Assembly (NCBI GenBank): GCA_902792895.1
Contig: CADBBK010000003.1
Span: forward strand, 62,001 to 126,000
DNA from: an uncultured Bacteroidales bacterium
Lineage (GTDB): Bacteria > Bacteroidota > Bacteroidia > Bacteroidales > Muribaculaceae
DNA: 64,000 nt
Direction of reading: 5' to 3'
Positions 1-64,000 of this stretch are shown piece after piece. Numbering within the stretch: the first letter of the stretch is position 1; each line of letters opens with the position of its first letter. The notes beneath the pieces are model-generated. The model saw only the letters and a list, made by a program, of their open reading frames with translations. It was not told where the DNA came from and searched no databases. A program made the position numbers and the translations under genes.

Positions 1-328
1 CCCCGTGCATGTGGTCGGGCATCAATTGGATATCCAGCAGCCGCACTTCGGGATAATGGGTAGCAATGTCTTGCCAGCAGCTGAGCACCCTCTCACCCAA
101 GGCGCTTGGGCGTATCCAGGGACTGGTATGAGTGTCATTGGGGTCGCAGAGCTTTCCGAGGACAGGCTTGCGTCCTTCCACTGCCATGGTCACCATGTAG
201 ATGCAGCGGCTGTGGTAGTCATGCCAGGCGTTGCGCCGTTTCATGGAGCGGTTCACTTGTAGGTCTTCATGGTGATCTTTCCACCACTCCCTGCGTCGCT
301 CGTCCCGATCGTGCCTCTGGTTGCTCAT
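1..328 (-). CDS. REP-associated tyrosine transposase (RAYT, Y1_Tnp/IS200-like), 5' part
   Basis: Only the first 109 codons lie in the window; the frame is open to base 1. It starts at the ATG whose complement is 326-328 and reads MSNQRHDRDERRREWW..., then a YxxTxxxxGR-type core near residues 40-50 (YMVTMAVEGRKPVLG) and LMPDHMHG at the window edge. MPxHxHG is the HUH metal-binding motif of Y1 single-strand transposases, and the preceding strand pattern is typical of RAYTs. RAYTs are single-copy domesticated relatives of IS200 TnpA that act on REP hairpins. An inverted pair of REP-like hairpins lies just upstream (346-407). The catalytic Tyr would lie beyond the window. Confidence 0.8.
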   Translation of the reverse strand, partial: MSNQRHDRDERRREWWKDHHEDLQVNRSMKRRNAWHDYHSRCIYMVTMAVEGRKPVLGKLCDPNDTHTSPWIRPSALGERVLSCWQDIATHYPEVRLLDIQLMPDHMHG

Positions 329-345
329 TGATGACTGGTTTAAAA

Positions 346-407
346 CAGGCCGATGGCCTGCACTACTGCAACAGCAGCCTGTTGCAGTAGTGCGAGCCAT
401 CGGCTCG
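346..407. repeat. Inverted pair of REP-like hairpins (BIME-like) next to the RAYT
   Basis: Two copies face each other. The plus-strand copy has GTAG at 387-390, TG, then a 6-bp stem CGAGCC/GGCTCG around ATC (393-407). The minus-strand copy has GTAG (363-366), TG, then stem CAGGCC/GGCCTG around ATC (346-360). The two stems differ at two positions and both changes are compensated on the other side, so base pairing is kept. Between them lies a perfect 14-bp inverted repeat (361-374 / 379-392, loop CAGC). GTAG followed by an imperfect palindrome is the classical REP architecture. The element may also end transcription of the OPT gene. Confidence 0.8.
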
Positions 408-417
408 TTAATGGTGA

Positions 418-2382
418 TTAGTTGTCTTTCTTGGCGCGCAGGCAGGAGACGGCAAGGAAGAGAATCAGGGCAATGTACATGACGATGCCCAGGAAGTTGC
501 TGGCAGCGTCGCCCAGCGGATTCTCATACTTGAAGCCGAAGAAGATCATCGCTGCACTGACAACACCCATCAGGGCGCCACCGGCAATGAAACCAGATGC
601 CAACAGGGTACCGCGCTCCTTGCGGGCGGCGTTGACCTTCTCATCCTTGCTGCGGCTGCCGACGAACCAGCTGATGATGGCGCCGACGAGCAGCGGGGCA
701 TTCAACTGCAAGGGGATGAACATACCCAGCGAGAAGGGCAGGGCAGGCACCTTGAGCCAGTTGAGCAACAGGGCGAGAATAGCACCCACGCCGTAGAGTA
801 ACCAGGGGGTCTCTCCGCCCATCATCAGGGGCTTGATGACTGCTGCCATGGCGTTGGCCTGGGGAGCAACCATGGCGTTGGGGCCAGTGAAGCCGTAGGC
901 CTCGTTCAGGATCATCATCACACCACCTACAGTGGCAGCCGACACGAGGGTGCCGACAAATTTCCACGTCTGCTGCTTGGCGGGCGTGGTGCCGATCCAG
1001 TAACCTATCTTCATATCGGTGACCATACCGCCAGCCATCGAGAGTGCGGTGCAAACCACACCACCAATGACCATGGCTGCTACGATGCCCTTGGAGCCTT
1101 CGAGGCCGATAGCGACAAAGATGACACTGGCCACGATCAAGGTCATCAGGGTCATACCCGACACGGGGTTACTGCCCACGATAGCGATAGCGTTAGCGGC
1201 CACGGTGGTGAACAGGAAGGCGATAACCAGCACGACGAGGAAGGCCACGATGGTCTGCAGCAGGTTGTGAATGACGCCGATGTAGAAGAACACGAAGGTA
1301 ACCAACAGGGCAGCCAAGAGGGCAAACACGAGGACCTTCATGGAGATGTCACGCTGATGGCGCTCCACCTGCACGTTCTGGGCCTGTCCCTTAAAGGCCT
1401 GTCCGGCAAGACCGGCGGCGTTCTTGATGACACCCCACGACTTGACGATGCCGATGATACCGCTCATGGCGATACCGCCGATACCGATGTAGCGTGCACC
1501 GCCTGCAAAGATATCTTCGGGAGCCATCTGGGCAAACTCAGGATTCATGCCCATGAGGGGAACGATGATCCACCAGATAAAGGCACTACCGGCAAAGATG
1601 ATGAAGGCATAGGGCAGGCCGATGATGTAGCCCAGACCCAGCACAGCGGCACCGGTGTTAATCTTAAAGATCATCTTCACGTTGTTGGTGAAACTCTCAA
1701 GCGCGGGGATGGCTTGGGTGGTGAGCACCTCTTTCCACCATCCGAAGGTCGAGAGCAGGAAGTCGTACAGACCGCCCACGATACCTGCGATGAGCAGGGG
1801 ACGCGCCTGGTCGCCGCCCTTCTGACCGCTGACGAGCACCTGGGTGGTCGCGGTGGCCTCGGGGAACGGGAACTTGCCGTGCATGTCGCTCACGAAGTAC
1901 TTGCGGAAGGGGATGAAGAACAAAATTCCCAAGCAGCCACCCAGCAATGAGCTAAGGAAGACTTCCAGGAAGTTCACGGTGATTTCGGGGTACTCGGCCT
2001 GCAGGATGTAGAGGGCAGGCAGGGTGAAGATGGCACCAGCCACGATAATGCCCGATGCGGCACCAATCGACTGGATGATGACATTCTCGCCCAGCGAGTT
2101 CTTGCGCTTGGTTGCGGCACCGATACCGGCTGCAATGATGGCGATGGGGATGGCAGCCTCAAACACCTGGCCCACCTTGAGACCCAGATAGGCTGCTGCG
2201 GCACTGAAGATGACCGCCATAATCAGACCCAGCGAGACGCTGTAGGGCGTAATCTCGGGATACGTCTTGTCGGGCTTCAAGATGGGGACATATTTCTCCC
2301 CCGGCTTGAGCTCGCGCGCGGCGTTCTCGGGCAACGACATGTCGTCTTGCTGTTCTTGAACAATAATTTCTTCGTCTTTCAT
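418..2382 (-). CDS. OPT-family oligopeptide transporter
   Basis: The 654-residue product is an integral membrane protein with many hydrophobic segments after a soluble, acidic N-terminus of about 45 residues. It carries the OPT signature GKFPFPEATATTQVL at residues 169-183, as in the bacterial/archaeal OPT branch. Members import oligopeptides or metal-peptide complexes by proton coupling; the substrate here cannot be told. Length is normal for the bacterial branch. ATG at 2382 is the natural start. The gene stands alone, divergent from the secreted-protein gene at 2557, with a near-consensus -7 box (TATCTTCG) at 2442-2449 on the minus strand. Confidence 0.85.
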   Translation of the reverse strand: MKDEEIIVQEQQDDMSLPENAARELKPGEKYVPILKPDKTYPEITPYSVSLGLIMAVIFSAAAAYLGLKVGQVFEAAIPIAIIAAGIGAATKRKNSLGENVIIQSIGAASGIIVAGAIFTLPALYILQAEYPEITVNFLEVFLSSLLGGCLGILFFIPFRKYFVSDMHGKFPFPEATATTQVLVSGQKGGDQARPLLIAGIVGGLYDFLLSTFGWWKEVLTTQAIPALESFTNNVKMIFKINTGAAVLGLGYIIGLPYAFIIFAGSAFIWWIIVPLMGMNPEFAQMAPEDIFAGGARYIGIGGIAMSGIIGIVKSWGVIKNAAGLAGQAFKGQAQNVQVERHQRDISMKVLVFALLAALLVTFVFFYIGVIHNLLQTIVAFLVVLVIAFLFTTVAANAIAIVGSNPVSGMTLMTLIVASVIFVAIGLEGSKGIVAAMVIGGVVCTALSMAGGMVTDMKIGYWIGTTPAKQQTWKFVGTLVSAATVGGVMMILNEAYGFTGPNAMVAPQANAMAAVIKPLMMGGETPWLLYGVGAILALLLNWLKVPALPFSLGMFIPLQLNAPLLVGAIISWFVGSRSKDEKVNAARKERGTLLASGFIAGGALMGVVSAAMIFFGFKYENPLGDAASNFLGIVMYIALILFLAVSCLRAKKDN

Positions 2383-2498
2383 AAATAAACTGTTATTACT
2401 GATATAATTTGTTTGGATGTTTTTAGACGGTTAACAAACTGCGAAGATAGGCAAAAATCGTCAACCCGTGGCCATAAATTCCGCTAAATGTGGGATTT

Positions 2499-2530
2499 TT
2501 TGGTGAGATTGAAGTTTTTACTTACCTTTG
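2499..2530 (+). promoter_or_regulatory. Bacteroidota-type promoter of the 2557 gene
   Basis: TTTG at 2499-2502, a 20-nt spacer, and TACCTTTG at 2523-2530 match the TTTG-N19..21-TAnnTTTG consensus. The ATG lies about 27 nt downstream. Confidence 0.75.
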
Positions 2531-2556
2531 TGCAAGGAAATAAATATAATGTGAAT

Positions 2557-3375
2557 ATGATGACCAAGAGATTTTGTTTGCTGGCAATCATTGCCTTGAT
2601 GACTACTGTGGCCACCATGGCGCAGAATGCCTACTGCAGCGAGCAGGTCAAGCTGGAGGACCTGGCCGCCTATTTCGATAGCACGCGTAATGCCGACCCC
2701 GCAATCAGGCTGTTCTATACCAATCTGGTGAACAATCCCACCCACAGCTACCGCATCGAGCACCTGGACCTGGGTTTCAACGGCTGTACCGGGCGCGTTG
2801 ACGAGAAAGTCGTCATGGCCGACGGCACCAGGCGCGACAATGTGTTCATCTTCAACGACCAGGGCCTGCTCACCCAGTCCACTATCCAGGGCAGCAAGGG
2901 CACGAAGACGGAGGTGAATTACACTTACTCCTACGACCCCGTGCTGGGTTACACCATCAAGCAGAGCAAGAGCAAGAACCGCACCATCAACTATGCACCC
3001 ATCTATGGTGAGCATGGCCGCCGCGAGAGCATCAAGGGCAGCAACGGCAACCGTCAGGACTACACCTTCAACGATAAAGGGCAGTTGACAAAACTCATCA
3101 TCACCCCGGCCAAGGGCGACAAGCGCACCTTGCTCTACCAGGACGGCTATGTGGTGCGTGAGGAGACCGGTGGCAAGGCCTTCCGTTATCACTATGACTT
3201 CGACACGGCTACGGGCAAGAAATTCCTTATCTCGATTGACGAGCTGAAGGGTAGCGAGGTGGTGCATGTGCGCACGTTTGATTACGACATCGACACCCAC
3301 GGACGTTATACCCGCGTCAATATCGCCCTCGACGGCAAGCACCAGATGACGGTGACACGCAGCTATGGGCATTAA
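2557..3375 (+). CDS. Secreted hypothetical protein with YD-like repeats
   Basis: I do not recognise a named family. The product has a Sec signal peptide (MMTKRFCLLAIIALMTT... ending near AMA-QN), so it is exported. The mature part has several short units of the form 'F-N-D-x-G-x-L-T' (for example FNDQGLLTQ and FNDKGQLTK) followed by Tyr-rich strands, resembling RHS/YD or beta-solenoid repeats. The start at 2557 is chosen because the promoter ends at 2530, which excludes the longer frame; ATG 2560 is an alternative. It is monocistronic, 88 bases before the PorE-like gene. No catalytic motif is seen. Confidence 0.6.
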   Translation: MMTKRFCLLAIIALMTTVATMAQNAYCSEQVKLEDLAAYFDSTRNADPAIRLFYTNLVNNPTHSYRIEHLDLGFNGCTGRVDEKVVMADGTRRDNVFIFNDQGLLTQSTIQGSKGTKTEVNYTYSYDPVLGYTIKQSKSKNRTINYAPIYGEHGRRESIKGSNGNRQDYTFNDKGQLTKLIITPAKGDKRTLLYQDGYVVREETGGKAFRYHYDFDTATGKKFLISIDELKGSEVVHVRTFDYDIDTHGRYTRVNIALDGKHQMTVTRSYGH

Positions 3376-3463
3376 CCGTTGGCCCTTTAGGTTTTAGCGC
3401 TGATAGACAATAAAAGGGGCGGGGTTATCGTTTTAATTGTTAGAGCAATTGAAACGCGATTTC

Positions 3464-5461
3464 ATGAAACGGATATTATATCTCACGGTGGGCTTGCTGA
3501 TGGCATCGATGGTGCTGTCGCTCGGGTCGTGCAAGGGGCCGAAGCTCAAGGAGGCTGATGAGGCTTATGACCGCGGCGAGTACTACGATGCGTCGGTCAT
3601 CTACCGCAAACTCTATAATTACTACAAGCGCAAGGAGGATGCTTGGTTGAGAGGCGAGCTGGCTTTCCAGCTGGGAATGTGCCACTTGAAGCTCAACCAG
3701 GGCAACCGTGCCGCCGCTGCCTTCCAGAATGCTATCCGCTACGATTATGAGGGCACTACCACACTGCTGCGCCTGGCTCAGTCCCAGCAGCGCGATGGGC
3801 AGTATGCCGCCGCTATCAAGTCCTATGATGAGTATCTTGAGGCATTCCCCGATGACTGGGAGGCCCTGGTGGGCAGGCGGGGGTGCGAGCTGGCTCCCCA
3901 ATGGAAAGAAGAAGGCTCGCGCTACATCGTCAAGCCGTTCAAGATGTTCAATTCGCGCCGTGCCGACTATTGCCCGATGTACCTCGACAAGAACATGGAG
4001 TTCATCTACTACACCTCGACCAACGAGAAATCCACGGGCGAGTTGCGCAGCGAGATTACCGGTACCAAGAAGGGCGACATCTATTTTTCCAAGAAAGACG
4101 AGAAGGGCAACTGGACCCGTCCCGAGGTGGTGGACGGCGGCCTGAACACCGAGCATGACGAGGGTGCCGCGGCATTCTCGCCCGACGGCTCGACCATGTA
4201 CCTGGCGCGTGCCGTTCGACAGGACTGGCCCACCACGGTCGAGATATACACCAGCACCCGCAGCGAGGCCAAGTGGAGCGCCCCGCAGAAGTTTGAAATC
4301 ACTGCCGACACGTTGAGCAACTATACCGACCCCTTTGTCAGCCCCGATGGCCATTGGCTCTATTTTGCCAGCGACATGCCGGGCGGACAGGGCGGCACCG
4401 ACATCTGGCGCATCAACATCAAGGACAAGCACGGTACCCTCGAGAACCTGGGACCGCAGATCAATACCAAGGGCAATGAGCGCTTCCCCAATGTGCGCAC
4501 CGACAGCCTGCTGTATTTCTCCAGCGACGGCCATCCCGGTATGGGAGGCCTGGACCTGTTCCTGGCAACCTTGCAGCCCCGTGAGGAGGGCGACAAGACG
4601 TCGATGGACCGCTGGGTGATTGAGAACATGGGCGTGCCGATGAATTCATCGGCCGACGATTTCGGGCTTACCTTCGGTGAAGGCGAGAGCGGTTTCTTCT
4701 CCAGTAACCGTGGCGATGCCCGTGGCTATGACCACATCTTCAGCTTCATCAAGCCCGATCTGCAGGTGTGGATTTCGGGTTATGTGGTCGATAAGGACGA
4801 TGAGCCGGTGCCCAATGCGGTGATTCGCATCGTCGGCAGTGACGGCAGCAACCAGAAGACGGCCGCCAGGCCCGACGGCTCATTCAGTTTCGACCTGCAG
4901 CGCGGTGTCAAGTATGCCATGCTGGCCAGTGCCGAAGGCTACCTGAATGACCGTCAGGAATTTGAGAGTGACATCGCCGAGGAGGATGCCGAGTACAACG
5001 TGGACTTCATCCTTGCCGCCACATTCAAGGCACAGGTTGTCGAGAACATCTTCTATGACTTCGACAAAGCCGTGCTGCGTGACGAGTCCAAGGTGGCCCT
5101 CGACAGTATGGTCCTGCTCTTGAAGGAACATCCCAACATCGTTGTCGAGATGGCATCACACACCGACCGCGTCGGCAGCGAGAAGTACAATCAAGGCCTG
5201 TCGCAGCGCCGTGCCCAAAGCGTGGTCGATTACCTCATCGAGAACGGCATCCCGCGTGAGCGCCTCAAACCGGCCGGTTACGGTGAGTCCCGCCCCAAGA
5301 CGGTGACCAAGCGCATCCACAGCCAGTATCCCCAGTTCGAGGAGGGCGTGACGCTCACCGAGGAGTTCATCAAGACGCTAAGCAAGGAAGATCGCGAGGC
5401 GGCCGACCAAATCAACCGCCGCACCGAGTTCCAGGTCATTGACACCACCTACGAGTACTAG
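3464..5461 (+). CDS. PorE-like OmpA/PD40/TPR lipoprotein (type IX secretion or gliding associated)
   Basis: The 665-residue protein begins with a lipoprotein signal whose lipobox is LGSC (Cys23). TPR-like helices follow (about 28-140), then a PD40/WD40-like beta-propeller (about 150-420) with repeats such as FSPDGSTMYLA and VSPDGHWLYFAS. A CarboxypepD_reg-like domain (about 430-510) and a C-terminal OmpA peptidoglycan-binding domain (about 520-650, containing LSQRRAQSV) complete it. This domain order is that of PorE, which anchors the type IX secretion system to peptidoglycan. ATG 3464 is preferred over an upstream TTG because it starts directly at the signal peptide. No other por genes are adjacent, so a generic OmpA-family role is possible. 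Confidence 0.8.
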   Translation: MKRILYLTVGLLMASMVLSLGSCKGPKLKEADEAYDRGEYYDASVIYRKLYNYYKRKEDAWLRGELAFQLGMCHLKLNQGNRAAAAFQNAIRYDYEGTTTLLRLAQSQQRDGQYAAAIKSYDEYLEAFPDDWEALVGRRGCELAPQWKEEGSRYIVKPFKMFNSRRADYCPMYLDKNMEFIYYTSTNEKSTGELRSEITGTKKGDIYFSKKDEKGNWTRPEVVDGGLNTEHDEGAAAFSPDGSTMYLARAVRQDWPTTVEIYTSTRSEAKWSAPQKFEITADTLSNYTDPFVSPDGHWLYFASDMPGGQGGTDIWRINIKDKHGTLENLGPQINTKGNERFPNVRTDSLLYFSSDGHPGMGGLDLFLATLQPREEGDKTSMDRWVIENMGVPMNSSADDFGLTFGEGESGFFSSNRGDARGYDHIFSFIKPDLQVWISGYVVDKDDEPVPNAVIRIVGSDGSNQKTAARPDGSFSFDLQRGVKYAMLASAEGYLNDRQEFESDIAEEDAEYNVDFILAATFKAQVVENIFYDFDKAVLRDESKVALDSMVLLLKEHPNIVVEMASHTDRVGSEKYNQGLSQRRAQSVVDYLIENGIPRERLKPAGYGESRPKTVTKRIHSQYPQFEEGVTLTEEFIKTLSKEDREAADQINRRTEFQVIDTTYEY

Positions 5462-5481
5462 AGTAAAAACAATTATAACAC

Positions 5482-5509
5482 AAAAAACCGCCTATCTAGG
5501 CGGTTTTTT
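5482..5509. terminator. Bidirectional terminator
   Basis: ACCGCCTA/TAGGCGGT stem flanked by A6 on the left and T6 on the right, between the convergent PorE-like and UDP-glucose dehydrogenase genes. Confidence 0.85.
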
Positions 5510-5541
5510 GTGTTAATGGGCCATCCCGATGGGGGCTCTGG

Positions 5542-6858
5542 TTAGCGGCCGATGCAGTAGTAGGTGAAGCCGAGTTCCACGAGTTCGTCGCCGTCATAGA
5601 CGTTACGGCCATCGATGATGACGGGTGAATTCATCAGGCTCTTTACCGTCTGCCAGGCGGGGATGCGGAACTGGCGCCACTCGGTGAGCAGCAGCACGGC
5701 GTCGGCGCCCTTGACGGCATCATACATGTCCAGACCGCAATACACATTGCTCCAGCGGCGTTTGGTAGCATTCATGGCGACGGGGTCATACACGCGCACG
5801 TGGCATCCGGCCTCCATCAGCATGTTGATGGTGTCGATAGCGGGAGCGGCGGTCATGTCGTCGGTCTCGGGCTTGAAACTCAGGCCCCACAGGGCGATGG
5901 TCTTGCCCTCGAGGTCTCCCTTGTAATGGTTGCTGAGTTTCTTGAACAGGATGCGTTTCTGCCGCGCGTTGACGTTCTCGACGGCCTTGAGGATTTCCAT
6001 GTCGAAGTTGTGCTCGCTGCCGATCTTGATCAAGTCATTGATGTCCTGGGGGAACAGGGTGCCGCCATAGCCGCAGCCCGGGAAGATGTACTTGGGGCCG
6101 ATGCGGCTGTCAGTACCCACACCGTGGCGCACCACGTTGACGTCGGCGCCCACGATTTCGCACAGGTTGGCAATCTCGTTCATGAAGCTCACGCGGGTGG
6201 CGAGCATCGAGGTGGCGGCATACTTGATCATCTCGGCCGTGCGGGTGTCGGTATAGATGACCGTGCGGTTGTTGTGCATCAGGATGGTGCGGTACAGGCG
6301 CTCCATCGCTTGGCGTGCGCTGGCCGTTTCGGTGCCGATGACGATGCGGTCGGGCTTCATGAAGTCCTTGATGCCGTTGCCCTCGGTGAGGAAGTCAGGA
6401 TTGCTGGCCACGTCAAACTTGATGTTTCCCGCGCCGCGTGCCTCGAGTGTCTCGGTAATGATCTTGGTCACGTGCTGGGCCGTTCCCACGGGGACGGTCG
6501 ACTTGATGACAAACACGCTGTAGCGGGTGATGAGGTTGCCGAAGTCCTTGGCAATGTCCAGAATGGGGCCCAGGTCGGTCGAGCCGTCCTCGTCGGCCGT
6601 GGTATCGATGGCGCAGAAGACGTAGTCCTGGTCGATGAACCCCAACTTATAGTCGCTCGAGAAGGTGAGCCGCTTGTCGCCCACATTGCGGCTGATCATG
6701 TTGTCCAGACCAGGCTCGTAGATGGGTATAGCCCCGTAAACGAGGCGGTTAATCTTCTGGCTGTCACGGTCCACGCAGGTGACGTTAACGCCAAGGTCGG
6801 CAAAGCAGGTACCACTCACCAGACCGACATATCCTGTTCCAACTATCGAAACATTCAT
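5542..6858 (-). CDS. UDP-glucose 6-dehydrogenase homologue lacking catalytic residues
   Basis: Full-length member (438 aa) of the UDP-glucose/GDP-mannose dehydrogenase family. It has an N-terminal Rossmann motif GTGYVG (7-12), a central helical region and a C-terminal UDP-binding domain. Family members oxidise UDP-glucose to UDP-glucuronate through a Cys thioester. Here the GGSCFPKD motif reads GGTLFPQD (265-272), so the nucleophilic Cys is Leu268 and the following Lys is Gln271. The Asn of the KYAANS motif is Thr216 (Lys212 is kept) and the PEF Glu is Asp155. The codons are clear on the DNA. It is either inactive or changed in chemistry. ATG 6858 puts the Rossmann strand at the N-terminus; the upstream TTG is less likely. 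Confidence 0.85.
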   Translation of the reverse strand: MNVSIVGTGYVGLVSGTCFADLGVNVTCVDRDSQKINRLVYGAIPIYEPGLDNMISRNVGDKRLTFSSDYKLGFIDQDYVFCAIDTTADEDGSTDLGPILDIAKDFGNLITRYSVFVIKSTVPVGTAQHVTKIITETLEARGAGNIKFDVASNPDFLTEGNGIKDFMKPDRIVIGTETASARQAMERLYRTILMHNNRTVIYTDTRTAEMIKYAATSMLATRVSFMNEIANLCEIVGADVNVVRHGVGTDSRIGPKYIFPGCGYGGTLFPQDINDLIKIGSEHNFDMEILKAVENVNARQKRILFKKLSNHYKGDLEGKTIALWGLSFKPETDDMTAAPAIDTINMLMEAGCHVRVYDPVAMNATKRRWSNVYCGLDMYDAVKGADAVLLLTEWRQFRIPAWQTVKSLMNSPVIIDGRNVYDGDELVELGFTYYCIGR

Positions 6859-6907
6859 AGTGCTCAATGATTATACTGTTTAATGACTTGCTTGAGTATT
6901 CAATCTG

Positions 6908-6915
6908 CAAATATA
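6908..6915 (-). promoter_or_regulatory. -7 box (TATATTTG) of the UDP-glucose dehydrogenase homologue
   Basis: Exact match to TAnnTTTG on the minus strand, about 50 nt before the ATG; no good -33 TTTG at the usual distance. Confidence 0.5.
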
Positions 6916-7043
6916 CGAAGTTTTTATCAAAATTTCTTGTCATTTCCATTAAAAATTGCTAAGTTTGCCCATTCTAAAATATTACTTTGTTGTTAAGACC
7001 AAGAAATCACTTGTTTAACCAAAATTATAATCAAATTTGCACT

Positions 7044-7733
7044 ATGAAAAAGTATTTAGCTGAAATGGTAGGCACGATGGTCCTGGTTTTGATGGGCTGT
7101 GGCGTTGCCGTTAGTCTGGGTTGCAATCCCATTACCAATATCCCCGCTGTTGTAGGTACCGCCCTGGCATTCGGTCTTGCCGTGGTGGCCATGGCTTACA
7201 CCATCGGCGGCATCAGCGGTTGCCACATCAACCCCGCCATCACGCTGGGCGTGTTCCTGAGTGGCCGCATGAACGCCAAGGACTGCTGCATGTACATCAT
7301 TTTCCAGGTTATTGGTGCCTTCATCGGCTCGGCATTGCTCTATCTGCTCACCACCAATGTGATGGGTATGGACGGAACCGGTGCCAACGACCTCCAGGAG
7401 GGCGTATCGGTACTGGGCGGTCTGCTGGCCGAGATCATCTTCACCTGCGTGTTTGTGCTCGTGGTGCTGGGTGCTACCGCCAAGACCAATGGCGCTACCA
7501 ACAACTTCGCCGGCTTGGCCATCGGTCTGTCGCTGGTGCTCGTTCACTTGGTGTGCATCCGTTACACCGGCACCTCGGTGAACCCTGCCCGCTCGATTGC
7601 TCCCGCCATTTTCCAGGGTGGAACGGCACTGGCCAACCTCTGGATTTTCATCGTCGGCCCGTTCATCGGTGGCGCACTGGCAGCCTGCATCTGGAAGATC
7701 ATCGACTGCAACTGCGACAAGAAAGCCGAGTAA
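7044..7733 (+). CDS. aqpZ: Aquaporin Z-like MIP channel
   Basis: The 229-residue membrane protein of the major intrinsic protein family has the two half-helix motifs HINPAITLG and VNPARSIAP. The His before the second repeat (LVHLVCIRYTGTSVNPAR), the Thr and the Arg of the constriction match AqpZ rather than glycerol facilitators. It should therefore conduct water across the inner membrane. ATG 7044 is chosen because it opens directly into MKKYLAEMVGTM; the upstream in-frame extension has no membrane character. It is a single gene followed by a hairpin terminator. Confidence 0.88.
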   Translation: MKKYLAEMVGTMVLVLMGCGVAVSLGCNPITNIPAVVGTALAFGLAVVAMAYTIGGISGCHINPAITLGVFLSGRMNAKDCCMYIIFQVIGAFIGSALLYLLTTNVMGMDGTGANDLQEGVSVLGGLLAEIIFTCVFVLVVLGATAKTNGATNNFAGLAIGLSLVLVHLVCIRYTGTSVNPARSIAPAIFQGGTALANLWIFIVGPFIGGALAACIWKIIDCNCDKKAE

Positions 7734-7757
7734 GCGACACATTGACTGTTTGATAAC

Positions 7758-7797
7758 ATGAACCTTGGCGCCATCATCGTGTGACACCAAGGTTCAT
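7758..7797 (+). terminator. Rho-independent terminator after aqpZ
   Basis: Perfect 11-bp arms ATGAACCTTGG (7758-7768) and CCAAGGTTCAT (7787-7797), followed by an AT-rich stretch. Confidence 0.7.
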
Positions 7798-7854
7798 AGT
7801 TTATTATCATGTGGCAAGATGGGGATATAGTGTCGGGATGTCGCAAAATAGTTG

Positions 7855-7862
7855 TATTTTTG
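7855..7862 (+). promoter_or_regulatory. -7 box (TATTTTTG) of the acyltransferase gene
   Basis: Exact TAnnTTTG match. It lies only 10 nt before the first ATG (7873), which suggests a very short leader or use of a later ATG (7915 or 7924). Confidence 0.5.
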
Positions 7863-7872
7863 CATCTGATTA

Positions 7873-9060
7873 ATGGAGGGACTTGGCCAGAACGCTGGGT
7901 TCAGTCCCGAGTCGATGACGATTATGCCGCTGCAGAATGAAGGCGTAGAGAAGAATTCACGGGAACAGTTGTATCAGGTGTTTAATTGGCTGAGGTTCCC
8001 GTTGATGGTCCTGGTCGTGTTTGTCCACGTCACGGGGCCTAGCGCGGTATTGAATGCCGACTTGGCGGGCATCGGTTACTATGACCTGTTCAGGCGGGCC
8101 CTCAGCCTGGTGCTTGCCCAGCTTGCCGTGCCGATGTTTTTCTTCATTTCAGGGTATCTGTTCTTGAATCGGTTGCAGGACTGGGATTGGGGTGTCTATT
8201 TGGGCAAACTCAAGAAACGCTGCAAGTCGCTGCTGGTGCCCTATGTCGTGTGGAACACCATCGGCATCCTCGTCGTGTGCTTCGCGCTGTACCGGCAAGG
8301 GGCAGTCAATGAAATCAAGCATCTCCTTTTTAGTGCTGACAGCTGGAAATTGTACTGGTGCTCCCGTATATGGGCCGGGCCGACCGACTGGCTCGGCGTG
8401 ACGCATGCGGTGACGAGTCCGTGCCTGCAACCGCTGTGGTTCTTGCGTGACTTGATGGTGGTGATGGTGCTGTCCCCGTTGCTGTGGGCCCTGTTCAGGT
8501 ACACTAGGGTGTGGGGCCTGCTGCTGTTGCTGCTAGGCTATCTCTCACAGTGTCTGCCGGTGGTGCCGGGCATCACGCCGGCGTCGTTGTTCTTCTTCGG
8601 CGCGGGCATGTATATGAATATGAACAATATTGATCCGTCGCGGTGGACGTGGCGATACCGCTATGTGTTCCATGCCGTCACCCTGCTGCTGTTTATCGTC
8701 ACGATGATGTGTGTGGGCTATGATGCCAACGGACGGCCGATGATCAGCATGGTGAATCCGTTCTTTGTGGTGTTTGGCTGCATCTCCACGATGAATGTTG
8801 CCACCGCGATAGTGAAAACTGGCCACCGCATACCCGAACTGCTCAGCAGCAGCGCCTTTTTCATCTTCGTGTCCCACGCCTTGTTGCTGGAAAGCTGTAA
8901 CCAACTGACGAAGTTCATCTTCGGCAGCGGCAATGCCTTGATGCTGACGTTGAGATACCTGTTTACCGCATTCATCGCCATTGCGACGTGTGTGCTGTGC
9001 TACTGGCTGCTGCGGAAATTTGCCCCGAGGCTCTGCGGCTTCTTGACTGGCCAGCGATAA
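7873..9060 (+). CDS. Acyltransferase family 3 (OatA/WecH-like) membrane protein
   Basis: The 395-residue polytopic protein has about ten hydrophobic segments. Near the start it has WLRFPLMVLVVFVHV, the acyltransferase-3 pattern in which the catalytic His lies in the first helix, and further on FFISGYLFLNRL. Such enzymes transfer acetyl or other acyl groups from the cytoplasm to cell-surface glycans. The acceptor cannot be deduced because the gene stands alone. The start is uncertain: ATG 7873 is close to the -7 box, and ATG 7924 (MPLQNEG...) would still keep the first helix whole. Confidence 0.8.
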   Translation: MEGLGQNAGFSPESMTIMPLQNEGVEKNSREQLYQVFNWLRFPLMVLVVFVHVTGPSAVLNADLAGIGYYDLFRRALSLVLAQLAVPMFFFISGYLFLNRLQDWDWGVYLGKLKKRCKSLLVPYVVWNTIGILVVCFALYRQGAVNEIKHLLFSADSWKLYWCSRIWAGPTDWLGVTHAVTSPCLQPLWFLRDLMVVMVLSPLLWALFRYTRVWGLLLLLLGYLSQCLPVVPGITPASLFFFGAGMYMNMNNIDPSRWTWRYRYVFHAVTLLLFIVTMMCVGYDANGRPMISMVNPFFVVFGCISTMNVATAIVKTGHRIPELLSSSAFFIFVSHALLLESCNQLTKFIFGSGNALMLTLRYLFTAFIAIATCVLCYWLLRKFAPRLCGFLTGQR

Positions 9061-9189
9061 AGAAAAAGCGCCCGCAATGATTAAAAAATGTGAATTATTT
9101 GTGGGATTGTGATTTAGTTTGTAATTTTATAGCGCATAATTGTAGGATTTTCCAACACAAGTATTATTAATCAATTATATTATTTCGCA

Positions 9190-9597
9190 ATGAATTACAA
9201 GATTATTGACATTGAGGGAATTGGCGACGTTTACGCTCCCAAACTGCAAGCCGAGGGTATCGAAACTGTTGAACAACTGCTGGACGCCTGCTGTGGCCCT
9301 TCGGGACGCAAGATGATGGCCGAGAAGACCGGCATCAGCGAGAAACTGATTCTCAAGTGGACCAACCATGCTGACCTGTTCCGCATCAACGGCATCGGGC
9401 CGCAATTTGCCGAGTTGCTCGAGGCTGCCGGTGTTGACACCGTCAAGGAACTGCGCCACCGCGTGGCTGCCAATCTTGCTGCCAAGGTGGCTGAAATCAA
9501 CGAGGAGAAGCACCTGTGTGGCCGCGTGCCCGTTGAGAGCGAGATTCAGCGCATGATCGACCAGGCCAAGGAGCTCGAGCCCCGCATGACCTACTAA
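9190..9597 (+). CDS. DUF4332 helix-hairpin-helix protein
   Basis: A small 135-residue soluble protein with two helix-hairpin-helix-like units, IEGIGDVYAPKLQAEGIETV near residues 8-27 and INGIGPQFAELLEAAGVDTV near 66-85. This is the DUF4332 pattern. Such HhH pairs usually bind DNA non-specifically, and the family is often encoded alone in Bacteroidota. No catalytic residues are visible. Its promoter region (9061-9189) is AT-rich and contains no perfect TAnnTTTG. It is followed by a hairpin terminator. Confidence 0.75.
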   Translation: MNYKIIDIEGIGDVYAPKLQAEGIETVEQLLDACCGPSGRKMMAEKTGISEKLILKWTNHADLFRINGIGPQFAELLEAAGVDTVKELRHRVAANLAAKVAEINEEKHLCGRVPVESEIQRMIDQAKELEPRMTY

Positions 9598-9623
9598 GAA
9601 CTGGAACCTTATCTGATCTACTG

Positions 9624-9657
9624 CTCGGAGTTCTCGGAGTTTTCTGAGAACCCCGAG
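9624..9657 (+). terminator. Terminator after DUF4332 gene
   Basis: Arms CTCGGAGTTCTC (9624-9635) and GAGAACCCCGAG (9646-9657), one mismatch, followed by TCGTTTTT. Confidence 0.7.
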
Positions 9658-9687
9658 TCGTTTTTAGCCATTAGCTGTTGTCTCAGA

Positions 9688-9735
9688 CCCTGCGGGGCTA
9701 ATGCGAATTTCGCTAATAAAACGAATTTCACGAAA
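9688..9735. repeat. Dispersed AATTTCGCTAAT intergenic repeat, copy 1
   Basis: The 30 bases 9688-9717 (CCCTGCGGGGCTAATGCGAA...) are identical to 55063-55092. Degenerate further units (ACGAATTTCACGAAAT) follow to 9735. Confidence 0.7.
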
Positions 9736-9738
9736 TAT

Positions 9739-10773
9739 TTAATTCGGGATGCTGACTTCGCCACAGAGGTCGCTGGCCATGTATTTCTTGACCATGCTGG
9801 GGGAGTAACGCATGCCGAAGAGGAACATCAGCTTGGTGATGGCAGCCTCGCTGGTGATGTCGGCGCCGCTGATGACTCCGGCATCGAGCAGGCTCTTGCC
9901 GGTCTCGTACAGGGAGCAGTTCACACCGCCGTTGACACATTGCGTCACGTTGACGATGACGATGCCGCGCTCCACAGCCTCACGGATGCGCTTGATGAAC
10001 CAGGGGTGGCTCGGGGTATTGCCAGCGCCGTAGGTTTTCAGGACGATGCCCTTGATGTCGGGAGTGTGCAGCAGGTAGTCGAGCGTCTGCTCGGTCATGC
10101 CGGGATTGAGTTCGAGGAACATGACGTTGGTGTCCATATCGGTGCACACGCGCAGCGGGCGAGGCGGCATTTTCCTCAGGCGCGGCTCGTTGTACTCGAT
10201 ATCCAGACCGATTTCGGCCAGCTGGGGGTAATTGAAGCTCTTGAAGGCATTGAAGTTGTCGGCGCTCATCTTGGTGGCACGGTTGCCGCGCCACAGGTAG
10301 TTCTCGAACAGGATAGCGACTTCCTGCACCCTGGGGCGTCCTTTCTCATCGATGGCGGCAGCGACCTGCAGCGCGGTGATGAGGTTCTCCTCGCCGTCGG
10401 TACGCACCTCGCCGATGGGCAGTTGCGACCCGGTGATGATGACGGGTTTGCTCAGGTTCTCGAGCATAAAACTCAGCGCCGAGGCCGTGAAGGCCATGGT
10501 GTCGGTACCGTGGAGGACCACAAAACCGTCGAACAGGTCATATTTCTCCTCGATGATCAGCGCGATGTCGCGCCAGTGCGACGGGTCCATGTTGCTGCTG
10601 TCGATGGGCGGGTTGAACTGGATGTTGTCAATGTCATAATCCAGTTTCTTTACCTTGGGCACATTGTCCATCAGGTGCGAGAAGTCAAACGGTTGTAGGG
10701 CATGCGTCTCGGGATTCTCAATCATGCCGATGGTTCCGCCGGTATAGATAATCAGTATTTTAGGTCGTCTCAT
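9739..10773 (-). CDS. ansA: L-asparaginase, type I (cytoplasmic)
   Basis: The 344-residue enzyme hydrolyses asparagine to aspartate and ammonia. It has both catalytic Thr motifs: YTGGTIGM at residues 10-17 (Thr14 region) and LHGTDTMAF at 87-95 (Thr90, Asp91). There is no signal peptide, which fits the cytoplasmic type I group. It is the last gene of a five-gene minus-strand run (murF-alr, BspA-like, tadA, esterase, ansA), 21 nt after the esterase. ATG 10773 is immediate to the first strand (MRRPKILIIYTGG). Confidence 0.9.
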   Translation of the reverse strand: MRRPKILIIYTGGTIGMIENPETHALQPFDFSHLMDNVPKVKKLDYDIDNIQFNPPIDSSNMDPSHWRDIALIIEEKYDLFDGFVVLHGTDTMAFTASALSFMLENLSKPVIITGSQLPIGEVRTDGEENLITALQVAAAIDEKGRPRVQEVAILFENYLWRGNRATKMSADNFNAFKSFNYPQLAEIGLDIEYNEPRLRKMPPRPLRVCTDMDTNVMFLELNPGMTEQTLDYLLHTPDIKGIVLKTYGAGNTPSHPWFIKRIREAVERGIVIVNVTQCVNGGVNCSLYETGKSLLDAGVISGADITSEAAITKLMFLFGMRYSPSMVKKYMASDLCGEVSIPN

Positions 10774-10794
10774 TGTGGTTAGGGTATTATCAGG

Positions 10795-11781
10795 TTAGAT
10801 GTGTCGGTGGGTTGCTTCTTTCTTCATCAGTTCGCGACCGCGGTTAAACGCCTTGTCAAAGAACATCATGTGGTAGTCCAGCGAGTTCACCCAGTAGTCC
10901 CAACTGTGGCGGCCGGGGCGCACGGTGAAGTCGTGATCAATGCCCATTTCCACCATCTGGTCGTGCAGGGCGATATTGTTCTTGATGAAGATATCGTTGA
11001 GGCCGTCGTCGATGATGATGTTCTGGGCGGGCTTGAGGGGGCTGTTTTTCACCTTGTCCAGCTGGTTACACACGGCATGGTCACGCCAGCGCTGCGGATT
11101 GCTCTCGTAGGTGCCCAGACGGTCCTTGATGTGCCAGCTGTCGGGGAACTGGGTGATGTCCATGTTGCCGCTCATGCTGCCGCACGACCAGAACACGTCA
11201 GGATGACGGAAAGCCAGGAACAACGCCCCGTGGCCACCCATGCTCAGGCCCGTGATGGCGCGCATGTAGCGGTTGGCGTGTGTACGATAATGGCTGTCGA
11301 TATACTCAACGAGTTCCTTGCTGACGTAGGTCTCGAACTGCATCTTGGGGTCCACGGGCGAGTCAAAGTACCAGCTGTCCTGCCCGTCGGGACACACGAT
11401 GATGACATTGTACTTGTTGGCGAGCCGATGAAGGTCGGTCTTCTTTGACCAGTCACTGTAGCAGCCTGTAGCGCCGTGCAGCAGATAAAGGACGGGGTAT
11501 CGTGCGTGCTGATTGTTGGTAATATAATACTCGGGCTTGATGACCACATTTTTGATGGTGCGGCCCATCGCCTGGCTCATCACCTCGATGGTGTCGGTTA
11601 AGATGTCGTTCATGTCGGTCACTGCCATCTCAGTGTCCTTAAGATCGGCAGAGACTTTTATATCGCTGACCTCTCCGTTAATCCCCTCGTCAGCCTTGGG
11701 TGTCGGGTGGGCACAGGCTGTGGTAGCCAACATAATCATGGCGGCCAGCAGCAATATCGGTTTCAGGAAAGACTTTCTCAT
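10795..11781 (-). CDS. Secreted esterase (alpha/beta hydrolase, esterase D/antigen 85 type)
   Basis: The 328-residue protein starts with a signal sequence that ends near ATTAC, possibly a weak lipobox (Cys23). An esterase fold follows: oxyanion LLHGATG (100-106), nucleophile GLSMGG (Ser180), an acidic residue in IDDGLNDIF and a His in GRHSWDYW, forming a Ser-Asp-His triad. This family includes feruloyl and acetylxylan esterases and S-formylglutathione hydrolase. Export in a Bacteroidales suggests glycan de-esterification, but the substrate is inferred. Its ATG overlaps the tadA stop (ATGA), so the two are translationally coupled. Confidence 0.82.
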   Translation of the reverse strand: MRKSFLKPILLLAAMIMLATTACAHPTPKADEGINGEVSDIKVSADLKDTEMAVTDMNDILTDTIEVMSQAMGRTIKNVVIKPEYYITNNQHARYPVLYLLHGATGCYSDWSKKTDLHRLANKYNVIIVCPDGQDSWYFDSPVDPKMQFETYVSKELVEYIDSHYRTHANRYMRAITGLSMGGHGALFLAFRHPDVFWSCGSMSGNMDITQFPDSWHIKDRLGTYESNPQRWRDHAVCNQLDKVKNSPLKPAQNIIIDDGLNDIFIKNNIALHDQMVEMGIDHDFTVRPGRHSWDYWVNSLDYHMMFFDKAFNRGRELMKKEATHRHI

Positions 11782-12245
11782 TTCTCCTTGGTTTTAAGCG
11801 GTCGTTTTTTCTTGAAAAAATCGGTCATCAGTTTGCTGCACTCGTCAGCAAGGACACCGTCGGTTATCGTCGTCTTAGGGTGGAAGGGGGCGGTGCACAT
11901 GGTGTGGTAGCCGCGCTTGTCGTCGGCAGCACCATAGACGATGCGGGATATTTGGCTCCAAGCCAGCGCTCCGGCACACATCAGGCAGGGCTCCACGGTG
12001 ACATACAGCGTGCAGTCCACCAAATATTTACCGCCAAGCGTGGATGCTGCGGCGGTGATGGCCTGCATCTCGGCATGGGCGGTGACGTCGGTGAGGGCTT
12101 CGGTCAGGTTGTGCCCGCGGCCGATGACGCGCCCCTTGCACACGATGACGGCGCCGATGGGCACTTCGTCGCGCTCCAGTGCCTTATGGGCCTCGTCGAG
12201 GGCCATGCGCATGTATCTGATATCTGTCTCCTCGTTGTTCAGCAT
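11778..12245 (-). CDS. tadA: tRNA-specific adenosine deaminase (TadA-like nucleoside deaminase)
   Basis: The 155-residue CDA-fold deaminase has its zinc ligands in HAEMQAI (His57, proton-shuttle Glu59) and PCLMCAGA (Cys87, Cys90). TadA converts the wobble adenosine of tRNA-Arg to inosine. Size and the NLTEALTDVTAHAE region fit TadA, though a guanine or cytosine deaminase role is not strictly excluded. It overlaps both neighbours by 4 bases (ATGA at each end), in an operon with cell-wall gene murF-alr. Confidence 0.87.
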   Translation of the reverse strand: MLNNEETDIRYMRMALDEAHKALERDEVPIGAVIVCKGRVIGRGHNLTEALTDVTAHAEMQAITAAASTLGGKYLVDCTLYVTVEPCLMCAGALAWSQISRIVYGAADDKRGYHTMCTAPFHPKTTITDGVLADECSKLMTDFFKKKRPLKTKEK

Positions 12246-13414
12246 CAGTTCAGGAATAATTTACGGACCTTGTCGCCCACCTTGACAATGTAAACACGCT
12301 GCCCCGGCAGGTTGATGCAGTTGTTGACGGCGGGACGTTCATACCACAGGTTGCCGTACACATCGTAGATGAATGTCCACATCCCGTGGGTGTCGCCGTC
12401 GATGTAGATGGTGCCATCCAGGCCCTTGATGGTCAAGTCCCCTTCAGGTCTTGCCTCCTTGATTTCCTCGATGGCGGCAGGTTCGGCGGTGGCAACGAGT
12501 TGCAGGTCTTCGTCGTCATACATCAGCGTGGTGGGCACCACCAGATAGTCGGTGCTCTGGGCGCCGATGGGCAGGTAGTAGCGGTCGGCGGCGGTGAGTG
12601 CCGTCAGGTAGCCGTCGGGGCCGTATATCTTGTAGGCCAGCCGGTTGCCCAGCGTCAGCGCTGTCCAGTTCTCACCCACCTGCTCTTGCTGCATGGTGGG
12701 CACGGTGGCTAATCCCTCGTCGATCCACAACGAGAACAATTCCTCGTCGCTCCATGCGTCGTCGTTCTGGTAGCGGCGCGTTGTGGCGCCGTCGGGGAGC
12801 ATCACATGGATGTTCTCGCAGCCCTCAAACGCCGTAGCGGCTGTCTGGGGTGGGGTAGCGGCATCGCTATACAGTTCGTTGAGGTTGCTGCAGTAGCCGA
12901 AGGCCCGCTCGCCGATGCGGCGCAAGGTCATGGGCAGGAACACCGTCTGCAGGCTGGAGCAGTCCTCAAAGGCGCCCATCCCGATGCTGGTCACCCCCTC
13001 GGGCAGAACAACGCTGCTCACGCGGGTGCCGGCCAGCATGTAGCGGCTCACAGCCGTGAGGCCCAGGGGCAGGGTGATGCTGGCCAGGTCCTCGGCGTCG
13101 GCAAAGGCGGCATCGCCGATGGTCGTGACGCTGTTGGGAATCTGCACCTGGGTAATGCCCGACTGCCAGAATGCCCGTGGCGCAATGGCGGTCACGTCAT
13201 AGTTCACCCCGTCGCAGTATACCCGCTCGGGCAGGATGATGCACCCCTCGTAGTGGTTCACGCCCTCATGATAGGCTGGCGCTACCTCCACCTGGGTGTC
13301 GCTGATGATATTGTAGTAGATGCCGTTGGCCTCGATGTCCTGACCGTGCCCGTTCAGGGCGCAGCAGGTCAGCAAGGCTGCCAGCAACAGTATGTCGGAT
13401 TTCAGTTTTCTCAT
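12245..13414 (-). CDS. BspA-type leucine-rich repeat surface protein with T9SS-like C-terminus
   Basis: The 389-residue exported protein (signal peptide to about residue 25) has LRR_5/BspA repeats of the form 'I-P-N-S-V-T-T-I-G-D-A-A-F' (about residues 60-190), for example ITQVQIPNSVTTIGDAAF. The C-terminal 60 residues form a beta-rich unit ending in RVYIVKVGDKVRKLFLN, which resembles a type A T9SS sorting domain. BspA-like proteins are surface adhesins. It starts 3 nt after murF-alr ends and overlaps tadA by 4 bases, an unusual place for a surface adhesin. Confidence 0.8.
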   Translation of the reverse strand: MRKLKSDILLLAALLTCCALNGHGQDIEANGIYYNIISDTQVEVAPAYHEGVNHYEGCIILPERVYCDGVNYDVTAIAPRAFWQSGITQVQIPNSVTTIGDAAFADAEDLASITLPLGLTAVSRYMLAGTRVSSVVLPEGVTSIGMGAFEDCSSLQTVFLPMTLRRIGERAFGYCSNLNELYSDAATPPQTAATAFEGCENIHVMLPDGATTRRYQNDDAWSDEELFSLWIDEGLATVPTMQQEQVGENWTALTLGNRLAYKIYGPDGYLTALTAADRYYLPIGAQSTDYLVVPTTLMYDDEDLQLVATAEPAAIEEIKEARPEGDLTIKGLDGTIYIDGDTHGMWTFIYDVYGNLWYERPAVNNCINLPGQRVYIVKVGDKVRKLFLN

Positions 13415-13417
13415 TTC

Positions 13418-15907
13418 TTATTCACGGTAATAAACTCGCTTGACGCGCGGTGAGACGCTGGTGAGGATTTCGTAGGGGATGGTGCCGCGGGCCTCGCTCA
13501 AGGTCTCGACAGGCACATGCTCGCCGAAGATCTCGACCGTGTCGCCCACCTTGCAGGGGGCATCGGTCACGTCGATCATCACGGCATCCATGCACACGTT
13601 GCCCACCGTGGGGCACAACGTGCCGTTGACCCACATGCTCACGCGCCCGTTGCCGAAGTGGCGGTCAAAGCCGTCGGCATAGCCGATGGTGACCGTGGCG
13701 ATGCGGCTGTCGCGCTGGAGCACGCCGCGCCGGCCGTAGCCGATGGTGGTGCCGGCAGGCCACTCCTTGACGCTGATGATGATGGAGCGCAGGGCCGACA
13801 CGGGCATCAGGGTGTCCTCGCTGCCGTCGTCGAGCGTGCGGATGCCGTACAGGCCGATGCCGATGCGCACCATGTCGTACTGGTATTCGGGGAACCGCAC
13901 GATGCCGCAGGTGTTGAGGGCATGGCGCATGATGTGATGGTCGAATGCCTGCTGCAGCATGTCACTGCACGCTTCAAAGCAGTCAAACTGCTGGCGGGTG
14001 TATTCGTCCTGGTCGGGCTCATCGGCCACACTCAGGTGAGTGAACACCGACTCGGGCCTGATGATGTTCTGGCTCTTGAGCAGGCCGATCAGGTCGGGCA
14101 ACTGGTCACGGGTGAACCCCAGGCGGTGCATGCCGCTGTCAATCTTGATGTGGACAGGGAATCCCTGCACCCCATAGCGCTTGCCCTCCTTGATGAGGTC
14201 ACGTGCCATCTCCAGGTTGTACAGTTCCGGCTCCAGGCGGTACTGGAACATCGCTTTGTAGTTCACCCCGTTGGGGTTGAGCACAATCACAGGCATCGTG
14301 ATGCTGGCTTTGCGCAGTTCCACGCCCTCGTCCTGCACGGCGACAGCCAGATAGTCACACCCGCAGTCCTGCAGCGTCTTGGCAATCTCGTAACTGCCGG
14401 CGCCGTAACCGCTGGCCTTGACCATGCCGATGGTCTTGGTGCTGGGCTTGATGAGCGACTTGAAGAACTTGAAGTTGTGGGCCAGTGCGTTCAGGTCCAC
14501 CTCCATCACGGTGATGTGCTGCTTGGCCTCGAGCAGGTTGATGATCTGGCTGAAGCCGTAGCGCGGGTCGCCCTTGATGAGGATGGTCTCGTCCTCGAAG
14601 TCACCCTTGGCGACGTCGGCGATAAAGTCCTGGGTATCGTTGTAGAAACGCGTTAACGGCACATCCTCAAAGTAATGGCTGTGGCGGCACATCTCCTTGC
14701 CGATGCCGATGAGGCGGTTCACGCGCTTGGTCTTGAGCAGTTCGCTCACGCGGATGTACAGTTCGTCGCCGTTGTAGCTCTCGGTCCCCAGGTCGCTCAT
14801 GATGATGGTGCAGGGGCGGTTGCCGGCGCGGCGCGTCATGAAGTTGAGGGCCGGCGTCAACGAGTTGTAGTCGCTGGTGTAACTGTCCACAATCACAGTG
14901 CAGTTGTTCACGCCCTCGATGACGTTGAGACGGGTGCCCACGGGCGTGAGTTCGGCCATGCGTTGGGCGATGACTTCGCGGTCCACCTCGAGGTGCAGCA
15001 GCACGGCCAGGCAGATGATGGCATTGTCCAGGTCGCGGTCGGCGGTGAACGGGATGGTCACTTCGCCGGGCTCATCGTCATAGGTGTAATGCAGGGTGGT
15101 GGACGTCTCGGTGCGGTCGGTGCTGTCGATCTGCAGCGGAGCGTCGCAGTGGTTGCGTGACCATGACATCGACAGGGCGACGTCGGTCTCGAGCAGCGGC
15201 GCGATGGTATGTGTCACCAGCGGGTCATCGGCACAGAAGACGATGCACTCGCAGTTGAACAGGATCTTGGCCTTCTCCTGGGCCTTCTGTTCCATCGAGG
15301 CAAACCCGTCGTTGTGCTCGCTGCCCAGGTTGGTGATGATGCCGATGGTGGGGCGTATCATCGCCTGCAGGTTGTCCATTTCGCCCGTCGTCGAGATGCC
15401 GGCCTCGATGATGGCCAGGTCGGTGTTGTTGTCGATGTCCCACAGCGACAGCGGCACGCCGATCTGGGAGTTGTAACTGCGGGGCGAGCGCACGATGCGG
15501 TAGTCGTCCTTGAGCAGCTGGTAGAGCCATTCCTTGACCGTCGTCTTGCCGCGGCTGCCCGTGATGCCGATGACCGGCAGTTCACGGAAGCGCCTGCGGT
15601 GGTAGGTGGCGAGCGTCTGCAGCGCGTCGAGCGGCGACTGCACCGCGATGTAGTTGGCGCCGGCGCACTCGGGCAGCGGGAAGTAGTCGCTCGATACCAC
15701 AAAGTTGCGCACCCCCTTGCCGAACAGGTCGGGGATATAATTGTGCCCGTCACCGGCGTCGGTGCGCAGGGCAAAAAATATCGTCTCATCGGGCTGTGTG
15801 AGCGAGCGGGAATCGGTGAGCAACTGGCTCACGATAGCATCCTCGTCGAGGATGTGGCCCCCGGTCACATCCAGCACATTGTATATTTCGGTGATAGAAT
15901 AGTTCAT
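13418..15907 (-). CDS. murF-alr: Bifunctional MurF (UDP-MurNAc-tripeptide:D-Ala-D-Ala ligase) / alanine racemase
   Basis: The 829-residue fusion is typical of Bacteroidota. Residues 1-450 are MurF, with Mur-ligase P-loop GITGSRGKTT (114-123). The second half is alanine racemase: MEVDLNALAHNFKFF, then the PLP-binding Lys in MVKASGYGAG (Lys about 496), and a C-terminal beta domain. Together they make D-Ala and add D-Ala-D-Ala to the peptidoglycan precursor. Classical Alr has KANAYG; here Ser replaces Asn next to the Lys, a mild change. It heads the operon. Upstream lie the heptamer arrays at 15943-16102, and no TAnnTTTG box is visible. Confidence 0.92.
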   Translation of the reverse strand: MNYSITEIYNVLDVTGGHILDEDAIVSQLLTDSRSLTQPDETIFFALRTDAGDGHNYIPDLFGKGVRNFVVSSDYFPLPECAGANYIAVQSPLDALQTLATYHRRRFRELPVIGITGSRGKTTVKEWLYQLLKDDYRIVRSPRSYNSQIGVPLSLWDIDNNTDLAIIEAGISTTGEMDNLQAMIRPTIGIITNLGSEHNDGFASMEQKAQEKAKILFNCECIVFCADDPLVTHTIAPLLETDVALSMSWSRNHCDAPLQIDSTDRTETSTTLHYTYDDEPGEVTIPFTADRDLDNAIICLAVLLHLEVDREVIAQRMAELTPVGTRLNVIEGVNNCTVIVDSYTSDYNSLTPALNFMTRRAGNRPCTIIMSDLGTESYNGDELYIRVSELLKTKRVNRLIGIGKEMCRHSHYFEDVPLTRFYNDTQDFIADVAKGDFEDETILIKGDPRYGFSQIINLLEAKQHITVMEVDLNALAHNFKFFKSLIKPSTKTIGMVKASGYGAGSYEIAKTLQDCGCDYLAVAVQDEGVELRKASITMPVIVLNPNGVNYKAMFQYRLEPELYNLEMARDLIKEGKRYGVQGFPVHIKIDSGMHRLGFTRDQLPDLIGLLKSQNIIRPESVFTHLSVADEPDQDEYTRQQFDCFEACSDMLQQAFDHHIMRHALNTCGIVRFPEYQYDMVRIGIGLYGIRTLDDGSEDTLMPVSALRSIIISVKEWPAGTTIGYGRRGVLQRDSRIATVTIGYADGFDRHFGNGRVSMWVNGTLCPTVGNVCMDAVMIDVTDAPCKVGDTVEIFGEHVPVETLSEARGTIPYEILTSVSPRVKRVYYRE

Positions 15908-15942
15908 TCTGTTTCGCTTTTTAGTTTTTAGTCTTGAGTCGT

Positions 15943-16102
15943 AAGTTTTAAGTTTTAAGTTTTAAGTTGTAAGTTTTAAGTAAGGTTACTATCGCCAACA
16001 GTCACTCCTAACTCCTAACTTCTAACTTCTAACTCCTAACCCCTAACTCCTAACTCCTAGCTCCTAACTCCTAACTCCTAACCCCTAACCCCTAACTCCT
16101 TA
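15943..16102. repeat. Two opposed 7-bp tandem arrays (AAGTTTT)n and (CTCCTAA)n
   Basis: Five AAGTTTT-type units occupy 15943-15977. After a 27-nt spacer, fourteen CTCCTAA-type units (variants CTTCTAA, CCCCTAA, CTCCTAG) run from 16005 to 16102. On the minus strand the second array reads TTAGGAG/TTAGGGG, telomere-like and G-rich. It extends into the GSCFA gene and supplies its last six codons and stop. Confidence 0.9.
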
Positions 16103-17061
16103 AGTTCCTGATTGCTGGCCAGGTAGGGATATTCCTTAATCAGGTTGCGCACCACGCTGGCGGTATCGGCGTTGAAGCGGTCCACCGTCTCGCGGTTGGC
16201 ACTCATCGGCCGGTGCTGCAGGCGCTTGTGCACGCGTTCGCACCGCGACACGGCCAGGGCACTGCGGTCATCCAGGTAGGTCGCCTGGAAGGCCTGCCAG
16301 ATGTATTCCACCGCCACGTCGCTGGGGTGCACCATGTCGCTGGCGTAGAAGCGGTAATCCCGCAGGTCGTCCATCATGATTTCAAATGCGGGGAAATAGT
16401 CGCACCACTCGCTGTGGCGCGAGATGACCTCGTGGATGGCGACACGCAGCGCGGCCTTGCTCAGCGAGTTGGTGTCCAGCCCGTCGGCGATGTGGCGGAT
16501 GGGGCTCACGGTGAAAATCACCTTCAGCCCGGGGTTGAAGGCGTGCAGGGCGTCGAGCATCTCGTTGAGTTCCTGCACCATGTCGGCCACGGGAGCCATG
16601 CGGCGTTCAAACTCGTGCTGCGGCACCTTGTGGCAGTTGGCCACCACCTCGCCAGTGGCCTTGAGCCGATAGACGATGGCGGTGCCCAGGGTGATGGTGA
16701 GCAACTGGGCGCACTGCAAGGCCTCGTGGCCCTGCTCGATGGCGGCACACATGCGGTCGATGGTCGCCTGCTTGTCGGGCAGGCTGTAGCGCGAGTGGAA
16801 GTCATAACTGTTCCACACGCCACCCTGCATGAACAGGTCACGCCCGGCGACGGGCTCACCGTCGATGAGGCGCTGCACGCCGCGTGCGATGCTCATCGGG
16901 TTATAGAGCGTCCCCATCGGGTTAACGGCGGCATTCATGAAGGCGCCACGCATCTTGGCGCCGATGTTGTCGCTGAAGCACGACCCCAGCAGCACCACGC
17001 TGTCGTCGTGGTGCAGCCAACCGCGGTCCTCGCCTGTTTTCACTGTCGTCCTGAACTCCAT
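16078..17061 (-). CDS. GSCFA-domain protein (SGNH-like)
   Basis: The 327-residue protein carries the family signature LLGSCFSDNIGAKM near its N-terminus; GSCFA proteins are predicted SGNH-type hydrolases/esterases in Bacteroidota and some proteobacteria. Other conserved stretches are NPMGTLYNPMSIARG, TVSPIRHIADG and ASDMVHPSDVAVEYIW, the last carrying the Asp-x-x-His pair expected of an SGNH catalytic dyad. ATG 17061 is preferred over GTG 17067. The C-terminus (KELGVRG) is encoded by the heptamer array at 16005-16102, so the stop codon has probably been reset by repeat expansion. Confidence 0.82.
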   Translation of the reverse strand: MEFRTTVKTGEDRGWLHHDDSVVLLGSCFSDNIGAKMRGAFMNAAVNPMGTLYNPMSIARGVQRLIDGEPVAGRDLFMQGGVWNSYDFHSRYSLPDKQATIDRMCAAIEQGHEALQCAQLLTITLGTAIVYRLKATGEVVANCHKVPQHEFERRMAPVADMVQELNEMLDALHAFNPGLKVIFTVSPIRHIADGLDTNSLSKAALRVAIHEVISRHSEWCDYFPAFEIMMDDLRDYRFYASDMVHPSDVAVEYIWQAFQATYLDDRSALAVSRCERVHKRLQHRPMSANRETVDRFNADTASVVRNLIKEYPYLASNQELKELGVRG

Positions 17062-17089
17062 GGTCACTTAAAATGGTTGTTTTAACTGA

Positions 17090-17097
17090 CAAAGATA
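17090..17097 (-). promoter_or_regulatory. -7 box (TATCTTTG) of the GSCFA gene
   Basis: Exact TAnnTTTG match on the minus strand about 30 nt before the ATG; GTTG lies 22 nt upstream as a possible -33 element. Confidence 0.55.
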
Positions 17098-17228
17098 CGC
17101 TATTTTTGGTAAAATGCCCCAACTTTATAAAAAAAATTGGGAAAGCCGAACGCAATAAAGTTTACTTTAATTGCTGAGGCGCCTCCAAATTTATCCAAAG
17201 GCCGCTTTTTAAAGGACAAATAAAAAAC

Positions 17229-17258
17229 CTGAGGACATCAGCGTCCTGATGCCCTCAG
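17229..17258 (-). terminator. Terminator of the LRR-dockerin gene
   Basis: Stem CTGAGG-CATCAG / CTGATG-CCTCAG with single bulges; in the minus direction it is followed by GGTTTTTTATTT. Confidence 0.8.
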
Positions 17259-17290
17259 ATTAAATGTGTTGAAGGGAACTGTCCTGCCCG

Positions 17291-20200
17291 TTACTTCTTG
17301 ATAAAGTGGAAATCGCCCGTGATGTCGTTGAAATAGACGTCATAGATGCCGGCCTCTACCACGATGCTGGGCCCGTACCACAGACCCTCTCCCCAGGGGA
17401 ACGACATGCCGCCCCAGTTGGAGCCCCAGCCGTCGTCGGCCGAAAACTTGAGTTCGTTGTAGCCGTTGAAGGAGCAGTTCCTGAACAGCCAGTCGTGGTT
17501 GTTCTTGTAGGGGTTCAGGTTGGTCATGTGGAAGTTCGCATCGTCGACTGCCCAGTCGTTATGGGTTCCCACCATGGTGATGCTGCCATAGATCACTGGC
17601 GACGGTCCGGTGTAGGGCTCGACGGTGAAGGTGCCCGTGCGGGTGTCCAGCGTGATGACGTAATAGCCGTCAGCGCTTACGGTGAAGGCTTGAGCCTGGT
17701 CGCTGTTGCCGTGCACGAAGTTGCCATTCTGGTCTACTCCCCAACGGTCGTCCCAGTTGCCGGGGGTGTGCAGGACAAGGAGGTAGTCATAGTGGCTGAA
17801 GAAGCCTGTGTAGGTGAGCGTGCCCCTGCCCCTGTCGTCAAACTCGCCGGTGGGAAACAGCGGGATAAGACTCTGTCCGACGCATTGCGGTCCGCTGTTG
17901 TCCCACTCAATTGTTCCCACATTGGAGCCGATGAGGTACCACATGTCGATGCCGCCCATGGGCCAAGCACTCGTGAGCAGGTAGTCGATGAGGGCGCTCA
18001 CATCACTGATGGACACCTCGCCGTCGAGGTCGGCATCGGCGGCTTCAAGCACGATGTTGCCTCCCGTGAGCAGGTAGTCGATGAGGGCACTCACGTCGCT
18101 GATGGCCACCTCGCCGTCACCGTCCACGTCGCCGCGGATGGCGTCGGTGGCGAAGGTCGTCTCGCTGATGTGCTGGAACTTCTTCCAGATGGCGGTGTTG
18201 CCATAGGTGGTGGCAGTCCCCGTAGGCACCACCAACTGGGTGTTGGCGTAGTGGCTGTCGGTGAACGGCTCATAGAACACATGGGTGTGCGAGTCGTAGT
18301 GCTGCTGGCACACGGGAGGCACGGTGGCCTTGACCATGAGTTTCTGGAGTTGGGGCGTGTTGTTGAACGCCAGGTAGCCCAGCGAGGTGAGCGTCGAGGG
18401 CAGTTCGGCCTGCGTGATGCCGGTGCAGCCGCTGAAGGCGCTGCTCTCGATCGTCGTTACCCCCTCGGGGACGATGATGGTCGTCAAGCCCGTGTTGTCG
18501 AAGAAAGCCGAACTCTTGATGGTCCGCAACGTGGTGGGCATCACCACCTCCTGCAGGCCCGAAGCGCCGCGGAATGCGACCGAACCGATGGTTGCGGTGC
18601 CATCGGGGATGGTGTAACGGGTGGTCTTGCCGTTGGGGAAGGCTACCAGCATCGAGCGGTCCTTGCTGAACAGCACGCCGTCGATGCTCGTGTACTTGGT
18701 GTTGTAGGGGTGGACGAGGATCTCCTGCAGGTTAGGGCTGTAGCAGAAAGCAGAGCCGATGATGCTGTCCACACTGGCTGGAATCGAGAGCGACGTGAGC
18801 GCATTGATGTGGGAGAGCGAGAACTGGCCGATCTGTTTCAGTCCCTCATGCAGGCGCAGCGTCTGGAGGTTGGTGCAGCCGTAGAACGCATAGCCGCCAA
18901 TCTCGGTGACCGTGAAAGGCACCTCGGCACGGACCATGCTGGAACAGTTCATCAGTGAATTGTTGGCCAGCGCCTTCACCGTGCACAGGTTGCCAATGTA
19001 AGGCACCTTGGGAGGAATGCCGGGATCCATGATGCCGGTGCTGGTGGCATCAGTCACATTGACGTTATGGTTGTCGTCGATAGTGGTGAACTCGAGGCTG
19101 TCGACCGTGAAGGTCTTGCCCGACTGGAGCGTGGATATCATGTTGACATTGGGATAGAAATAGCTGGAGAGCCAGTTGTGGGACTGGTAGTCGCTCACCG
19201 CATTGCCGGGGACATAGAACGTGAAATCTTCATGTAAGCCGACAGCGTAGAAGGCATTACTGCCCACCGTCGGTGGCGCCGGGCTGGCAATGGTGATATC
19301 CGCAACCTCGGTGTCCATCTCGAAGGCGAGCGCTTCGATCTGCTTGATGGTGGAGGGCAGATAGACCGACTTCAACGAAGAGCAATTGCCAAAAGCATCC
19401 CGTCCGATGGTTTCCACTCCCTCGTCAATAACCACACGTTCGACACTGGAGTTCATGAAACATGCTTCGGTAATCTTCTTGATGCCTGAGGGGATGTAAA
19501 CCGACCGCAGCAGGGTGGTACCAGTAAACGAGTCATAATCGAGGGAGTCGGTCGAGTTCAAGATGGAATAGTGCTTGTCGGGGCGGCCACTAGGGTACTG
19601 CAACAGCGTCTTGCCGTCGCCGGTGTACAAGACTCCGTAGTTCGACATGTAATCCTGGTTTCCGGGATCCACGTCGATCTCGACCAGCGAAGCGCACTGA
19701 GCCCACGCAGCGTTACCGATAGCACTGACACTAGCGGGAACGTGGACGGTCGTGAGCTTGTCGCAGGCCTGGAATGCGATCTCTCCAATGGATGTAAGCC
19801 CCTCGGGCAGTGTCACTGAATACAGGTTGTCGCAGCCGAAGAATGCTCCCCGGGTGATGGCCCTGGTGCCGGCAGGAACCTGATAGTCGGTGCCCAGCAT
19901 GTTGGGGTAGGCAACAAGCGTGTCCAGCGCTGCAGTGAACAGCACGCCGTTCTGCGAGCGGTAATGGGTGTTGCCGCTGCTGACGTAGATGTAACTAAGT
20001 GAGGTGCATTCGCTCAAGGCCGCCTCGGCAATGGTCGTCACGCTGGCAGGAATCGAGAACGTCGGCAACGATGTGCATGACTGAAAAGCACCGTTCTGGA
20101 TGGTCTCTACACCATTCTGAATGGTGACTGAAGCCAGGCTCCTGCAGTTATAAAAAGCAAAATAGGAAATCTCGCGGACCGACGATGGGATAGTCACCTG

Positions 20201-20680
20201 GGTCAGCGATGTGCATTGGAGGAAACACTGCCGGCCCAGGAAGGTGACGTTGTTGCCTATCGTGACACTTGACAAGTTTGAGCAGCTCATGAAGGCAAAC
20301 TCATCGACAAGAGTCACACTGTTAGGAATGACAACCGCCGCCAGGCTAGAACACTGATAGAACGCGCCATAGTTGATGGAAGTGACCGTGTTGGGAATAG
20401 TGATGCCTGTCAAGTCGGGGCTCCCACGGAAGGCCATCCGTCCGATGGCTTTCACCTGATAGGTGACGCCTTGGTAGGTGACACTCGACGGGATGGTGAT
20501 GTCGCCGCTATAGTAGTTGAAGTTGGTGTCCTTGTAGGTCACTTCAACAGTGTTGGATCCGGTGATGTTGTAGTAAATGCCATATCTCTCAAAATCGTAG
20601 GCATTGGCTGGCAATGCCAATGCAAGACATGCTGCCAGAGCAGCTAACGTCATGAAGTGAATCGTTTTTTTCATAAGCAT
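17291..20680 (-). CDS. Large BspA-like LRR surface protein with two dockerin-like repeats and SusE/F-like C-terminus
   Basis: The 1129-residue protein has a signal peptide (cleaved near ALPANA). About 35 LRR_5/BspA repeats ('L-x-x-V-x-I-P-x-S-V-T-x-I-G-x-x-A-F') cover roughly residues 45-830, with a beta-rich interruption near 520-570. Two calcium-binding dockerin-like units follow (RGDVDGDGEVAISDVSALID and ADLDGEVSISDVSALIDYLL), encoded by nearly identical DNA at 17977-18027 and 18068-18118. The last 240 residues resemble SusE/SusF starch-binding or carbohydrate-binding modules (YLIGSNVGTIEWD...; TMVGTHNDWAVDD). The likely role is surface adhesion or glycan binding. ATG 20674 is an alternative start. 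A perfect promoter lies upstream. Confidence 0.82.
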   Translation of the reverse strand: MLMKKTIHFMTLAALAACLALALPANAYDFERYGIYYNITGSNTVEVTYKDTNFNYYSGDITIPSSVTYQGVTYQVKAIGRMAFRGSPDLTGITIPNTVTSINYGAFYQCSSLAAVVIPNSVTLVDEFAFMSCSNLSSVTIGNNVTFLGRQCFLQCTSLTQVTIPSSVREISYFAFYNCRSLASVTIQNGVETIQNGAFQSCTSLPTFSIPASVTTIAEAALSECTSLSYIYVSSGNTHYRSQNGVLFTAALDTLVAYPNMLGTDYQVPAGTRAITRGAFFGCDNLYSVTLPEGLTSIGEIAFQACDKLTTVHVPASVSAIGNAAWAQCASLVEIDVDPGNQDYMSNYGVLYTGDGKTLLQYPSGRPDKHYSILNSTDSLDYDSFTGTTLLRSVYIPSGIKKITEACFMNSSVERVVIDEGVETIGRDAFGNCSSLKSVYLPSTIKQIEALAFEMDTEVADITIASPAPPTVGSNAFYAVGLHEDFTFYVPGNAVSDYQSHNWLSSYFYPNVNMISTLQSGKTFTVDSLEFTTIDDNHNVNVTDATSTGIMDPGIPPKVPYIGNLCTVKALANNSLMNCSSMVRAEVPFTVTEIGGYAFYGCTNLQTLRLHEGLKQIGQFSLSHINALTSLSIPASVDSIIGSAFCYSPNLQEILVHPYNTKYTSIDGVLFSKDRSMLVAFPNGKTTRYTIPDGTATIGSVAFRGASGLQEVVMPTTLRTIKSSAFFDNTGLTTIIVPEGVTTIESSAFSGCTGITQAELPSTLTSLGYLAFNNTPQLQKLMVKATVPPVCQQHYDSHTHVFYEPFTDSHYANTQLVVPTGTATTYGNTAIWKKFQHISETTFATDAIRGDVDGDGEVAISDVSALIDYLLTGGNIVLEAADADLDGEVSISDVSALIDYLLTSAWPMGGIDMWYLIGSNVGTIEWDNSGPQCVGQSLIPLFPTGEFDDRGRGTLTYTGFFSHYDYLLVLHTPGNWDDRWGVDQNGNFVHGNSDQAQAFTVSADGYYVITLDTRTGTFTVEPYTGPSPVIYGSITMVGTHNDWAVDDANFHMTNLNPYKNNHDWLFRNCSFNGYNELKFSADDGWGSNWGGMSFPWGEGLWYGPSIVVEAGIYDVYFNDITGDFHFIKK

Positions 20681-20716
20681 TGGGTTTTTATAATGTTATT
20701 GATTGTTTCTAAAATG

Positions 20717-20748
20717 CAAATTTAGTTATAATCGACGTTATTTGCAAA
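20717..20748 (-). promoter_or_regulatory. Promoter of the LRR-dockerin gene
   Basis: On the minus strand TTTG (20745-20748), a 20-nt spacer and TAAATTTG (20717-20724). The ATG is about 37 nt downstream. Confidence 0.75.
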
Positions 20749-20805
20749 TGAATGAAACGGAATAAGGAATTTTCTCTGAAATTTTTAAGTTTTTTGCAAC
20801 ATTAT

Positions 20806-20836
20806 TTTGCAAATATGTATTTTTCTCCTAACTTTG
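20806..20836 (+). promoter_or_regulatory. Promoter of the DUF4492-cydAB operon
   Basis: TTTG (20806-20809), 19-nt spacer, TAACTTTG (20829-20836); divergent from the LRR-dockerin promoter 70 bases away. Confidence 0.75.
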
Positions 20837-20866
20837 TGAGTTGTTTAACGTTAATCCGCCATTGCC

Positions 20867-21100
20867 ATGAGTGACAATCAGGGTAACCAACAGGGTTTCT
20901 GGTCGCGCGTGTTCCATCTGTACTACGATGGATTCCGCAGCATGACTGTGGGGAAGACGTTGTGGCTCATCATTTTCATCAAGCTCTTCATCTTCTTTGT
21001 CGTCATCAAGTTGCTGTTTTTCCCTAATTTTTTGAGTACCAAGTGTGATACCGAACAGGAAAAGTCCGAGTATGTGCGGCATCAGTTGACCGACCGTTAA
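20867..21100 (+). CDS. DUF4492 small membrane protein of the cytochrome bd operon
   Basis: The 77-residue protein has one central hydrophobic helix (about residues 32-52, TLWLIIFIKLFIFFVVIKLL) between short charged ends, with FWSRVFHLYYDGFRSMT before it. DUF4492 genes stand directly before cydA across Bacteroidota. A role as a small accessory subunit of cytochrome bd, analogous to CydX/CydS, is an inference from size, topology and position. It is 44 nt upstream of cydA under the promoter at 20806-20836. Confidence 0.85.
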   Translation: MSDNQGNQQGFWSRVFHLYYDGFRSMTVGKTLWLIIFIKLFIFFVVIKLLFFPNFLSTKCDTEQEKSEYVRHQLTDR

Positions 21101-21144
21101 CCTATTGACCGACAATGAACTATATACTTTAAACATGACATAGT

Positions 21145-22722
21145 ATGGAAGAATTAATCAATGTAGTTGACTGGTCGCGAGCGCAGTTTGCTCTCACGGC
21201 AATCTACCATTGGCTGTTCGTGCCGTTGACGCTGGGCCTGGGCATCATCGTCGCCGTGATGGAGACGATATACCTCAAGACCAAGAGCGAGAAATGGCTG
21301 GCGACAACCAAATTCTGGATGACCATCTTCGGTGTGAACTTTGCCATCGGTGTGGCAACAGGTATCATCCTGGAGTTTGAGTTCGGTACCAACTGGTCCA
21401 ATTACAGCTGGTTTGTGGGCGACATCTTCGGAGCGCCGTTGGCTGTGGAGGGCATTTTGGCCTTCTTCATGGAATCGACGTTCATCGCCGTGATGTTCTT
21501 CGGCTGGAAGAAGGTGAGCCCCAAGTTCCACCTGGCAGCCACCTGGCTCACGGCCATCGGTGCCAGCCTGTCGGCGCTGTGGATTCTCGTGGCCAACGCA
21601 TGGATGCAGTATCCCACGGGTTGTGAGTTCAACCCTGCCACGATGCGCAACGAGATGACGAGCTTTGCCGCCGTTGCCCTCTCGCCGATGGCGATGAGCA
21701 AGTTTTTCCACACGGTGCTGAGCGCCTGGACGTTGGGCGGCGTGTTCGTGTGCGGCGTGTGCGGCTGGATGATGCTCAAGAAGCGTAATTTGGACCATTG
21801 CTGGCGCAGCCTCAAGGTGGGTGCCTGGGTGGGCGTTATCGGCATCGTGCTCACGATGATTACCGGTGACACGAGCGCCGTGACCGTGGCCAAGTACCAG
21901 CCCATGAAACTTGCTGCCATGGAGGGCCTGTACAAGGGCGACCACGGGCAGTCGATTGTGGCCTTCGGTATCCTGAATCCCTCCAAGCAGGCTTTTGACG
22001 ACCAAGATCCCTACCTGTTCGACATCAGCATCCCCTACGGCCTGTCGTTCCTGGCAACGCACGATTTCAAGGCATTTGTTCCCGGCATCGAGGACATCAT
22101 CAATGGTGTGACCTATGACAACGAGGGCAATGAGGTGAACACCGTTTCCTATGCCGAGCGCATGGAGCGCGGGCGCCGTCTGCAGGACATGCTCTCGCAG
22201 TATGATGCCGCCACGCGCAGCGATAACCGCTTGATGGTTGACAGCCTCAAGAACGCCATCAATGCCGACTTCAAGAATTTCGGCTATGCCTATCTCGACA
22301 AACCCGAGGAGGCAATTCCCAATGTGCCGCTGACGTTCTACACTTTCCACTTCATGGTGACGGTGGGCGGTTACCTGATGCTGTTCCTGCTGCTGGCATT
22401 GCTCTTTGTTTACAAGCCTAACATCCTCATCAAGGCGAAATGGGCCAAGTGGTGGCACATCCTGGCCATCATCACCATTCCTCTCACCTATCTGTGCAGC
22501 GCCAGCGGCTGGATTGTCGCCGAGGTGGGCCGTCAGCCGTGGACCATCCAGGACCTGATGCCCAACAAGGTGGCTATCAGCGACCTGAGCGCAGGCTATG
22601 TGCAGGTGACTTTCTGGATTTTTGCCGTGGTGTTCACGGCCTTGCTGATTGCCGACATCGGCATCATCTGTAAGCAGATTTCCAAGAAGTCGCAGACCGA
22701 TTTAGATACCGTTAACGATTAA
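21145..22722 (+). CDS. cydA: Cytochrome bd ubiquinol oxidase subunit I
   Basis: The 525-residue inner-membrane subunit carries quinol oxidation and the haems. The first haem ligand is His22 in AIYHWLFVPLTLG. A later His in SKFFHTVLSAWTLGG and Met in TFYHFMVTVGG-like FHFMVTVGG correspond to the b595/b558 ligands. The GRQPW motif is intact (EVGRQPWTIQDLMP). The periplasmic loop before the GRQPW part is long (residues about 270-385), as in other Bacteroidota. The enzyme is a high-affinity terminal oxidase used by gut Bacteroidales at nanomolar oxygen. cydB follows after 21 nt. Confidence 0.93.
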   Translation: MEELINVVDWSRAQFALTAIYHWLFVPLTLGLGIIVAVMETIYLKTKSEKWLATTKFWMTIFGVNFAIGVATGIILEFEFGTNWSNYSWFVGDIFGAPLAVEGILAFFMESTFIAVMFFGWKKVSPKFHLAATWLTAIGASLSALWILVANAWMQYPTGCEFNPATMRNEMTSFAAVALSPMAMSKFFHTVLSAWTLGGVFVCGVCGWMMLKKRNLDHCWRSLKVGAWVGVIGIVLTMITGDTSAVTVAKYQPMKLAAMEGLYKGDHGQSIVAFGILNPSKQAFDDQDPYLFDISIPYGLSFLATHDFKAFVPGIEDIINGVTYDNEGNEVNTVSYAERMERGRRLQDMLSQYDAATRSDNRLMVDSLKNAINADFKNFGYAYLDKPEEAIPNVPLTFYTFHFMVTVGGYLMLFLLLALLFVYKPNILIKAKWAKWWHILAIITIPLTYLCSASGWIVAEVGRQPWTIQDLMPNKVAISDLSAGYVQVTFWIFAVVFTALLIADIGIICKQISKKSQTDLDTVND

Positions 22723-22743
22723 CCAGAAAGGAGGAACCAAGTC

Positions 22744-23883
22744 ATGACTACATACAATCTATTGCAGAATTATTGGTGGCTCATCATGTCGGTGCTGGGC
22801 GCTTTGCTGGTGTTCCTGCTCATGGTGCAGGGCGGTCAGTCGATGCTCATTCATTATGCCAAGCCCGACAAGCGTGCGTTGCTCATCAATTCGATGGGCC
22901 GCAAGTGGGAACTGACCTACACGACGCTGGTGACCTTTGGCGGTGCCTTCTTCGCGTCGTTCCCGTTGTTCTACAGCACGAGTTTCGGCGGTGCCTATTG
23001 GCTGTGGATGCTCATCCTGTTCAGTTTCGTTATCCAGGCCATCAGTTACGAGTACCGCTCCAAGCCTGGTAACATCTATGGGTCGCGTTTCTACGACACA
23101 TTGTTGCTGATTAACGGTATTGTGGGCCCCGTGCTGCTAGGTGTGGCGGTGGCCACGATGTTCTTCGGTGCTGAGTTCACGGTGACCAAGAACAACATCC
23201 TCAACGTGCAGGCATCAACCATCTCGCAGTGGGGACCGCGGCACGGCCTGGAGGCTATTGCCTGCTGGAAGTGCCTGCTGTTCGGCTTCATGGTGTTCTT
23301 CCTGGCCAGGACGTTGGCCTCGCTCTACTTCATCAACAACATCGATGACGAGGAGGTGGACAAGAGCCAGCACAAGTTGCTGCTGGTCAATGCCGCTGTG
23401 TTCGTTATCCTGTTCCTTGCCACGGTGGCCGTGATTTTGACGTCGCCTGGCGTGGGCTATGACGACAGCGGCAATGTCGAGTGGGTGCCCCTGAAGTATC
23501 TCAAGAACTACCTCACCATGTGGTGGGCACTGATTATCCTGCTGCTGGGCGTGGTGATGGTGCTCTTCGGCATCGGCAAGACCTTGTGGAAGGCCGATTA
23601 CCGCAGCGGCATCTGGCCTGCAGGCATCGGCACCGTACTGGTGGTGTTGACACTCTTCTGGGTAGTAGGTTACAATAATACCGCTTATCTGCCCTCGCTG
23701 CTCGACGTACAGAGTTCGCTCACGCTGCGCAACAGTTCGTCTAGCGAATTCACCCTCACGGTGATGAGCGTGGTATCGATTCTCGTACCCTTTGTTCTGG
23801 CCTATATCGCCTACTGCTGGTATAAGATGGATCACCGCAAACTCACTAGCGACGAACTCGACCACACCGATCACAAGTACTAA
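22744..23883 (+). CDS. cydB: Cytochrome bd ubiquinol oxidase subunit II
   Basis: The 379-residue polytopic partner of CydA has the family features GGQSMLIHYAKPDKRALLINSMGRKWELTYTTLVTFGGAFFA in its first two helices and eight to nine hydrophobic segments in all. Its start is preceded by AGAAAGGAGG (22726-22735), an unusually strong Shine-Dalgarno for this phylum, suggesting stoichiometric translation with cydA. The gene ends before a hairpin terminator. Confidence 0.92.
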   Translation: MTTYNLLQNYWWLIMSVLGALLVFLLMVQGGQSMLIHYAKPDKRALLINSMGRKWELTYTTLVTFGGAFFASFPLFYSTSFGGAYWLWMLILFSFVIQAISYEYRSKPGNIYGSRFYDTLLLINGIVGPVLLGVAVATMFFGAEFTVTKNNILNVQASTISQWGPRHGLEAIACWKCLLFGFMVFFLARTLASLYFINNIDDEEVDKSQHKLLLVNAAVFVILFLATVAVILTSPGVGYDDSGNVEWVPLKYLKNYLTMWWALIILLLGVVMVLFGIGKTLWKADYRSGIWPAGIGTVLVVLTLFWVVGYNNTAYLPSLLDVQSSLTLRNSSSSEFTLTVMSVVSILVPFVLAYIAYCWYKMDHRKLTSDELDHTDHKY

Positions 23884-23910
23884 GCCAGGCCTAGCCTGTT
23901 AACTTTCCGC

Positions 23911-23957
23911 TTTTTGTCGGGCATTGTTGGACTTGGTCTGACGATGTCCGACAAAAA
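23911..23957 (+). terminator. Terminator after cydB
   Basis: Arms TTTTTGTCGGGCATT (23911-23925) and GATGTCCGACAAAAA (23943-23957) with two mismatches near the loop. Confidence 0.65.
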
Positions 23958-24029
23958 CTGTGTTTTGGCTATCGAATACCAGGATTTTTTTGTATCTTCG
24001 CAGTCCAAAAGACTAAAACGACTACAATC

Positions 24030-25106
24030 ATGAATGTAAAGATTAACGATATCGTGCGCTTTCTCAACGATGTGGGAGGCGGCAGAGTGACAAGGATTGA
24101 AGGGAAAAACATCTATGTCGAGGACAAGGATGGCTTTGAGCGTCCCGTGTTGGAGCGGGAATTGGTCGTCGTGGGGCAGGCAGGAACCAAGGCCTCGGCC
24201 TATGAACGCCCGCTCGACATCCGCACCCGTCAGGTCGAGCCCGACAAACCCGCGCCCAGACCCCAGCCCGCCCCTGAGCCCACGTTGCCCATCGAGGAGA
24301 CGCCCGAGGGCGAGGTGCTGAATGTCGTGCTGGGCTATGAGGCCCGCGAAATCAAGCACTTGAACACGACCACGTTCTATGCCTCGCTGGTCAACGACTC
24401 CAACTATTTCCTCTATTTCACCTACATGACGCGCGGCGACGGTGAGGGCGAGTGGAAAACCCGCTACCACGGCATTGTCGAGCCCAACATCCAGGTGCAG
24501 CTCGAGGAGTTCGGCCACGATGACCTCAACGACATGACGCACATCGCTGTGCAGTATGTCGCTTTCAAGCAGGGCAAGGGCTTTAAGTTGAAGAATCCTG
24601 CACTCATCGAGCAGCGCCTCGACGTGACCAAGTTCTACAAGGTGCACTGTTTCCACGAGAACCCCTACTTTGACGTGCCCGTCATCGCAGTGGAGATTGT
24701 GACCAACGACCGTCCTGCCCGCATGATGCACATCGACAGTGGCGAACTCGAGCGGGCCATGAAGGAGAAAAAGCGCATGGACCGTCCGCAGCGCAAACCC
24801 GTGCAGAAAAAGGTTGATAACAACGGTATCATCGTTCAGGACCTGCACATTACCTCGCTGATGGACAACCTGACCGGGATGACGCCCGGTGCCATCCTCG
24901 AGTATCAGATGGACAAATTCCGTGAGGTGATGGATGCCAACCTGAACAAGCATGGTCAGCGCATTGTCTTCATCCACGGCAAGGGCGAGGGCAAGTTGCG
25001 CCAGCACCTGCTGAGCGAGCTCAAGCGCCGCTACCCGCGCTGCACGGCCCAGGACGCCAGCTTCCGCGAGTACGGCTTCGGGGCCACTCAGGTCACGATT
25101 CACTAA
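24030..25106 (+). CDS. DUF2027 / Smr-domain protein
   Basis: The 358-residue protein begins with a KOW/Tudor-like unit (MNVKINDIVRFLNDVGGG...), followed by a Pro-rich linker (about 75-95), a beta-sandwich DUF2027 domain (about 100-240) and a C-terminal Smr domain. The Smr domain shows DLHI near 271, then the HGKGEGKLR motif and a final TQVTIH. Smr domains are endonucleases acting on DNA or stalled-ribosome mRNA; this Bacteroidota fusion is uncharacterised. A near-consensus -7 box (TATCTTCG) lies at 23993-24000. It is followed by a long hairpin. Confidence 0.82.
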   Translation: MNVKINDIVRFLNDVGGGRVTRIEGKNIYVEDKDGFERPVLERELVVVGQAGTKASAYERPLDIRTRQVEPDKPAPRPQPAPEPTLPIEETPEGEVLNVVLGYEAREIKHLNTTTFYASLVNDSNYFLYFTYMTRGDGEGEWKTRYHGIVEPNIQVQLEEFGHDDLNDMTHIAVQYVAFKQGKGFKLKNPALIEQRLDVTKFYKVHCFHENPYFDVPVIAVEIVTNDRPARMMHIDSGELERAMKEKKRMDRPQRKPVQKKVDNNGIIVQDLHITSLMDNLTGMTPGAILEYQMDKFREVMDANLNKHGQRIVFIHGKGEGKLRQHLLSELKRRYPRCTAQDASFREYGFGATQVTIH

Positions 25107-25140
25107 TCCCCCATAAAAACGACAACGTTTATCATAGGAA

Positions 25141-25205
25141 AACAAGAAATACAACAAATACAAGAATCTGTGTTTCAGTGATTTGTATTTGTTGTATTTC
25201 TTGTT
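25141..25205. terminator. Long bidirectional hairpin between convergent genes
   Basis: A perfect 23-bp inverted repeat (25141-25163 with 25183-25205) with a 19-nt loop; the arms are built from AACAAGAAATACAACAAATA. It separates the Smr gene and the convergent YgjP-like gene. Confidence 0.75.
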
Positions 25206-25207
25206 TT

Positions 25208-25918
25208 TTACTTGAGGATGGGGAAGTGGAATTGGCGGAGTTGGCGTTCGAGCTGTTTTTCTTGCCCGTCGGTGTATTGGTTGCACAGGGCATGGAACTG
25301 GGGGGAGTGGTTCATGTAGGTGAGGTGGGCCAACTCGTGGCAGATGATGTATCGCACAAGGGGTTCGGGCAGGAACATGAGGTTGCGGGAAAGCTGGATG
25401 ACCTTTTTGGCGGTGCAGTGCCCCAACTTTCTCATGCCGCGTCCCACCTCCAAGCCTGCAGGCTTGAGTCCCAACTCGTCAGCCACACGTTGGGCAAACG
25501 GCAACAGGACAGCATGAGCTTGAACGTCCATGGCGCGCCCGATGACGTTGGAAAGGGTACGCTTGACATTGTCGTCGTCAAGATTGGCACTCTCATGGAC
25601 TTGCAGGTGTAACGTGTCGCCATCCCAATGGTTGAGGATATAACCCGGCATGCGGCTCTGTGACTCAATGACAACCCGGCACTTGTAGCACTCGATGACC
25701 TGCCCCAGGTGGAACGTTACCGAGTCTGGGCGCGGAAGAGTGCGCAATCGCTCACGGTTCATGTCCACCATGCGCTGCAGGTCCCCCACCGAGGCACCCA
25801 ATGGCGCCCGCATCAGCAACAGGCCATCGGCATGATAAGTGAACCGCACCGAGGTCATGCCCCGGCGCAGTTCCACATGTATCTTCCCGAACTCTTTGTC
25901 CTCGATATAGCCTTTCAT
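25208..25918 (-). CDS. YgjP/SprT-like metal-dependent peptidase (DUF45)
   Basis: The 236-residue cytoplasmic protein has the zincin motif HELAHLTYMNHSPQFH (two His and Glu of HExxH, with a downstream His), characteristic of YgjP-like predicted metallopeptidases. An N-terminal beta-rich domain precedes a conserved region (GLKPAGLEVGRGMRKLGHC). The biological substrate is unknown in the family. The gene stands alone and converges on the Smr gene. ATG 25918 is the only reasonable start. Confidence 0.83.
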   Translation of the reverse strand: MKGYIEDKEFGKIHVELRRGMTSVRFTYHADGLLLMRAPLGASVGDLQRMVDMNRERLRTLPRPDSVTFHLGQVIECYKCRVVIESQSRMPGYILNHWDGDTLHLQVHESANLDDDNVKRTLSNVIGRAMDVQAHAVLLPFAQRVADELGLKPAGLEVGRGMRKLGHCTAKKVIQLSRNLMFLPEPLVRYIICHELAHLTYMNHSPQFHALCNQYTDGQEKQLERQLRQFHFPILK

Positions 25919-25926
25919 GGCTTTTT

Positions 25927-25978
25927 AAACTACGAATTACGCTAATTAAACTAATGATAATCCGTTAATTCGTAGTTT
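25927..25978. repeat. AATTCG-type inverted repeat (trpS terminator; dispersed repeat copy 2)
   Basis: Perfect 13-bp arms AAACTACGAATTA (25927-25939) and TAATTCGTAGTTT (25966-25978). The inner ACGCTAATTAAACTAAT resembles the units at 9688 and 55063. It lies just after the trpS stop and is followed by A/T runs on both sides, so it may also end transcription. Confidence 0.65.
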
Positions 25979-25988
25979 TTAAAAAAGA

Positions 25989-27062
<1,074 letters not shown>

Positions 27063-27097
27063 ATTCAAAATAGTTGTATTTTCAATTTTTGTGGCTG

Positions 27098-27105
27098 CAA
27101 AGGTA
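27098..27105 (-). promoter_or_regulatory. -7 box (TACCTTTG) of trpS
   Basis: Exact TAnnTTTG match on the minus strand, 36 nt before the ATG. The (GAAAACT)n heptamer array starts 7 nt further upstream and occupies the place of the -33 element. Confidence 0.6.
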
Positions 27106-27111
27106 GTAAAT

Positions 27112-27146
27112 AGTTTTCAGTTTTCAGTTTTCGTTTTTCAGTTTTT
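27112..27146. repeat. AGTTTTC heptamer array upstream of trpS
   Basis: Five consecutive 7-bp units: AGTTTTC three times, GTTTTTC, AGTTTTT. Confidence 0.8.
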
Positions 27147-27161
27147 TAGGAGCGGGTGTGG

Positions 27162-27959
27162 TCACTCTACCATCTCCAACAGTTGCTGGGCGATGCCGGG
27201 ACATGCCGCGAGGATGCAGATGCCGTGGTCCTCACGGTAACGCTTGACGAAGGCTCCAGCCTCAAGGGCGATGAGTTCGCCGGCGCAGGCGTCCCACTCC
27301 TTGAGGTTCAGTTCCCAATAGCCGTCGAGCCAGCCGGCGGCGACATAGCTCAGGTCCATCGCTGCTGAGCCCAGCCGTCGCAATCCCCTGATGCGGGGCA
27401 TGATGCTTGCTACGCGGTCCAGGTTGTTGTCGGGGTTGGTGGCTTTGTCATAGGGGAAGCCTGTGGAAATCACGGCACGCTCGAGCTGCGTGGTGGATTT
27501 GGCCTGGAGCCGGCCGTAGGGGCCGTAGGCACCCTTGCCCCTGATGGCGTAGAATTCCTCGTCGAGCGTCGGCGCATAGACGTAGCCCATCATGGTGACT
27601 CCGTCAACCTTGAGGCCGATGGAGATGCAGTAAGTGGCGATGCCCGCGCTGTAGTTTACGGTGCCGTCCAGGGGGTCGATGACCCACTGGTAGCGAGCTT
27701 GACGGTGGTCGTCACCGCTCTCCTCGCTCAGGATGGCGTGGTCGGGATAACGCTCCCGCAGGTGGTCGAGAATGATGCGCTCACTGGCCTTGTCGGCCTC
27801 GGTCACGATGTCAAATGCGCTGCCCTTGTCTTCGATGGCCAGGTCGCGGCGGCGGAAGTAGGACCTCAATACCTCGCCGGCCTCATGGGCCATCTTGCCG
27901 GCGCACTCCAGCCAGCCCTGCTGCTCAGGGCTTAACTCGTTGAATAACATGTTTTTCAT
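27162..27959 (-). CDS. Inositol monophosphatase family protein
   Basis: The 265-residue Mg-dependent phosphatase has the three metal-site motifs: LSEES (Glu79/80), DPLDGTVNY (95-103) and WDACAGELIA near residue 222. Candidates are inositol-1-phosphatase (SuhB), CysQ (3'-phosphoadenosine 5'-phosphate phosphatase) or another sugar phosphatase; sequence alone does not decide. It stands alone. ATG 27950 (MLFNELS) is an alternative start. Confidence 0.85.
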   Translation of the reverse strand: MKNMLFNELSPEQQGWLECAGKMAHEAGEVLRSYFRRRDLAIEDKGSAFDIVTEADKASERIILDHLRERYPDHAILSEESGDDHRQARYQWVIDPLDGTVNYSAGIATYCISIGLKVDGVTMMGYVYAPTLDEEFYAIRGKGAYGPYGRLQAKSTTQLERAVISTGFPYDKATNPDNNLDRVASIMPRIRGLRRLGSAAMDLSYVAAGWLDGYWELNLKEWDACAGELIALEAGAFVKRYREDHGICILAACPGIAQQLLEMVE

Positions 27960-28003
27960 TGTGCTTAAACCTATATTGAAACCTGAAACAATTATATGAT
28001 TAA

Positions 28004-28032
28004 AAGGGGGCCACCGTTAAGTGAGCCCCCTT
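28004..28032 (-). terminator. Terminator of the Lrp-family gene
   Basis: AAGGGGGC (28004-28011) / GCCCCCTT (28025-28032) stem; on the minus strand it runs into CCTTTTAATC. Confidence 0.75.
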
Positions 28033-28042
28033 GAGATTTTCG

Positions 28043-28522
28043 TTAGACAGTGGGTTCCTCGCCCTCGGGGGCGATGGGAATCTGGCGTTTGAAGACTTCC
28101 TTGAAGGTGATGAGGGTCTCGCTGCGGCCCAGGCCCATCTTCATGAAGCGGTCGTGGATTACCTGCAGCAGGTGGTCGTTGTTCTGGGCATACAGCTTGA
28201 TGAACAAGTCATACTTGCCGGTGGTGAAATAGCACTCAACGACCTCGGGGACAGTCTTGAGCCTGGCAACCACCTCGTCAAACTTGGAGGGATCGTTCAG
28301 GAAAAAGCCGATGTAAGCACAGGTCTGGTAGCCTACCGATGCAGGATCAATCAGTGAGATGGAACCTTTGATAACGCCCATGTTGTAGAGTTTCTGGATG
28401 CGCTGGTGAATGGCGGCTCCCGACACGTTGCAGGTGCGGGCGATTTCCAGATAAGGTTTGCGAGCATTAAGAGAGAGCATTTTCAGGATTTTGTAATCCA
28501 GTTGATCAAGTTTTGTTGCCAT
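28043..28522 (-). CDS. Lrp/AsnC-family transcriptional regulator
   Basis: The 159-residue protein has an N-terminal winged HTH (LDQLDYKILKMLSLNARKPYLE..., recognition helix GAAIHQRIQKLYNMGVI) and a C-terminal RAM/AsnC effector domain of beta-alpha-beta-beta-alpha-beta form (about 65-145). Lrp proteins sense amino acids and often regulate their own gene. A TAATTTTG -7 box is at 28638-28645. The 5' leader is about 110 nt long. Divergent from prmC. Confidence 0.88.
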   Translation of the reverse strand: MATKLDQLDYKILKMLSLNARKPYLEIARTCNVSGAAIHQRIQKLYNMGVIKGSISLIDPASVGYQTCAYIGFFLNDPSKFDEVVARLKTVPEVVECYFTTGKYDLFIKLYAQNNDHLLQVIHDRFMKMGLGRSETLITFKEVFKRQIPIAPEGEEPTV

Positions 28523-28637
28523 AATAATATAGTTTTTAATGAGAGTTCAGAAAATGATTTCAAAACACAGTTATTAATTTCATCGATTAGTTGCAGGTTT
28601 TAAGCTGCTTAGCGCCATGTTTTCACATTAGACACTG

Positions 28638-28645
28638 CAAAATTA
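28638..28645 (-). promoter_or_regulatory. -7 box (TAATTTTG) of the Lrp-family gene
   Basis: Exact TAnnTTTG on the minus strand; a TTTG lies 23 nt upstream (28669-28672). Confidence 0.5.
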
Positions 28646-28793
28646 CAAAATATTTCTTACAAAAACGACAAATTATAAGAAAATTTTAGAAAATTTCTTC
28701 AATTTTTGAATAACTCTAGTTTTATTCGTTGTTTTTTACTGTTTTTAGGCACCATTTTCAGTTGCAGAATGGCAGCGGAAAACAGGTTTTTTG

Positions 28794-28801
28794 TATCTTT
28801 G
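28794..28801 (+). promoter_or_regulatory. -7 box (TATCTTTG) of prmC-ribD
   Basis: Exact TAnnTTTG match about 100 nt before the prmC ATG; no clear -33 TTTG. Confidence 0.5.
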
Positions 28802-28900
28802 TGGCGCAATGGGGGCGGTTCACGCGGCGGTTTGTGGCCATGAAGCATGTGAGGCTCCGTGTTCCCCTGTCCCCGTGATGTTAAATAATTGTCAGTGAAT

Positions 28901-29743
28901 ATGATACTCAAGCAAGCAATAGAACAACTCAACAGCGGCTTGGCAGGAGTGGCCGAGCCCCGTGAAGTGCAGGCAATGATACGCATCATCTGCGAGGACG
29001 TGTTCAACTACGACCCCGTGGATGTGGCGCTGCGCCAGGAAAGTGAACTGCCGGACTTTGCTGCCGAGCGCATCAGCGACATCATCTCGCGGCTGCGGCG
29101 GCACGAGCCGTTGCAGTACATCGTGGGCACCGCCTTGTTCCATGGCCACAAGTTCAAGGTGACGCCCGCTGTGCTCATCCCTCGCCCCGAGACCGAGCAG
29201 CTCGTTGACCTCATCGTCGACGAGAACACGGCTTCTGACCTGCGTGTGCTGGACATGGGTACTGGCAGTGGCTGCATCGCCATCTCGTTGGCACGAGCGC
29301 TGAAGTTTGCCCAGGTCGATGCCTTCGACATCTCGCAGGACGCCATCGCCGTCGCCCGTGAGAATGCGGCGGACCTCAAGGTCAAGGTGCGTCTGTTCCA
29401 GAGCGACATGCTGGCGCCTCAGCCCGCGGCACGTTACGATATCATCGTGAGCAACCCGCCCTACATCTGCTGGAGCGAGCGCGAGTCGATGGACCGCAAT
29501 GTGCTCGACTACGAGCCAGGTCAGGCGCTGTTTGTCCCCGACAACGACCCGCTGCTGTTCTACAAGGCCATCGCCCCCTATGCCGCCCAGTCGCTGGAGC
29601 CTGGCGGACGGCTGTATCTCGAAATCAATCAGCGCTTTGGCAACGAGGTGAAGCGTCTGCTCGAGGACTGCGGCCTGGACGAGGTGCGCATCATCGAGGA
29701 CAGTTTCGGCCGCGTGCGTTTTGCCGCTGCCGTCAGGAGTTGA
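28901..29743 (+). CDS. prmC: Release factor glutamine methyltransferase
   Basis: The 280-residue enzyme methylates the GGQ glutamine of peptide release factors. The SAM-binding motif is VLDMGTGSGCIAISLA and the catalytic NPPY is in IIVSNPPYIC. The helical N-terminal domain contains the family stretch EPLQYIVGTALFHGHKFKVT followed by VLIPRPETE. ATG 28901 is chosen over the TTG at 28889 and GTG at 28895. It is followed 46 nt later by ribD. Confidence 0.9.
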   Translation: MILKQAIEQLNSGLAGVAEPREVQAMIRIICEDVFNYDPVDVALRQESELPDFAAERISDIISRLRRHEPLQYIVGTALFHGHKFKVTPAVLIPRPETEQLVDLIVDENTASDLRVLDMGTGSGCIAISLARALKFAQVDAFDISQDAIAVARENAADLKVKVRLFQSDMLAPQPAARYDIIVSNPPYICWSERESMDRNVLDYEPGQALFVPDNDPLLFYKAIAPYAAQSLEPGGRLYLEINQRFGNEVKRLLEDCGLDEVRIIEDSFGRVRFAAAVRS

Positions 29744-29789
29744 CCATGAGCCGTAAACCTCACTTTTCCCATCCCGATAATACACGCTG

Positions 29790-30827
29790 ATGCCCATCGA
29801 CGAGAAATACATGCGCCGCGCGTTGCAGCTGGCACGGCTGGGTGCCGGGCACACCTCCCCCAATCCCATGGTGGGAGCGGTAATCGTGGGCCCCGATGGC
29901 ACCATCATCGGTGAGGGCTGGCACCGCCAGTGCGGCCAGGCCCATGCCGAGGTCAATGCCGTCGCCAGTGTCAAGGATGACAGCCTGTTGAAGGAATCGA
30001 CCATCTATGTGACTCTGGAGCCCTGTTCCCATTATGGCAAGACGCCTCCCTGTGCCCGCCTGCTCATCGAGCGGGGCATCCCCCGTGTGGTGGTGGGCTG
30101 CCTGGACCCCTTTGAAAAGGTGGCGGGCCGCGGCGTGGCGATGCTGCGCGAGGCCGGCATCGAAGTCGTCGCGGGGGTGCTCGAACAGGAGTGCCGCAAC
30201 TTGAACCGCCGATTCATGACCGCCCACACCGCCGGACGCCCCTGGGTGCAGCTCAAGTGGGCACAGACTGCCGACGGATTTATCGCGCTGCCGCCCGACG
30301 CTGGCGAGAACCCCCTGCACATGTCCACACCCGTGACCATGAAGCTGATGCACCGTCAGCGTTCGCTGTGTGATGCCATCGTCGTGGGGGCTGCGACAGC
30401 CCGTATCGACGATCCCGCGCTCACCACGCGCTACTGGCCCGGCAAGTCGCCATTACGGGTGGTCATGTCGCGTGGCTTGTCGTTGTCTGACAACCTGCGT
30501 TTGCTCACCGACGGCCGCCCCACCGTCATCTACAATGGCGTGAAAAACGCCGTGCAGGGAGTCGTGGAGTATGTCAAGTTGGATACAACCCATCCCCAGG
30601 CATGGCTGCAGGACCTGTACCGCCGTGGGGTGACCAGCGTGATGGTCGAGGGCGGGCTGCGCCTGCTGCAGTGGCTCATCGATGCAGGCGCATGGGACGA
30701 AGCCCGCATCGAGGTCAGCCCGCGCAGGGTGGGGCACGGCGTGAAAGCCCCCAGGCTGGACGTGCCACCCATCGCCCAATACCATATCGACGGCAACACC
30801 ATCACCCTTATACGCCAAAACGCCTAA
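29790..30827 (+). CDS. ribD: Bifunctional diaminohydroxyphosphoribosylaminopyrimidine deaminase / reductase
   Basis: The 345-residue riboflavin-pathway enzyme has an N-terminal deaminase with zinc ligands HAEVNA (His52, Glu54) and PCSHYGKTPPCA (Cys79, Cys88), and a C-terminal DHFR-like reductase (from about residue 150; GRPWVQLKWAQTADGFIA, VMVEGGLRLL). It performs steps two and three from GTP. No other rib genes are nearby. It is the gene immediately upstream of the IS insertion at 30924. Confidence 0.92.
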   Translation: MPIDEKYMRRALQLARLGAGHTSPNPMVGAVIVGPDGTIIGEGWHRQCGQAHAEVNAVASVKDDSLLKESTIYVTLEPCSHYGKTPPCARLLIERGIPRVVVGCLDPFEKVAGRGVAMLREAGIEVVAGVLEQECRNLNRRFMTAHTAGRPWVQLKWAQTADGFIALPPDAGENPLHMSTPVTMKLMHRQRSLCDAIVVGAATARIDDPALTTRYWPGKSPLRVVMSRGLSLSDNLRLLTDGRPTVIYNGVKNAVQGVVEYVKLDTTHPQAWLQDLYRRGVTSVMVEGGLRLLQWLIDAGAWDEARIEVSPRRVGHGVKAPRLDVPPIAQYHIDGNTITLIRQNA

Positions 30828-30911
30828 CGGACATCTAAAAGCTTAATTACCAATAATCTGTTCTTATTGTGTCTGTTGTTTTTCCCAAGAGCGTGCCCAC
30901 CCTGTAGAGAC

Positions 30912-30923
30912 GCAAAATTTTGC
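30912..30923. repeat. Left target-site duplication of the IS
   Basis: GCAAAATTTTGC, identical to 32352-32363. With TAGAGAC to the left (30905-30911) and GTCTCTA to the right of the other copy, it restores a perfect 26-bp palindrome. Confidence 0.9.
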
Positions 30924-31007
30924 ACGGCTGTCCCAAGAAAAAATTAACAAATGCTCATATCGTATTGTCTTTCAAAAGGTAAGGGGCCGATATGTGATTC
31001 GGAGGAT

Positions 31008-31037
31008 TTTGAAACAGAGTAAAAGGGCCTATTTTTG
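31008..31037 (+). promoter_or_regulatory. Promoter of the IS transposase
   Basis: TTTG (31008-31011), 18-nt spacer, TATTTTTG (31030-31037), 24 nt before the ATG. Confidence 0.7.
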
Positions 31038-31060
31038 TAGAAATATCAAAATGCTACAAA

Positions 31061-32272
31061 ATGACCCAAATACCATACGTATTGCCCCAACTCTGTACAT
31101 ACATTGACAGGGACTATTTTGAGATGCTCGTTAAACGGTATCATGCGAATGCCTATGTCAAGTCCTTCTCATGCTGGAACCAATTAGTGACCATGACTTG
31201 GGCACATTTGACCCGCCGGGTCAGCCTGCGTGACATTGAATGTTCGCTTCGGGGTCATCGGTCCAAGCTCTATCGTATGGGCATCGGCAAGAACGTCTCC
31301 CGCAACACCATTGCCAACGCCAATGCACGGCGGGAAGTGGCCGTATTCCGGGAACTTGCACAGCGGATGATGGAGAGGGCGTCAAAGACAAGCGTCAAAA
31401 ACGATGAACTGGCCGAGATTGGCTCCAGGTTCAAAGTCAGCGGGTTCTTCGCAGGGGATTCTTCAACCATATATCTGGACCTGGGGCGCTTTGCGTGGTC
31501 CACACCGCAAAGGGGAAGGGGCGGCCTGAAGCTGCATACCCTGTACGACCTGCTGCGGCATGTCCCCACTATGGCCCTGCTGACGGGGCATGAGGAAAGG
31601 GACCAAACGTTCCTTGAGGATTATCCGTTCCGCAGAGGGTCAATTTACATGTTCGACAAAGCTTACGTCAAGACCAAAAGCCTGAACCACATTGACAAGG
31701 AAGGTGCATGGTTTGTCGTAAGGCTGAAAGCCAGGATGGCTTACGAGGTGATAAGGGACACATCGTCATGGGACACCGCGACAGAGGAGAATGATATGCG
31801 AATAATGGGGGACCATATCATCCAATTCACGAACAGATGGGCAAGATCGGGATATCCTGGTGAACTCAGACTCGTAAGATACTACTGCACGGAAAAGAAC
31901 GAACTGATGATGTTCCTGACCAACAACTTCATTTTGCCTCCACTGATTATCGCTTTACTATACAGATACAGGTGGGAAATAGAGACATTTTTCAGGTGGA
32001 TCAAACAGCATCTTCGCATTGAGTCATTCTTCGGGACATCAGCAAATGCAGTAATGATTCAGATTTATATCGCCGTGACTGTCTTCTGTGCATTGTCCTT
32101 GGCTGTTGATGATTTGAAATTTGAAGGCTCTCTGTATGACTTCAGCCGCTTGTTAAGCACTTCACTGACCGAAAAAGTATGGCTACGAGACTTGGCCAGT
32201 CAGTTTAATCTTGATGATGAAGATACGGATAAGGACGTGACAAAGTATGGGGTAGTCGGAACTTTGTTTTAA
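31061..32272 (+). CDS. IS4-family DDE transposase
   Basis: The 403-residue transposase opens with a DUF4372-like N-terminal domain (TWAHLTRRVSLRDIECSL, GIGKNVSRNTIANAN) and continues with an RNase H-like catalytic domain. The acidic residues are Asp133 (FFAGDSST), Asp199 (YMFDKAYV) and Glu308. The IS4 signature Y-2-R-3-E-6-K is exact: Tyr301, Arg304, Glu308, Lys315 (YRYRWEIETFFRWIK). There is no frameshift. ATG 31061 follows its own promoter. Confidence 0.95.
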   Translation: MTQIPYVLPQLCTYIDRDYFEMLVKRYHANAYVKSFSCWNQLVTMTWAHLTRRVSLRDIECSLRGHRSKLYRMGIGKNVSRNTIANANARREVAVFRELAQRMMERASKTSVKNDELAEIGSRFKVSGFFAGDSSTIYLDLGRFAWSTPQRGRGGLKLHTLYDLLRHVPTMALLTGHEERDQTFLEDYPFRRGSIYMFDKAYVKTKSLNHIDKEGAWFVVRLKARMAYEVIRDTSSWDTATEENDMRIMGDHIIQFTNRWARSGYPGELRLVRYYCTEKNELMMFLTNNFILPPLIIALLYRYRWEIETFFRWIKQHLRIESFFGTSANAVMIQIYIAVTVFCALSLAVDDLKFEGSLYDFSRLLSTSLTEKVWLRDLASQFNLDDEDTDKDVTKYGVVGTLF

Positions 32273-32292
32273 TGAGAAATAGCAAAATGTCA

Positions 32293-32351
32293 ACGGCTGA
32301 CCCAAGAAATAACACTAAAAAGTAATGTTAAAATTTTCTTGGGACAGCCGT
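32293..32351. repeat. Subterminal inverted copy of the IS end
   Basis: ACGGCTGACCCAAGAAA at 32293-32309 matches 16 of 17 bases of the terminal repeat and is inverted relative to the right end (32334-32351). The pair can form a long hairpin just after the transposase stop. Confidence 0.8.
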
Positions 32352-32363
32352 GCAAAATTTTGC
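32352..32363. repeat. Right target-site duplication of the IS
   Basis: GCAAAATTTTGC, followed by GTCTCTA, the other arm of the interrupted palindrome. Confidence 0.9.
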
Positions 32364-32417
32364 GTCTCTATATAGCGAATGGTTTGAACATCAATGCTTT
32401 TTTTCGTCGAACTCACG

Positions 32418-32439
32418 TTAGTTTAATTCGATTAATTCG
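32418..32439. repeat. AATTCG-type repeat, copy 3 (degenerate)
   Basis: TTAGTTTAATTCGATTAATT resembles the units at 25927 and 55076. Confidence 0.4.
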
Positions 32440-32703
32440 AAGGCAAAAAAAGGCCGCGGATGCCGTCATTAATCATTCTCCATTCTCCATTGTTCACGGC
32501 GCTAGCCGTTTCAATTGTTCGGCTTTAGTGGCCCATGTTGACGTTAAAAAGGTGTAAAAAACCGCATTTTACCGTTTATTATCTTTAACGGGTGCATCTG
32601 GAATGGGCGCTAAATAGTACCTTTACACCCCAAAAAGGCCTCGAAAATGCGGTCCCATAACATTATTATAGGCTAAAAACGGCATGGGACCGAAATTTTT
32701 GAG

Positions 32704-32711
32704 TAATTTTG
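32704..32711 (+). promoter_or_regulatory. -7 box (TAATTTTG) of the DUF6242-bamA operon
   Basis: Exact TAnnTTTG, 36 nt before the ATG. The hairpin at 32650-32692 covers the -33 position, so it could be a terminator for incoming transcription or an operator. Confidence 0.5.
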
Positions 32712-32747
32712 CCGTTTGTTATAAAGCAGAAGAAACAGAAAACGACA

Positions 32748-34244
32748 ATGACGAATAAGATTACATGGTATCTCATGTTGGTAGCAGTGGCTCTGATAGC
32801 ACTGCCCGCCCTCGTGTCTTGCAACAAGGATAAAGACAAGGATGACGATACTTTCACCTATAGCACCAGTAGGCAGACGACGCTGATCAAGGCTTTTGGC
32901 CTGCAGGCCGATGCTGATGTGCTGTCCAGCCTGGACTCGGTGCATTTCACCGTTGACTACGACCGCGGCCTGATCTATAATGCCGACTCCCTGCCCGTGG
33001 GCACCGACATCACGGGGCTGAAGGTCAAGATAGACTTCTTGAACACCGTGTCGTCGGCCATCTTCTCGATTACCGGAGCCACTGAGCAGTCCGACACCAC
33101 CATCGAGTACACGGCATCGATGACTACAGAGCTCGACTTCACCGGAACTACCAAATTGACGGTGACCTCAGCCGACCAGCAGCGCATCAAGGTCTATGAC
33201 ATCAAGGTGCTGGTCCACAAGATCAACCCCGACTCGCTGGAATGGCCGCAGTCGTGGCGCCGCGACCTGCCGGGCTATGCTACCGACGTGATGGAGCACA
33301 AGGTGGTCAAGTTTGGCGATGCCTATTTGGCAATGGCCTATACCGGTGCCGAGTGCCGCCTGTTGACGGCTACTGACCCTGGCCAGGGCACGTGGGAACA
33401 GGGTGCCGTTTCGCTGCCTTTCACCCCGCAGATTTCCACCCTCCATGCTGCCGACAACGCCTTGTTCATGCTTGACGTGGACGGTGTGCTCTACACCTCG
33501 CTCGATGCGATAGAGTGGACCTCGTGTGGCGTGCAGTGGCACAGCATCCTGGGTGTGTATGAAAACCGCTTGCTGGGCGTGATGGGCGGCAGTGACGGCT
33601 ACTACCATGACGAGTACCCGCGCTCCGACGACTTTGTCCCGAGCGCCATCGAGAAGGGATTCCCCGTGACCGGTGCATCGGACATGATACAGACCGAGGC
33701 CTCCTGGGCTGTGGCACCGCAGGCGATGATCGCGGGCGGCCGTGATGCCAACGGAACACTGCTCAATAGCGTGTGGGGCTATGACGGCACCTGCTGGGGA
33801 CGCATCAACAGCACTACCGGCGGTTCCTTGCCTGCAGTGACCGATGCCACCCTCTTCTCCTACTTCACCTATCGTAAGCTGCCCGGCGTGCGCCGTTATG
33901 CACTTCAGGTGAGCTGGTATCTGATGGGAGGAAAGCTGGCCAATGGCGATCTCAACGACAAGATCTACCTGTCCAACAACCAGGGTATCTCCTGGACCGT
34001 GGGCGACTCGACCGTGAGCAAGGCATCGTACATGCCCGAGTTCTACGGTGCCCAGGCGCTGGTGAGCAACATAACGCACACCGCCGATGTCATCGGCCTC
34101 GCGCCGCGTCGGGTATCGTCGCCGATGATCACATGGGACTGCCCGTACATCTACCTCTTTGGCGGCTACAACGCACAGGGCGAGCTGCTGCCCAATGTGT
34201 GGCGTGGCGTGTACATCCGTTTGTCCAACACTCCACTGTATTAA
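32748..34244 (+). CDS. DUF6242-type lipoprotein with beta-propeller
   Basis: The 498-residue protein has a lipoprotein signal ending ALVSC (Cys near residue 25) followed by a charged KDKDKDD linker. An Ig-like N-terminal region (about 35-165) precedes Kelch-like repeats (YLFGGYNAQGELLPNVW, AGGRDANGTLLNSVWGYDG, YLMGGKLANGDLNDKIY). This fits DUF6242, encoded before DUF6089 and uppS in Bacteroidales. Function is unknown; an envelope role is inferred from the operon. ATG 32748 is chosen because the TTG at 32709 overlaps the -7 box. Confidence 0.78.
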   Translation: MTNKITWYLMLVAVALIALPALVSCNKDKDKDDDTFTYSTSRQTTLIKAFGLQADADVLSSLDSVHFTVDYDRGLIYNADSLPVGTDITGLKVKIDFLNTVSSAIFSITGATEQSDTTIEYTASMTTELDFTGTTKLTVTSADQQRIKVYDIKVLVHKINPDSLEWPQSWRRDLPGYATDVMEHKVVKFGDAYLAMAYTGAECRLLTATDPGQGTWEQGAVSLPFTPQISTLHAADNALFMLDVDGVLYTSLDAIEWTSCGVQWHSILGVYENRLLGVMGGSDGYYHDEYPRSDDFVPSAIEKGFPVTGASDMIQTEASWAVAPQAMIAGGRDANGTLLNSVWGYDGTCWGRINSTTGGSLPAVTDATLFSYFTYRKLPGVRRYALQVSWYLMGGKLANGDLNDKIYLSNNQGISWTVGDSTVSKASYMPEFYGAQALVSNITHTADVIGLAPRRVSSPMITWDCPYIYLFGGYNAQGELLPNVWRGVYIRLSNTPLY

Positions 34245-34268
34245 TGACAACACCTGGTGCTTGACGAC

Positions 34269-34943
34269 ATGATAAAGAAATCGCTGCTCATAGTGCTGCT
34301 CATGCTGCTGGCCATCCACGTGCCGGCAGCGGCTCAGCAATACAAGTATGAGGTCGGCCCGTCGCTGGGCATGACCGGCTATCTGGGCGAGGGCAACAAC
34401 GGCAACCTGTTCAAGCATCCCAGTTTCACCGTGGGCGGCTTGTTCCGCTATGCCCACAACAGCCGCTGGGCCTTCAAGGCCAACCTCAACTATGCCAACA
34501 TCCGTGGCGACAGCAAGAGCGACGAGAACACCTATCCCGACGGGCAAACCTACAGCTTCACGTCCAACCTGATAGACCTGGGACTGACTGCCGAGTTCAA
34601 TTTCCTGAACTTCGGTCGCGGTCCTGCTTACAAGAAGTATAAGCCCATCTCGCCCTATATGGTGGCAGGTGTGGGATTTGTGTTCGCCATCTGCAATGGC
34701 CACAACCAGGCATCGTTCACGATCCCTCTGGGCATCGGCGTGAAGTACAAGTTCAAGGACCGCCTGAACCTGGCCTTTGAGTTCACCATGCGCAAGGAGT
34801 TCAGTGACCGCATCGACGGACTGAGCGACCTGCATGGCATCAAGCACTCCTTCGGCAAGAACACCGACTGGTATTCACTGGCGGCATTCTCGGTTTCCTA
34901 TGAGTTCGGGAAACGCTGCATCAAGTGTAACTATATTGAATAA
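34269..34943 (+). CDS. DUF6089-type outer-membrane beta-barrel protein
   Basis: The 224-residue exported protein has a signal peptide (cleaved near AAAQ-QY) followed by a small beta-barrel of alternating amphipathic strands (GGLFRYAHNSRWAFKANLNY, YMVAGVGFVFAICNG, FSVSYEFGKRC). The fold resembles OmpW/PorG-like barrels and fits DUF6089. ATG 34269 is preferred to GTG 34257. It is 24 nt after the DUF6242 gene and 9 nt before uppS. Confidence 0.78.
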   Translation: MIKKSLLIVLLMLLAIHVPAAAQQYKYEVGPSLGMTGYLGEGNNGNLFKHPSFTVGGLFRYAHNSRWAFKANLNYANIRGDSKSDENTYPDGQTYSFTSNLIDLGLTAEFNFLNFGRGPAYKKYKPISPYMVAGVGFVFAICNGHNQASFTIPLGIGVKYKFKDRLNLAFEFTMRKEFSDRIDGLSDLHGIKHSFGKNTDWYSLAAFSVSYEFGKRCIKCNYIE

Positions 34944-34952
34944 GATAACGCA

Positions 34953-35717
34953 ATGGCATCATTAAGCGACAAAATACAACAACTCGACCCGACGCGCATC
35001 CCGCGCCATGTCGCCATCATCATGGATGGCAACGGGCGATGGGCCAAGCAGCATGGCCACGAACGTAGTTTCGGCCACGAGAACGGGGTGTCCACCGTGC
35101 GTCAGATAACCGAAATCGCCAGCGAGGTGGGAGTGGGCTTCTTGACCTTGTACACCTTCTCGACCGAGAACTGGAACCGTCCTCAGGAAGAAGTTGACGC
35201 CCTGATGAACCTGATTGTGGTGAGCATCGAGCAACAGACGCCTGACCTGATCAAGAACAACGTGCGCCTGACGACCATCGGCAACATGGAGCGCATGCCC
35301 GAGTTTGCCGCCAATCGACTGCGCAAGTGCATGGAGGACACGGGACACTGCACGGGCCTGGTACTGTGCCTGGCACTGAGTTACTCGTCGAGGTGGGAGA
35401 TTGTGGAGGCCTGCCGCGAGATGGCGAGCAAGTGCGCCAGCGGCGTTATGGCACCCGAGGACATCGACGACGAGATGTTCTCGCGTCACCTTGCCACACG
35501 CGACATGCCCGATCCGGACCTGCTCATCCGCACTGGCGGGGACCTGCGTGTGAGCAACTACCTCCTGTGGCAGATCGCCTACAGCGAGCTGTACTTCACC
35601 CCGAAGTATTGGCCCGATTTCACCAAGGAGGACTTTGTCGATGCGATTGCCGACTTCCAGGCACGTGAGCGCCGCTACGGAAAAACGAGCGAACAGGTTA
35701 ATAACGTAGAAGAATGA
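34953..35717 (+). CDS. uppS: Undecaprenyl diphosphate synthase (cis-prenyltransferase)
   Basis: The 254-residue enzyme makes the C55 lipid carrier of cell-wall synthesis. Conserved regions are [14 protein letters not shown] (catalytic Asp and diphosphate-binding Gly-Arg), [11 protein letters not shown], and the C-terminal [20 protein letters not shown] and [14 protein letters not shown]. It starts 9 nt after the DUF6089 gene and 7 nt before bamA, so it is co-transcribed with outer-membrane assembly genes. Confidence 0.95.
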
Positions 35718-35724
35718 TTTTTCA

Positions 35725-38391
35725 ATGAAGAATATCAAACATAAATGGTTGACGTTGCTGGCGGTGGCCGCCCTCTCGCCGTTGGCGATGAGTGCGCAGG
35801 AGACCTATACGGTCGGCGACACGATCTATAACCCCAAAGTCGTCTTCACGGCATCGCCCACGCAGTATGAGATTGCGGGCATCCGTGTCGAGGGTGTGGA
35901 GAACTACGACGAGAACATCATCATCGGTTATTCAGGCTTGGCCGTAGGTCAGCGCGTCGATATCCCCGGTGACGACATCAAGTCGGCAGCCAAGCGTTTC
36001 TGGCGTCAGGGACTGTTCTCCAAGGTGCAGATCCAGGTCGAGAAAATCTACCATGACCAGGCGTGGCTGGTGTTTAACCTGCGCCAGCAGCCCCGTGTGT
36101 CACAGGTGAACTACAACGGCATGAAGGGCGGCGAGAAAAAGGACATCATCGAGCGACTGGGTTTCCAGCCCGGCAGCCAGATGACGCCCAACATTGCCGA
36201 CCGCATCAAGATCCTCGTCGAGAAATACTATGCCCAGAAGGGTTTCGGACAAGCCACTTGTGAAGTCGTGCAGGTGCCTGACCTGAGCAAGCAGAACGAG
36301 GTCATCGTCAACATCAACGTGGACAAGCACGAGAAAATCAAGGTGCACAAGATTTATATCGACGGCAACGAGGTGCTGAGCGACAGTAAACTCAAGCGCA
36401 CCATGAAGAAGACCAACGAGAAGACCAACATCTGGAAAATCTTCTCGCAGAAGAAGTTTGTCCAGAGCGACTACGAAGCCGACAAGCAGCTCATCATCGA
36501 CAAGTACAACGAGAAGGGCTACCGCGATGCCGTCATCGTCAAGGACAGCGTGGTGCCGTACGACGAGAAGAGCGTTGACGTCTATCTCACCATCAACGAG
36601 GGTAAGAAATACTACATCTCGGACATCAACTGGGTGGGCAACACGGTCTATCCGTCGGTGATTCTCAACGAGGTGCTGGGCATCAAGAAGGGTGACGTCT
36701 ATAACCAGAAGATGCTCAACAAGCGCACCCAGGAGGATGACGACGCCGTGTCTAACCTCTATCTCAACAACGGTTACTTGTTCTATCAGCTCATCCCCAT
36801 CGAGAGCAAGATCGAGGGCGACAGCATCGCACTGGAAATGCGCATGTTCGAGGGCAAGCAGGCACGCATCAACAAGGTGGTCATCAATGGTAACGACCGC
36901 CTGTACGAGAAGGTGGTGCGCCGCGAGCTGCGTGTGCGCCCCGGCGACCTGTTCTCCAAGGAGGACCTCATGCGCTCGGCGCGCGAGATTGCCCAGACGG
37001 GACATTTCGATCCCGAGAAGATGGATATCCGCCCCGAACCCAACCCCGACAACGGCACCGTGGATATCATCCTCAATCTCGAGAGCAAGGCCAACGACCA
37101 GGTTGAGCTGAGTGCCGGTTGGGGACAGACCGGTGTCATCCTCAAGGCATCGTTGAAGTTCACCAACTTCTCGATGCAGAACCTGCTGCACCCGTCGTCC
37201 TATAAGGGCCTGATACCCCAGGGCGAGGGCCAGACCTTCACCATCAGCGCACAGACCAACGCCAAGTACTACCAGGCTTACAGCGTGTCGTTCCTCGACC
37301 CGTGGTTTGGCGGCAAGCGTCCCAACTCGCTGTCGGTATCGGCCTTCTATAGCCGCCAGACGGGTCTCAACTCGTCCTACTACAGCCAGTTGTACCAGAA
37401 TGCCATGTACTACAACATGGCCAACTCGATGTACGGCTATGGCTACGGTGGTTATGGCTACGGAGCCTACGGTTATGGCGGTTACGGCGGCTATAACTAT
37501 TACGAGAACGCTTACGACCCCAACAAGTACCTGCAGATGGCCGGTGTGACGGTGGGCTTCGGTAAGCGTCTGAAGTGGCCCGATGACTACTTCACCTTCA
37601 TGGCTAGCTTGAGTTACCAGTGGTACAGCCTCAAGAATTGGGAATACCTATATTATATGAAGAACGGTGTGTCCAATTCGATTGTGCTGGGTCTGACCTT
37701 GTCACGCAACAGTATTGATAACCCGCTCTATACCCGCAAGGGTAGCACCTTCACCCTGTCGTTCAATGCTACGCCGCCGGCCAGCCTGTTCGGTAAAAAG
37801 AATTGGAAGGCCTTGAGCCAGAGCAACACCGAGCAGTCCAAGAAGGATCTCTATCGCTGGATTGAGTACTGGAAACTCAAATTCCAAGCTCGCACCTACA
37901 CGCCGCTCACCGACCCCGACGGACGTTGGACCCTGGTGCTGATGACGCGTGCCGACTTCGGTCTGCTGGGCAGCTGGAACAAGTGGCTGAAGTCGCCGTT
38001 CGAGACCTTCTATGTGGGTGGTGACGGTATGTCGGGCTCCTATACCTATGCTACCGAGACCATCGCCCTGCGCGGTTATGAGAATGGTGCCTTCACACCC
38101 TATGGTTCGGAAGGTTACGCCTATGACCGCTTTGCCATCGAGCTGCACTTCCCGCTCATGCTGTCACAGAGTGCCACCATCTATCCGCTCGTGTTTGTCG
38201 AGGGTGGTAACGCCTGGACCCATGTGAGGGACTTCAACCCGTTCAACATCAAGCGTTCGGCTGGTGTGGGTGCCCGCATCTTCCTGCCGATGATCGGTAT
38301 GATGGGTATTGACTGGGGCTACGGTTTCGATACCGTCTATGGCCAGAAGGGTGGCAGCAACTTCCACTTTGTGCTCGGCCAGGAGTTCTAA
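35725..38391 (+). CDS. bamA: Outer-membrane protein assembly factor BamA
   Basis: The 888-residue Omp85 protein has a signal peptide (cut near MSAQ), five POTRA domains (about 45-450; for example YYISDINWVGNTVYPSVI, KVVINGNDRLYEKVVRREL) and a C-terminal 16-strand barrel ending HFVLGQEF with a terminal Phe. It inserts outer-membrane proteins. Residues about 569-594 (DNA 37431-37506) form a Gly/Tyr-rich low-complexity stretch (YGYGYGGYGYGAYGYGGY), probably a surface loop. It precedes the skp chaperone genes, its functional partners. Confidence 0.93.
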   Translation: MKNIKHKWLTLLAVAALSPLAMSAQETYTVGDTIYNPKVVFTASPTQYEIAGIRVEGVENYDENIIIGYSGLAVGQRVDIPGDDIKSAAKRFWRQGLFSKVQIQVEKIYHDQAWLVFNLRQQPRVSQVNYNGMKGGEKKDIIERLGFQPGSQMTPNIADRIKILVEKYYAQKGFGQATCEVVQVPDLSKQNEVIVNINVDKHEKIKVHKIYIDGNEVLSDSKLKRTMKKTNEKTNIWKIFSQKKFVQSDYEADKQLIIDKYNEKGYRDAVIVKDSVVPYDEKSVDVYLTINEGKKYYISDINWVGNTVYPSVILNEVLGIKKGDVYNQKMLNKRTQEDDDAVSNLYLNNGYLFYQLIPIESKIEGDSIALEMRMFEGKQARINKVVINGNDRLYEKVVRRELRVRPGDLFSKEDLMRSAREIAQTGHFDPEKMDIRPEPNPDNGTVDIILNLESKANDQVELSAGWGQTGVILKASLKFTNFSMQNLLHPSSYKGLIPQGEGQTFTISAQTNAKYYQAYSVSFLDPWFGGKRPNSLSVSAFYSRQTGLNSSYYSQLYQNAMYYNMANSMYGYGYGGYGYGAYGYGGYGGYNYYENAYDPNKYLQMAGVTVGFGKRLKWPDDYFTFMASLSYQWYSLKNWEYLYYMKNGVSNSIVLGLTLSRNSIDNPLYTRKGSTFTLSFNATPPASLFGKKNWKALSQSNTEQSKKDLYRWIEYWKLKFQARTYTPLTDPDGRWTLVLMTRADFGLLGSWNKWLKSPFETFYVGGDGMSGSYTYATETIALRGYENGAFTPYGSEGYAYDRFAIELHFPLMLSQSATIYPLVFVEGGNAWTHVRDFNPFNIKRSAGVGARIFLPMIGMMGIDWGYGFDTVYGQKGGSNFHFVLGQEF

Positions 38392-38500
38392 TGGCGTGTT
38401 AACATAGTTAATTTGATTTTTTAACGGAGGCAATAAACGATTTGGCCGAAACGGAGTCTAAAAGTCGAAATTTAACAACCAAACTATAATTGAGAAAGAT

Positions 38501-39013
38501 ATGAAACGAATTGTTTTGATCGCAGTGGCGCTGGTCGCTGGCTTTATGGCCGCCAATGCGCAGAAGTTTGCCCTCGTGGATATGGAGTATGTGCTCAAGA
38601 ACATTCCCGCCTATGAGATGGCCAACGAACAATTGAACCAAGTGTCGCAGCGCTGGCAGCGTGAGGTGGACGAGCTCAAGAAAGAGGCCGACACCATGTA
38701 CAAGAACTACCAGGCCGACATGGTCTTCCTGACCGATGACCAGAAGAAGAAGAAAGAGACCGAGATCACCGAGAAGGAGAAGGAAGCCCAGCAGCTGCAG
38801 TACAAGTACTTTGGTCCCCAGGGCGAGCTGTTCAAGAAGCGTCAGTCGCTCATCAAACCCATCCAGGACGATGTGTATAACGCTTGCAAGAAGGTGTGTG
38901 AGGAGCGTGGCTTCCAGGTCATCTTTGACCGCGCCAGCAGCCAGAGCATCATCTTTGCGTCGCCCCGCATCGACGTGAGCAACGAGGTGCTCGAGAAGAT
39001 GGGTTATAAATAA
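38501..39013 (+). CDS. Skp/OmpH-family periplasmic chaperone, copy 1
   Basis: The 170-residue protein has a cleavable signal (MKRIVLIAVALVAGFMAANA-QK) and then the Skp fold: a short beta strand FALVDMEYVLKNIP, long coiled-coil tentacles rich in K/E (about 45-110) and a C-terminal strand. It would carry unfolded outer-membrane proteins to BamA. It lies 109 nt after bamA with no terminator between. It is the most diverged of the three tandem copies. Confidence 0.88.
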   Translation: MKRIVLIAVALVAGFMAANAQKFALVDMEYVLKNIPAYEMANEQLNQVSQRWQREVDELKKEADTMYKNYQADMVFLTDDQKKKKETEITEKEKEAQQLQYKYFGPQGELFKKRQSLIKPIQDDVYNACKKVCEERGFQVIFDRASSQSIIFASPRIDVSNEVLEKMGYK

Positions 39014-39084
39014 GGCTTAGGCTTTAGGTTACAGTGTATTATTAAGAAAAAGAAGAATTGTAATAACGAAAATCATTTTTAGAC

Positions 39085-39597
39085 ATGTTTAAAAGATTTA
39101 TGCTCTTAGCCATCGCGGCTACCACCATGTGCCTGTGTGCACAAGCTCAGAAATTCGGTTACGTCAACACCAGTGAGATCTTCAACGTGATGCCCGAGAA
39201 GGCAACCGCCGAGAATACCCTCAAGTCGGTGAGCGACAAGTATGAGACCGAGTTCAAGAACCTGCAGGACGCTTTCCAGAAGAAGATGACTGACTATGAG
39301 GCTGCCGACAAGGATGCTACTACGCCCCAAGCCATCAAGGATCGCCACAACCAGGAGTTGCAGGACGACTATGTGAAGATTCAGAACTTCCAGCAGACGG
39401 CTTCTCAGGATCTTGCCCGCCAGCAGGAGACCTTGCTCGCCCCCATTACCCAGAAGCTGCAGAACGCCATCCAGGCCGTTGGTGCTGAGGGCGGTTACAC
39501 CTTCATCTTTGACCAGGCTGCCGGTGCCATCATCTACACGGGTACCAATGCCGAGGACGTAAGCGCCAAGGTGAAAGCCAAGTTGGGCATTAAGTAA
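39085..39597 (+). CDS. Skp/OmpH-family periplasmic chaperone, copy 2
   Basis: A 170-residue exported protein (signal to AQAQ) with KFGYVNTSEIFNVMPEKATAE at the start of the mature part and a coiled-coil body. It shares the MPEKA-AE, DKY-x-E and D-A-TP--IK-R patterns with copy 3, so the two are the closer pair. It is 71 nt after copy 1 and is followed by a strong terminator. Confidence 0.88.
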   Translation: MFKRFMLLAIAATTMCLCAQAQKFGYVNTSEIFNVMPEKATAENTLKSVSDKYETEFKNLQDAFQKKMTDYEAADKDATTPQAIKDRHNQELQDDYVKIQNFQQTASQDLARQQETLLAPITQKLQNAIQAVGAEGGYTFIFDQAAGAIIYTGTNAEDVSAKVKAKLGIK

Positions 39598-39637
39598 GGA
39601 GACACACTCAATTCACGACACGATAAATGCTAAGATG

Positions 39638-39676
39638 GAAAGTCCCTTGCCGGCAGTTCGCCAGCGAGGGACTTTC
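39638..39676 (+). terminator. Terminator after skp copy 2
   Basis: GAAAGTCCCT (39638-39647) / AGGGACTTTC (39667-39676), perfect 10-bp arms with a GC-rich 19-nt loop. Confidence 0.75.
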
Positions 39677-39690
39677 GATTTCGATTCGTG

Positions 39691-39721
39691 TTGCGGGATT
39701 GAAAAAAAGTCTCTACCTTTG
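39691..39721 (+). promoter_or_regulatory. Promoter of skp copy 3
   Basis: TTG at 39691-39693 (preceded by G rather than T), 20-nt spacer, TACCTTTG at 39714-39721. Confidence 0.65.
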
Positions 39722-39761
39722 TCACCATATTATTATTAATGTGTAAAAACAAGATAGGACA

Positions 39762-40265
39762 ATGAAACGTTTTTTGATCATAGCAATGGCATTGCTGCCG
39801 CTCATGGCCATGGCTCAGGCCAGGATAGGAATTGTCAACTCACAGCAATTGTTTGAACTCATGCCCGAGAAGGCTGCTGCCGAGGCTCAGCTCAAGGCGC
39901 TGAGCGACCGCTATCATGCCGAGTACGAGATGCTGCGTGGGGAATTTGACAAGAAATATGCCGATTACCAGACGGTAGCCGCCGATGCCTCCACACCCGA
40001 AACCATCAAAGAGCGCCGCATGCAGGAACTGCAGGAGGGCGACCAGAAGATGCGTGAATTTGAGCGTCAGGCTGCTGCCGACCTCGATGCTAAACGCACT
40101 GCTCTCACCAAGCCCTTGACCGACAAGCTGCAGGCTGCCATTCGTCAGGCAGGAGAGCAGGGCGACTTTGACCTGGTGCTGGACACCGCTGTCACCCCTG
40201 TTGCCTATGTCGGCCACCGTGCTGTGGACATCACCCCGATGGTCAAGGCACTGTTGGGCTTGTGA
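39762..40265 (+). CDS. Skp/OmpH-family periplasmic chaperone, copy 3 (own promoter)
   Basis: A 167-residue exported protein (signal to AMAQ) with mature start RIGIVNSQQLFELMPEKAAAE and a coiled-coil body. It is paralogous to copy 2 along its whole length. Unlike copies 1 and 2 it is separated from bamA by a terminator and has its own promoter, so its expression can differ. The last gene before tRNA-His. Confidence 0.88.
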   Translation: MKRFLIIAMALLPLMAMAQARIGIVNSQQLFELMPEKAAAEAQLKALSDRYHAEYEMLRGEFDKKYADYQTVAADASTPETIKERRMQELQEGDQKMREFERQAAADLDAKRTALTKPLTDKLQAAIRQAGEQGDFDLVLDTAVTPVAYVGHRAVDITPMVKALLGL

Positions 40266-40286
40266 AAATAGCCAGAGTTATAAAAA

Positions 40287-40322
40287 CAAAAAACTGCATC
40301 GCAATCGCGGTGCAGTTTTTTG
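40287..40322. terminator. Bidirectional terminator (skp copy 3 / tRNA-His)
   Basis: CAAAAAACTGCA (40287-40298) / TGCAGTTTTTTG (40311-40322), perfect 12-bp arms, T6 in both directions. Confidence 0.85.
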
Positions 40323-40327
40323 TTGAG

Positions 40328-40402
<75 letters not shown>

Positions 40403-40554
40403 ATGTAAAGCATTTTCTCTCAAATGCGGGTGCAAAGATAATATCAATTTTGATTCTGTGCAAGAATATTGCGAAAAAAATCTTCTTCGTCTTCTTGTTT
40501 TCGTGAAAACTTGTGCTGCGGCCCTGCAGTTGGAAGGCTGTTGCAGGGCATGGC

Positions 40555-41766
40555 TTATGAGCCGGTCACTGGGTAATCGCGCGGGACAATCTCGGCAGGG
40601 GCGATGCGGTCGCTGCCCTTGACAAATTCGCCCATCGAGAACACGCCACGCAGGTTGATGTCACTGTCCAGCAGCAGGATATCGGCATCCTTGCCGCGCT
40701 GCAGTGAGCCCTTGCGGTCGTAGATGCCCATGATTCTCGCGGGCGTCTCGCTGGCCATGCGCACGGCATCGTGCAGAGGCACATCGACGACGCGCACCAT
40801 CGTCTTGATCAGGCGGTCCATCGTGGCGATGCTTCCTGCCAGAGCACTACGGTCCGACAGCTTGCACACGCCGTCCTCGATGATCACACGGGGGTCGAAG
40901 GCATGCTCGCTGTCACTGTCGGTCACGGCCAGTGCATCGGTGCACAGCGCAGTGCGTTCCACACCCTTGATGTGATAAACCAGGTTGAGCAGGGTAGCGG
41001 GCACATGGATGCCGTCGGCAATGACCTCCACGGCCATGTCGTTGAGCAGATAGATGCTCTCGACGGTGCCGGCATGCTTGAACTCGCGCACGTTGTGGAA
41101 ACCGGGCATGGCGTTATAGAAGTGGGTTGCCAGTTTATAACCGGCCTCCCAGGCGTTCCACACGTCATAATACTCGGCTGCCGTGTGGGCAATGGCAGCA
41201 ATGACGCCCTTGCTGGTGAGGTAACGGCCCATCTCGACCGCTCCGGGCAACTCGGGTGCCGTGTCCCAGCGGCGCATGCAGTCAAAGTCCTCGACGATGT
41301 GCTTGTATTCGGCCGGGTCGGGAATGCGGATGACCTCAGGCATCTGGGCTCCGGCGCGGCTAGGGTTCAGGTACGGTCCCTCCATGTGCATGCCCATGAT
41401 GGTCGAACGGGGATCCCGCATGAGCTCATCACACGTCTGGCATGCCTGCTCCATCATGTGGAGTTGTGAAGAGGACAACGTGGCATAGATGGCCGTCGTG
41501 CCATGGCGCAGGTGAGTCTGTGCCACGGTATTGAAGGACTCGGGTTTGCATTCCTGGAAATCACAGCCACCGCCACCATGGCAATGCAGGTCAATGCCAC
41601 CGGGCACCACGTGCATGCCGTGGGCATCGATGCGCTTGTCCATGCCATCCATCTGGCGGCTGCTCTTGCTCACCTCCTTGATGCGGCTGTCCTCGATGAT
41701 GACCGATCCGCCATCAATCCAGCCCTCAGGAGTGAGGATATGGCCGTTATAGACTTGAATCAACAT
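40555..41766 (-). CDS. nagA: N-acetylglucosamine-6-phosphate deacetylase
   Basis: The 403-residue amidohydrolase removes acetate from GlcNAc-6-P during amino-sugar recycling. Metal-site motifs are GIDLHCHGGGG, a Glu in GMHMEGPYLNP, His in IAHTAAEY and HFYNAMPG, and the catalytic Asp in LAGSIATMDR. ATG 41766 (MLIQVYNGHILTP) is the start: the longer frame would include its own promoter (-7 box TATATTTG at 41797-41804). No nagB is adjacent in the window. Confidence 0.92.
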   Translation of the reverse strand: MLIQVYNGHILTPEGWIDGGSVIIEDSRIKEVSKSSRQMDGMDKRIDAHGMHVVPGGIDLHCHGGGGCDFQECKPESFNTVAQTHLRHGTTAIYATLSSSQLHMMEQACQTCDELMRDPRSTIMGMHMEGPYLNPSRAGAQMPEVIRIPDPAEYKHIVEDFDCMRRWDTAPELPGAVEMGRYLTSKGVIAAIAHTAAEYYDVWNAWEAGYKLATHFYNAMPGFHNVREFKHAGTVESIYLLNDMAVEVIADGIHVPATLLNLVYHIKGVERTALCTDALAVTDSDSEHAFDPRVIIEDGVCKLSDRSALAGSIATMDRLIKTMVRVVDVPLHDAVRMASETPARIMGIYDRKGSLQRGKDADILLLDSDINLRGVFSMGEFVKGSDRIAPAEIVPRDYPVTGS

Positions 41767-42099
41767 TCCACAATCTTTTTTATCCTTCTTCAGTTGCAAA
41801 TATACATTGTTTTTCGCTAAATGCTGTTGCGTTACACATTTTTTTTGATTTCTTGACGTAATTTCAATAATTTTCGCTAGGGCATAGGGTGATTTGGGCA
41901 TTTCAAGCCCCCAGGTGGGGGCATTGGTTTGTCTTGATTTTTCAGGTGTTTGTCAACGTGATTAGTTGATTGGTCACGAAGTGCCATTGGGGCGTTTTTT
42001 TTATTGGGAAAAAGGTATTTTCTTTGCAGTGTAATGAGAAGAATGAGAAGTATTAGTTAGTTTATTGTATTAATTTCATTAACACCACAATTCAAGAAA
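41767..42099. other. Divergent intergenic region nagA / Spy-like gene
   Basis: No gene in these 333 bases. It contains the nagA -7 box and, before the Spy-like gene, TTTCTTTG (42018-42025), one mismatch from TAnnTTTG. Nothing else recognisable. Confidence 0.5.
41797..41804 (-). promoter_or_regulatory. -7 box (TATATTTG) of nagA
   Basis: Exact TAnnTTTG on the minus strand, 31 nt before the chosen ATG; it rules out the upstream in-frame start at 41901. Confidence 0.6.
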
Positions 42100-42576
42100 A
42101 TGAAAAAGATTGTTTTAGCAATGATTGTAGCCCTGATGGGCACTACTGTGATGAATGCGCAGCAGCACCGCCGCCCCGAGATGACTCCCGAGCAGATGGT
42201 TGCAAAACGTGTTGAACGACTGGACAAGGCTTTGAGCCTGACCGAAAAGCAGAAGGCCGAAATCACCAAGATCTACACCGAGGAGATGAACACCATGTCC
42301 AAGGAACGTCCCGCCAAGATGGAACGCGGACAGCAACCCGATGAGGCCGCCATCAAGGCACGCCACGAGGCCATGAAGGCCCGTCGAGATGCTACCAACG
42401 CAAGCATCGAGTCGGTGCTGACTCCCGAACAGGCCACTAAGTTTGCCGAGATAAAGAATCATCAGGGCAAGCGCGGCCATGGCAAGCATGGGTTCAAAGG
42501 CCACCGCCGCGGCGACGGCAAGACTCCGCCCCAAGAGGGTTGCGGCAAGAAATGCGCCGGTTGCCAGCAGGACTGA
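42100..42576 (+). CDS. Spy/CpxP-like periplasmic protein with His/Cys-rich tail
   Basis: The 158-residue exported protein (signal to NAQQ) has two LTxxQ-like helical units (LSLTEKQKAEITKIYTEEM about residues 45-63; VLTPEQATKFAEI about 107-119), the pattern of Spy/CpxP chaperones. The last 35 residues are rich in Gly, His, Lys and Cys (HGKHGFKGHRRGDG then EGCGKKCAGC), which could bind metal. The link to envelope stress is inferred from the family. It is monocistronic. Confidence 0.72.
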   Translation: MKKIVLAMIVALMGTTVMNAQQHRRPEMTPEQMVAKRVERLDKALSLTEKQKAEITKIYTEEMNTMSKERPAKMERGQQPDEAAIKARHEAMKARRDATNASIESVLTPEQATKFAEIKNHQGKRGHGKHGFKGHRRGDGKTPPQEGCGKKCAGCQQD

Positions 42577-42806
42577 AGAATCAGAGACAAAATGACTTAA
42601 TCGTGTGTGTGTTTTGAAAGTGGAGGGTATTTCCTGTTTGAAGGAAATGCTCTCCTTTCTTTTACTTGAATCGCCATGCGATAACCACTTCTTGATGCCA
42701 TCTGCAAGGCTGCCAAAAAGATTAGAAGATGTTAAAAAGATAGTGTTTTTACTTAAAAATGTGGGATTGACATCAAAAAAAAGGGCCCAAAATGAAAAAA
42801 AATTGC

Positions 42807-42814
42807 TATCTTTG
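42807..42814 (+). promoter_or_regulatory. -7 box (TATCTTTG) of the glycogen-synthase-like gene
   Basis: Exact TAnnTTTG match, 25 nt before the ATG; no clear -33. Confidence 0.55.
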
Positions 42815-42838
42815 CATTTAAATTAAACCGAAAACGAC

Positions 42839-43642
42839 ATGGATGTAAAGAAAGTCTTATTTATATCGCAAGAGATTGCGCCCTATGTACCCGAGCGCCG
42901 ATTGTCACAGGTGGGACGTATATTCCCGCAAGGCATTAAGGAACAGGGTATTGAGGAGCGTACGTTTATGCCCAAGTATGGTATGATCGCCGAGCGCAGC
43001 AACCAGCTTCATGAGATGATCAGGCTCTCGGGCATGAATGTGATTATCGATGATACCGACCACCCGCTCATCATCAAGGTGGCCACATTGCAACAGGCTC
43101 ATTTCCAAGTATATTTCATCTATAATGAGGACTATTTCGCCAGCAATCGCATCGACGAGCTGGAGATGAACTGTTCATCCCACGACAATGATGAGCGCAG
43201 CATGTTCTATGTGCGCGCCGTCATCGAGTCGATACGCAAGATGCGTTGGGTTCCCGACATCATTCAGTGCACGGGTTGGATTTCGGCACTGGCACCGGTG
43301 TATATCCGCACGCTCTACGGCGACGATCCTTCTTTCCGTGACGCCAAGATTGTCATGTCGTTGTTCAACGAGCAGATTGTGGCTCCCCTGGATGCCCGCC
43401 TGAGCGAGAAGATGCACATGGACGGCATCCCCAAGAACGCGCTCAAGCCCATTGCAGGCCAGGAACTGACCTACGACACCCTGATGGCCTACTCGCTCAA
43501 GTATTGCGATGCTGCCATCGTGTGCGAGGACGGTGTGAGTCCCTCTGTCCTTGAGGCTGCAAGCGAGCTGCCCTTGTTGTCATTCGTCGATGACACCGAT
43601 GTCAATAAGGTGAAAGAGTTCTATTCGTCACTGGGAGAGTGA
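42839..43642 (+). CDS. Glycogen/starch synthase catalytic-domain-like protein (GT5 N-domain only)
   Basis: The 267-residue protein resembles the N-terminal Rossmann half of GT5 glycogen synthases (KVLFISQEIAPYVPE..., RTFMPKYG, PDIIQCTGWISALAPVYIRTLY). The C-terminal GT-B half is absent, and the ADP-glucose-binding KxGG is replaced by ERRLSQVGR. It is therefore unlikely to polymerise glucose; a regulatory or binding role is possible. Bacteroidales commonly encode this short form next to a DUF4270 gene, as here (52 nt downstream). Confidence 0.78.
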   Translation: MDVKKVLFISQEIAPYVPERRLSQVGRIFPQGIKEQGIEERTFMPKYGMIAERSNQLHEMIRLSGMNVIIDDTDHPLIIKVATLQQAHFQVYFIYNEDYFASNRIDELEMNCSSHDNDERSMFYVRAVIESIRKMRWVPDIIQCTGWISALAPVYIRTLYGDDPSFRDAKIVMSLFNEQIVAPLDARLSEKMHMDGIPKNALKPIAGQELTYDTLMAYSLKYCDAAIVCEDGVSPSVLEAASELPLLSFVDDTDVNKVKEFYSSLGE

Positions 43643-43694
43643 TGTCGCGGCTGCTTTTTACTGTTCTTAAATAGTTCATTATCATTTCTGGAAT

Positions 43695-45110
43695 ATGAAA
43701 CAGTGTTTCTATGTGATACTGGCGGTGGCTGCGCTGCTTGGCCTGTACGCATGCACCGATGAGACTATCGGCGTATCGATTACCGATAGCATGTCATCGA
43801 TTATCGAGGATTCATCATTCGTGATCACGGGACATTCGGTGCGCAACGACCGTGTGCAGATGCGCACCAGCACCAAGATGCTGGGTGAGCTCAATGCCGA
43901 CGGATTCGGCTTGCTCCATGCCGAGGCTGTGACCATGTGGATGCCGGCCATGAAAATCGACACGACAGGTGTCAAGACCGAGTGGATTGATTCGTGCCGA
44001 TTGAATCTGATTATGCCTTATTATAGTGGCTTTACCGGAGATTCTCTGGCACCGATGCGCCTGAACGTCTATCGCTTGAACAAGCCTCTGCCGAGCCCCA
44101 TCTATAGCGACTTCGACCCGACGGACTATTTCAGCGCCGATGATTTGCTGGCGAGTGAGCCCTATTCACCCATGTCTGGCAAGTTTAAGATGCTTTATTC
44201 CTATGTCACTGGTAACCAGGTGGCCGACTCGGTGAGAATCATTTCGGTACCCATTCCTGTGCAAGTGGGCCGTGAATTGTTCAATGCCTATAAGGCCAAT
44301 CCCGAGAGTTTCTCGTCACCCGCTTCGTTTGCCAGCATTTTCCCCGGCATTTACATTGCCAACAGTTATGGCAGCGGCCATGTGATCAACATCAAGTCCA
44401 CCCAGTTGGACGTGTATTTCCACAAGCATGTCCCGAGGAATGACTCCACCATGGTTGACTCGGTCTACAGCCAGACCTATGTGGCATCGACCCCCGAGAT
44501 TGTCTCTAACAACATCATCCGCTACGATATCGACGATGCCATCACCTCGATGGTGGACAACGGGGAGGCGCTGATTGTGGCACCTGCCGGTTATGAGGTA
44601 CAGGTTAAATTCCCCATTCAGGACATCATCGACAAGTACCATGCCAATGTGGGAACCAACCAGTCCATCATCAACACCGTGACACTGGAACTGCCGGTGA
44701 GCATTCCCACCACCGAGTACAACATCCAGCCGCCCACCTATCTGCTCATGGTCAAGACGTCCAAGAAGGATAACTTCATCAATGGTGACAGCTTGGCGAA
44801 CAACAAGGACTCGTTCTATGCCATTTATGAGCCATTGTCTAAGTGCTACACCTTCACGGGATTGCGCGAGTATGTCTTGAGCATCATCAATAACCAGGGC
44901 AGCATCGCCACCGAGGATGACATGAACTTCACCATCACCCCTGTGGATGTGACCAACTACACCTATTCGCCTTATTCTTACTATTATTCATCGTCGCAGT
45001 CGACGACGGTGACCAAAATTTCGCCTATGGTTTCCAGGCCAGCGATAGTACGGTTACTGCTGAATAAGGCCAAGATAAAGATGACCTACAGTAAACAAAT
45101 TGTCGATTAA
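43695..45110 (+). CDS. DUF4270 lipoprotein
   Basis: The 471-residue outer-membrane or periplasmic lipoprotein has lipobox LYAC (Cys20), then beta-rich sequence with the DUF4270 layout: TDETIGVSI at the N-terminus of the mature protein and a Tyr/Ser-rich C-terminal stretch (TYSPYSYYYSSSQSTT). Function unknown; it may be exported to the surface. It lies 52 nt after the GT5-like gene and probably shares its promoter, a pairing seen across Bacteroidales. Confidence 0.78.
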   Translation: MKQCFYVILAVAALLGLYACTDETIGVSITDSMSSIIEDSSFVITGHSVRNDRVQMRTSTKMLGELNADGFGLLHAEAVTMWMPAMKIDTTGVKTEWIDSCRLNLIMPYYSGFTGDSLAPMRLNVYRLNKPLPSPIYSDFDPTDYFSADDLLASEPYSPMSGKFKMLYSYVTGNQVADSVRIISVPIPVQVGRELFNAYKANPESFSSPASFASIFPGIYIANSYGSGHVINIKSTQLDVYFHKHVPRNDSTMVDSVYSQTYVASTPEIVSNNIIRYDIDDAITSMVDNGEALIVAPAGYEVQVKFPIQDIIDKYHANVGTNQSIINTVTLELPVSIPTTEYNIQPPTYLLMVKTSKKDNFINGDSLANNKDSFYAIYEPLSKCYTFTGLREYVLSIINNQGSIATEDDMNFTITPVDVTNYTYSPYSYYYSSSQSTTVTKISPMVSRPAIVRLLLNKAKIKMTYSKQIVD

Positions 45111-45112
45111 AG

Positions 45113-45144
45113 TTTGTGAGATTAGAAAAATAGTGCTACCTTTG
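45113..45144 (+). promoter_or_regulatory. Promoter of tRNA-Thr
   Basis: TTTG (45113-45116), 20-nt spacer, TACCTTTG (45137-45144), 33 nt before the mature tRNA. Confidence 0.8.
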
Positions 45145-45176
45145 CACCCGCATTGCAAATCATCGCAGTGCACCAA

Positions 45177-45252
45177 GCCGCAATAGCTCAGTCGGTAGAG
45201 CATTTCATTCGTAACGAAAAGGTCGCGGGTTCGAGTCCCGCTCGCGGCTCCA
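45177..45252 (+). tRNA. tRNA-Thr (CGT)
   Basis: The cloverleaf has anticodon CGT in loop TTCGTAA, D-arm GCTC/GAGC, T-arm GCGGG-TTCGAGT-CCCGC, discriminator T73 and an encoded CCA (45250-45252). There are two mismatches: A6-C67 in the acceptor stem and A31-C39 at the base of the anticodon stem. Confidence 0.9.
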
Positions 45253-45256
45253 CCAC

Positions 45257-45287
45257 AACGGGAAGACAATGATGTTTTCCCGTTTTT
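45257..45287 (+). terminator. Terminator of tRNA-Thr
   Basis: AACGGGAA (45257-45264) / TTCCCGTT (45277-45284) followed by a T run. Confidence 0.75.
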
Positions 45288-45302
45288 TTGATTTTAAGGA
45301 TT

Positions 45303-46049
45303 ATGGAAATCAGCGTTAAAGACTATATGGAGCGCCAGCCGGGCAACCCCAAGGTGGCCGAGACCGACCAGTTCTACTTGTGGATAGCCCTGCGGTTGGC
45401 CAAGTTGTGGGACGAGTCGCCGTGGCTGCGCGGACTGGATGACGAGGTGCGCCGCGACGTGGTGCTCGCTGTGACGGGCTATTATCAGGATATTGTCGCC
45501 GACGGCGGCTTGTGGCGCTCTTTCACGCGGCTGCATGGCGAGCGCAGCGGCAACCCGCTGCCGCATTACGGGCGCAGCGAGGATTATGTGGACTATGAAC
45601 TCAACCGTGACGATGTGCGCTATGTGATGTGGTGGACGATTGCCGGAGAGCGGGGCAGTGATGTCCTGGATCCGCATGACGCTGAACTCCAGGCGTTGGC
45701 CATGGCTTTCCATCTGTTGCTCGACGGGGAATATGAGGCGGCTCCCGTGCCACGGCAGTTCTGCATTGCCAGCGAGGTGGATTTGGACAACCCCGAGGAT
45801 GCGCGGCGCATCTATGATTATGCCTATTGGCTCTACTGGCGCAGTTTCCTGCTGCGTCCGTCCTCCCTCGCCGTGATGGAAAGGGCAACCCCCGAGGCTC
45901 TTGCCATCATCAAGCGGGCAGGGGAGAGCGATGCCCGCCCCCTGCTGCTGGAACTCAACGACCGCCTGATGTACAGCGAGCCGGCTGGCCCCATCCCCTT
46001 GACCACCGCTCAGTGGCTCCGTCTCATCATCGACGACCGACTGCCCTGA
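45303..46049 (+). CDS. Hypothetical protein (possibly DUF3843-like)
   Basis: A 248-residue soluble protein with no signal peptide. It is rich in Trp, Tyr and acidic residues, mostly helical, with stretches such as DQFYLWIALRLAKLW, LWRSFTRLHGERSGNPLPHY and MWWTIAGERG. The N-terminal pattern (KDYMERQPGNPKVAETDQFYL) recalls DUF3843 proteins of Bacteroidota, but I am not sure. ATG 45303 is chosen over the TTG at 45288, which lies inside the tRNA terminator tail. No function is proposed. Confidence 0.6.
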   Translation: MEISVKDYMERQPGNPKVAETDQFYLWIALRLAKLWDESPWLRGLDDEVRRDVVLAVTGYYQDIVADGGLWRSFTRLHGERSGNPLPHYGRSEDYVDYELNRDDVRYVMWWTIAGERGSDVLDPHDAELQALAMAFHLLLDGEYEAAPVPRQFCIASEVDLDNPEDARRIYDYAYWLYWRSFLLRPSSLAVMERATPEALAIIKRAGESDARPLLLELNDRLMYSEPAGPIPLTTAQWLRLIIDDRLP

Positions 46050-46089
46050 ACACAACAAAAGCCAATCCTCTCATCAAAACCCCAAAAAA

Positions 46090-46137
46090 TGCGGTTATAA
46101 TCGCAAGAAGCAGGTAAAGTGCGCGATTATAACCGCA
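46090..46137. terminator. Hairpin between convergent genes
   Basis: Perfect 15-bp inverted repeat TGCGGTTATAATCGC (46090-46104) / GCGATTATAACCGCA (46123-46137) with A6 before it; it probably ends both flanking genes. Confidence 0.65.
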
Positions 46138-46184
46138 AAGTATTTGTTTACTGTAGTGGAGAGCTGATGGCTATATCAGTCTTT

Positions 46185-48869
46185 TCATTCTTTCTTCTTG
46201 GCGTCGAGGTGGTAGGTGAACGAGATGCCGATGTAGTGGTGCAGCGTGTCCTGCCACTCGTTGGTCTGTTGATAGGCCGTCTGGCTGCTCCAGCGATAGT
46301 CATCCTGGTTAAGAATGTCCTCGGCAAAGAGCCTGATTTGACCTTTGTTCTTCAGGATTTTCCAAGTGATGGAGGCACCCCAAAGCAGACAGTCACGGTT
46401 CATTCCGCTGGAGATATAGCCGCGCCGCATATACTCAGTAAGTCCTGTGGTGAACACAAAGTTGCGGTAGTTGGCCTCAAACTCCATGCCGTAGTTGTTG
46501 TTCCACAGGGTGGTGTTCTGGATGGACGACTGTGAGAACCGCAACCGGTCGGCATTGAGTTCGGCAAAGACCGAGGCTTTAATCCAGTTATGGTCAAATG
46601 ACACGGTCAGTTTGTCCTTGGGGTGAACGCTTGTCTGACGGTTTAGGATACGCTCCTCGTGGGTGGGCAGCATGGTCAAGTAACCATAATAGCGCCCTCC
46701 CATGACCTTGAGGTCGTTCTGCAGGCGGAAGTAGTTGCCCAAGCCGTGGTCGTAGTTGAGGTTCACTTCCCACGTGCGGCTGCCAGTCACCGTCTCGGGA
46801 CGGCTGGTATAGACGTTGGTCGCCGGGTCATAACTGAGCGCCGTGATGTTGCTGTGGTCTGATGTGCTGTACTTGGCGTTGAAGCCGATGGACAGCTGCC
46901 TGCTGGGCACCACGGCCTTGTAGGCCAACTGAAACTCGTTGGTATGGTTGTCCTTCAGGCAGGGATTACCTTCGGTAATGAACAAGGGGTCACTCAAGTC
47001 ACGGTAGCCGATGGTCTGGAGCAGTTCGGGACGCACGGTCTTGTAACTGTAATTCAACTCCAAGTTCATGCCGCTGTTCATTTTCCATGAGAATTTGAAA
47101 GATGGCTCAATCTTGAAACTGTTCCTGACGGCTGTCGTGTCAAGCATGGCCCGACGGTAGTCCTGATGCTCACGGCTCCAGTTCAAGGCCGCACTAGGCA
47201 ACAACTGCACATGATCGATGTTGATTGTGGAACCGGCGGTGACGGTGTGACCCGTGCTGTGGTAGCGGTTGTTGAACGAGTTGGCGGCATCGGCCATGCC
47301 GTCGGTGGTGAATTCACGGTCTGTCCGAATGTTGTTATAGTCCAATTGATAGACCATATTGAGCAACCACTGCTTGGTGAGCCAGTGCTGATAGGTCATG
47401 CTGCCGTAAACCCCGAACTTTGATGAAGGCTCAATGGCATACTGGCTGAGCGTCGATGAGAAGTCACTCTGATAGTCGGTGATGGCGCGGTCGGTCCACT
47501 GCTTGCTCTTGCTGTCGCTATAGTTCAGCCTTCCGGCAATCTTGAGGGAGCCGTTTTTGAAAAAATGCGTCCAGTCTCCGGTAGCGATAAGTTTGGTTTC
47601 GTGTCCACGGTTGAGGGTATTGACGTATTGATTGACCGTGGGAATGTAGCCGTTGCCCGAATCGACCGACTGCTCTGTTTCGCGTCGGTTGATGGAACGG
47701 TTGTTGTCGTATTCGAGTTGCGCCCACACAAAAAACGTGTTGGTCGTGTCAGGTCTCCATCTCATCATGCCCAGGATTGTCGGGTTCAGTGAGTGGCTGC
47801 GGTCAAAGCCCGTCGTTTTGTTATAGCTTTGTGCCTCGCCAGGGAAGTAGTTCTTGGTTTCGATGCCCGAATTCTTCCATCTGTCATCATGCGCTAATCC
47901 TCCACTGATGCTGTAGTAATTGTTCAGTGTCTTATCGCCCTGCTCACGACTCCAGTTATGCTGGTATCCGCCCGAGATGCCTTGCTCCTGGCCATAGCCG
48001 TAACCTGAACTCAGTGTATATTGGCCCTTGTATCGTCTATGTCGTTTGGCGACATTATTGGCATCACCGAATACCATGATCGGGTCATTCTTGGAGAGGC
48101 GGTTCATCTGGACCTCAGCCTCATAGTGGTCGCGGGTCCTGTAGCCTGCAGTGGCGTCGCCATACCAGCGGTCGAGGAATCCCGGCTTGATGGTCAGGTC
48201 CAGCACCATGTCCTCGCTGCCGTCGTCATTGCCGGTATGTTCCTTGAGTTCCGATGCCTTGTTGTAGGCCTTGATGTTCTGCACGGCCTCGGCAGGCAGT
48301 TGGCTCACCAGGTCATTGCCGCCGAAAAGGCTCTCACCGTCCATCGTCAAGCGGATGGGCTTGCCGTTCCACCAGAGTTTGCCATTGGCATCCGTCTCAA
48401 CACCAGGCAGTTGTTTGATGAGTTCGTCAAGGCGGGCGCCTTCTTGCAGCCTGAATGCCGACGGGTTGAACACGATCGTGTCACCGTGCATTGTGAACCT
48501 TTTTGCGTGTCCCGTAACCTCGACCATCTGCAGCATCTGTGAGGACATCTTCAGCTCGATGACGCCAATGTCGAGGGTGTCCTTGCGGCTGTCGGACAGC
48601 GCCATAACGTTTTTCTTCTTGTTGTAATAGCCCAGCATGGACACCTCCAACTCAACGCGCCCGTCGGTATAGAACGTGAATCGGCCAAGCGAGTCGGCGA
48701 TCACGGTGCTGCCCGAATAACTGGTTTCATTGATCTGCTTCATGTACTGAACCGTTGCACCGGGCAAGGTTTCCTTGGTGTCGGTGTCAATGACGCGTCC
48801 GCTGATGATGTCGGCATGAGCAATGAAAACACTGAAAATCAGCAAAATAGTTGCAAAGATGTATTTCAT
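46185..48869 (-). CDS. Outer-membrane beta-barrel protein with CarboxypepD_reg and plug (TonB-receptor-like)
   Basis: The 894-residue protein has a signal peptide (to AHAD), an N-terminal CarboxypepD_reg-like domain (about 22-110; GRVIDTDTKETLPGATVQY) and a plug-like region (LDELIKQLPGVETDANGKLWWNGKPI, about 140-220). A large C-terminal barrel of the outer-membrane beta-barrel-3 type follows. No TonB box is evident. It lies 79 nt downstream of the sigma/anti-sigma operon on the same strand, so it may be its output or sensor. Confidence 0.85.
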   Translation of the reverse strand: MKYIFATILLIFSVFIAHADIISGRVIDTDTKETLPGATVQYMKQINETSYSGSTVIADSLGRFTFYTDGRVELEVSMLGYYNKKKNVMALSDSRKDTLDIGVIELKMSSQMLQMVEVTGHAKRFTMHGDTIVFNPSAFRLQEGARLDELIKQLPGVETDANGKLWWNGKPIRLTMDGESLFGGNDLVSQLPAEAVQNIKAYNKASELKEHTGNDDGSEDMVLDLTIKPGFLDRWYGDATAGYRTRDHYEAEVQMNRLSKNDPIMVFGDANNVAKRHRRYKGQYTLSSGYGYGQEQGISGGYQHNWSREQGDKTLNNYYSISGGLAHDDRWKNSGIETKNYFPGEAQSYNKTTGFDRSHSLNPTILGMMRWRPDTTNTFFVWAQLEYDNNRSINRRETEQSVDSGNGYIPTVNQYVNTLNRGHETKLIATGDWTHFFKNGSLKIAGRLNYSDSKSKQWTDRAITDYQSDFSSTLSQYAIEPSSKFGVYGSMTYQHWLTKQWLLNMVYQLDYNNIRTDREFTTDGMADAANSFNNRYHSTGHTVTAGSTINIDHVQLLPSAALNWSREHQDYRRAMLDTTAVRNSFKIEPSFKFSWKMNSGMNLELNYSYKTVRPELLQTIGYRDLSDPLFITEGNPCLKDNHTNEFQLAYKAVVPSRQLSIGFNAKYSTSDHSNITALSYDPATNVYTSRPETVTGSRTWEVNLNYDHGLGNYFRLQNDLKVMGGRYYGYLTMLPTHEERILNRQTSVHPKDKLTVSFDHNWIKASVFAELNADRLRFSQSSIQNTTLWNNNYGMEFEANYRNFVFTTGLTEYMRRGYISSGMNRDCLLWGASITWKILKNKGQIRLFAEDILNQDDYRWSSQTAYQQTNEWQDTLHHYIGISFTYHLDAKKKE

Positions 48870-48948
48870 GTTTGAGCGTAGTTATGGCCGTTTCATGCAT
48901 TATTCTACATGAAACAGTAGGTTAAACTTTAATCAACTTTAGTCAATT

Positions 48949-50352
48949 TTAATCTGGATTCCAATAGTGGATACTCTTGGTCTTGTTCTCGAGCAAATCG
49001 ACCATGCTCTCGAGGAAGAGAAGTTCGTTATCTTTGAGTTTTTTCTTTTCCTTGAGTTGCTTATAGACCGATGCCAGTTGCTGCATACCGATTTTCAGGT
49101 CAGTCTGGTCCAGGCCATCGGTGTCCTTGCACAGTTCGTAGAGTTTGGACAGATAGAGGTAGCGGTCACCGTTCTCTTGAACCTTGTTGATGTAGAAGAG
49201 CAGTTTCTTCATCCAGTCCTTGGCGTTGGGTTGGCTGGGTGTGAGTGACTTGTCGCGGGGAACACGAAGGAAAAGGTCAGATAACTCGTTGTCATCAGAC
49301 TTGCCAGGTATCATTATGATAACCATGTTGGGCTCAACAGAAAGAACTTGGGTCTTATAACCCACATACGAAACCTTGAGGGTTTTCACATGGTCGGGAA
49401 GACTCAGCGAGAACTCACCATTGTAATCGGTGGCTGTGCCATATCTTTTGTCAACTGATGCTACCATGGCACCAATCAGCGGTTCGTCATTCTCATCGGT
49501 GACTTTTCCCCTAACAACCGAAGCTTCATCAAGAACCGTCTCTTTCGCGGCCTGAGCTTTTTCTTTTGCGGCCAAGGCCTTTTCTTGCGCGGCCAAAGCC
49601 TTTTCCTTAGCGGCTAAAGCCTTCTCTATTGCGGCTTGATACTTCTCCATATTCTTTTGATAAGCCCCTAGGTCTTTGATATGGTATGTTTCCATGTCGG
49701 CCTGCAGCTGCTCTATCCACTTGTCAAAGTTATCGGTTTCAATGTCAAGGGTATAACCGGGAGCAAGGATATGGCCGTTGATATTACCAGGGGCGTTGAG
49801 CCTTGAGCCATCGCTCGCGGCCTTGGCTTTGATGGGGGCATAGGTGGTGATGAGGCGCCCCGTGATGCTGTCGGCTGCACTAGTATCGTCCCACTCGATG
49901 GTGTAGGTTGTACGGTGCTGCTTGTCATCGGGGGCGACAAAGCCCACGGTGTAGCAGTGGTCACAGGCCAGGCCCACAACGATGGTATTATCTGGGTTGT
50001 AATAGAGCCTGTAGCCCTGGAAACTCCCGTCGTCATTGTCATTCCACCACAAGACGATGACGTCTGCGTTGCTGTTGCCATTGAGTTGCTCATAGGCCTC
50101 TTTGGCATTGTTGATCAGGCCCACGTTCCCGCTGTCGATGGTGAACTTGTACACGTCGAGTAGGCCTTCTTTGACTCCGGTCTCGGGGTCGGTATAGGTG
50201 GTGTGCATCTGACTGAGGTCTTTATGAGGCACGGCATTGACGATGTCGCCGAAAGCCTCCTTCAGGCGGTCCTCATAGATGTTGGCACCTGCCACTGCGG
50301 GCACGAGCAGGGCGATAAGCGTCGCGATAATGATATGATTGGTTGTCTTCAT
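48949..50352 (-). CDS. Exported CarboxypepD_reg-like protein with heptad repeat, third gene of a sigma operon
   Basis: The 467-residue protein has a signal peptide (to VAGAN) and an N-terminal domain of about 200 residues that I do not recognise. A near-perfect seven-residue repeat follows (AAKEKAL / AAQEKAL, about residues 236-270, DNA about 49540-49640), probably a coiled coil. Then comes a CarboxypepD_reg-like beta sandwich (GKVTDENDEPLIGAMVASVD, about 283-350) and a helical C-terminus. Its ATG overlaps the anti-sigma stop by 4 bases. CarboxypepD_reg domains are typical of outer-membrane receptor partners, which suggests a link between anti-sigma factor and barrel. Confidence 0.7.
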   Translation of the reverse strand: MKTTNHIIIATLIALLVPAVAGANIYEDRLKEAFGDIVNAVPHKDLSQMHTTYTDPETGVKEGLLDVYKFTIDSGNVGLINNAKEAYEQLNGNSNADVIVLWWNDNDDGSFQGYRLYYNPDNTIVVGLACDHCYTVGFVAPDDKQHRTTYTIEWDDTSAADSITGRLITTYAPIKAKAASDGSRLNAPGNINGHILAPGYTLDIETDNFDKWIEQLQADMETYHIKDLGAYQKNMEKYQAAIEKALAAKEKALAAQEKALAAKEKAQAAKETVLDEASVVRGKVTDENDEPLIGAMVASVDKRYGTATDYNGEFSLSLPDHVKTLKVSYVGYKTQVLSVEPNMVIIMIPGKSDDNELSDLFLRVPRDKSLTPSQPNAKDWMKKLLFYINKVQENGDRYLYLSKLYELCKDTDGLDQTDLKIGMQQLASVYKQLKEKKKLKDNELLFLESMVDLLENKTKSIHYWNPD

Positions 50353-51056
50353 AATGCGGGGATATTGGTGGTGGGTTGGTTGTTCAAATGATTGTTTAAT
50401 TCATTCTCAATCTCTTGTTCGAGGTCGATGAGCACGATGCTACCGTCCTCATCCTGCACGGCTCTGAATCCGTTGGCCTCGAGGTCGATGATGAAGGCGC
50501 GGCGCTTCAGGTCAGCCAGTTCGCGTTGCAGGCGCTCGTTTTCCTCGGCGAGTTTTTTGTTCTCGGCTTGCAAGCGGCTGGTGGAACGGATAGGACGGGT
50601 AGAACGGGTGGGACGGGATGGAGACGCAAGATTTTGCGTCTCTACAGGTTGTGTGGGTGCTGTTTGTAGAGACGCAAAATCTTGCGTCTCCACGCTCGGC
50701 TCGAGTTGCGTACCTTGCTTGGACGTTGAATCTGCTGATGCGATGACCGGTGGCTCGGGCGCTGTCGTCGTAGTTGAAGCCGGACGGTTCAGCACAGTTA
50801 CTCCCACGATAAGGGCGGTAATGGCAGCTGCAGCGCCTGCAGTCCACCACCAAGCATGGCGTGGCCTTGGCGTGGCAACAGGTGGTGTCATACCGCGGTC
50901 GAAGTAGTCAAACATGGCGCGGTAATCCTCCCACTCGGCGGACACGTCGGCGCTGCGGAAGTAGTCGGCCAACAGGGCCTCTTCCTCCACGGTGGTCTGC
51001 CCGTCCATGAATTTGTCGAGCAGAGCCTCTATTTGTTGATGTGAATACCGTTTCAT
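50349..51056 (-). CDS. Probable membrane anti-sigma factor with in-frame palindromic repeats
   Basis: The 235-residue protein has an N-terminal helical region typical of small Bacteroidota anti-sigma factors (HQQIEALLDKFMDGQTTVEEEALLADYFRS). One transmembrane helix follows (about 71-88, TAGAAAAITALIVGVTVL), then a Pro/Thr-rich linker and a coiled coil (LQAENKKLAEENERLQRELADLKRR, about 160-186). The linker contains VETQDFASL and VETQNLASP, encoded by two inverted copies of a 27-bp palindromic element (50665-50691 and 50620-50646). It overlaps the sigma gene and the downstream gene by 4 bases each. The function is inferred from position and topology. Confidence 0.75.
   Translation of the reverse strand: MKRYSHQQIEALLDKFMDGQTTVEEEALLADYFRSADVSAEWEDYRAMFDYFDRGMTPPVATPRPRHAWWWTAGAAAAITALIVGVTVLNRPASTTTTAPEPPVIASADSTSKQGTQLEPSVETQDFASLQTAPTQPVETQNLASPSRPTRSTRPIRSTSRLQAENKKLAEENERLQRELADLKRRAFIIDLEANGFRAVQDEDGSIVLIDLEQEIENELNNHLNNQPTTNIPAL
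50620..50646. repeat. GAGACGCAAAATTTTGCGTCTC-family palindrome, coding copy A
   Basis: A near-palindrome starting GGAGACGCAAGATTTTGC; its reverse complement is identical over 27 bases to copy B (50665-50691). Confidence 0.9.
50665..50691. repeat. GAGACGCAAAATTTTGCGTCTC-family palindrome, coding copy B
   Basis: Starts TGTAGAGACGCAAAATCTTG; inverted 27-bp duplicate of copy A, in the same family as the palindrome split by the IS at 30924. Confidence 0.9.
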
Positions 51057-51556
51057 TGTTTGTCTTTGTTGCGTTGTTGTTGAATCTCGTTAAGCAGTTG
51101 CCGTCGGGCTCGGGCTAGCAGCGTGTTCACGCTCGATGGCTGGATGCCCAGGATATCGGCTATCTCCTCGTTGGAGCGGTGCTCAACCTGTCGCAGCCTG
51201 AGGATAGCGTACTGTGTATAGGGCAGGTTGCGGATGCGTTCCCTCAGCCATCGCTCGTCCTCGGCTTGTAGCATCAGGTCTAGTGGAGAGGGTACCGAGG
51301 GGCCGGCAGCTTGATGCACATCGAGAGGTAGCGAGGGCGGGCGGCGTTGCAGGTTCAGTGCCAGGTGGCGTGCAATCGTCGAGGCATAGCCATCGGGATT
51401 GTAGAGGCGGGGATCGTTACGCATCTGCCACAAGCGCAGCATCGTCTCTTGGGCGATGTCCTCGGCTGTGTCACTGCTGGCACCCGCTTTGGCGGCTGCC
51501 TTCAGTGCCAGTTGCCTGAGCCGTGGCGCTTGCTGGTTAAATGCGTCTGTCGTCAT
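51053..51556 (-). CDS. ECF-type RNA polymerase sigma factor
   Basis: The 167-residue sigma-70 has region 2 (AGASSDTAEDIAQETMLRLWQMR, about 23-45) and region 4 (RNLPYTQYAILRLRQVEHRSNEEIADILGIQPSSVNTLLARARRQL, about 113-158). Regions 1 and 3 are absent, as in ECF factors. It is followed by a membrane anti-sigma factor with a 4-base overlap, the standard arrangement for envelope-responsive ECFs. The target regulon is not visible, but the exported and outer-membrane genes downstream are candidates. Confidence 0.9.
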   Translation of the reverse strand: MTTDAFNQQAPRLRQLALKAAAKAGASSDTAEDIAQETMLRLWQMRNDPRLYNPDGYASTIARHLALNLQRRPPSLPLDVHQAAGPSVPSPLDLMLQAEDERWLRERIRNLPYTQYAILRLRQVEHRSNEEIADILGIQPSSVNTLLARARRQLLNEIQQQRNKDKQ

Positions 51557-51660
51557 CGATGACTCTTATCGTTTTGTCGTTGTTACACTATCATAACACG
51601 TGACATCCCCATTTTTAAACAAAAAATCCCCGAAAAAACTAGTGATGGGTGAAAAAAAAG

Positions 51661-51700
51661 CGACAGGCGTGCCCATCAGACTTGATAGACACGCCTGTCG
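51661..51700 (-). terminator. Terminator of secA
   Basis: Perfect 11-bp stem CGACAGGCGTG (51661-51671) / CACGCCTGTCG (51690-51700), followed in the minus direction by a T8 run. Confidence 0.88.
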
Positions 51701-51722
51701 TTACGTGATAGCAGGGACCTTT

Positions 51723-53117
51723 TTAGGCCAGGCCCTTGCCGTGGCAGTTCTTGTACTTCTTGCCGCTACCGCAGGGGCAGGGATCGTTACGGCCGATCTT
51801 GGGACCCTCGTTGCGGATGGGACCTACAGGACCTTGGGGCCTGGGGCCAACGGGAGGCGCACCGGGCTTGGTGGCATCGGGTTCACCGCCGCGACCCTCG
51901 CTGTAGCGGGGACGACGCTGCTGCGGCTCGTTCTGCGGCACGTTCTGTTGGGGCGGTGCCTCGGGAATCTGACCGCGCATGAGCACGGCGATGGACTTGC
52001 CGTTCATGATACCCACCATCTGCTTGAACATGTTGAAGGCCTCGGTCTTGTAGATCACGAGCGGGTCTTTCTGCTCATAGCTGGCGTTCTGTACACTCTG
52101 GCGCAACTGGTCCATCTCGCGCAGGTGTTCCTTCCAGTTGTCGTCGATGGTCAGGAGCATGACGGCCTTCTGCCAAGCCTTGGTCAGGTTCTTGCAGTGG
52201 GTGTCGGCAGCCTCCTTGATATCGATGACGACGCCGAAGACGCGCTTGCCGTCGGTGATGGGCACGCGGATGAGGCCCTGGGGCTCCATGCCATTGGCGA
52301 TCTGGTCCTGGACAATCTGTTGGATGATGGGATCAGCGACCTCGCTCAGGCGTTCCATCTTGCGGTTGAAGGCCTTGAGTACGGCATCGTAGAGGATTTC
52401 CTGCTTCTTGCCATCGTCCATGCGGCGGTATTCCTCCTCATTGAACGGGGGCTCGATGGCGTAGGTCTTGAGCACCTGCATCTGGAAGTCCTCGTAGTCA
52501 TCGGCACCGAACTTGTCGACAACGTCCTCGACGCTGTCATAGAGGGTGTTGATGATATCCAGACCGATGCGCTCACCGATGAGTGCGTGGTGGCGGCGCG
52601 TGTAGATCACCTTGCGCTGGGCGTTCATCACGTCGTCATACTCGAGCAGGTGCTTACGGATACCGAAGTTGTTCTCCTCAACGCGTTTCTGGGCGTTCTC
52701 GATGCTCTTGGTCACCATGTTGCTCTCGATGGCCTCGCCATCCTTGAGTCCCAGACGGTCAAGCGTCTTGACAACGCTCTCGCTGGCGAACAGACGCATC
52801 AGCTTATCCTCGAACGACACGAAGAATACCGAAGAACCCGGGTCTCCCTGACGACCGGCGCGGCCTCGCAGCTGGCGGTCTACACGACGTGACTCGTGGC
52901 GCTCGGTACCGATGATGGCAAGACCGCCGGCCTCCTTCACGGCAGGCGACAGCTTGATATCGGTACCACGACCGGCCATGTTGGTAGCGATGGTCACGAC
53001 ACCCTTGCCGTCGATCGACTGACCGGCCTGGGCAACGATGTCGGCCTCCTTCTGGTGCAACTTGGCGTTCAAGACGTTGTGCGGGATGTGGCGCAGGTTG
53101 AGCATGCGGCTCAGCAT
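51723..53117 (-). CDS. secA: SecA, C-terminal fragment of a disrupted gene
   Basis: 464 residues in a different frame from the N-terminal piece. It covers NBD2 from [20 protein letters not shown] onward ([31 protein letters not shown]), the helical wing and scaffold domains, and an intact C-terminal SEC-C zinc motif ([19 protein letters not shown]). The ATG at 53117 is an internal Met of SecA, not a true start; the homologous frame continues upstream as [10 protein letters not shown] terminator follows. Both pieces sum to 1084 residues, close to a full Bacteroidota SecA minus the missing segment. Confidence 0.9.
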
Positions 53118-53118
53118 C

Positions 53119-54981
53119 TCACTGGAATTTTTCCTTCTGCGTCTTGTAAACGCGGTCGGGCATATCGTTACGGATAACGGGCTTGTTGGTGGGAATGGTC
53201 ACGACATCCAGCTTGTAGATGTCCCAGAACTCACCAGCCTCGGTCTCGGCGGTACCGGTCATACCTGCCAGTTTGTGATACATGCGGAAGTAGTTCTGCA
53301 GCGTGATGGTGGCAAACGTCTGGGTAGCGGCCTCGACGTTCACGCCCTCCTTGGCCTCGATGGCCTGATGCAGACCATCGCTGTAACGGCGACCTTCCAT
53401 CACACGGCCCGTCTGCTCGTCGACGATCTTCACCTTGCCCTCGGCATCGACGATATACTCGTCGTCGCGGTTGAACAGTGTGTAGGCCTTCAACAGCTGG
53501 GTGACGGTGTGCACGCGCTCGGCCTTGACCGAATAGTTGGCGAGCAACTCATCCTTCTTGTTCATCTTCTCCTCGTCGGTGAGGGGCTCGTTGGTCACTG
53601 CCGACAGTTGGGCAGCGATATCGGGCAGGATGAAGAACTGGGGATCGTCGGTACCCTTGGTGAGCACGTCGATACCCTTATCGGTCATCTCGACGGTGTT
53701 GTTCTTCTCATCGATGATGAAGAACAACGGGTCGGTCACGATGGGCATCTCGCGGTTATTGTCCTGCATGTAGTAGGCCTCGGTCTTGAGCATGGCGGTC
53801 TTGACACCCTCCTCGCTCAGGAACTTGATCAGGGGCTTGTACTTGGGCAGACCTTTGAAGGCGCGGTAGAGCCTCAGCGTACCTTCCTTGACGGTGGCAT
53901 CGTCATCGCTGGCCATCATTTTCTTGGCATCGGCGAGCAGGCCGGTCACCAGCTGGCGCTGTGCGTTATAGACGCGCTCCACGTTGGGCTTGAACTCGTT
54001 AAACATCTGGTCCTCACCCTTGGGCACGGGACCGGAAATGATCAACGGGGTACGGGCATCGTCAATCAACACGCTGTCGACCTCATCGACGATGGCATAG
54101 TTGTGCGGACGCTGTACCATGTCCTCGGGGCGCATGGCCATGTTGTCACGCAGGTAGTCAAAACCGAACTCACTGTTGGTACCGAAGGTGATGTCGCAGT
54201 TGTAGGCGGCACGGCGTTCGGGTGAGTTGGGCTCGGTCTTGTCGATACAGGCGACGGTCATGCCGTGGAACATGTACAACGGGCCCATCCACTCGCTATC
54301 GCGCTTGGCCAGGTAGTCGTTGACGGTTACCACATGCACACCGTTACCGGTCAGACCGTTGAGGAAGACGGGAAGGGTAGCCACCAGGGTTTTACCTTCA
54401 CCAGTCGCCATCTCGGCGATCTTACCCTGATGCAGCACGATACCACCGATGAGCTGAACATCGTAGTGGATCATGTCCCAAGTAATCTCGTTACCACCGG
54501 CAATCCAGTGGTTGGTGTAGATGGCCTTATCGCCATCGATCCTCACGAAGTCCTTGCCTTGGGCGGCCAGGTCGCGGTCGAGCTGGGTGGCGGTCACGAT
54601 GATTTCCTCGTTCTGGGCAAAGCGCCGTGCGGTCGATTTCACGATGGCAAACACTGTGGGCAGCACCTCGTTGAGCTTGACCTCGAGGATGTCGAGAATC
54701 TCCTTCTGGATGTCATCGACCTTCTTCCACAGCGGCTCGCGCTCCTCATAGTCGATGCCCTCGATTTCGGTCTTGATGCGCTCAATCTCGTCGCGCTTGT
54801 CCTGTACCGAGTCGTTGAGCTGCTGACGGATGTCGGCAGTGCGCTGGCGCAGGCTGTCGATGTCCAGCGCGTCGATCTCGGGATAAATTTCTTTGATTTG
54901 GTTGACAATAGGCGTGATCTTCTTCAGGTCACGGGTTGACTTATTGCCAAACATTGATTTCAAAATGTCACTAAGTCCCAT
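53119..54981 (-). CDS. secA: SecA, N-terminal fragment of a disrupted gene (preprotein translocase ATPase)
   Basis: 620 residues with Walker A GEGKTLVA, Walker [20 protein letters not shown] and the preprotein cross-linking domain. It ends at [12 protein letters not shown]-stop. In SecA, KEKF is followed by about 26 residues including the conserved GRPVLVGTTSVE before SEMLSRML; these are missing and the frame shifts at 53121. About 77 nt have been lost. SecA is normally single-copy and essential, so this is either an assembly error or a real defect with another copy elsewhere. A perfect -7 box lies at 55029-55036. Confidence 0.9.
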
Positions 54982-55028
54982 TTTTAGTTGTTATGTTATG
55001 TTTTTTTGTTGTTTTCTTGTCCAAACTG

Positions 55029-55036
55029 CAAAAGTA
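55029..55036 (-). promoter_or_regulatory. -7 box (TACTTTTG) of secA
   Basis: Exact TAnnTTTG on the minus strand about 48 nt before the ATG. The heptamer array (55043-55063) begins 7 nt upstream. Confidence 0.6.
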
Positions 55037-55042
55037 CAAAAA

Positions 55043-55063
55043 AGTTTTCAGTTTTCGGTTTTC
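55043..55063. repeat. AGTTTTC heptamer array upstream of secA
   Basis: Three units: AGTTTTC, AGTTTTC, GGTTTTC; the third merges into the 30-bp repeat shared with 9688-9717. Confidence 0.75.
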
Positions 55064-55153
55064 CCTGCGGGGCTAATGCGAATTTCGCTAATTTTACTAA
55101 CCTTTTGACTCGGCAAAGCCGATAATTAGTTCAATTAGCGTAATTGGCATTAG
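55063..55153. repeat. Dispersed AATTTCGCTAAT repeat, copy 4, as an imperfect inverted repeat
   Basis: 55063-55092 is identical to 9688-9717. The arm at 55076-55100 pairs with 55129-55153 at about 21 of 25 positions. Confidence 0.75.
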
Positions 55154-55176
55154 AAAAACCAATTTCTAACTTCTGA

Positions 55177-56418
55177 TTAAGAAAGAGTTGGGCCGCGTGT
55201 GGGTTGACTAAGCAGAAAGACGTTGGTGAGCGAGCGCGTCACCAGGGCTGTCATCAGCGGGAAAAAGGCGATATTACCCACCTGGGGCTGCCAGGGCCAT
55301 GCCAGCATGAGCAGTGCCACAACCAGTGCGTTGAGCGCATGCAGCCAGCGAGCGGCATTGCGCGTCTTCCTGAACCAGGGCAGCACGGCAAGTAACAGCA
55401 GCAGCGGATGGAGCCATGTGATATTGATATTGGGAGAGGTGGCTTCGTGGGTTGAGAAGAAGATGAGGAAAAACAGGATGCAACCTGCCAGTCCGCCAGC
55501 GGTAAACAGCATGGTGTCCAGCCAGCGGCTCACGTCACGACGGCGCCAGTCTCGACCACTCACAATCAGCGTCAGTGCCAGTACGAGCAGGGCTATGGTC
55601 AGTGGTGAGATATACCAGGGTGTGGGCGGCCTCACGTTGCCCTCGGTACTCTTGTCGATAGGCACGGTTGTGGCCTTGACTAGGGGCATGGACACGCTGT
55701 CGGTCGTGATGGTCGCATCGGCCACAGCATCCATGAGCAGCATGGGGATGAACATGGTGGCACGCTGGTCGAGAACGGTGTCCACGTCCCAGCCCAGCAC
55801 CAGATCGATGCCGAAGCGCTCCCAGGCATAGTTGCGGCAGTAGTGTGACAGGATGTCACGATAGGTGACAGCGGTGTCATCCATCGTGGGATATTGCAGT
55901 CCGTCGCCGGCGGCCATCTCGATGATGTCGCGGGGGCGGGTAGAGCAGTTGTCGCTCAGGAACTTATAGCGATAGGTGCGGTTCTCGGGCTGGGCATTGT
56001 TCCACAGGAAGTCCCTCACCATGAGCGCCCTGTCTTGGGGCAGGTTGAGCTCCTGCTCCACCATGCGGCGCTGTTCCATACCCAGGGTGGCATAGGCTTG
56101 CGGAACCGGGGCGCAGATGTAATCGGTCTCGCCCAACATAAACCGCCACATGAATGCCGGTGCCTGAAAGTCAAATATACCGTAGTTGAAATACAGATCC
56201 ACAGGGCCTTGCTGAACGCGTATCTCGCTGTGCCCCCAGATGTTATGAGGCTCACTGCCAGGATAGAACGTGACAAGGCTCACGCGCACCGAGTCCTCCT
56301 CTTGTCGAGCATCAGGACCAGCAGGCAATGGCAGCTGAGGCACGGCTTCGAGTGTACCCGTAGCACACAGGGCACACAACACCGTTGTCAGACAATATTT
56401 CTTCAGCAATCGTTGCAT
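55177..56418 (-). CDS. Lnb-type (DUF4105) lipoprotein N-acyltransferase candidate
   Basis: The 413-residue protein has a signal/anchor, a periplasmic DUF4105 domain with the conserved motifs HNIWGHSEIRV (His63) and LSDNCSTRPRDI (Cys158), and five C-terminal membrane helices (about 270-405). A Cys/His pair facing the periplasm fits the Lnb family, which N-acylates lipoproteins in Bacteroidota lacking Lnt. The substrate in this organism is inferred from the family. It is a single gene, divergent from the ATPase gene. Confidence 0.75.
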   Translation of the reverse strand: MQRLLKKYCLTTVLCALCATGTLEAVPQLPLPAGPDARQEEDSVRVSLVTFYPGSEPHNIWGHSEIRVQQGPVDLYFNYGIFDFQAPAFMWRFMLGETDYICAPVPQAYATLGMEQRRMVEQELNLPQDRALMVRDFLWNNAQPENRTYRYKFLSDNCSTRPRDIIEMAAGDGLQYPTMDDTAVTYRDILSHYCRNYAWERFGIDLVLGWDVDTVLDQRATMFIPMLLMDAVADATITTDSVSMPLVKATTVPIDKSTEGNVRPPTPWYISPLTIALLVLALTLIVSGRDWRRRDVSRWLDTMLFTAGGLAGCILFFLIFFSTHEATSPNINITWLHPLLLLLAVLPWFRKTRNAARWLHALNALVVALLMLAWPWQPQVGNIAFFPLMTALVTRSLTNVFLLSQPTRGPTLS

Positions 56419-56528
56419 CTGTACAATTATCTATTAAAGCAAGAACAATGCCAATTGACAATTCATTAACGTGAAATCATCATCCAATAGTATTTTATAT
56501 CGAGAAAAGATACTTTTTTGAACTGATA

Positions 56529-56560
56529 TTTGGTTGCTTGAGAATAATCATTTAATTTTG
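56529..56560 (+). promoter_or_regulatory. Promoter of the ATPase gene
   Basis: TTTG (56529-56532), 20-nt spacer, TAATTTTG (56553-56560). The TTCGCAA repeat array begins 2 nt downstream, covering the expected transcription start. Confidence 0.8.
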
Positions 56561-56562
56561 CA

Positions 56563-56607
56563 TTGCGAAATATTCGCAACGAAAAGTTCGCAACAATATT
56601 TTCGCAA
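56563..56607. promoter_or_regulatory. Phased TTCGCAA repeat array (putative operator) in the ATPase leader
   Basis: TTGCGAA at 56563-56569 is followed by TTCGCAA at 56573-56579, 56587-56593 and 56601-56607. The three direct copies are spaced exactly 14 bp, and the first pair forms a palindrome TTGCGAA-ATA-TTCGCAA. It lies between promoter and start codon. Confidence 0.75.
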
Positions 56608-56629
56608 TAAATTTTGAATTAATGAAATT

Positions 56630-57760
56630 ATGAATAAGAAGACGAATCCTTTAAATCCGTTTCTTTTAACAGGTTATATGTCTCCTGTTTATTTTTGTGA
56701 TAGAGAGCAAGAATCCAATAAACTGGTTTCGGCATTAAGAAATGGAAGAAATGTGACACTGATAAGCCCTCGCCGAATGGGAAAAACGGGCCTAATTCGT
56801 CATGCTTTTCATCGCTTAGAGGCTGAAAAACGAGCAAAATGCTACTATGTGGATTTATATAAAACCGATAGCTTGGTCTCTCTTGTTGAACAATTGGCCG
56901 TTGTTGTATTGGGGTCACTTGACACAACTAAAAGAAAGATTCTAAAACAGCTCTCTTCTTTTTTCAAATCTTTGCGCCCATTGTTTAGCTTTGACTCTTT
57001 GACTGGCGTACCTACCGTTATGGTTGATGTCAAGCCGGAATTGGCTGAACATTCGTTGGCTGAGATATTCTCCTATATGGAGCAGTCGGGCCAGCAATGT
57101 GTCGTTGCTATGGACGAATTTCAGTCGATTATTGATTATGGTGACAAGAATGTGGAAGCCTTGTTGCGTTCACACATCCAGCAACTGAATAATGTTCATT
57201 TTATCTTCTCGGGCAGCCAGCGTCATGTATTGGAAAATATGTTCGCATCGGCCAACCGCCCGTTTTATCAGAGCACACAAATCATGAACCTTTATGAGAT
57301 ACGGGAAGAGTCTTATTATGACTTTGCCAAAAAGAAACTGGAGGCTCATGGTCAGCAGTTAAATGCTGATGTGTTTGGCTATCTGTATGAAAAGTTAGTA
57401 GGACACACTTGGTATGTACAAGTGATGTTAAATCGTTTGTACGAATCTAGAGATTCCATAATCTCACTGAATGTCATTGATGATACGTTGACACGAATAG
57501 TCGATGAAAACGAAGCTACTTTCCAAACCTTCATGAGGTTGGTGACCCCTTCCCAAGCCAAGTTACTCAAGGCGATAGCCAATGAGAAATCTGTTCAGCA
57601 AGTCTTAGCTCAATCCTTTATCAGTCGTCATCACTTGGGTGCGACCAGTTCTATTAGATCTGCCCTTAAAGCATTGATGGAAAAGGAATTGGTTTTGGAT
57701 GCCCAGGGTAATTATCAAGTTTATGACCGCTTTTTTGCCCTATGGCTCCAACGGCAGTAA
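56630..57760 (+). CDS. Archaeal-type AAA ATPase (ATPase_2 family)
   Basis: The 376-residue P-loop ATPase has Walker A ISPRRMGKTG (45-54), Walker B VVAMDEFQS (158-166; Asp162-Glu163), a sensor-like IFSGSQRH, and a C-terminal winged-helix region (KALMEKELVLDAQGNYQVYDRFFALWL). This STAND-like 'ATP-binding protein' family is common in Bacteroidota and archaea and has no settled function. The gene is clearly richer in A/T than its neighbours, with many AAA/TTT codons, suggesting horizontal acquisition. Promoter and phased repeats upstream indicate tight control. Confidence 0.85.
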   Translation: MNKKTNPLNPFLLTGYMSPVYFCDREQESNKLVSALRNGRNVTLISPRRMGKTGLIRHAFHRLEAEKRAKCYYVDLYKTDSLVSLVEQLAVVVLGSLDTTKRKILKQLSSFFKSLRPLFSFDSLTGVPTVMVDVKPELAEHSLAEIFSYMEQSGQQCVVAMDEFQSIIDYGDKNVEALLRSHIQQLNNVHFIFSGSQRHVLENMFASANRPFYQSTQIMNLYEIREESYYDFAKKKLEAHGQQLNADVFGYLYEKLVGHTWYVQVMLNRLYESRDSIISLNVIDDTLTRIVDENEATFQTFMRLVTPSQAKLLKAIANEKSVQQVLAQSFISRHHLGATSSIRSALKALMEKELVLDAQGNYQVYDRFFALWLQRQ

Positions 57761-57776
57761 TATCATTCATTTTTTC

Positions 57777-58661
57777 ATGATGGGAAGAAAGAAACATGAT
57801 TGGTCACAGGGGTGGCAAAGGGTCCTGGTTGTTACGGTGGGTTCGCTGTTATCGGTGGCCTTGTTTGCACTGCTATGTTGGGGCGTGAATTGTACCGACC
57901 TGAAGTATCAGAGGCGCTCGATGGGTTTCTTTGTCGGTCTAGCGTGGGTGGTGATGACGGTTTTCCTCTTGAGGAAACAGTTCAGTGCAATACCTAAAAA
58001 GGACAACTATCGTTTTGTGGCCTATCTCTTTTTCGGCATGAGCATTGGCAGCGGGCTTTTGGTCATTGATCAATATGTCCACCGAGCCACCTCGTCCTAT
58101 CATCACTGCAAGAGCATCACCCGTGAGAGCATCGCCGATGCCGAGTATATAATGAGTGAGCAGGAAATCGATGTGATGGATAATTGCCGTGGCTATGATG
58201 TGAGTCTATCCCATACGAGAAGGGGACGGAGAAAATATACAGCCCGTGTTGTCGCCCCAATCAGGGATAGCCATGGCGTTTATTTGGCCTTTGATGACAG
58301 AGTCTACTATGGAACCCGATGGAAAAATAGCGATGAGATTGAAGAGGCCGATGACGATGCACAGGATAAACTGCTACAAAAGGTTTCCGATCACCGCAAT
58401 GACAACCAGTGCCATACCTATCGTCGCATCTTTGCCTACAATCACGCGAGCTATGACAAGTATGTCAATGCTGTAGAAAACTCGTCACAGTACATGAACG
58501 ACTCGCTCTATCAAGTGGAGTCCCTGCCGCCCATCATCGAGGAATTTCACGATGTGGGACTTGGTGCCGATGCACGTCCTAATGTCCTGTTCACCACCTT
58601 GTACCTGGTCATTCATTTCTTCATCTGCGTAGCCCTGCTTATGCCCAAGAGCAAAGACTAA
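57777..58661 (+). CDS. Hypothetical membrane protein
   Basis: The 294-residue protein is not recognised. It has three N-terminal transmembrane helices (about 14-35, 47-65, 77-97), a charged extracytoplasmic or cytoplasmic domain (about 100-270) rich in Asp, Tyr and Arg, and a final helix (LYLVIHFFICVALLMP). It starts 16 nt after the ATPase gene and may share its transcript, though its base composition is closer to the chromosome. ATG 57780 is an alternative start. It converges on rodA. Confidence 0.6.
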   Translation: MMGRKKHDWSQGWQRVLVVTVGSLLSVALFALLCWGVNCTDLKYQRRSMGFFVGLAWVVMTVFLLRKQFSAIPKKDNYRFVAYLFFGMSIGSGLLVIDQYVHRATSSYHHCKSITRESIADAEYIMSEQEIDVMDNCRGYDVSLSHTRRGRRKYTARVVAPIRDSHGVYLAFDDRVYYGTRWKNSDEIEEADDDAQDKLLQKVSDHRNDNQCHTYRRIFAYNHASYDKYVNAVENSSQYMNDSLYQVESLPPIIEEFHDVGLGADARPNVLFTTLYLVIHFFICVALLMPKSKD

Positions 58662-58684
58662 GCATTTTGCGGAAACGACAGAAT

Positions 58685-60157
58685 TTACCAGGAGCCGTAG
58701 GCGCTGCGGTCGGCGTCGATGCGCAGCAGGATGAACAGCAGGAAGGTGAATCCCCACAGCGAGGAGCCGCCGTAGCTGAAGAACGGCAACGGGATGCCGA
58801 TGACGGGGCATAGTCCGATGACCATGCCGATATTGATGGCGAGGTGGAAGATGAGGTAGGACGCGACACAATAGGCGTACACGCGAGCAAAGGTCGAGTG
58901 GTTGCGTTCGGCGATGGTGATGATGCGCAGGATCAATGCCAGGAAAAGCACCAGCACTGCCACGCTGCCCACAAAGCCCTGCTCCTCGCCGATGGTGCAG
59001 TAGATGAAGTCGGTGTGCTGCTCGGGGACATATTTGAGTTTGGTTTGGGTACCATTGAGGAAACCCTTACCCACAATGCCACCGCTGCCGATGGCGATTT
59101 TGCTTTGGTTGACGTTGTAGCCTGCACCGCGCAGGTCCTCCTCGATGCCCAACGTCACCTTGATGCGCGTCTGCTGGTGAGGTTCGAGCACGTTGTTGAA
59201 CGCGTAGCTTACCGAGGACATGTAGATGAGTGAGGCAGCGGCAAAGCAGGTGGTGATGAGCACCTTCTTGAGGTTGATGTCGTGCAGCATGCCGTACAGC
59301 AGGTAGAGCAGCGACAGGATGATAACCGGCAAGAAGAAAGCATAGCCGTTGACCTTAACGCCCGCTAGTGCCAGTCCGCCCGCGATGGCACCGGCTGCAA
59401 GATAGCCCAGCAGCACGTTGCGCCCCAGAATCCATGAGCGGCAGTAGATGAGCAGCATGCCCACGATGAGCACCATCACCAGGATGAAAGCGATGGCCAT
59501 GCCCAGCGGGATGCCCATGAAGGTGACGGCGGCAAATTTCAAGACCACGACAAAGAACACTACCGCCATCAGAGCTGCAAACAGTACAAATCCTGACATG
59601 CCCTCGCGGTAGAGGACAAAGATGAGGGCCGTGTAAACCAGTGCCGTTCCCGTCTCGCGCTCCAGGATGATGCATAGGATGGGCAGTACGATGATGCCGA
59701 TGGCAATCGCGTAGTTGCGCCAGCCGTTGAGCGTGAAGCCATAGGTGCTGAACAGCTTGGCTAGGGCGAGTGCCGTCGCCGTCTTGGCAAACTCGGCGGG
59801 TTGTAGGCTCACCGATCCGAACACGAGCCAGGACCGGGAACCCTTGATGTCGGGCGCGACAAAGCTGGTGATAATCAACAGCAGTATCATGAAGCCGTAG
59901 ATGGGATAGGCATAGGCCTCGTAGATGCGCCTGTCAATCAACAGCAATGAGAAGCCGATAAGGAACGACAACCCGGCCCACATGAACTGTTTGCCTGAGA
60001 ACTCGCTCAGGTCAAACATGCTGGCCTTGTCGTAGTCGTAGGTGGCAGCATAGATGCTCACCGCCCCGGCAACGACCATGATGAAGTAGAGGACTATCGT
60101 AAACCAGTCCACCGACTTCAATAGGTTGGTATTTTCATCTTCGTTCCTGACTTCCAT
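58685..60157 (-). CDS. rodA: Rod-shape SEDS peptidoglycan polymerase RodA
   Basis: The 490-residue SEDS glycosyltransferase has ten or more membrane helices. Conserved stretches include KGSRSWLVFGSVSLQPAEFAKTATALALAKL, GSGGIVGKGFLNGTQTKLKYVPEQHTDFIYCTIGEEQGFVGS and GLCPVIGIPLPFFSYGGSSL. The protein is about 110 residues longer than E. coli RodA because of extra central helices, as is usual in Bacteroidota. It lies 45 nt after mrdA, its cognate transpeptidase. Confidence 0.93.
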   Translation of the reverse strand: MEVRNEDENTNLLKSVDWFTIVLYFIMVVAGAVSIYAATYDYDKASMFDLSEFSGKQFMWAGLSFLIGFSLLLIDRRIYEAYAYPIYGFMILLLIITSFVAPDIKGSRSWLVFGSVSLQPAEFAKTATALALAKLFSTYGFTLNGWRNYAIAIGIIVLPILCIILERETGTALVYTALIFVLYREGMSGFVLFAALMAVVFFVVVLKFAAVTFMGIPLGMAIAFILVMVLIVGMLLIYCRSWILGRNVLLGYLAAGAIAGGLALAGVKVNGYAFFLPVIILSLLYLLYGMLHDINLKKVLITTCFAAASLIYMSSVSYAFNNVLEPHQQTRIKVTLGIEEDLRGAGYNVNQSKIAIGSGGIVGKGFLNGTQTKLKYVPEQHTDFIYCTIGEEQGFVGSVAVLVLFLALILRIITIAERNHSTFARVYAYCVASYLIFHLAINIGMVIGLCPVIGIPLPFFSYGGSSLWGFTFLLFILLRIDADRSAYGSW

Positions 60158-60202
60158 TGTTTCAATATATGGTCTTTAGTTCCCCAAGGTCCTTATAGGC
60201 AT

Positions 60203-62068
60203 CTATTTCTTGGTTCCTTCCTCTTTTTTCACCTTGGGGTAGGTGATGGTGTGGCGGCTGGCCATCGCACGCCCTTGTGCCTGCAGGCCGGGGGAGTCGC
60301 CGCGCAGGTAGCGCTGGATCATGAGTGCACCGATGGGCACACCGAATGCTGCGCCGAAGCCTGCATTCTCAACATAGACGCAAACGGCAATCTTGGGGTC
60401 GTTCATCGGAGCGAATCCCATGAACACCGAGTGGTCGCGACCGTGCGGGTTCTGGGCCGTACCCGTCTTGCCGCACACGTCCAGGCCGGGGATGTTGGCA
60501 CGGGTACAGGTGCCGCCCAGTACTGCCATGCGCATGCCCTGCACGATATCGTCATAGTAGTGCTTGTCGATATCGGTGTCGTGCCGTTCGAGGTTTTTCT
60601 TGAGCACGCCGGCACCCTGGATGTGCTTCACCACATGAGGGGTGATGTAGTAGCCGCGGTTGGCGATGGTGGCACTCAGGTTGGCGATTTGCAGCGGCGT
60701 GGCGAGAATTTCGCCCTGGCCGATAGCATCGCTGATGATGGTCTGCCCTGACCACTTGCCCGCTCCGTAGATTTTGTCATAGAAGGCGGTGTTGGGGATA
60801 AAGCCGCGGCTCTCGCCCGGCATGTCGATGCCCAGCTTGTAACCGTAGCCCATCGACACCATGTGGTTCTTCCATATCTCAAAGGCCTTGCCTGTCGAGC
60901 CGTACTTGGAGCGCTTGTCCATCATGTACTTGAAACCCCAGCAGAAGTAGGCGTTGCACGACGTCTGCAAGGCGGGCTTGAGTGGGATGGGTGAGCCATG
61001 GCCGTGGCAACCCACACGCAATCCCGCGTTGATATAGCCGCGGTGGCACGGGAACACGGTGCTCGTGGTGATGATGCCCTCTTGCAGGAAAATTAGGCCC
61101 TGGCTGGGTTTGAAGGTCGACCCCGGCGGATAGGCGGCCATAATCGAGCGGTCATACAGTGGCTTGAGGCGGTTGTTGACCAGGTCGCGGTAGTGCTTGC
61201 CGCGTTCCTTACCCATGAGCAGTGCGGGATCATAGGTGGGGCTGGACACCAGCGCCAGGATTTCGCCTGTCTTGGGCTCGATGCACACGATGGCGCCCAC
61301 CTTGCCCTGCATGAGCATCTCGCCGTAGGCCTGCAGGCCGATGTCGATGCTCAGTTTTAGGTTATTGCCTGCAACGGGTGATACATCATCGGCACCGTCG
61401 TTGTAGCGGCCCTTGATCTTGCCTGTCGCGTCGCGGATGAGGATTTCCTTGCCCTTGACGCCTCGCAGCCAGGTCTCGTAACTCTTCTCGACACCCAGGT
61501 CGCCGGTGTAGTCGCCAGGACGGTAGTAGTTGTCGTTCTCAATGTCTCGGGCGTTGACCTCGCGGATGTCGCCCAGCACGTTGGCAGCGACAGGATAGTT
61601 GTATTGCCGCAAGATGCGCTGCACGACATAGAAACCCGGAAAACGGTACAGTTTTTCCTGCAGGCGACCATAGTCCTCGGCAGTGAGGTGGTTCATGAAC
61701 ACCTGCTGGGTGAAGGAGGAGTAGCTGCGCCCCTTTCTCATCTCCTGCCACCGCTGGTCAAACTCCTCGCGGGAGATTTGCACCGTGTTGCAGAAGTCCA
61801 GCGTGTCAAATGGCGTCACGTCTTTGGGAATCATCACCAGGTCGTACTCGGGCACGTTATAGACCACAAGCGAGTCGTTGCGGTCATAGATGAGCCCGCG
61901 CGAGGGATAGATGACCTTTTCCATGAAGGCGTTGCTGTCGGCATTGGCCTTGTAGGTGCTGTCGAGCACCTGCAGCTGCACCAAGCGGATGATGTAGATG
62001 ATGACAATCACCACGATGAAACCGCTGATGACATACTTGCGTTTCTCGAGGTTATAATCTTTTCTCAC
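60203..62068 (-). CDS. mrdA: Penicillin-binding protein 2
   Basis: The 621-residue transpeptidase has a membrane anchor (about 11-30), a dimerisation domain (about 45-240) and a transpeptidase domain with SxxK in PPGSTFKPSQG, SxN in QTSCNAYF and KTG in CGKTGTAQNPHG. It cross-links wall made by RodA. The start is GTG at 62068; no ATG is in a suitable place, and the gene overlaps mreD by 17 bases. Confidence 0.93.
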   Translation of the reverse strand: MRKDYNLEKRKYVISGFIVVIVIIYIIRLVQLQVLDSTYKANADSNAFMEKVIYPSRGLIYDRNDSLVVYNVPEYDLVMIPKDVTPFDTLDFCNTVQISREEFDQRWQEMRKGRSYSSFTQQVFMNHLTAEDYGRLQEKLYRFPGFYVVQRILRQYNYPVAANVLGDIREVNARDIENDNYYRPGDYTGDLGVEKSYETWLRGVKGKEILIRDATGKIKGRYNDGADDVSPVAGNNLKLSIDIGLQAYGEMLMQGKVGAIVCIEPKTGEILALVSSPTYDPALLMGKERGKHYRDLVNNRLKPLYDRSIMAAYPPGSTFKPSQGLIFLQEGIITTSTVFPCHRGYINAGLRVGCHGHGSPIPLKPALQTSCNAYFCWGFKYMMDKRSKYGSTGKAFEIWKNHMVSMGYGYKLGIDMPGESRGFIPNTAFYDKIYGAGKWSGQTIISDAIGQGEILATPLQIANLSATIANRGYYITPHVVKHIQGAGVLKKNLERHDTDIDKHYYDDIVQGMRMAVLGGTCTRANIPGLDVCGKTGTAQNPHGRDHSVFMGFAPMNDPKIAVCVYVENAGFGAAFGVPIGALMIQRYLRGDSPGLQAQGRAMASRHTITYPKVKKEEGTKK

Positions 62069-62570
62069 GGCGCGTGCTCACTAAAGTGTCCAATCCGAAA
62101 ATGATAACCACCGACAGCACACTGCTGGCCACGATGCGGGCCAGCGTGAGCAGGGCATTGTGCAGCGTGAAGGCCTGGATGCTGAAGATGAGCGTGCAGT
62201 AGATCGTGACCAGCGTCGCCATGTAGCGGAAGTAATCACTCACGCCCATCGAATCCACCGAGGGGATGGGGATGTTCATGTCGTTCTCGCGGGACACGAA
62301 GATGTTGAACACGGGCCTGCGCACCGCAGCCATGATGGTACAGGCCAGGGCGTTCATGCCGGGGGTGTTGTTGAAGATGTCGATGATCAGTCCCGAGAAA
62401 AAGGCCACGGTGAGCACCCAGCCGCCATGCAGGTTGACGGGCAGACGCAAGATGAGGTAGATGAACACTACAGGCATGGCCACGTTGAACAACACGATCT
62501 TGTTGCACACCAGCTGCACTACTACCAGCACGAGAAACAGGACTATGAATTGGATAACGGTCTTGGTCAT
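62052..62570 (-). CDS. mreD: Rod shape-determining protein MreD
   Basis: The 172-residue membrane protein has five to six hydrophobic helices. MreD sequences are poorly conserved; the identification rests on size, topology and position between mreC and mrdA, supported by PGMNALACTIMAAVRRPVFN. Its ATG overlaps the mreC stop by 4 bases. Confidence 0.85.
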   Translation of the reverse strand: MTKTVIQFIVLFLVLVVVQLVCNKIVLFNVAMPVVFIYLILRLPVNLHGGWVLTVAFFSGLIIDIFNNTPGMNALACTIMAAVRRPVFNIFVSRENDMNIPIPSVDSMGVSDYFRYMATLVTIYCTLIFSIQAFTLHNALLTLARIVASSVLSVVIIFGLDTLVSTRREKRL

Positions 62571-63592
62571 GGTTGCTCCTCCACTGGATTGACGGGTTCA
62601 ACAGGTTGGGCGGGCTGGACCGGTGCAGCGGGCTGAGTGGGCTGGACCGGCTTAGCGGGCTCTTTGGACTTCTTGGGCTTGTCCTCAGCAGGGGTCACGT
62701 CGATGATCTCGGGTTTGATTTCGGGACGCGTCTCGATGTTGGCGGCGGTGTCGATGCCTTGCTCGGCACGGCGCAGGGCATCAATCTGCTCCTTCATGCT
62801 GTTGGTGATCACGCGCACGCTGCTCAGCTGGCTGAAGTTGGTCGTCAGCTTGATGCGAAGCGACACGAAGCTGTCCGATGCCGAGCCGTGTGCGGGGCCC
62901 TGGATGGTGCCCACGATGATGCCCGGCGGGAACACGGCCGAGTAGCCACTGGTGACGATGGTGTCACCGGGGTGGTACTTGACGTGTTTGGGCAGCTCCT
63001 CGAGCATGGCATACTGCGGGCTCTTGCCGTCCCACACCAGACTGCCGTAGAAGTTGGAACCGCGCAGTTTACAGGAGAGCCTGATGTGCGGGTTGAGCAA
63101 CGAGATGACTCTTGCAGCATGGGGACCCACCACATTGACGATACCCACCACGCCGTTCTGGTCGATGACGCCCATTTCGGGCTGGATGCCGTCCATGTAG
63201 CCGCGGTTGATGGTGATGTAGTTGTTGGGCTGGGCGATGCTGTTGCTGATGGCCTGGGCCATCACAAAGGTGTACTGTGACAGCGCGGGCTGGTGCAGGG
63301 AGTCGGGGGAGAGCAGCTCAAGCTCACTCATCTGGTTGCGAAGCTCAATCAGTTCCATCTCCAGCATGGCGTTGCGCTCCTGCAGACTCTCGTTGATGTC
63401 GCGCAGGTGGAAATAGGACGTCACGCCGTTGAACGCCTTGTAGACCATGGCACTCACCGAGTTGGCCGAGGTCAGATAGACGCTCTGCTGGTAAGGGTTA
63501 TCCTTAAATAGCAGCACGAGGCTCAAAATCACATAGACAGCGAAAATGAACCACGCACTGTGTTTGACGAAAAAGTTGAGCAGATTATTCAT
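62567..63592 (-). CDS. mreC: Rod shape-determining protein MreC
   Basis: The 341-residue protein has one N-terminal transmembrane helix (about 10-30), a coiled coil (about 60-90, LQERNAMLEMELIELRNQM) and the two-barrel MreC core (GYMDGIQPEMGVIDQNGVVG; DTIVTSGYSAVFPPGIIVG). The C-terminal 40 residues are a low-complexity Pro/Gln/Val tail (PVQPTQPAAPVQPAQPVEPV). MreC links MreB to PBP2. ATG 63592 (MNNLLNFF) is preferred to the upstream TTG. Confidence 0.92.
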   Translation of the reverse strand: MNNLLNFFVKHSAWFIFAVYVILSLVLLFKDNPYQQSVYLTSANSVSAMVYKAFNGVTSYFHLRDINESLQERNAMLEMELIELRNQMSELELLSPDSLHQPALSQYTFVMAQAISNSIAQPNNYITINRGYMDGIQPEMGVIDQNGVVGIVNVVGPHAARVISLLNPHIRLSCKLRGSNFYGSLVWDGKSPQYAMLEELPKHVKYHPGDTIVTSGYSAVFPPGIIVGTIQGPAHGSASDSFVSLRIKLTTNFSQLSSVRVITNSMKEQIDALRRAEQGIDTAANIETRPEIKPEIIDVTPAEDKPKKSKEPAKPVQPTQPAAPVQPAQPVEPVNPVEEQP

Positions 63593-63603
63593 CGTGCCTA
63601 CAT

Positions 63604-63712
63604 TAGTTGTAAGTCGCAAGTTTTAAGTTGTAAGTACATTTGCTCTTGCCTGAAAAGGCTTTTAGCAGTACTATGATCACTTAAAACTAAAAAACTTAAA
63701 ACTAAAAACTTG
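63604..63712. repeat. Opposed heptamer arrays between mreB and mreC
   Basis: Left arm 63604-63631 has four AAGTTTT-type units (TAGTTGT, AAGTCGC, AAGTTTT, AAGTTGT). Right arm 63679-63707 has ACTTAAA/ACTAAAA units in the opposite sense. Same layout as 15943-16102. Confidence 0.7.
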
Positions 63713-63714
63713 AA

Positions 63715-64000
63715 TTAGCGCATGAGGAACTTGAAGTGCTTGATGTTCTTCAGTGCGATACCGGTACCCTTGGCCACAGCGTGCAACGGGTCCTCGGCAA
63801 CATGGAAGTCGATGCCGATCTTGTCGGTCAAGCGACGGTCAAGGCCGCGCAGCAAGGCGCCGCCACCAGTGAGGAAGATACCGTTGTGAACGATGTCCTG
63901 ATACAGCTCGGGAGGAGTCTGCTCCAGGGCGCTCAGCACGGCGGCCTCAATCTTGGAGATGGACTTCTCGATGCAGTGGCACACCTCCTGATAGGTTACG
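63715..64000 (-). CDS. mreB: Rod shape-determining protein MreB, C-terminal part
   Basis: Only the last 94 codons are present and the frame stays open to base 64000. The actin-fold segment shows LYQDIVHNGIFLTGGGALLRGLDRRLTDKIGI and the C-terminal VAKGTGIALKNI, both typical of MreB. It is the first gene of mreBCD-mrdA-rodA; the heptamer repeats separate it from mreC. Confidence 0.93.
   Translation of the reverse strand, partial: VTYQEVCHCIEKSISKIEAAVLSALEQTPPELYQDIVHNGIFLTGGGALLRGLDRRLTDKIGIDFHVAEDPLHAVAKGTGIALKNIKHFKFLMR

Follow-up and report, generated by a model that had tools for sequence, protein, structure and literature searches.

Groups of RAYTs, or TnpA_REP proteins, have reportedly been described by Bertels et al. 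in 2017. The E. coli-type TnpA_REP (subclass 2.2 in PMC6006769; PDB 4er8) contains an HUH and Y---NP core with DHxH and WE motifs, has a median length of 165 residues, and is accompanied by an inverted REP pair by the gene, with a GTAG guide 5′ of the hairpin; its paralogues are not near-identical. As a rule, a REP family of its own belongs to every TnpA_REP (PMC6006769). An earlier note on the DNA treated here called this layout known from gammaproteobacteria, which is true but understated, as REP-flanked TnpA_REP had already been described from Cyanobacteria and Bacteroidetes (PMC6006769, Table 1). The Bacteroidetes TnpA_Y1 proteins of subclass 2.6 (and 2.4) belong to class 2, are flanked by secondary structures and have copies of these structures elsewhere in the host genome; subclass 2.6 is listed with the motifs NH[LIV]H and YIH[QN]NP, a median of 179 residues and atypical structures without GT[AG]G (PMC6006769). 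In REPINs, two inverted REP units stand beside a RAYT (Bertels and Rainey, 2011; PMC3116915). In that paper REPs are said to occur "hundreds of times per genome", and both the mode by which RAYTs spread REPs and the reason for their retention by the host are called unresolved.

The locus described here lies at the beginning of a 64,000-nucleotide stretch of DNA from a Bacteroidales gut bacterium, the window (C3:62001-126000 of genome G000). Its gene family shares with the E. coli type the catalytic core and motifs, the inverted pair with its GTAG guide and the divergence of paralogues. It differs in its length of about 320-330 residues with a predicted DprA-like C-terminus, in units with a 14-nt head that carries a further GT[CT] motif, stems of 6-8 bp and 3-nt loops, in a guide that varies by clade, and in taxonomy. 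From subclass 2.6 the family is set apart by DHxH (88 of 89 members), by Y[LIV]x followed mostly by DNP, by a length of about 325 residues and by the GTAG found in the window. By eye, Table 1 of Quentin et al. (2018; PMC6006769) contains no subclass among 2.1-2.8 that combines DHxH and YxxDNP with a length of about 325 residues. We read the locus as a REPtron of an unnamed RAYT subclass, in which a Y1/HUH half fused to a DprA-like domain would act on REP units, and give this reading a probability of roughly 0.75.

The RAYT gene and its two halves

The window contains the first 109 of the 329 codons of the gene (2..328, minus strand; ATG 328-326), which runs on to the left of the window and ends at C3:61342, as the earlier note had expected. 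The motif MPDHMHG (2..22, minus strand), taken in that note for the start of the transposase, is instead the internal HUH motif at residues 103-109. The encoded 329-residue protein has an N-terminal Y1/HUH half of RAYT type, a putative endonuclease-ligase of single-stranded DNA with a predicted Y1/IS200 fold like that of E. coli TnpA_REP, and a predicted DprA-like Rossmann domain at its C-terminus, across residues 184-326. The family alignment kept 89 of 110 proteins after removal of those shorter than 290 residues, duplicates and those without an HUH motif. H106, H108, Y166, N170 and P171 are invariant (89/89, the HUH-less rows having been removed beforehand). The catalytic tyrosine, predicted to lie 60-90 residues past HxH, was found as Tyr166, 60 residues beyond the H106/H108 pair. 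Its context, Y---NP, is the class 2 TnpA_Y1 motif and not the class 1 Y---Q of IS200/IS605. Two family members scored 33 and 42 against NCBIfam NF047646 (REP_Tyr_transpos, an equivalog), for which the curated cut-off is 80 bits, and the window RAYT is not filed under this equivalog because its score falls below that cut-off. A search of two proteins against PHROGs gave a single unnamed family, for one of them (E 0.009). The identity of the gene as a RAYT is well supported.

DprA is a protein that guards single-stranded DNA. The C-terminal domain, the most unusual feature of this RAYT, lies outside the window and was invisible to the earlier reader. Its assignment to the DprA-like fold is well supported by structure prediction and weakly by sequence. 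A Foldseek search with the predicted structure returned the DprA Rossmann fold; the VIA list re-examines the same top 1000 matches that Foldseek gave. Compared with DprA/Smf (Rossmann domain; H. pylori 4ljk/5mll), the domain shows sequence similarity near noise and is fused to a Y1 nuclease. HMMER gave an E-value of about 0.07 against DprA; hhalign gave a probability of 11% against 27 DprAs of the same order, with 2.8% for the Y1 half as control; and PF02481 matched 3 of 89 family members at a best E-value of 0.033, below the Pfam cut-off. Pfam and NCBIfam scans of single proteins recognized only the Y1 part and no DprA domain. With regard to single-strand binding and RecA loading, the one residue seen to be kept is the Arg of the GTR motif; the SGxAxGID motif of DprA is not kept. 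A separate DprA gene is present in this genome (C28:16488). No paper on a RAYT-DprA fusion was found in the open-licence literature searched.

The inverted REP pair and its site behind OPT

Both units of the pair were found where the earlier note had placed them, beside the RAYT. Each consists of a 14-nt head, CTGTTGCAGTAGTG, and behind it a 6-bp stem whose loop reads ATC. The near unit (346..374, minus strand), with the guide GTAG, has the hairpin CAGGCC-ATC-GGCCTG at 346-360 and lies 17 nt from the ATG, not 18 as had been counted. The far unit (379..407, plus strand) has the hairpin CGAGCC-ATC-GGCTCG at 393-407 and lies 10 nt from the stop codon of an OPT oligopeptide transporter gene. The entire pair (344..409, assigned to neither strand) consists of 31-nt arms at 344-374 and 379-409, 87% complementary, with a 4-nt spacer. 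The GTAG guides, located 5′ of the hairpins as in the GT[AG]G rule, point inwards, and the pair is thus head to head by guide and not tail to tail as first described; the inner repeat shared by the units has a length of 15 bp rather than 14 when the invariant C is counted. Folded as single-stranded DNA, the 89-nt gap between OPT and RAYT reached −30.7 kcal/mol; shuffles averaged −11.2 ± 2.2, and 0 of 200 did equally well (z −8.85). Folded singly, each unit formed the hairpin given above, by a modest margin (z −2.0 and −2.5; 7 and 2 of 200 shuffles equally good). The covariance model R1, which was built for GTRNTG-like heads and whose training set contained the two window units, scored them at 39.0 and 41.2 bits; elsewhere in the window no score exceeded 12.5 bits.

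The two stems differ at two positions, both compensated (CAGGCC/GGCCTG against CGAGCC/GGCTCG), as had been noted. These compensatory changes are real, but they are not two local events: the six orthologues whose arms were read (L029-L034) have the same near arm, CAGGCC, and the same far arm, CGAGCC, and the two differences are therefore one old inherited state. One of the six, L033, has a broken pair in the near stem and an early stop in the gene. Covariation is seen in the wider family, since in 72 RAYT-flanking units five of the six stem pairs show two-sided changes, with 51 cells of this kind against 13.0 ± 2.6 in shuffles. In two unit sets picked at no more than one stem mismatch, the share of paired cells (98.6% in A5, 97.9% in A6) arises partly by construction, owing to this selection; in A6 the cells with two-sided change outnumber those of shuffles, but the count of stem pairs showing such change does not (225 of 500 shuffles reach it).

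The loops are both ATC in the window pair and ACC in L029-L034, and the 14-nt heads of the two arms are identical in the window and differ in each of these orthologues. This pattern (346-407) hints that one arm of the palindrome may have been corrected by the other. In L029-L031, degenerate units stand just past the stop codon, which suggests the loss of a downstream unit at the window locus.

The OPT gene (418..2382, minus strand; Pfam OPT E 1.7e-108) runs in the same direction as the RAYT and borders its module on one side. A RAYT stands behind OPT in eight genomes (L029-L034, L064 and the window). The OPT 3′ end was searched for in 37 genomes and matched in 25; among the 26 OPT loci, several of them diverged or ending early, a RAYT lay within the examined flank only at the window's own. 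Two of these genomes (G006, G021) have OPT followed by the same gene that sits beyond the RAYT in this genome, and two others (G007, G017) have, beyond OPT and without a RAYT, the same tRNA-Ser that L032 and L033 carry on the far side of their RAYT. The REP pair and the gene thus behave together as a single module, placed between OPT and whatever adjoins it; the exact ends of this module are blurred.

The guides adjoining the genes, readable by pattern at 53 of 89 loci, follow the RAYT clade: GTAG in the window clade, GTAT in the clade of the C9 RAYT, GTGG in that of L046, and mainly GTAA at L037, L038 and L052. The C30 clade has hairpins with a different head, and some family loci show none. 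The clade-wise guides agree with the rule of one REP family per TnpA_REP, over a range wider than GT[AG]G. Where the guide ends in a base other than T, 28 of 29 RAYTs have Arg152; where it ends in T, 4 of 24 do. This association is a lead only, since the tree holds just four changes of guide and three of the residue, and columns 95 and 162 carry as much information. By ungapped count from the conserved Trp, residue 152 takes the place of a guide-contacting residue of E. coli TnpA_REP.

Units and homologues beyond the locus

The relatives of the locus (80 kept of 322) are titled as Bacteroidales MAGs, with goat, sheep, roe deer and water buffalo, all ruminants, as hosts in the titles; RUG in these titles presumably stands for rumen. 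In a sample of 61 genomes that covered the own genus and other families, a search with A1 gave family matches, among the matches listed, in 39. Of the 37 genomes from the own genus 30 had a match, and of the 24 from other families 9 did. Those in the nine other-family genomes cover mostly the Y1 part, and G054 alone shows both halves. In that genome, from another family of the order, the two-half fusion gene (G054:C31:49797-50900) lies between type I restriction hsdS and hsdR; a REP-like hairpin was looked for at this locus and none was found. An even draw of 198 genomes of the phylum gave, at E 1e-25, only the own genome and one Y1-part match (G226). In the genome of the window, three RAYT homologues are full-length; a truncated fourth, with about the first 75 residues left, lies near a contig end (C56:4268-4483).

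The earlier note had also expected further copies of the unit in this genome. With regard to exact copies this was not borne out, as only the two arms appeared at 0 mismatches among the matches listed; diverged, compensated and dispersed copies do exist. Allowing up to three mismatches gave at least 213 + 197 matches against at least 84 + 85 for the reversed pattern, an excess that says little because the trailing N was ignored and the second stem half was not required. Of two other patterns, one gave 10 matches, four of which lie at the C9 RAYT, against 0 when reversed, and the second gave 41, six of which lie at RAYTs, against 4. R1, at E-values of up to 0.1 (Infernal E-values being rough), gave 19 hits in this genome: 2 in the window, 4 around the C9 RAYT and 13 elsewhere. 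Of these 13, 11 lie between long ORFs (at least 80 residues, by reading); the others are C41:632, an ambiguous case near a contig end, and C27:26181, inside a 572-codon ORF, which may be chance. The stray GTRN units, 13 in all, are mostly single, with a few in direct arrays, rather than inverted doublets; in this small set, that arrangement and the low total of 19 hits would set them apart from REPINs. The C30-type unit occurs in this genome only as its two flanking copies. The reading put forward in the earlier note stands for the RAYT and its inverted pair, and in part for the dispersed copies; the stem changes carry less weight as evidence than they had seemed to.

In this sample the dispersed units occur in the genus that has the gene and not in the other families. 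Among the matches listed, R1 (E up to 0.05) hit 28 of the 37 genomes from the own genus and 0 of the 24 from elsewhere, and R2, the model for GTGGR heads (GTGG clade; E up to 0.01), hit 18 of 37 and 0 of 24; these scans used stricter filters, and their counts, zeros included, hold for the roughly 122 first-look candidates scored per genome. A hand sum of the R1 matches listed, which includes units at genes and training units, gave 309 hits for the 30 genomes of the genus in which the family was matched and 7 hits for the 7 in which it was not, the latter falling in 3 of those 7 genomes; some of the seven assemblies are less complete.

An inverted pair of the GTGG class lies on C22 of this genome (22423-22491), next to a remnant that corresponds to no more than the first 16 residues of L046-type RAYTs. 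It is probably a decayed REPtron, of a clade for which no full copy was found in this genome.

Same-strand arrays of units were observed in relatives (L296 and L299 (G025), L297 (G007) and L298 (G006)). The spacing is about 38 in L297, 43 in L298 and uneven in L299, and L296 comprises 3.7 copies of a 119-bp period with 90% matches. GTAG and GTAT units alternate in L296 and are also mixed in L299; in L296 the loops of GTAG units are mostly ACC, with one TCT, and those of GTAT units TCC or CCC.

Mechanism, alternatives and meaning

In the mechanism proposed as the most likely, the enzyme would act as a dimer on single-stranded DNA, on the lagging strand, where it would read the hairpin and GTAG guide of the inverted pair and use Tyr166 for cutting and rejoining at the REP pair; units could in this way be cut out, multiplied or linked into arrays. 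Holding or shielding the single-stranded intermediate would fall to the DprA-like domain, which may pass it to RecA or to annealing. Against the REPtron reading as a whole stand the weak sequence match to DprA, the score below the NCBIfam cut-off, the low number of units, their mostly single arrangement away from the genes, and the hits in three genus genomes that gave no family match. A more far-reaching version, which we regard as tentative, is that the RAYT carries its own DprA-type mediator, whose single-strand protection and RecA loading or annealing would drive recombination-assisted REP dispersal and array growth, with several orthogonal RAYT/REP pairs per genome arising by guide diversification.

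An alternative is that the RAYT has been domesticated for a host role in single-strand repair or defence, the hairpin pair serving mainly to control expression of its own gene and the dispersed units being fossils. The predicted DprA-like domain would suit such a role, as would the divergent paralogues that stay open frames in many genomes and the hairpin-less fusion between hsdS and hsdR in G054; the pair, located between co-directional OPT and the ATG, could also form a strong hairpin in a read-through transcript, judging from its folding as DNA. PADLOC, however, gave no match for two family members, and the conserved arrays (L296 and the evenly spaced L297 and L298) look as though they are still multiplying, although tandem growth need not use the RAYT. 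Domestication is possible, but we consider it doubtful.

It is unlikely that the locus is an ordinary IS200/IS605-type insertion sequence, a gene that moves itself and whose terminal hairpins are merely REP-like. Several homologues per genome, with up to 9 matches listed for one relative (7 places, as split matches were counted apart), the gene flanked left and right by the same pairs, in the manner of IS ends, at C9 here and at L083 and L097, and the relatives without the module at OPT would all agree with it. Yet none of the homologues within a genome are near-identical (44 pairs in 15 assemblies, 44-73% identity), the module behind OPT in eight genomes has kept the own stem of each arm, the catalytic motif is of class 2, and units are found without the gene. 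It is highly improbable that the two units amount to no more than a transcription terminator or a palindrome that arose by chance: the pair lies just past the OPT stop codon and a single such pair could terminate, but the orthologues share its pattern of head, loop and stem, which recurs elsewhere in other RAYT clades, the stems covary across units, and both the excess over reversed patterns and the R1 hits in the genus but not in the other families sampled argue against it. An additional role as a terminator is conceivable.

Read in this way, the locus enlarges the record with well-formed REPtrons of a Bacteroidales genus whose genomes can hold several divergent RAYTs side by side, three of them full-length in the present one. 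The series of GTAG, GTAT, GTGG and GTAA guides by the genes of different clades is a natural set for learning how RAYTs read their guides. A nuclease seemingly joined to a DprA-like domain that would bind single-stranded DNA may also offer a candidate for the partner step of RAYT action, namely protection of single-stranded DNA and loading of RecA.
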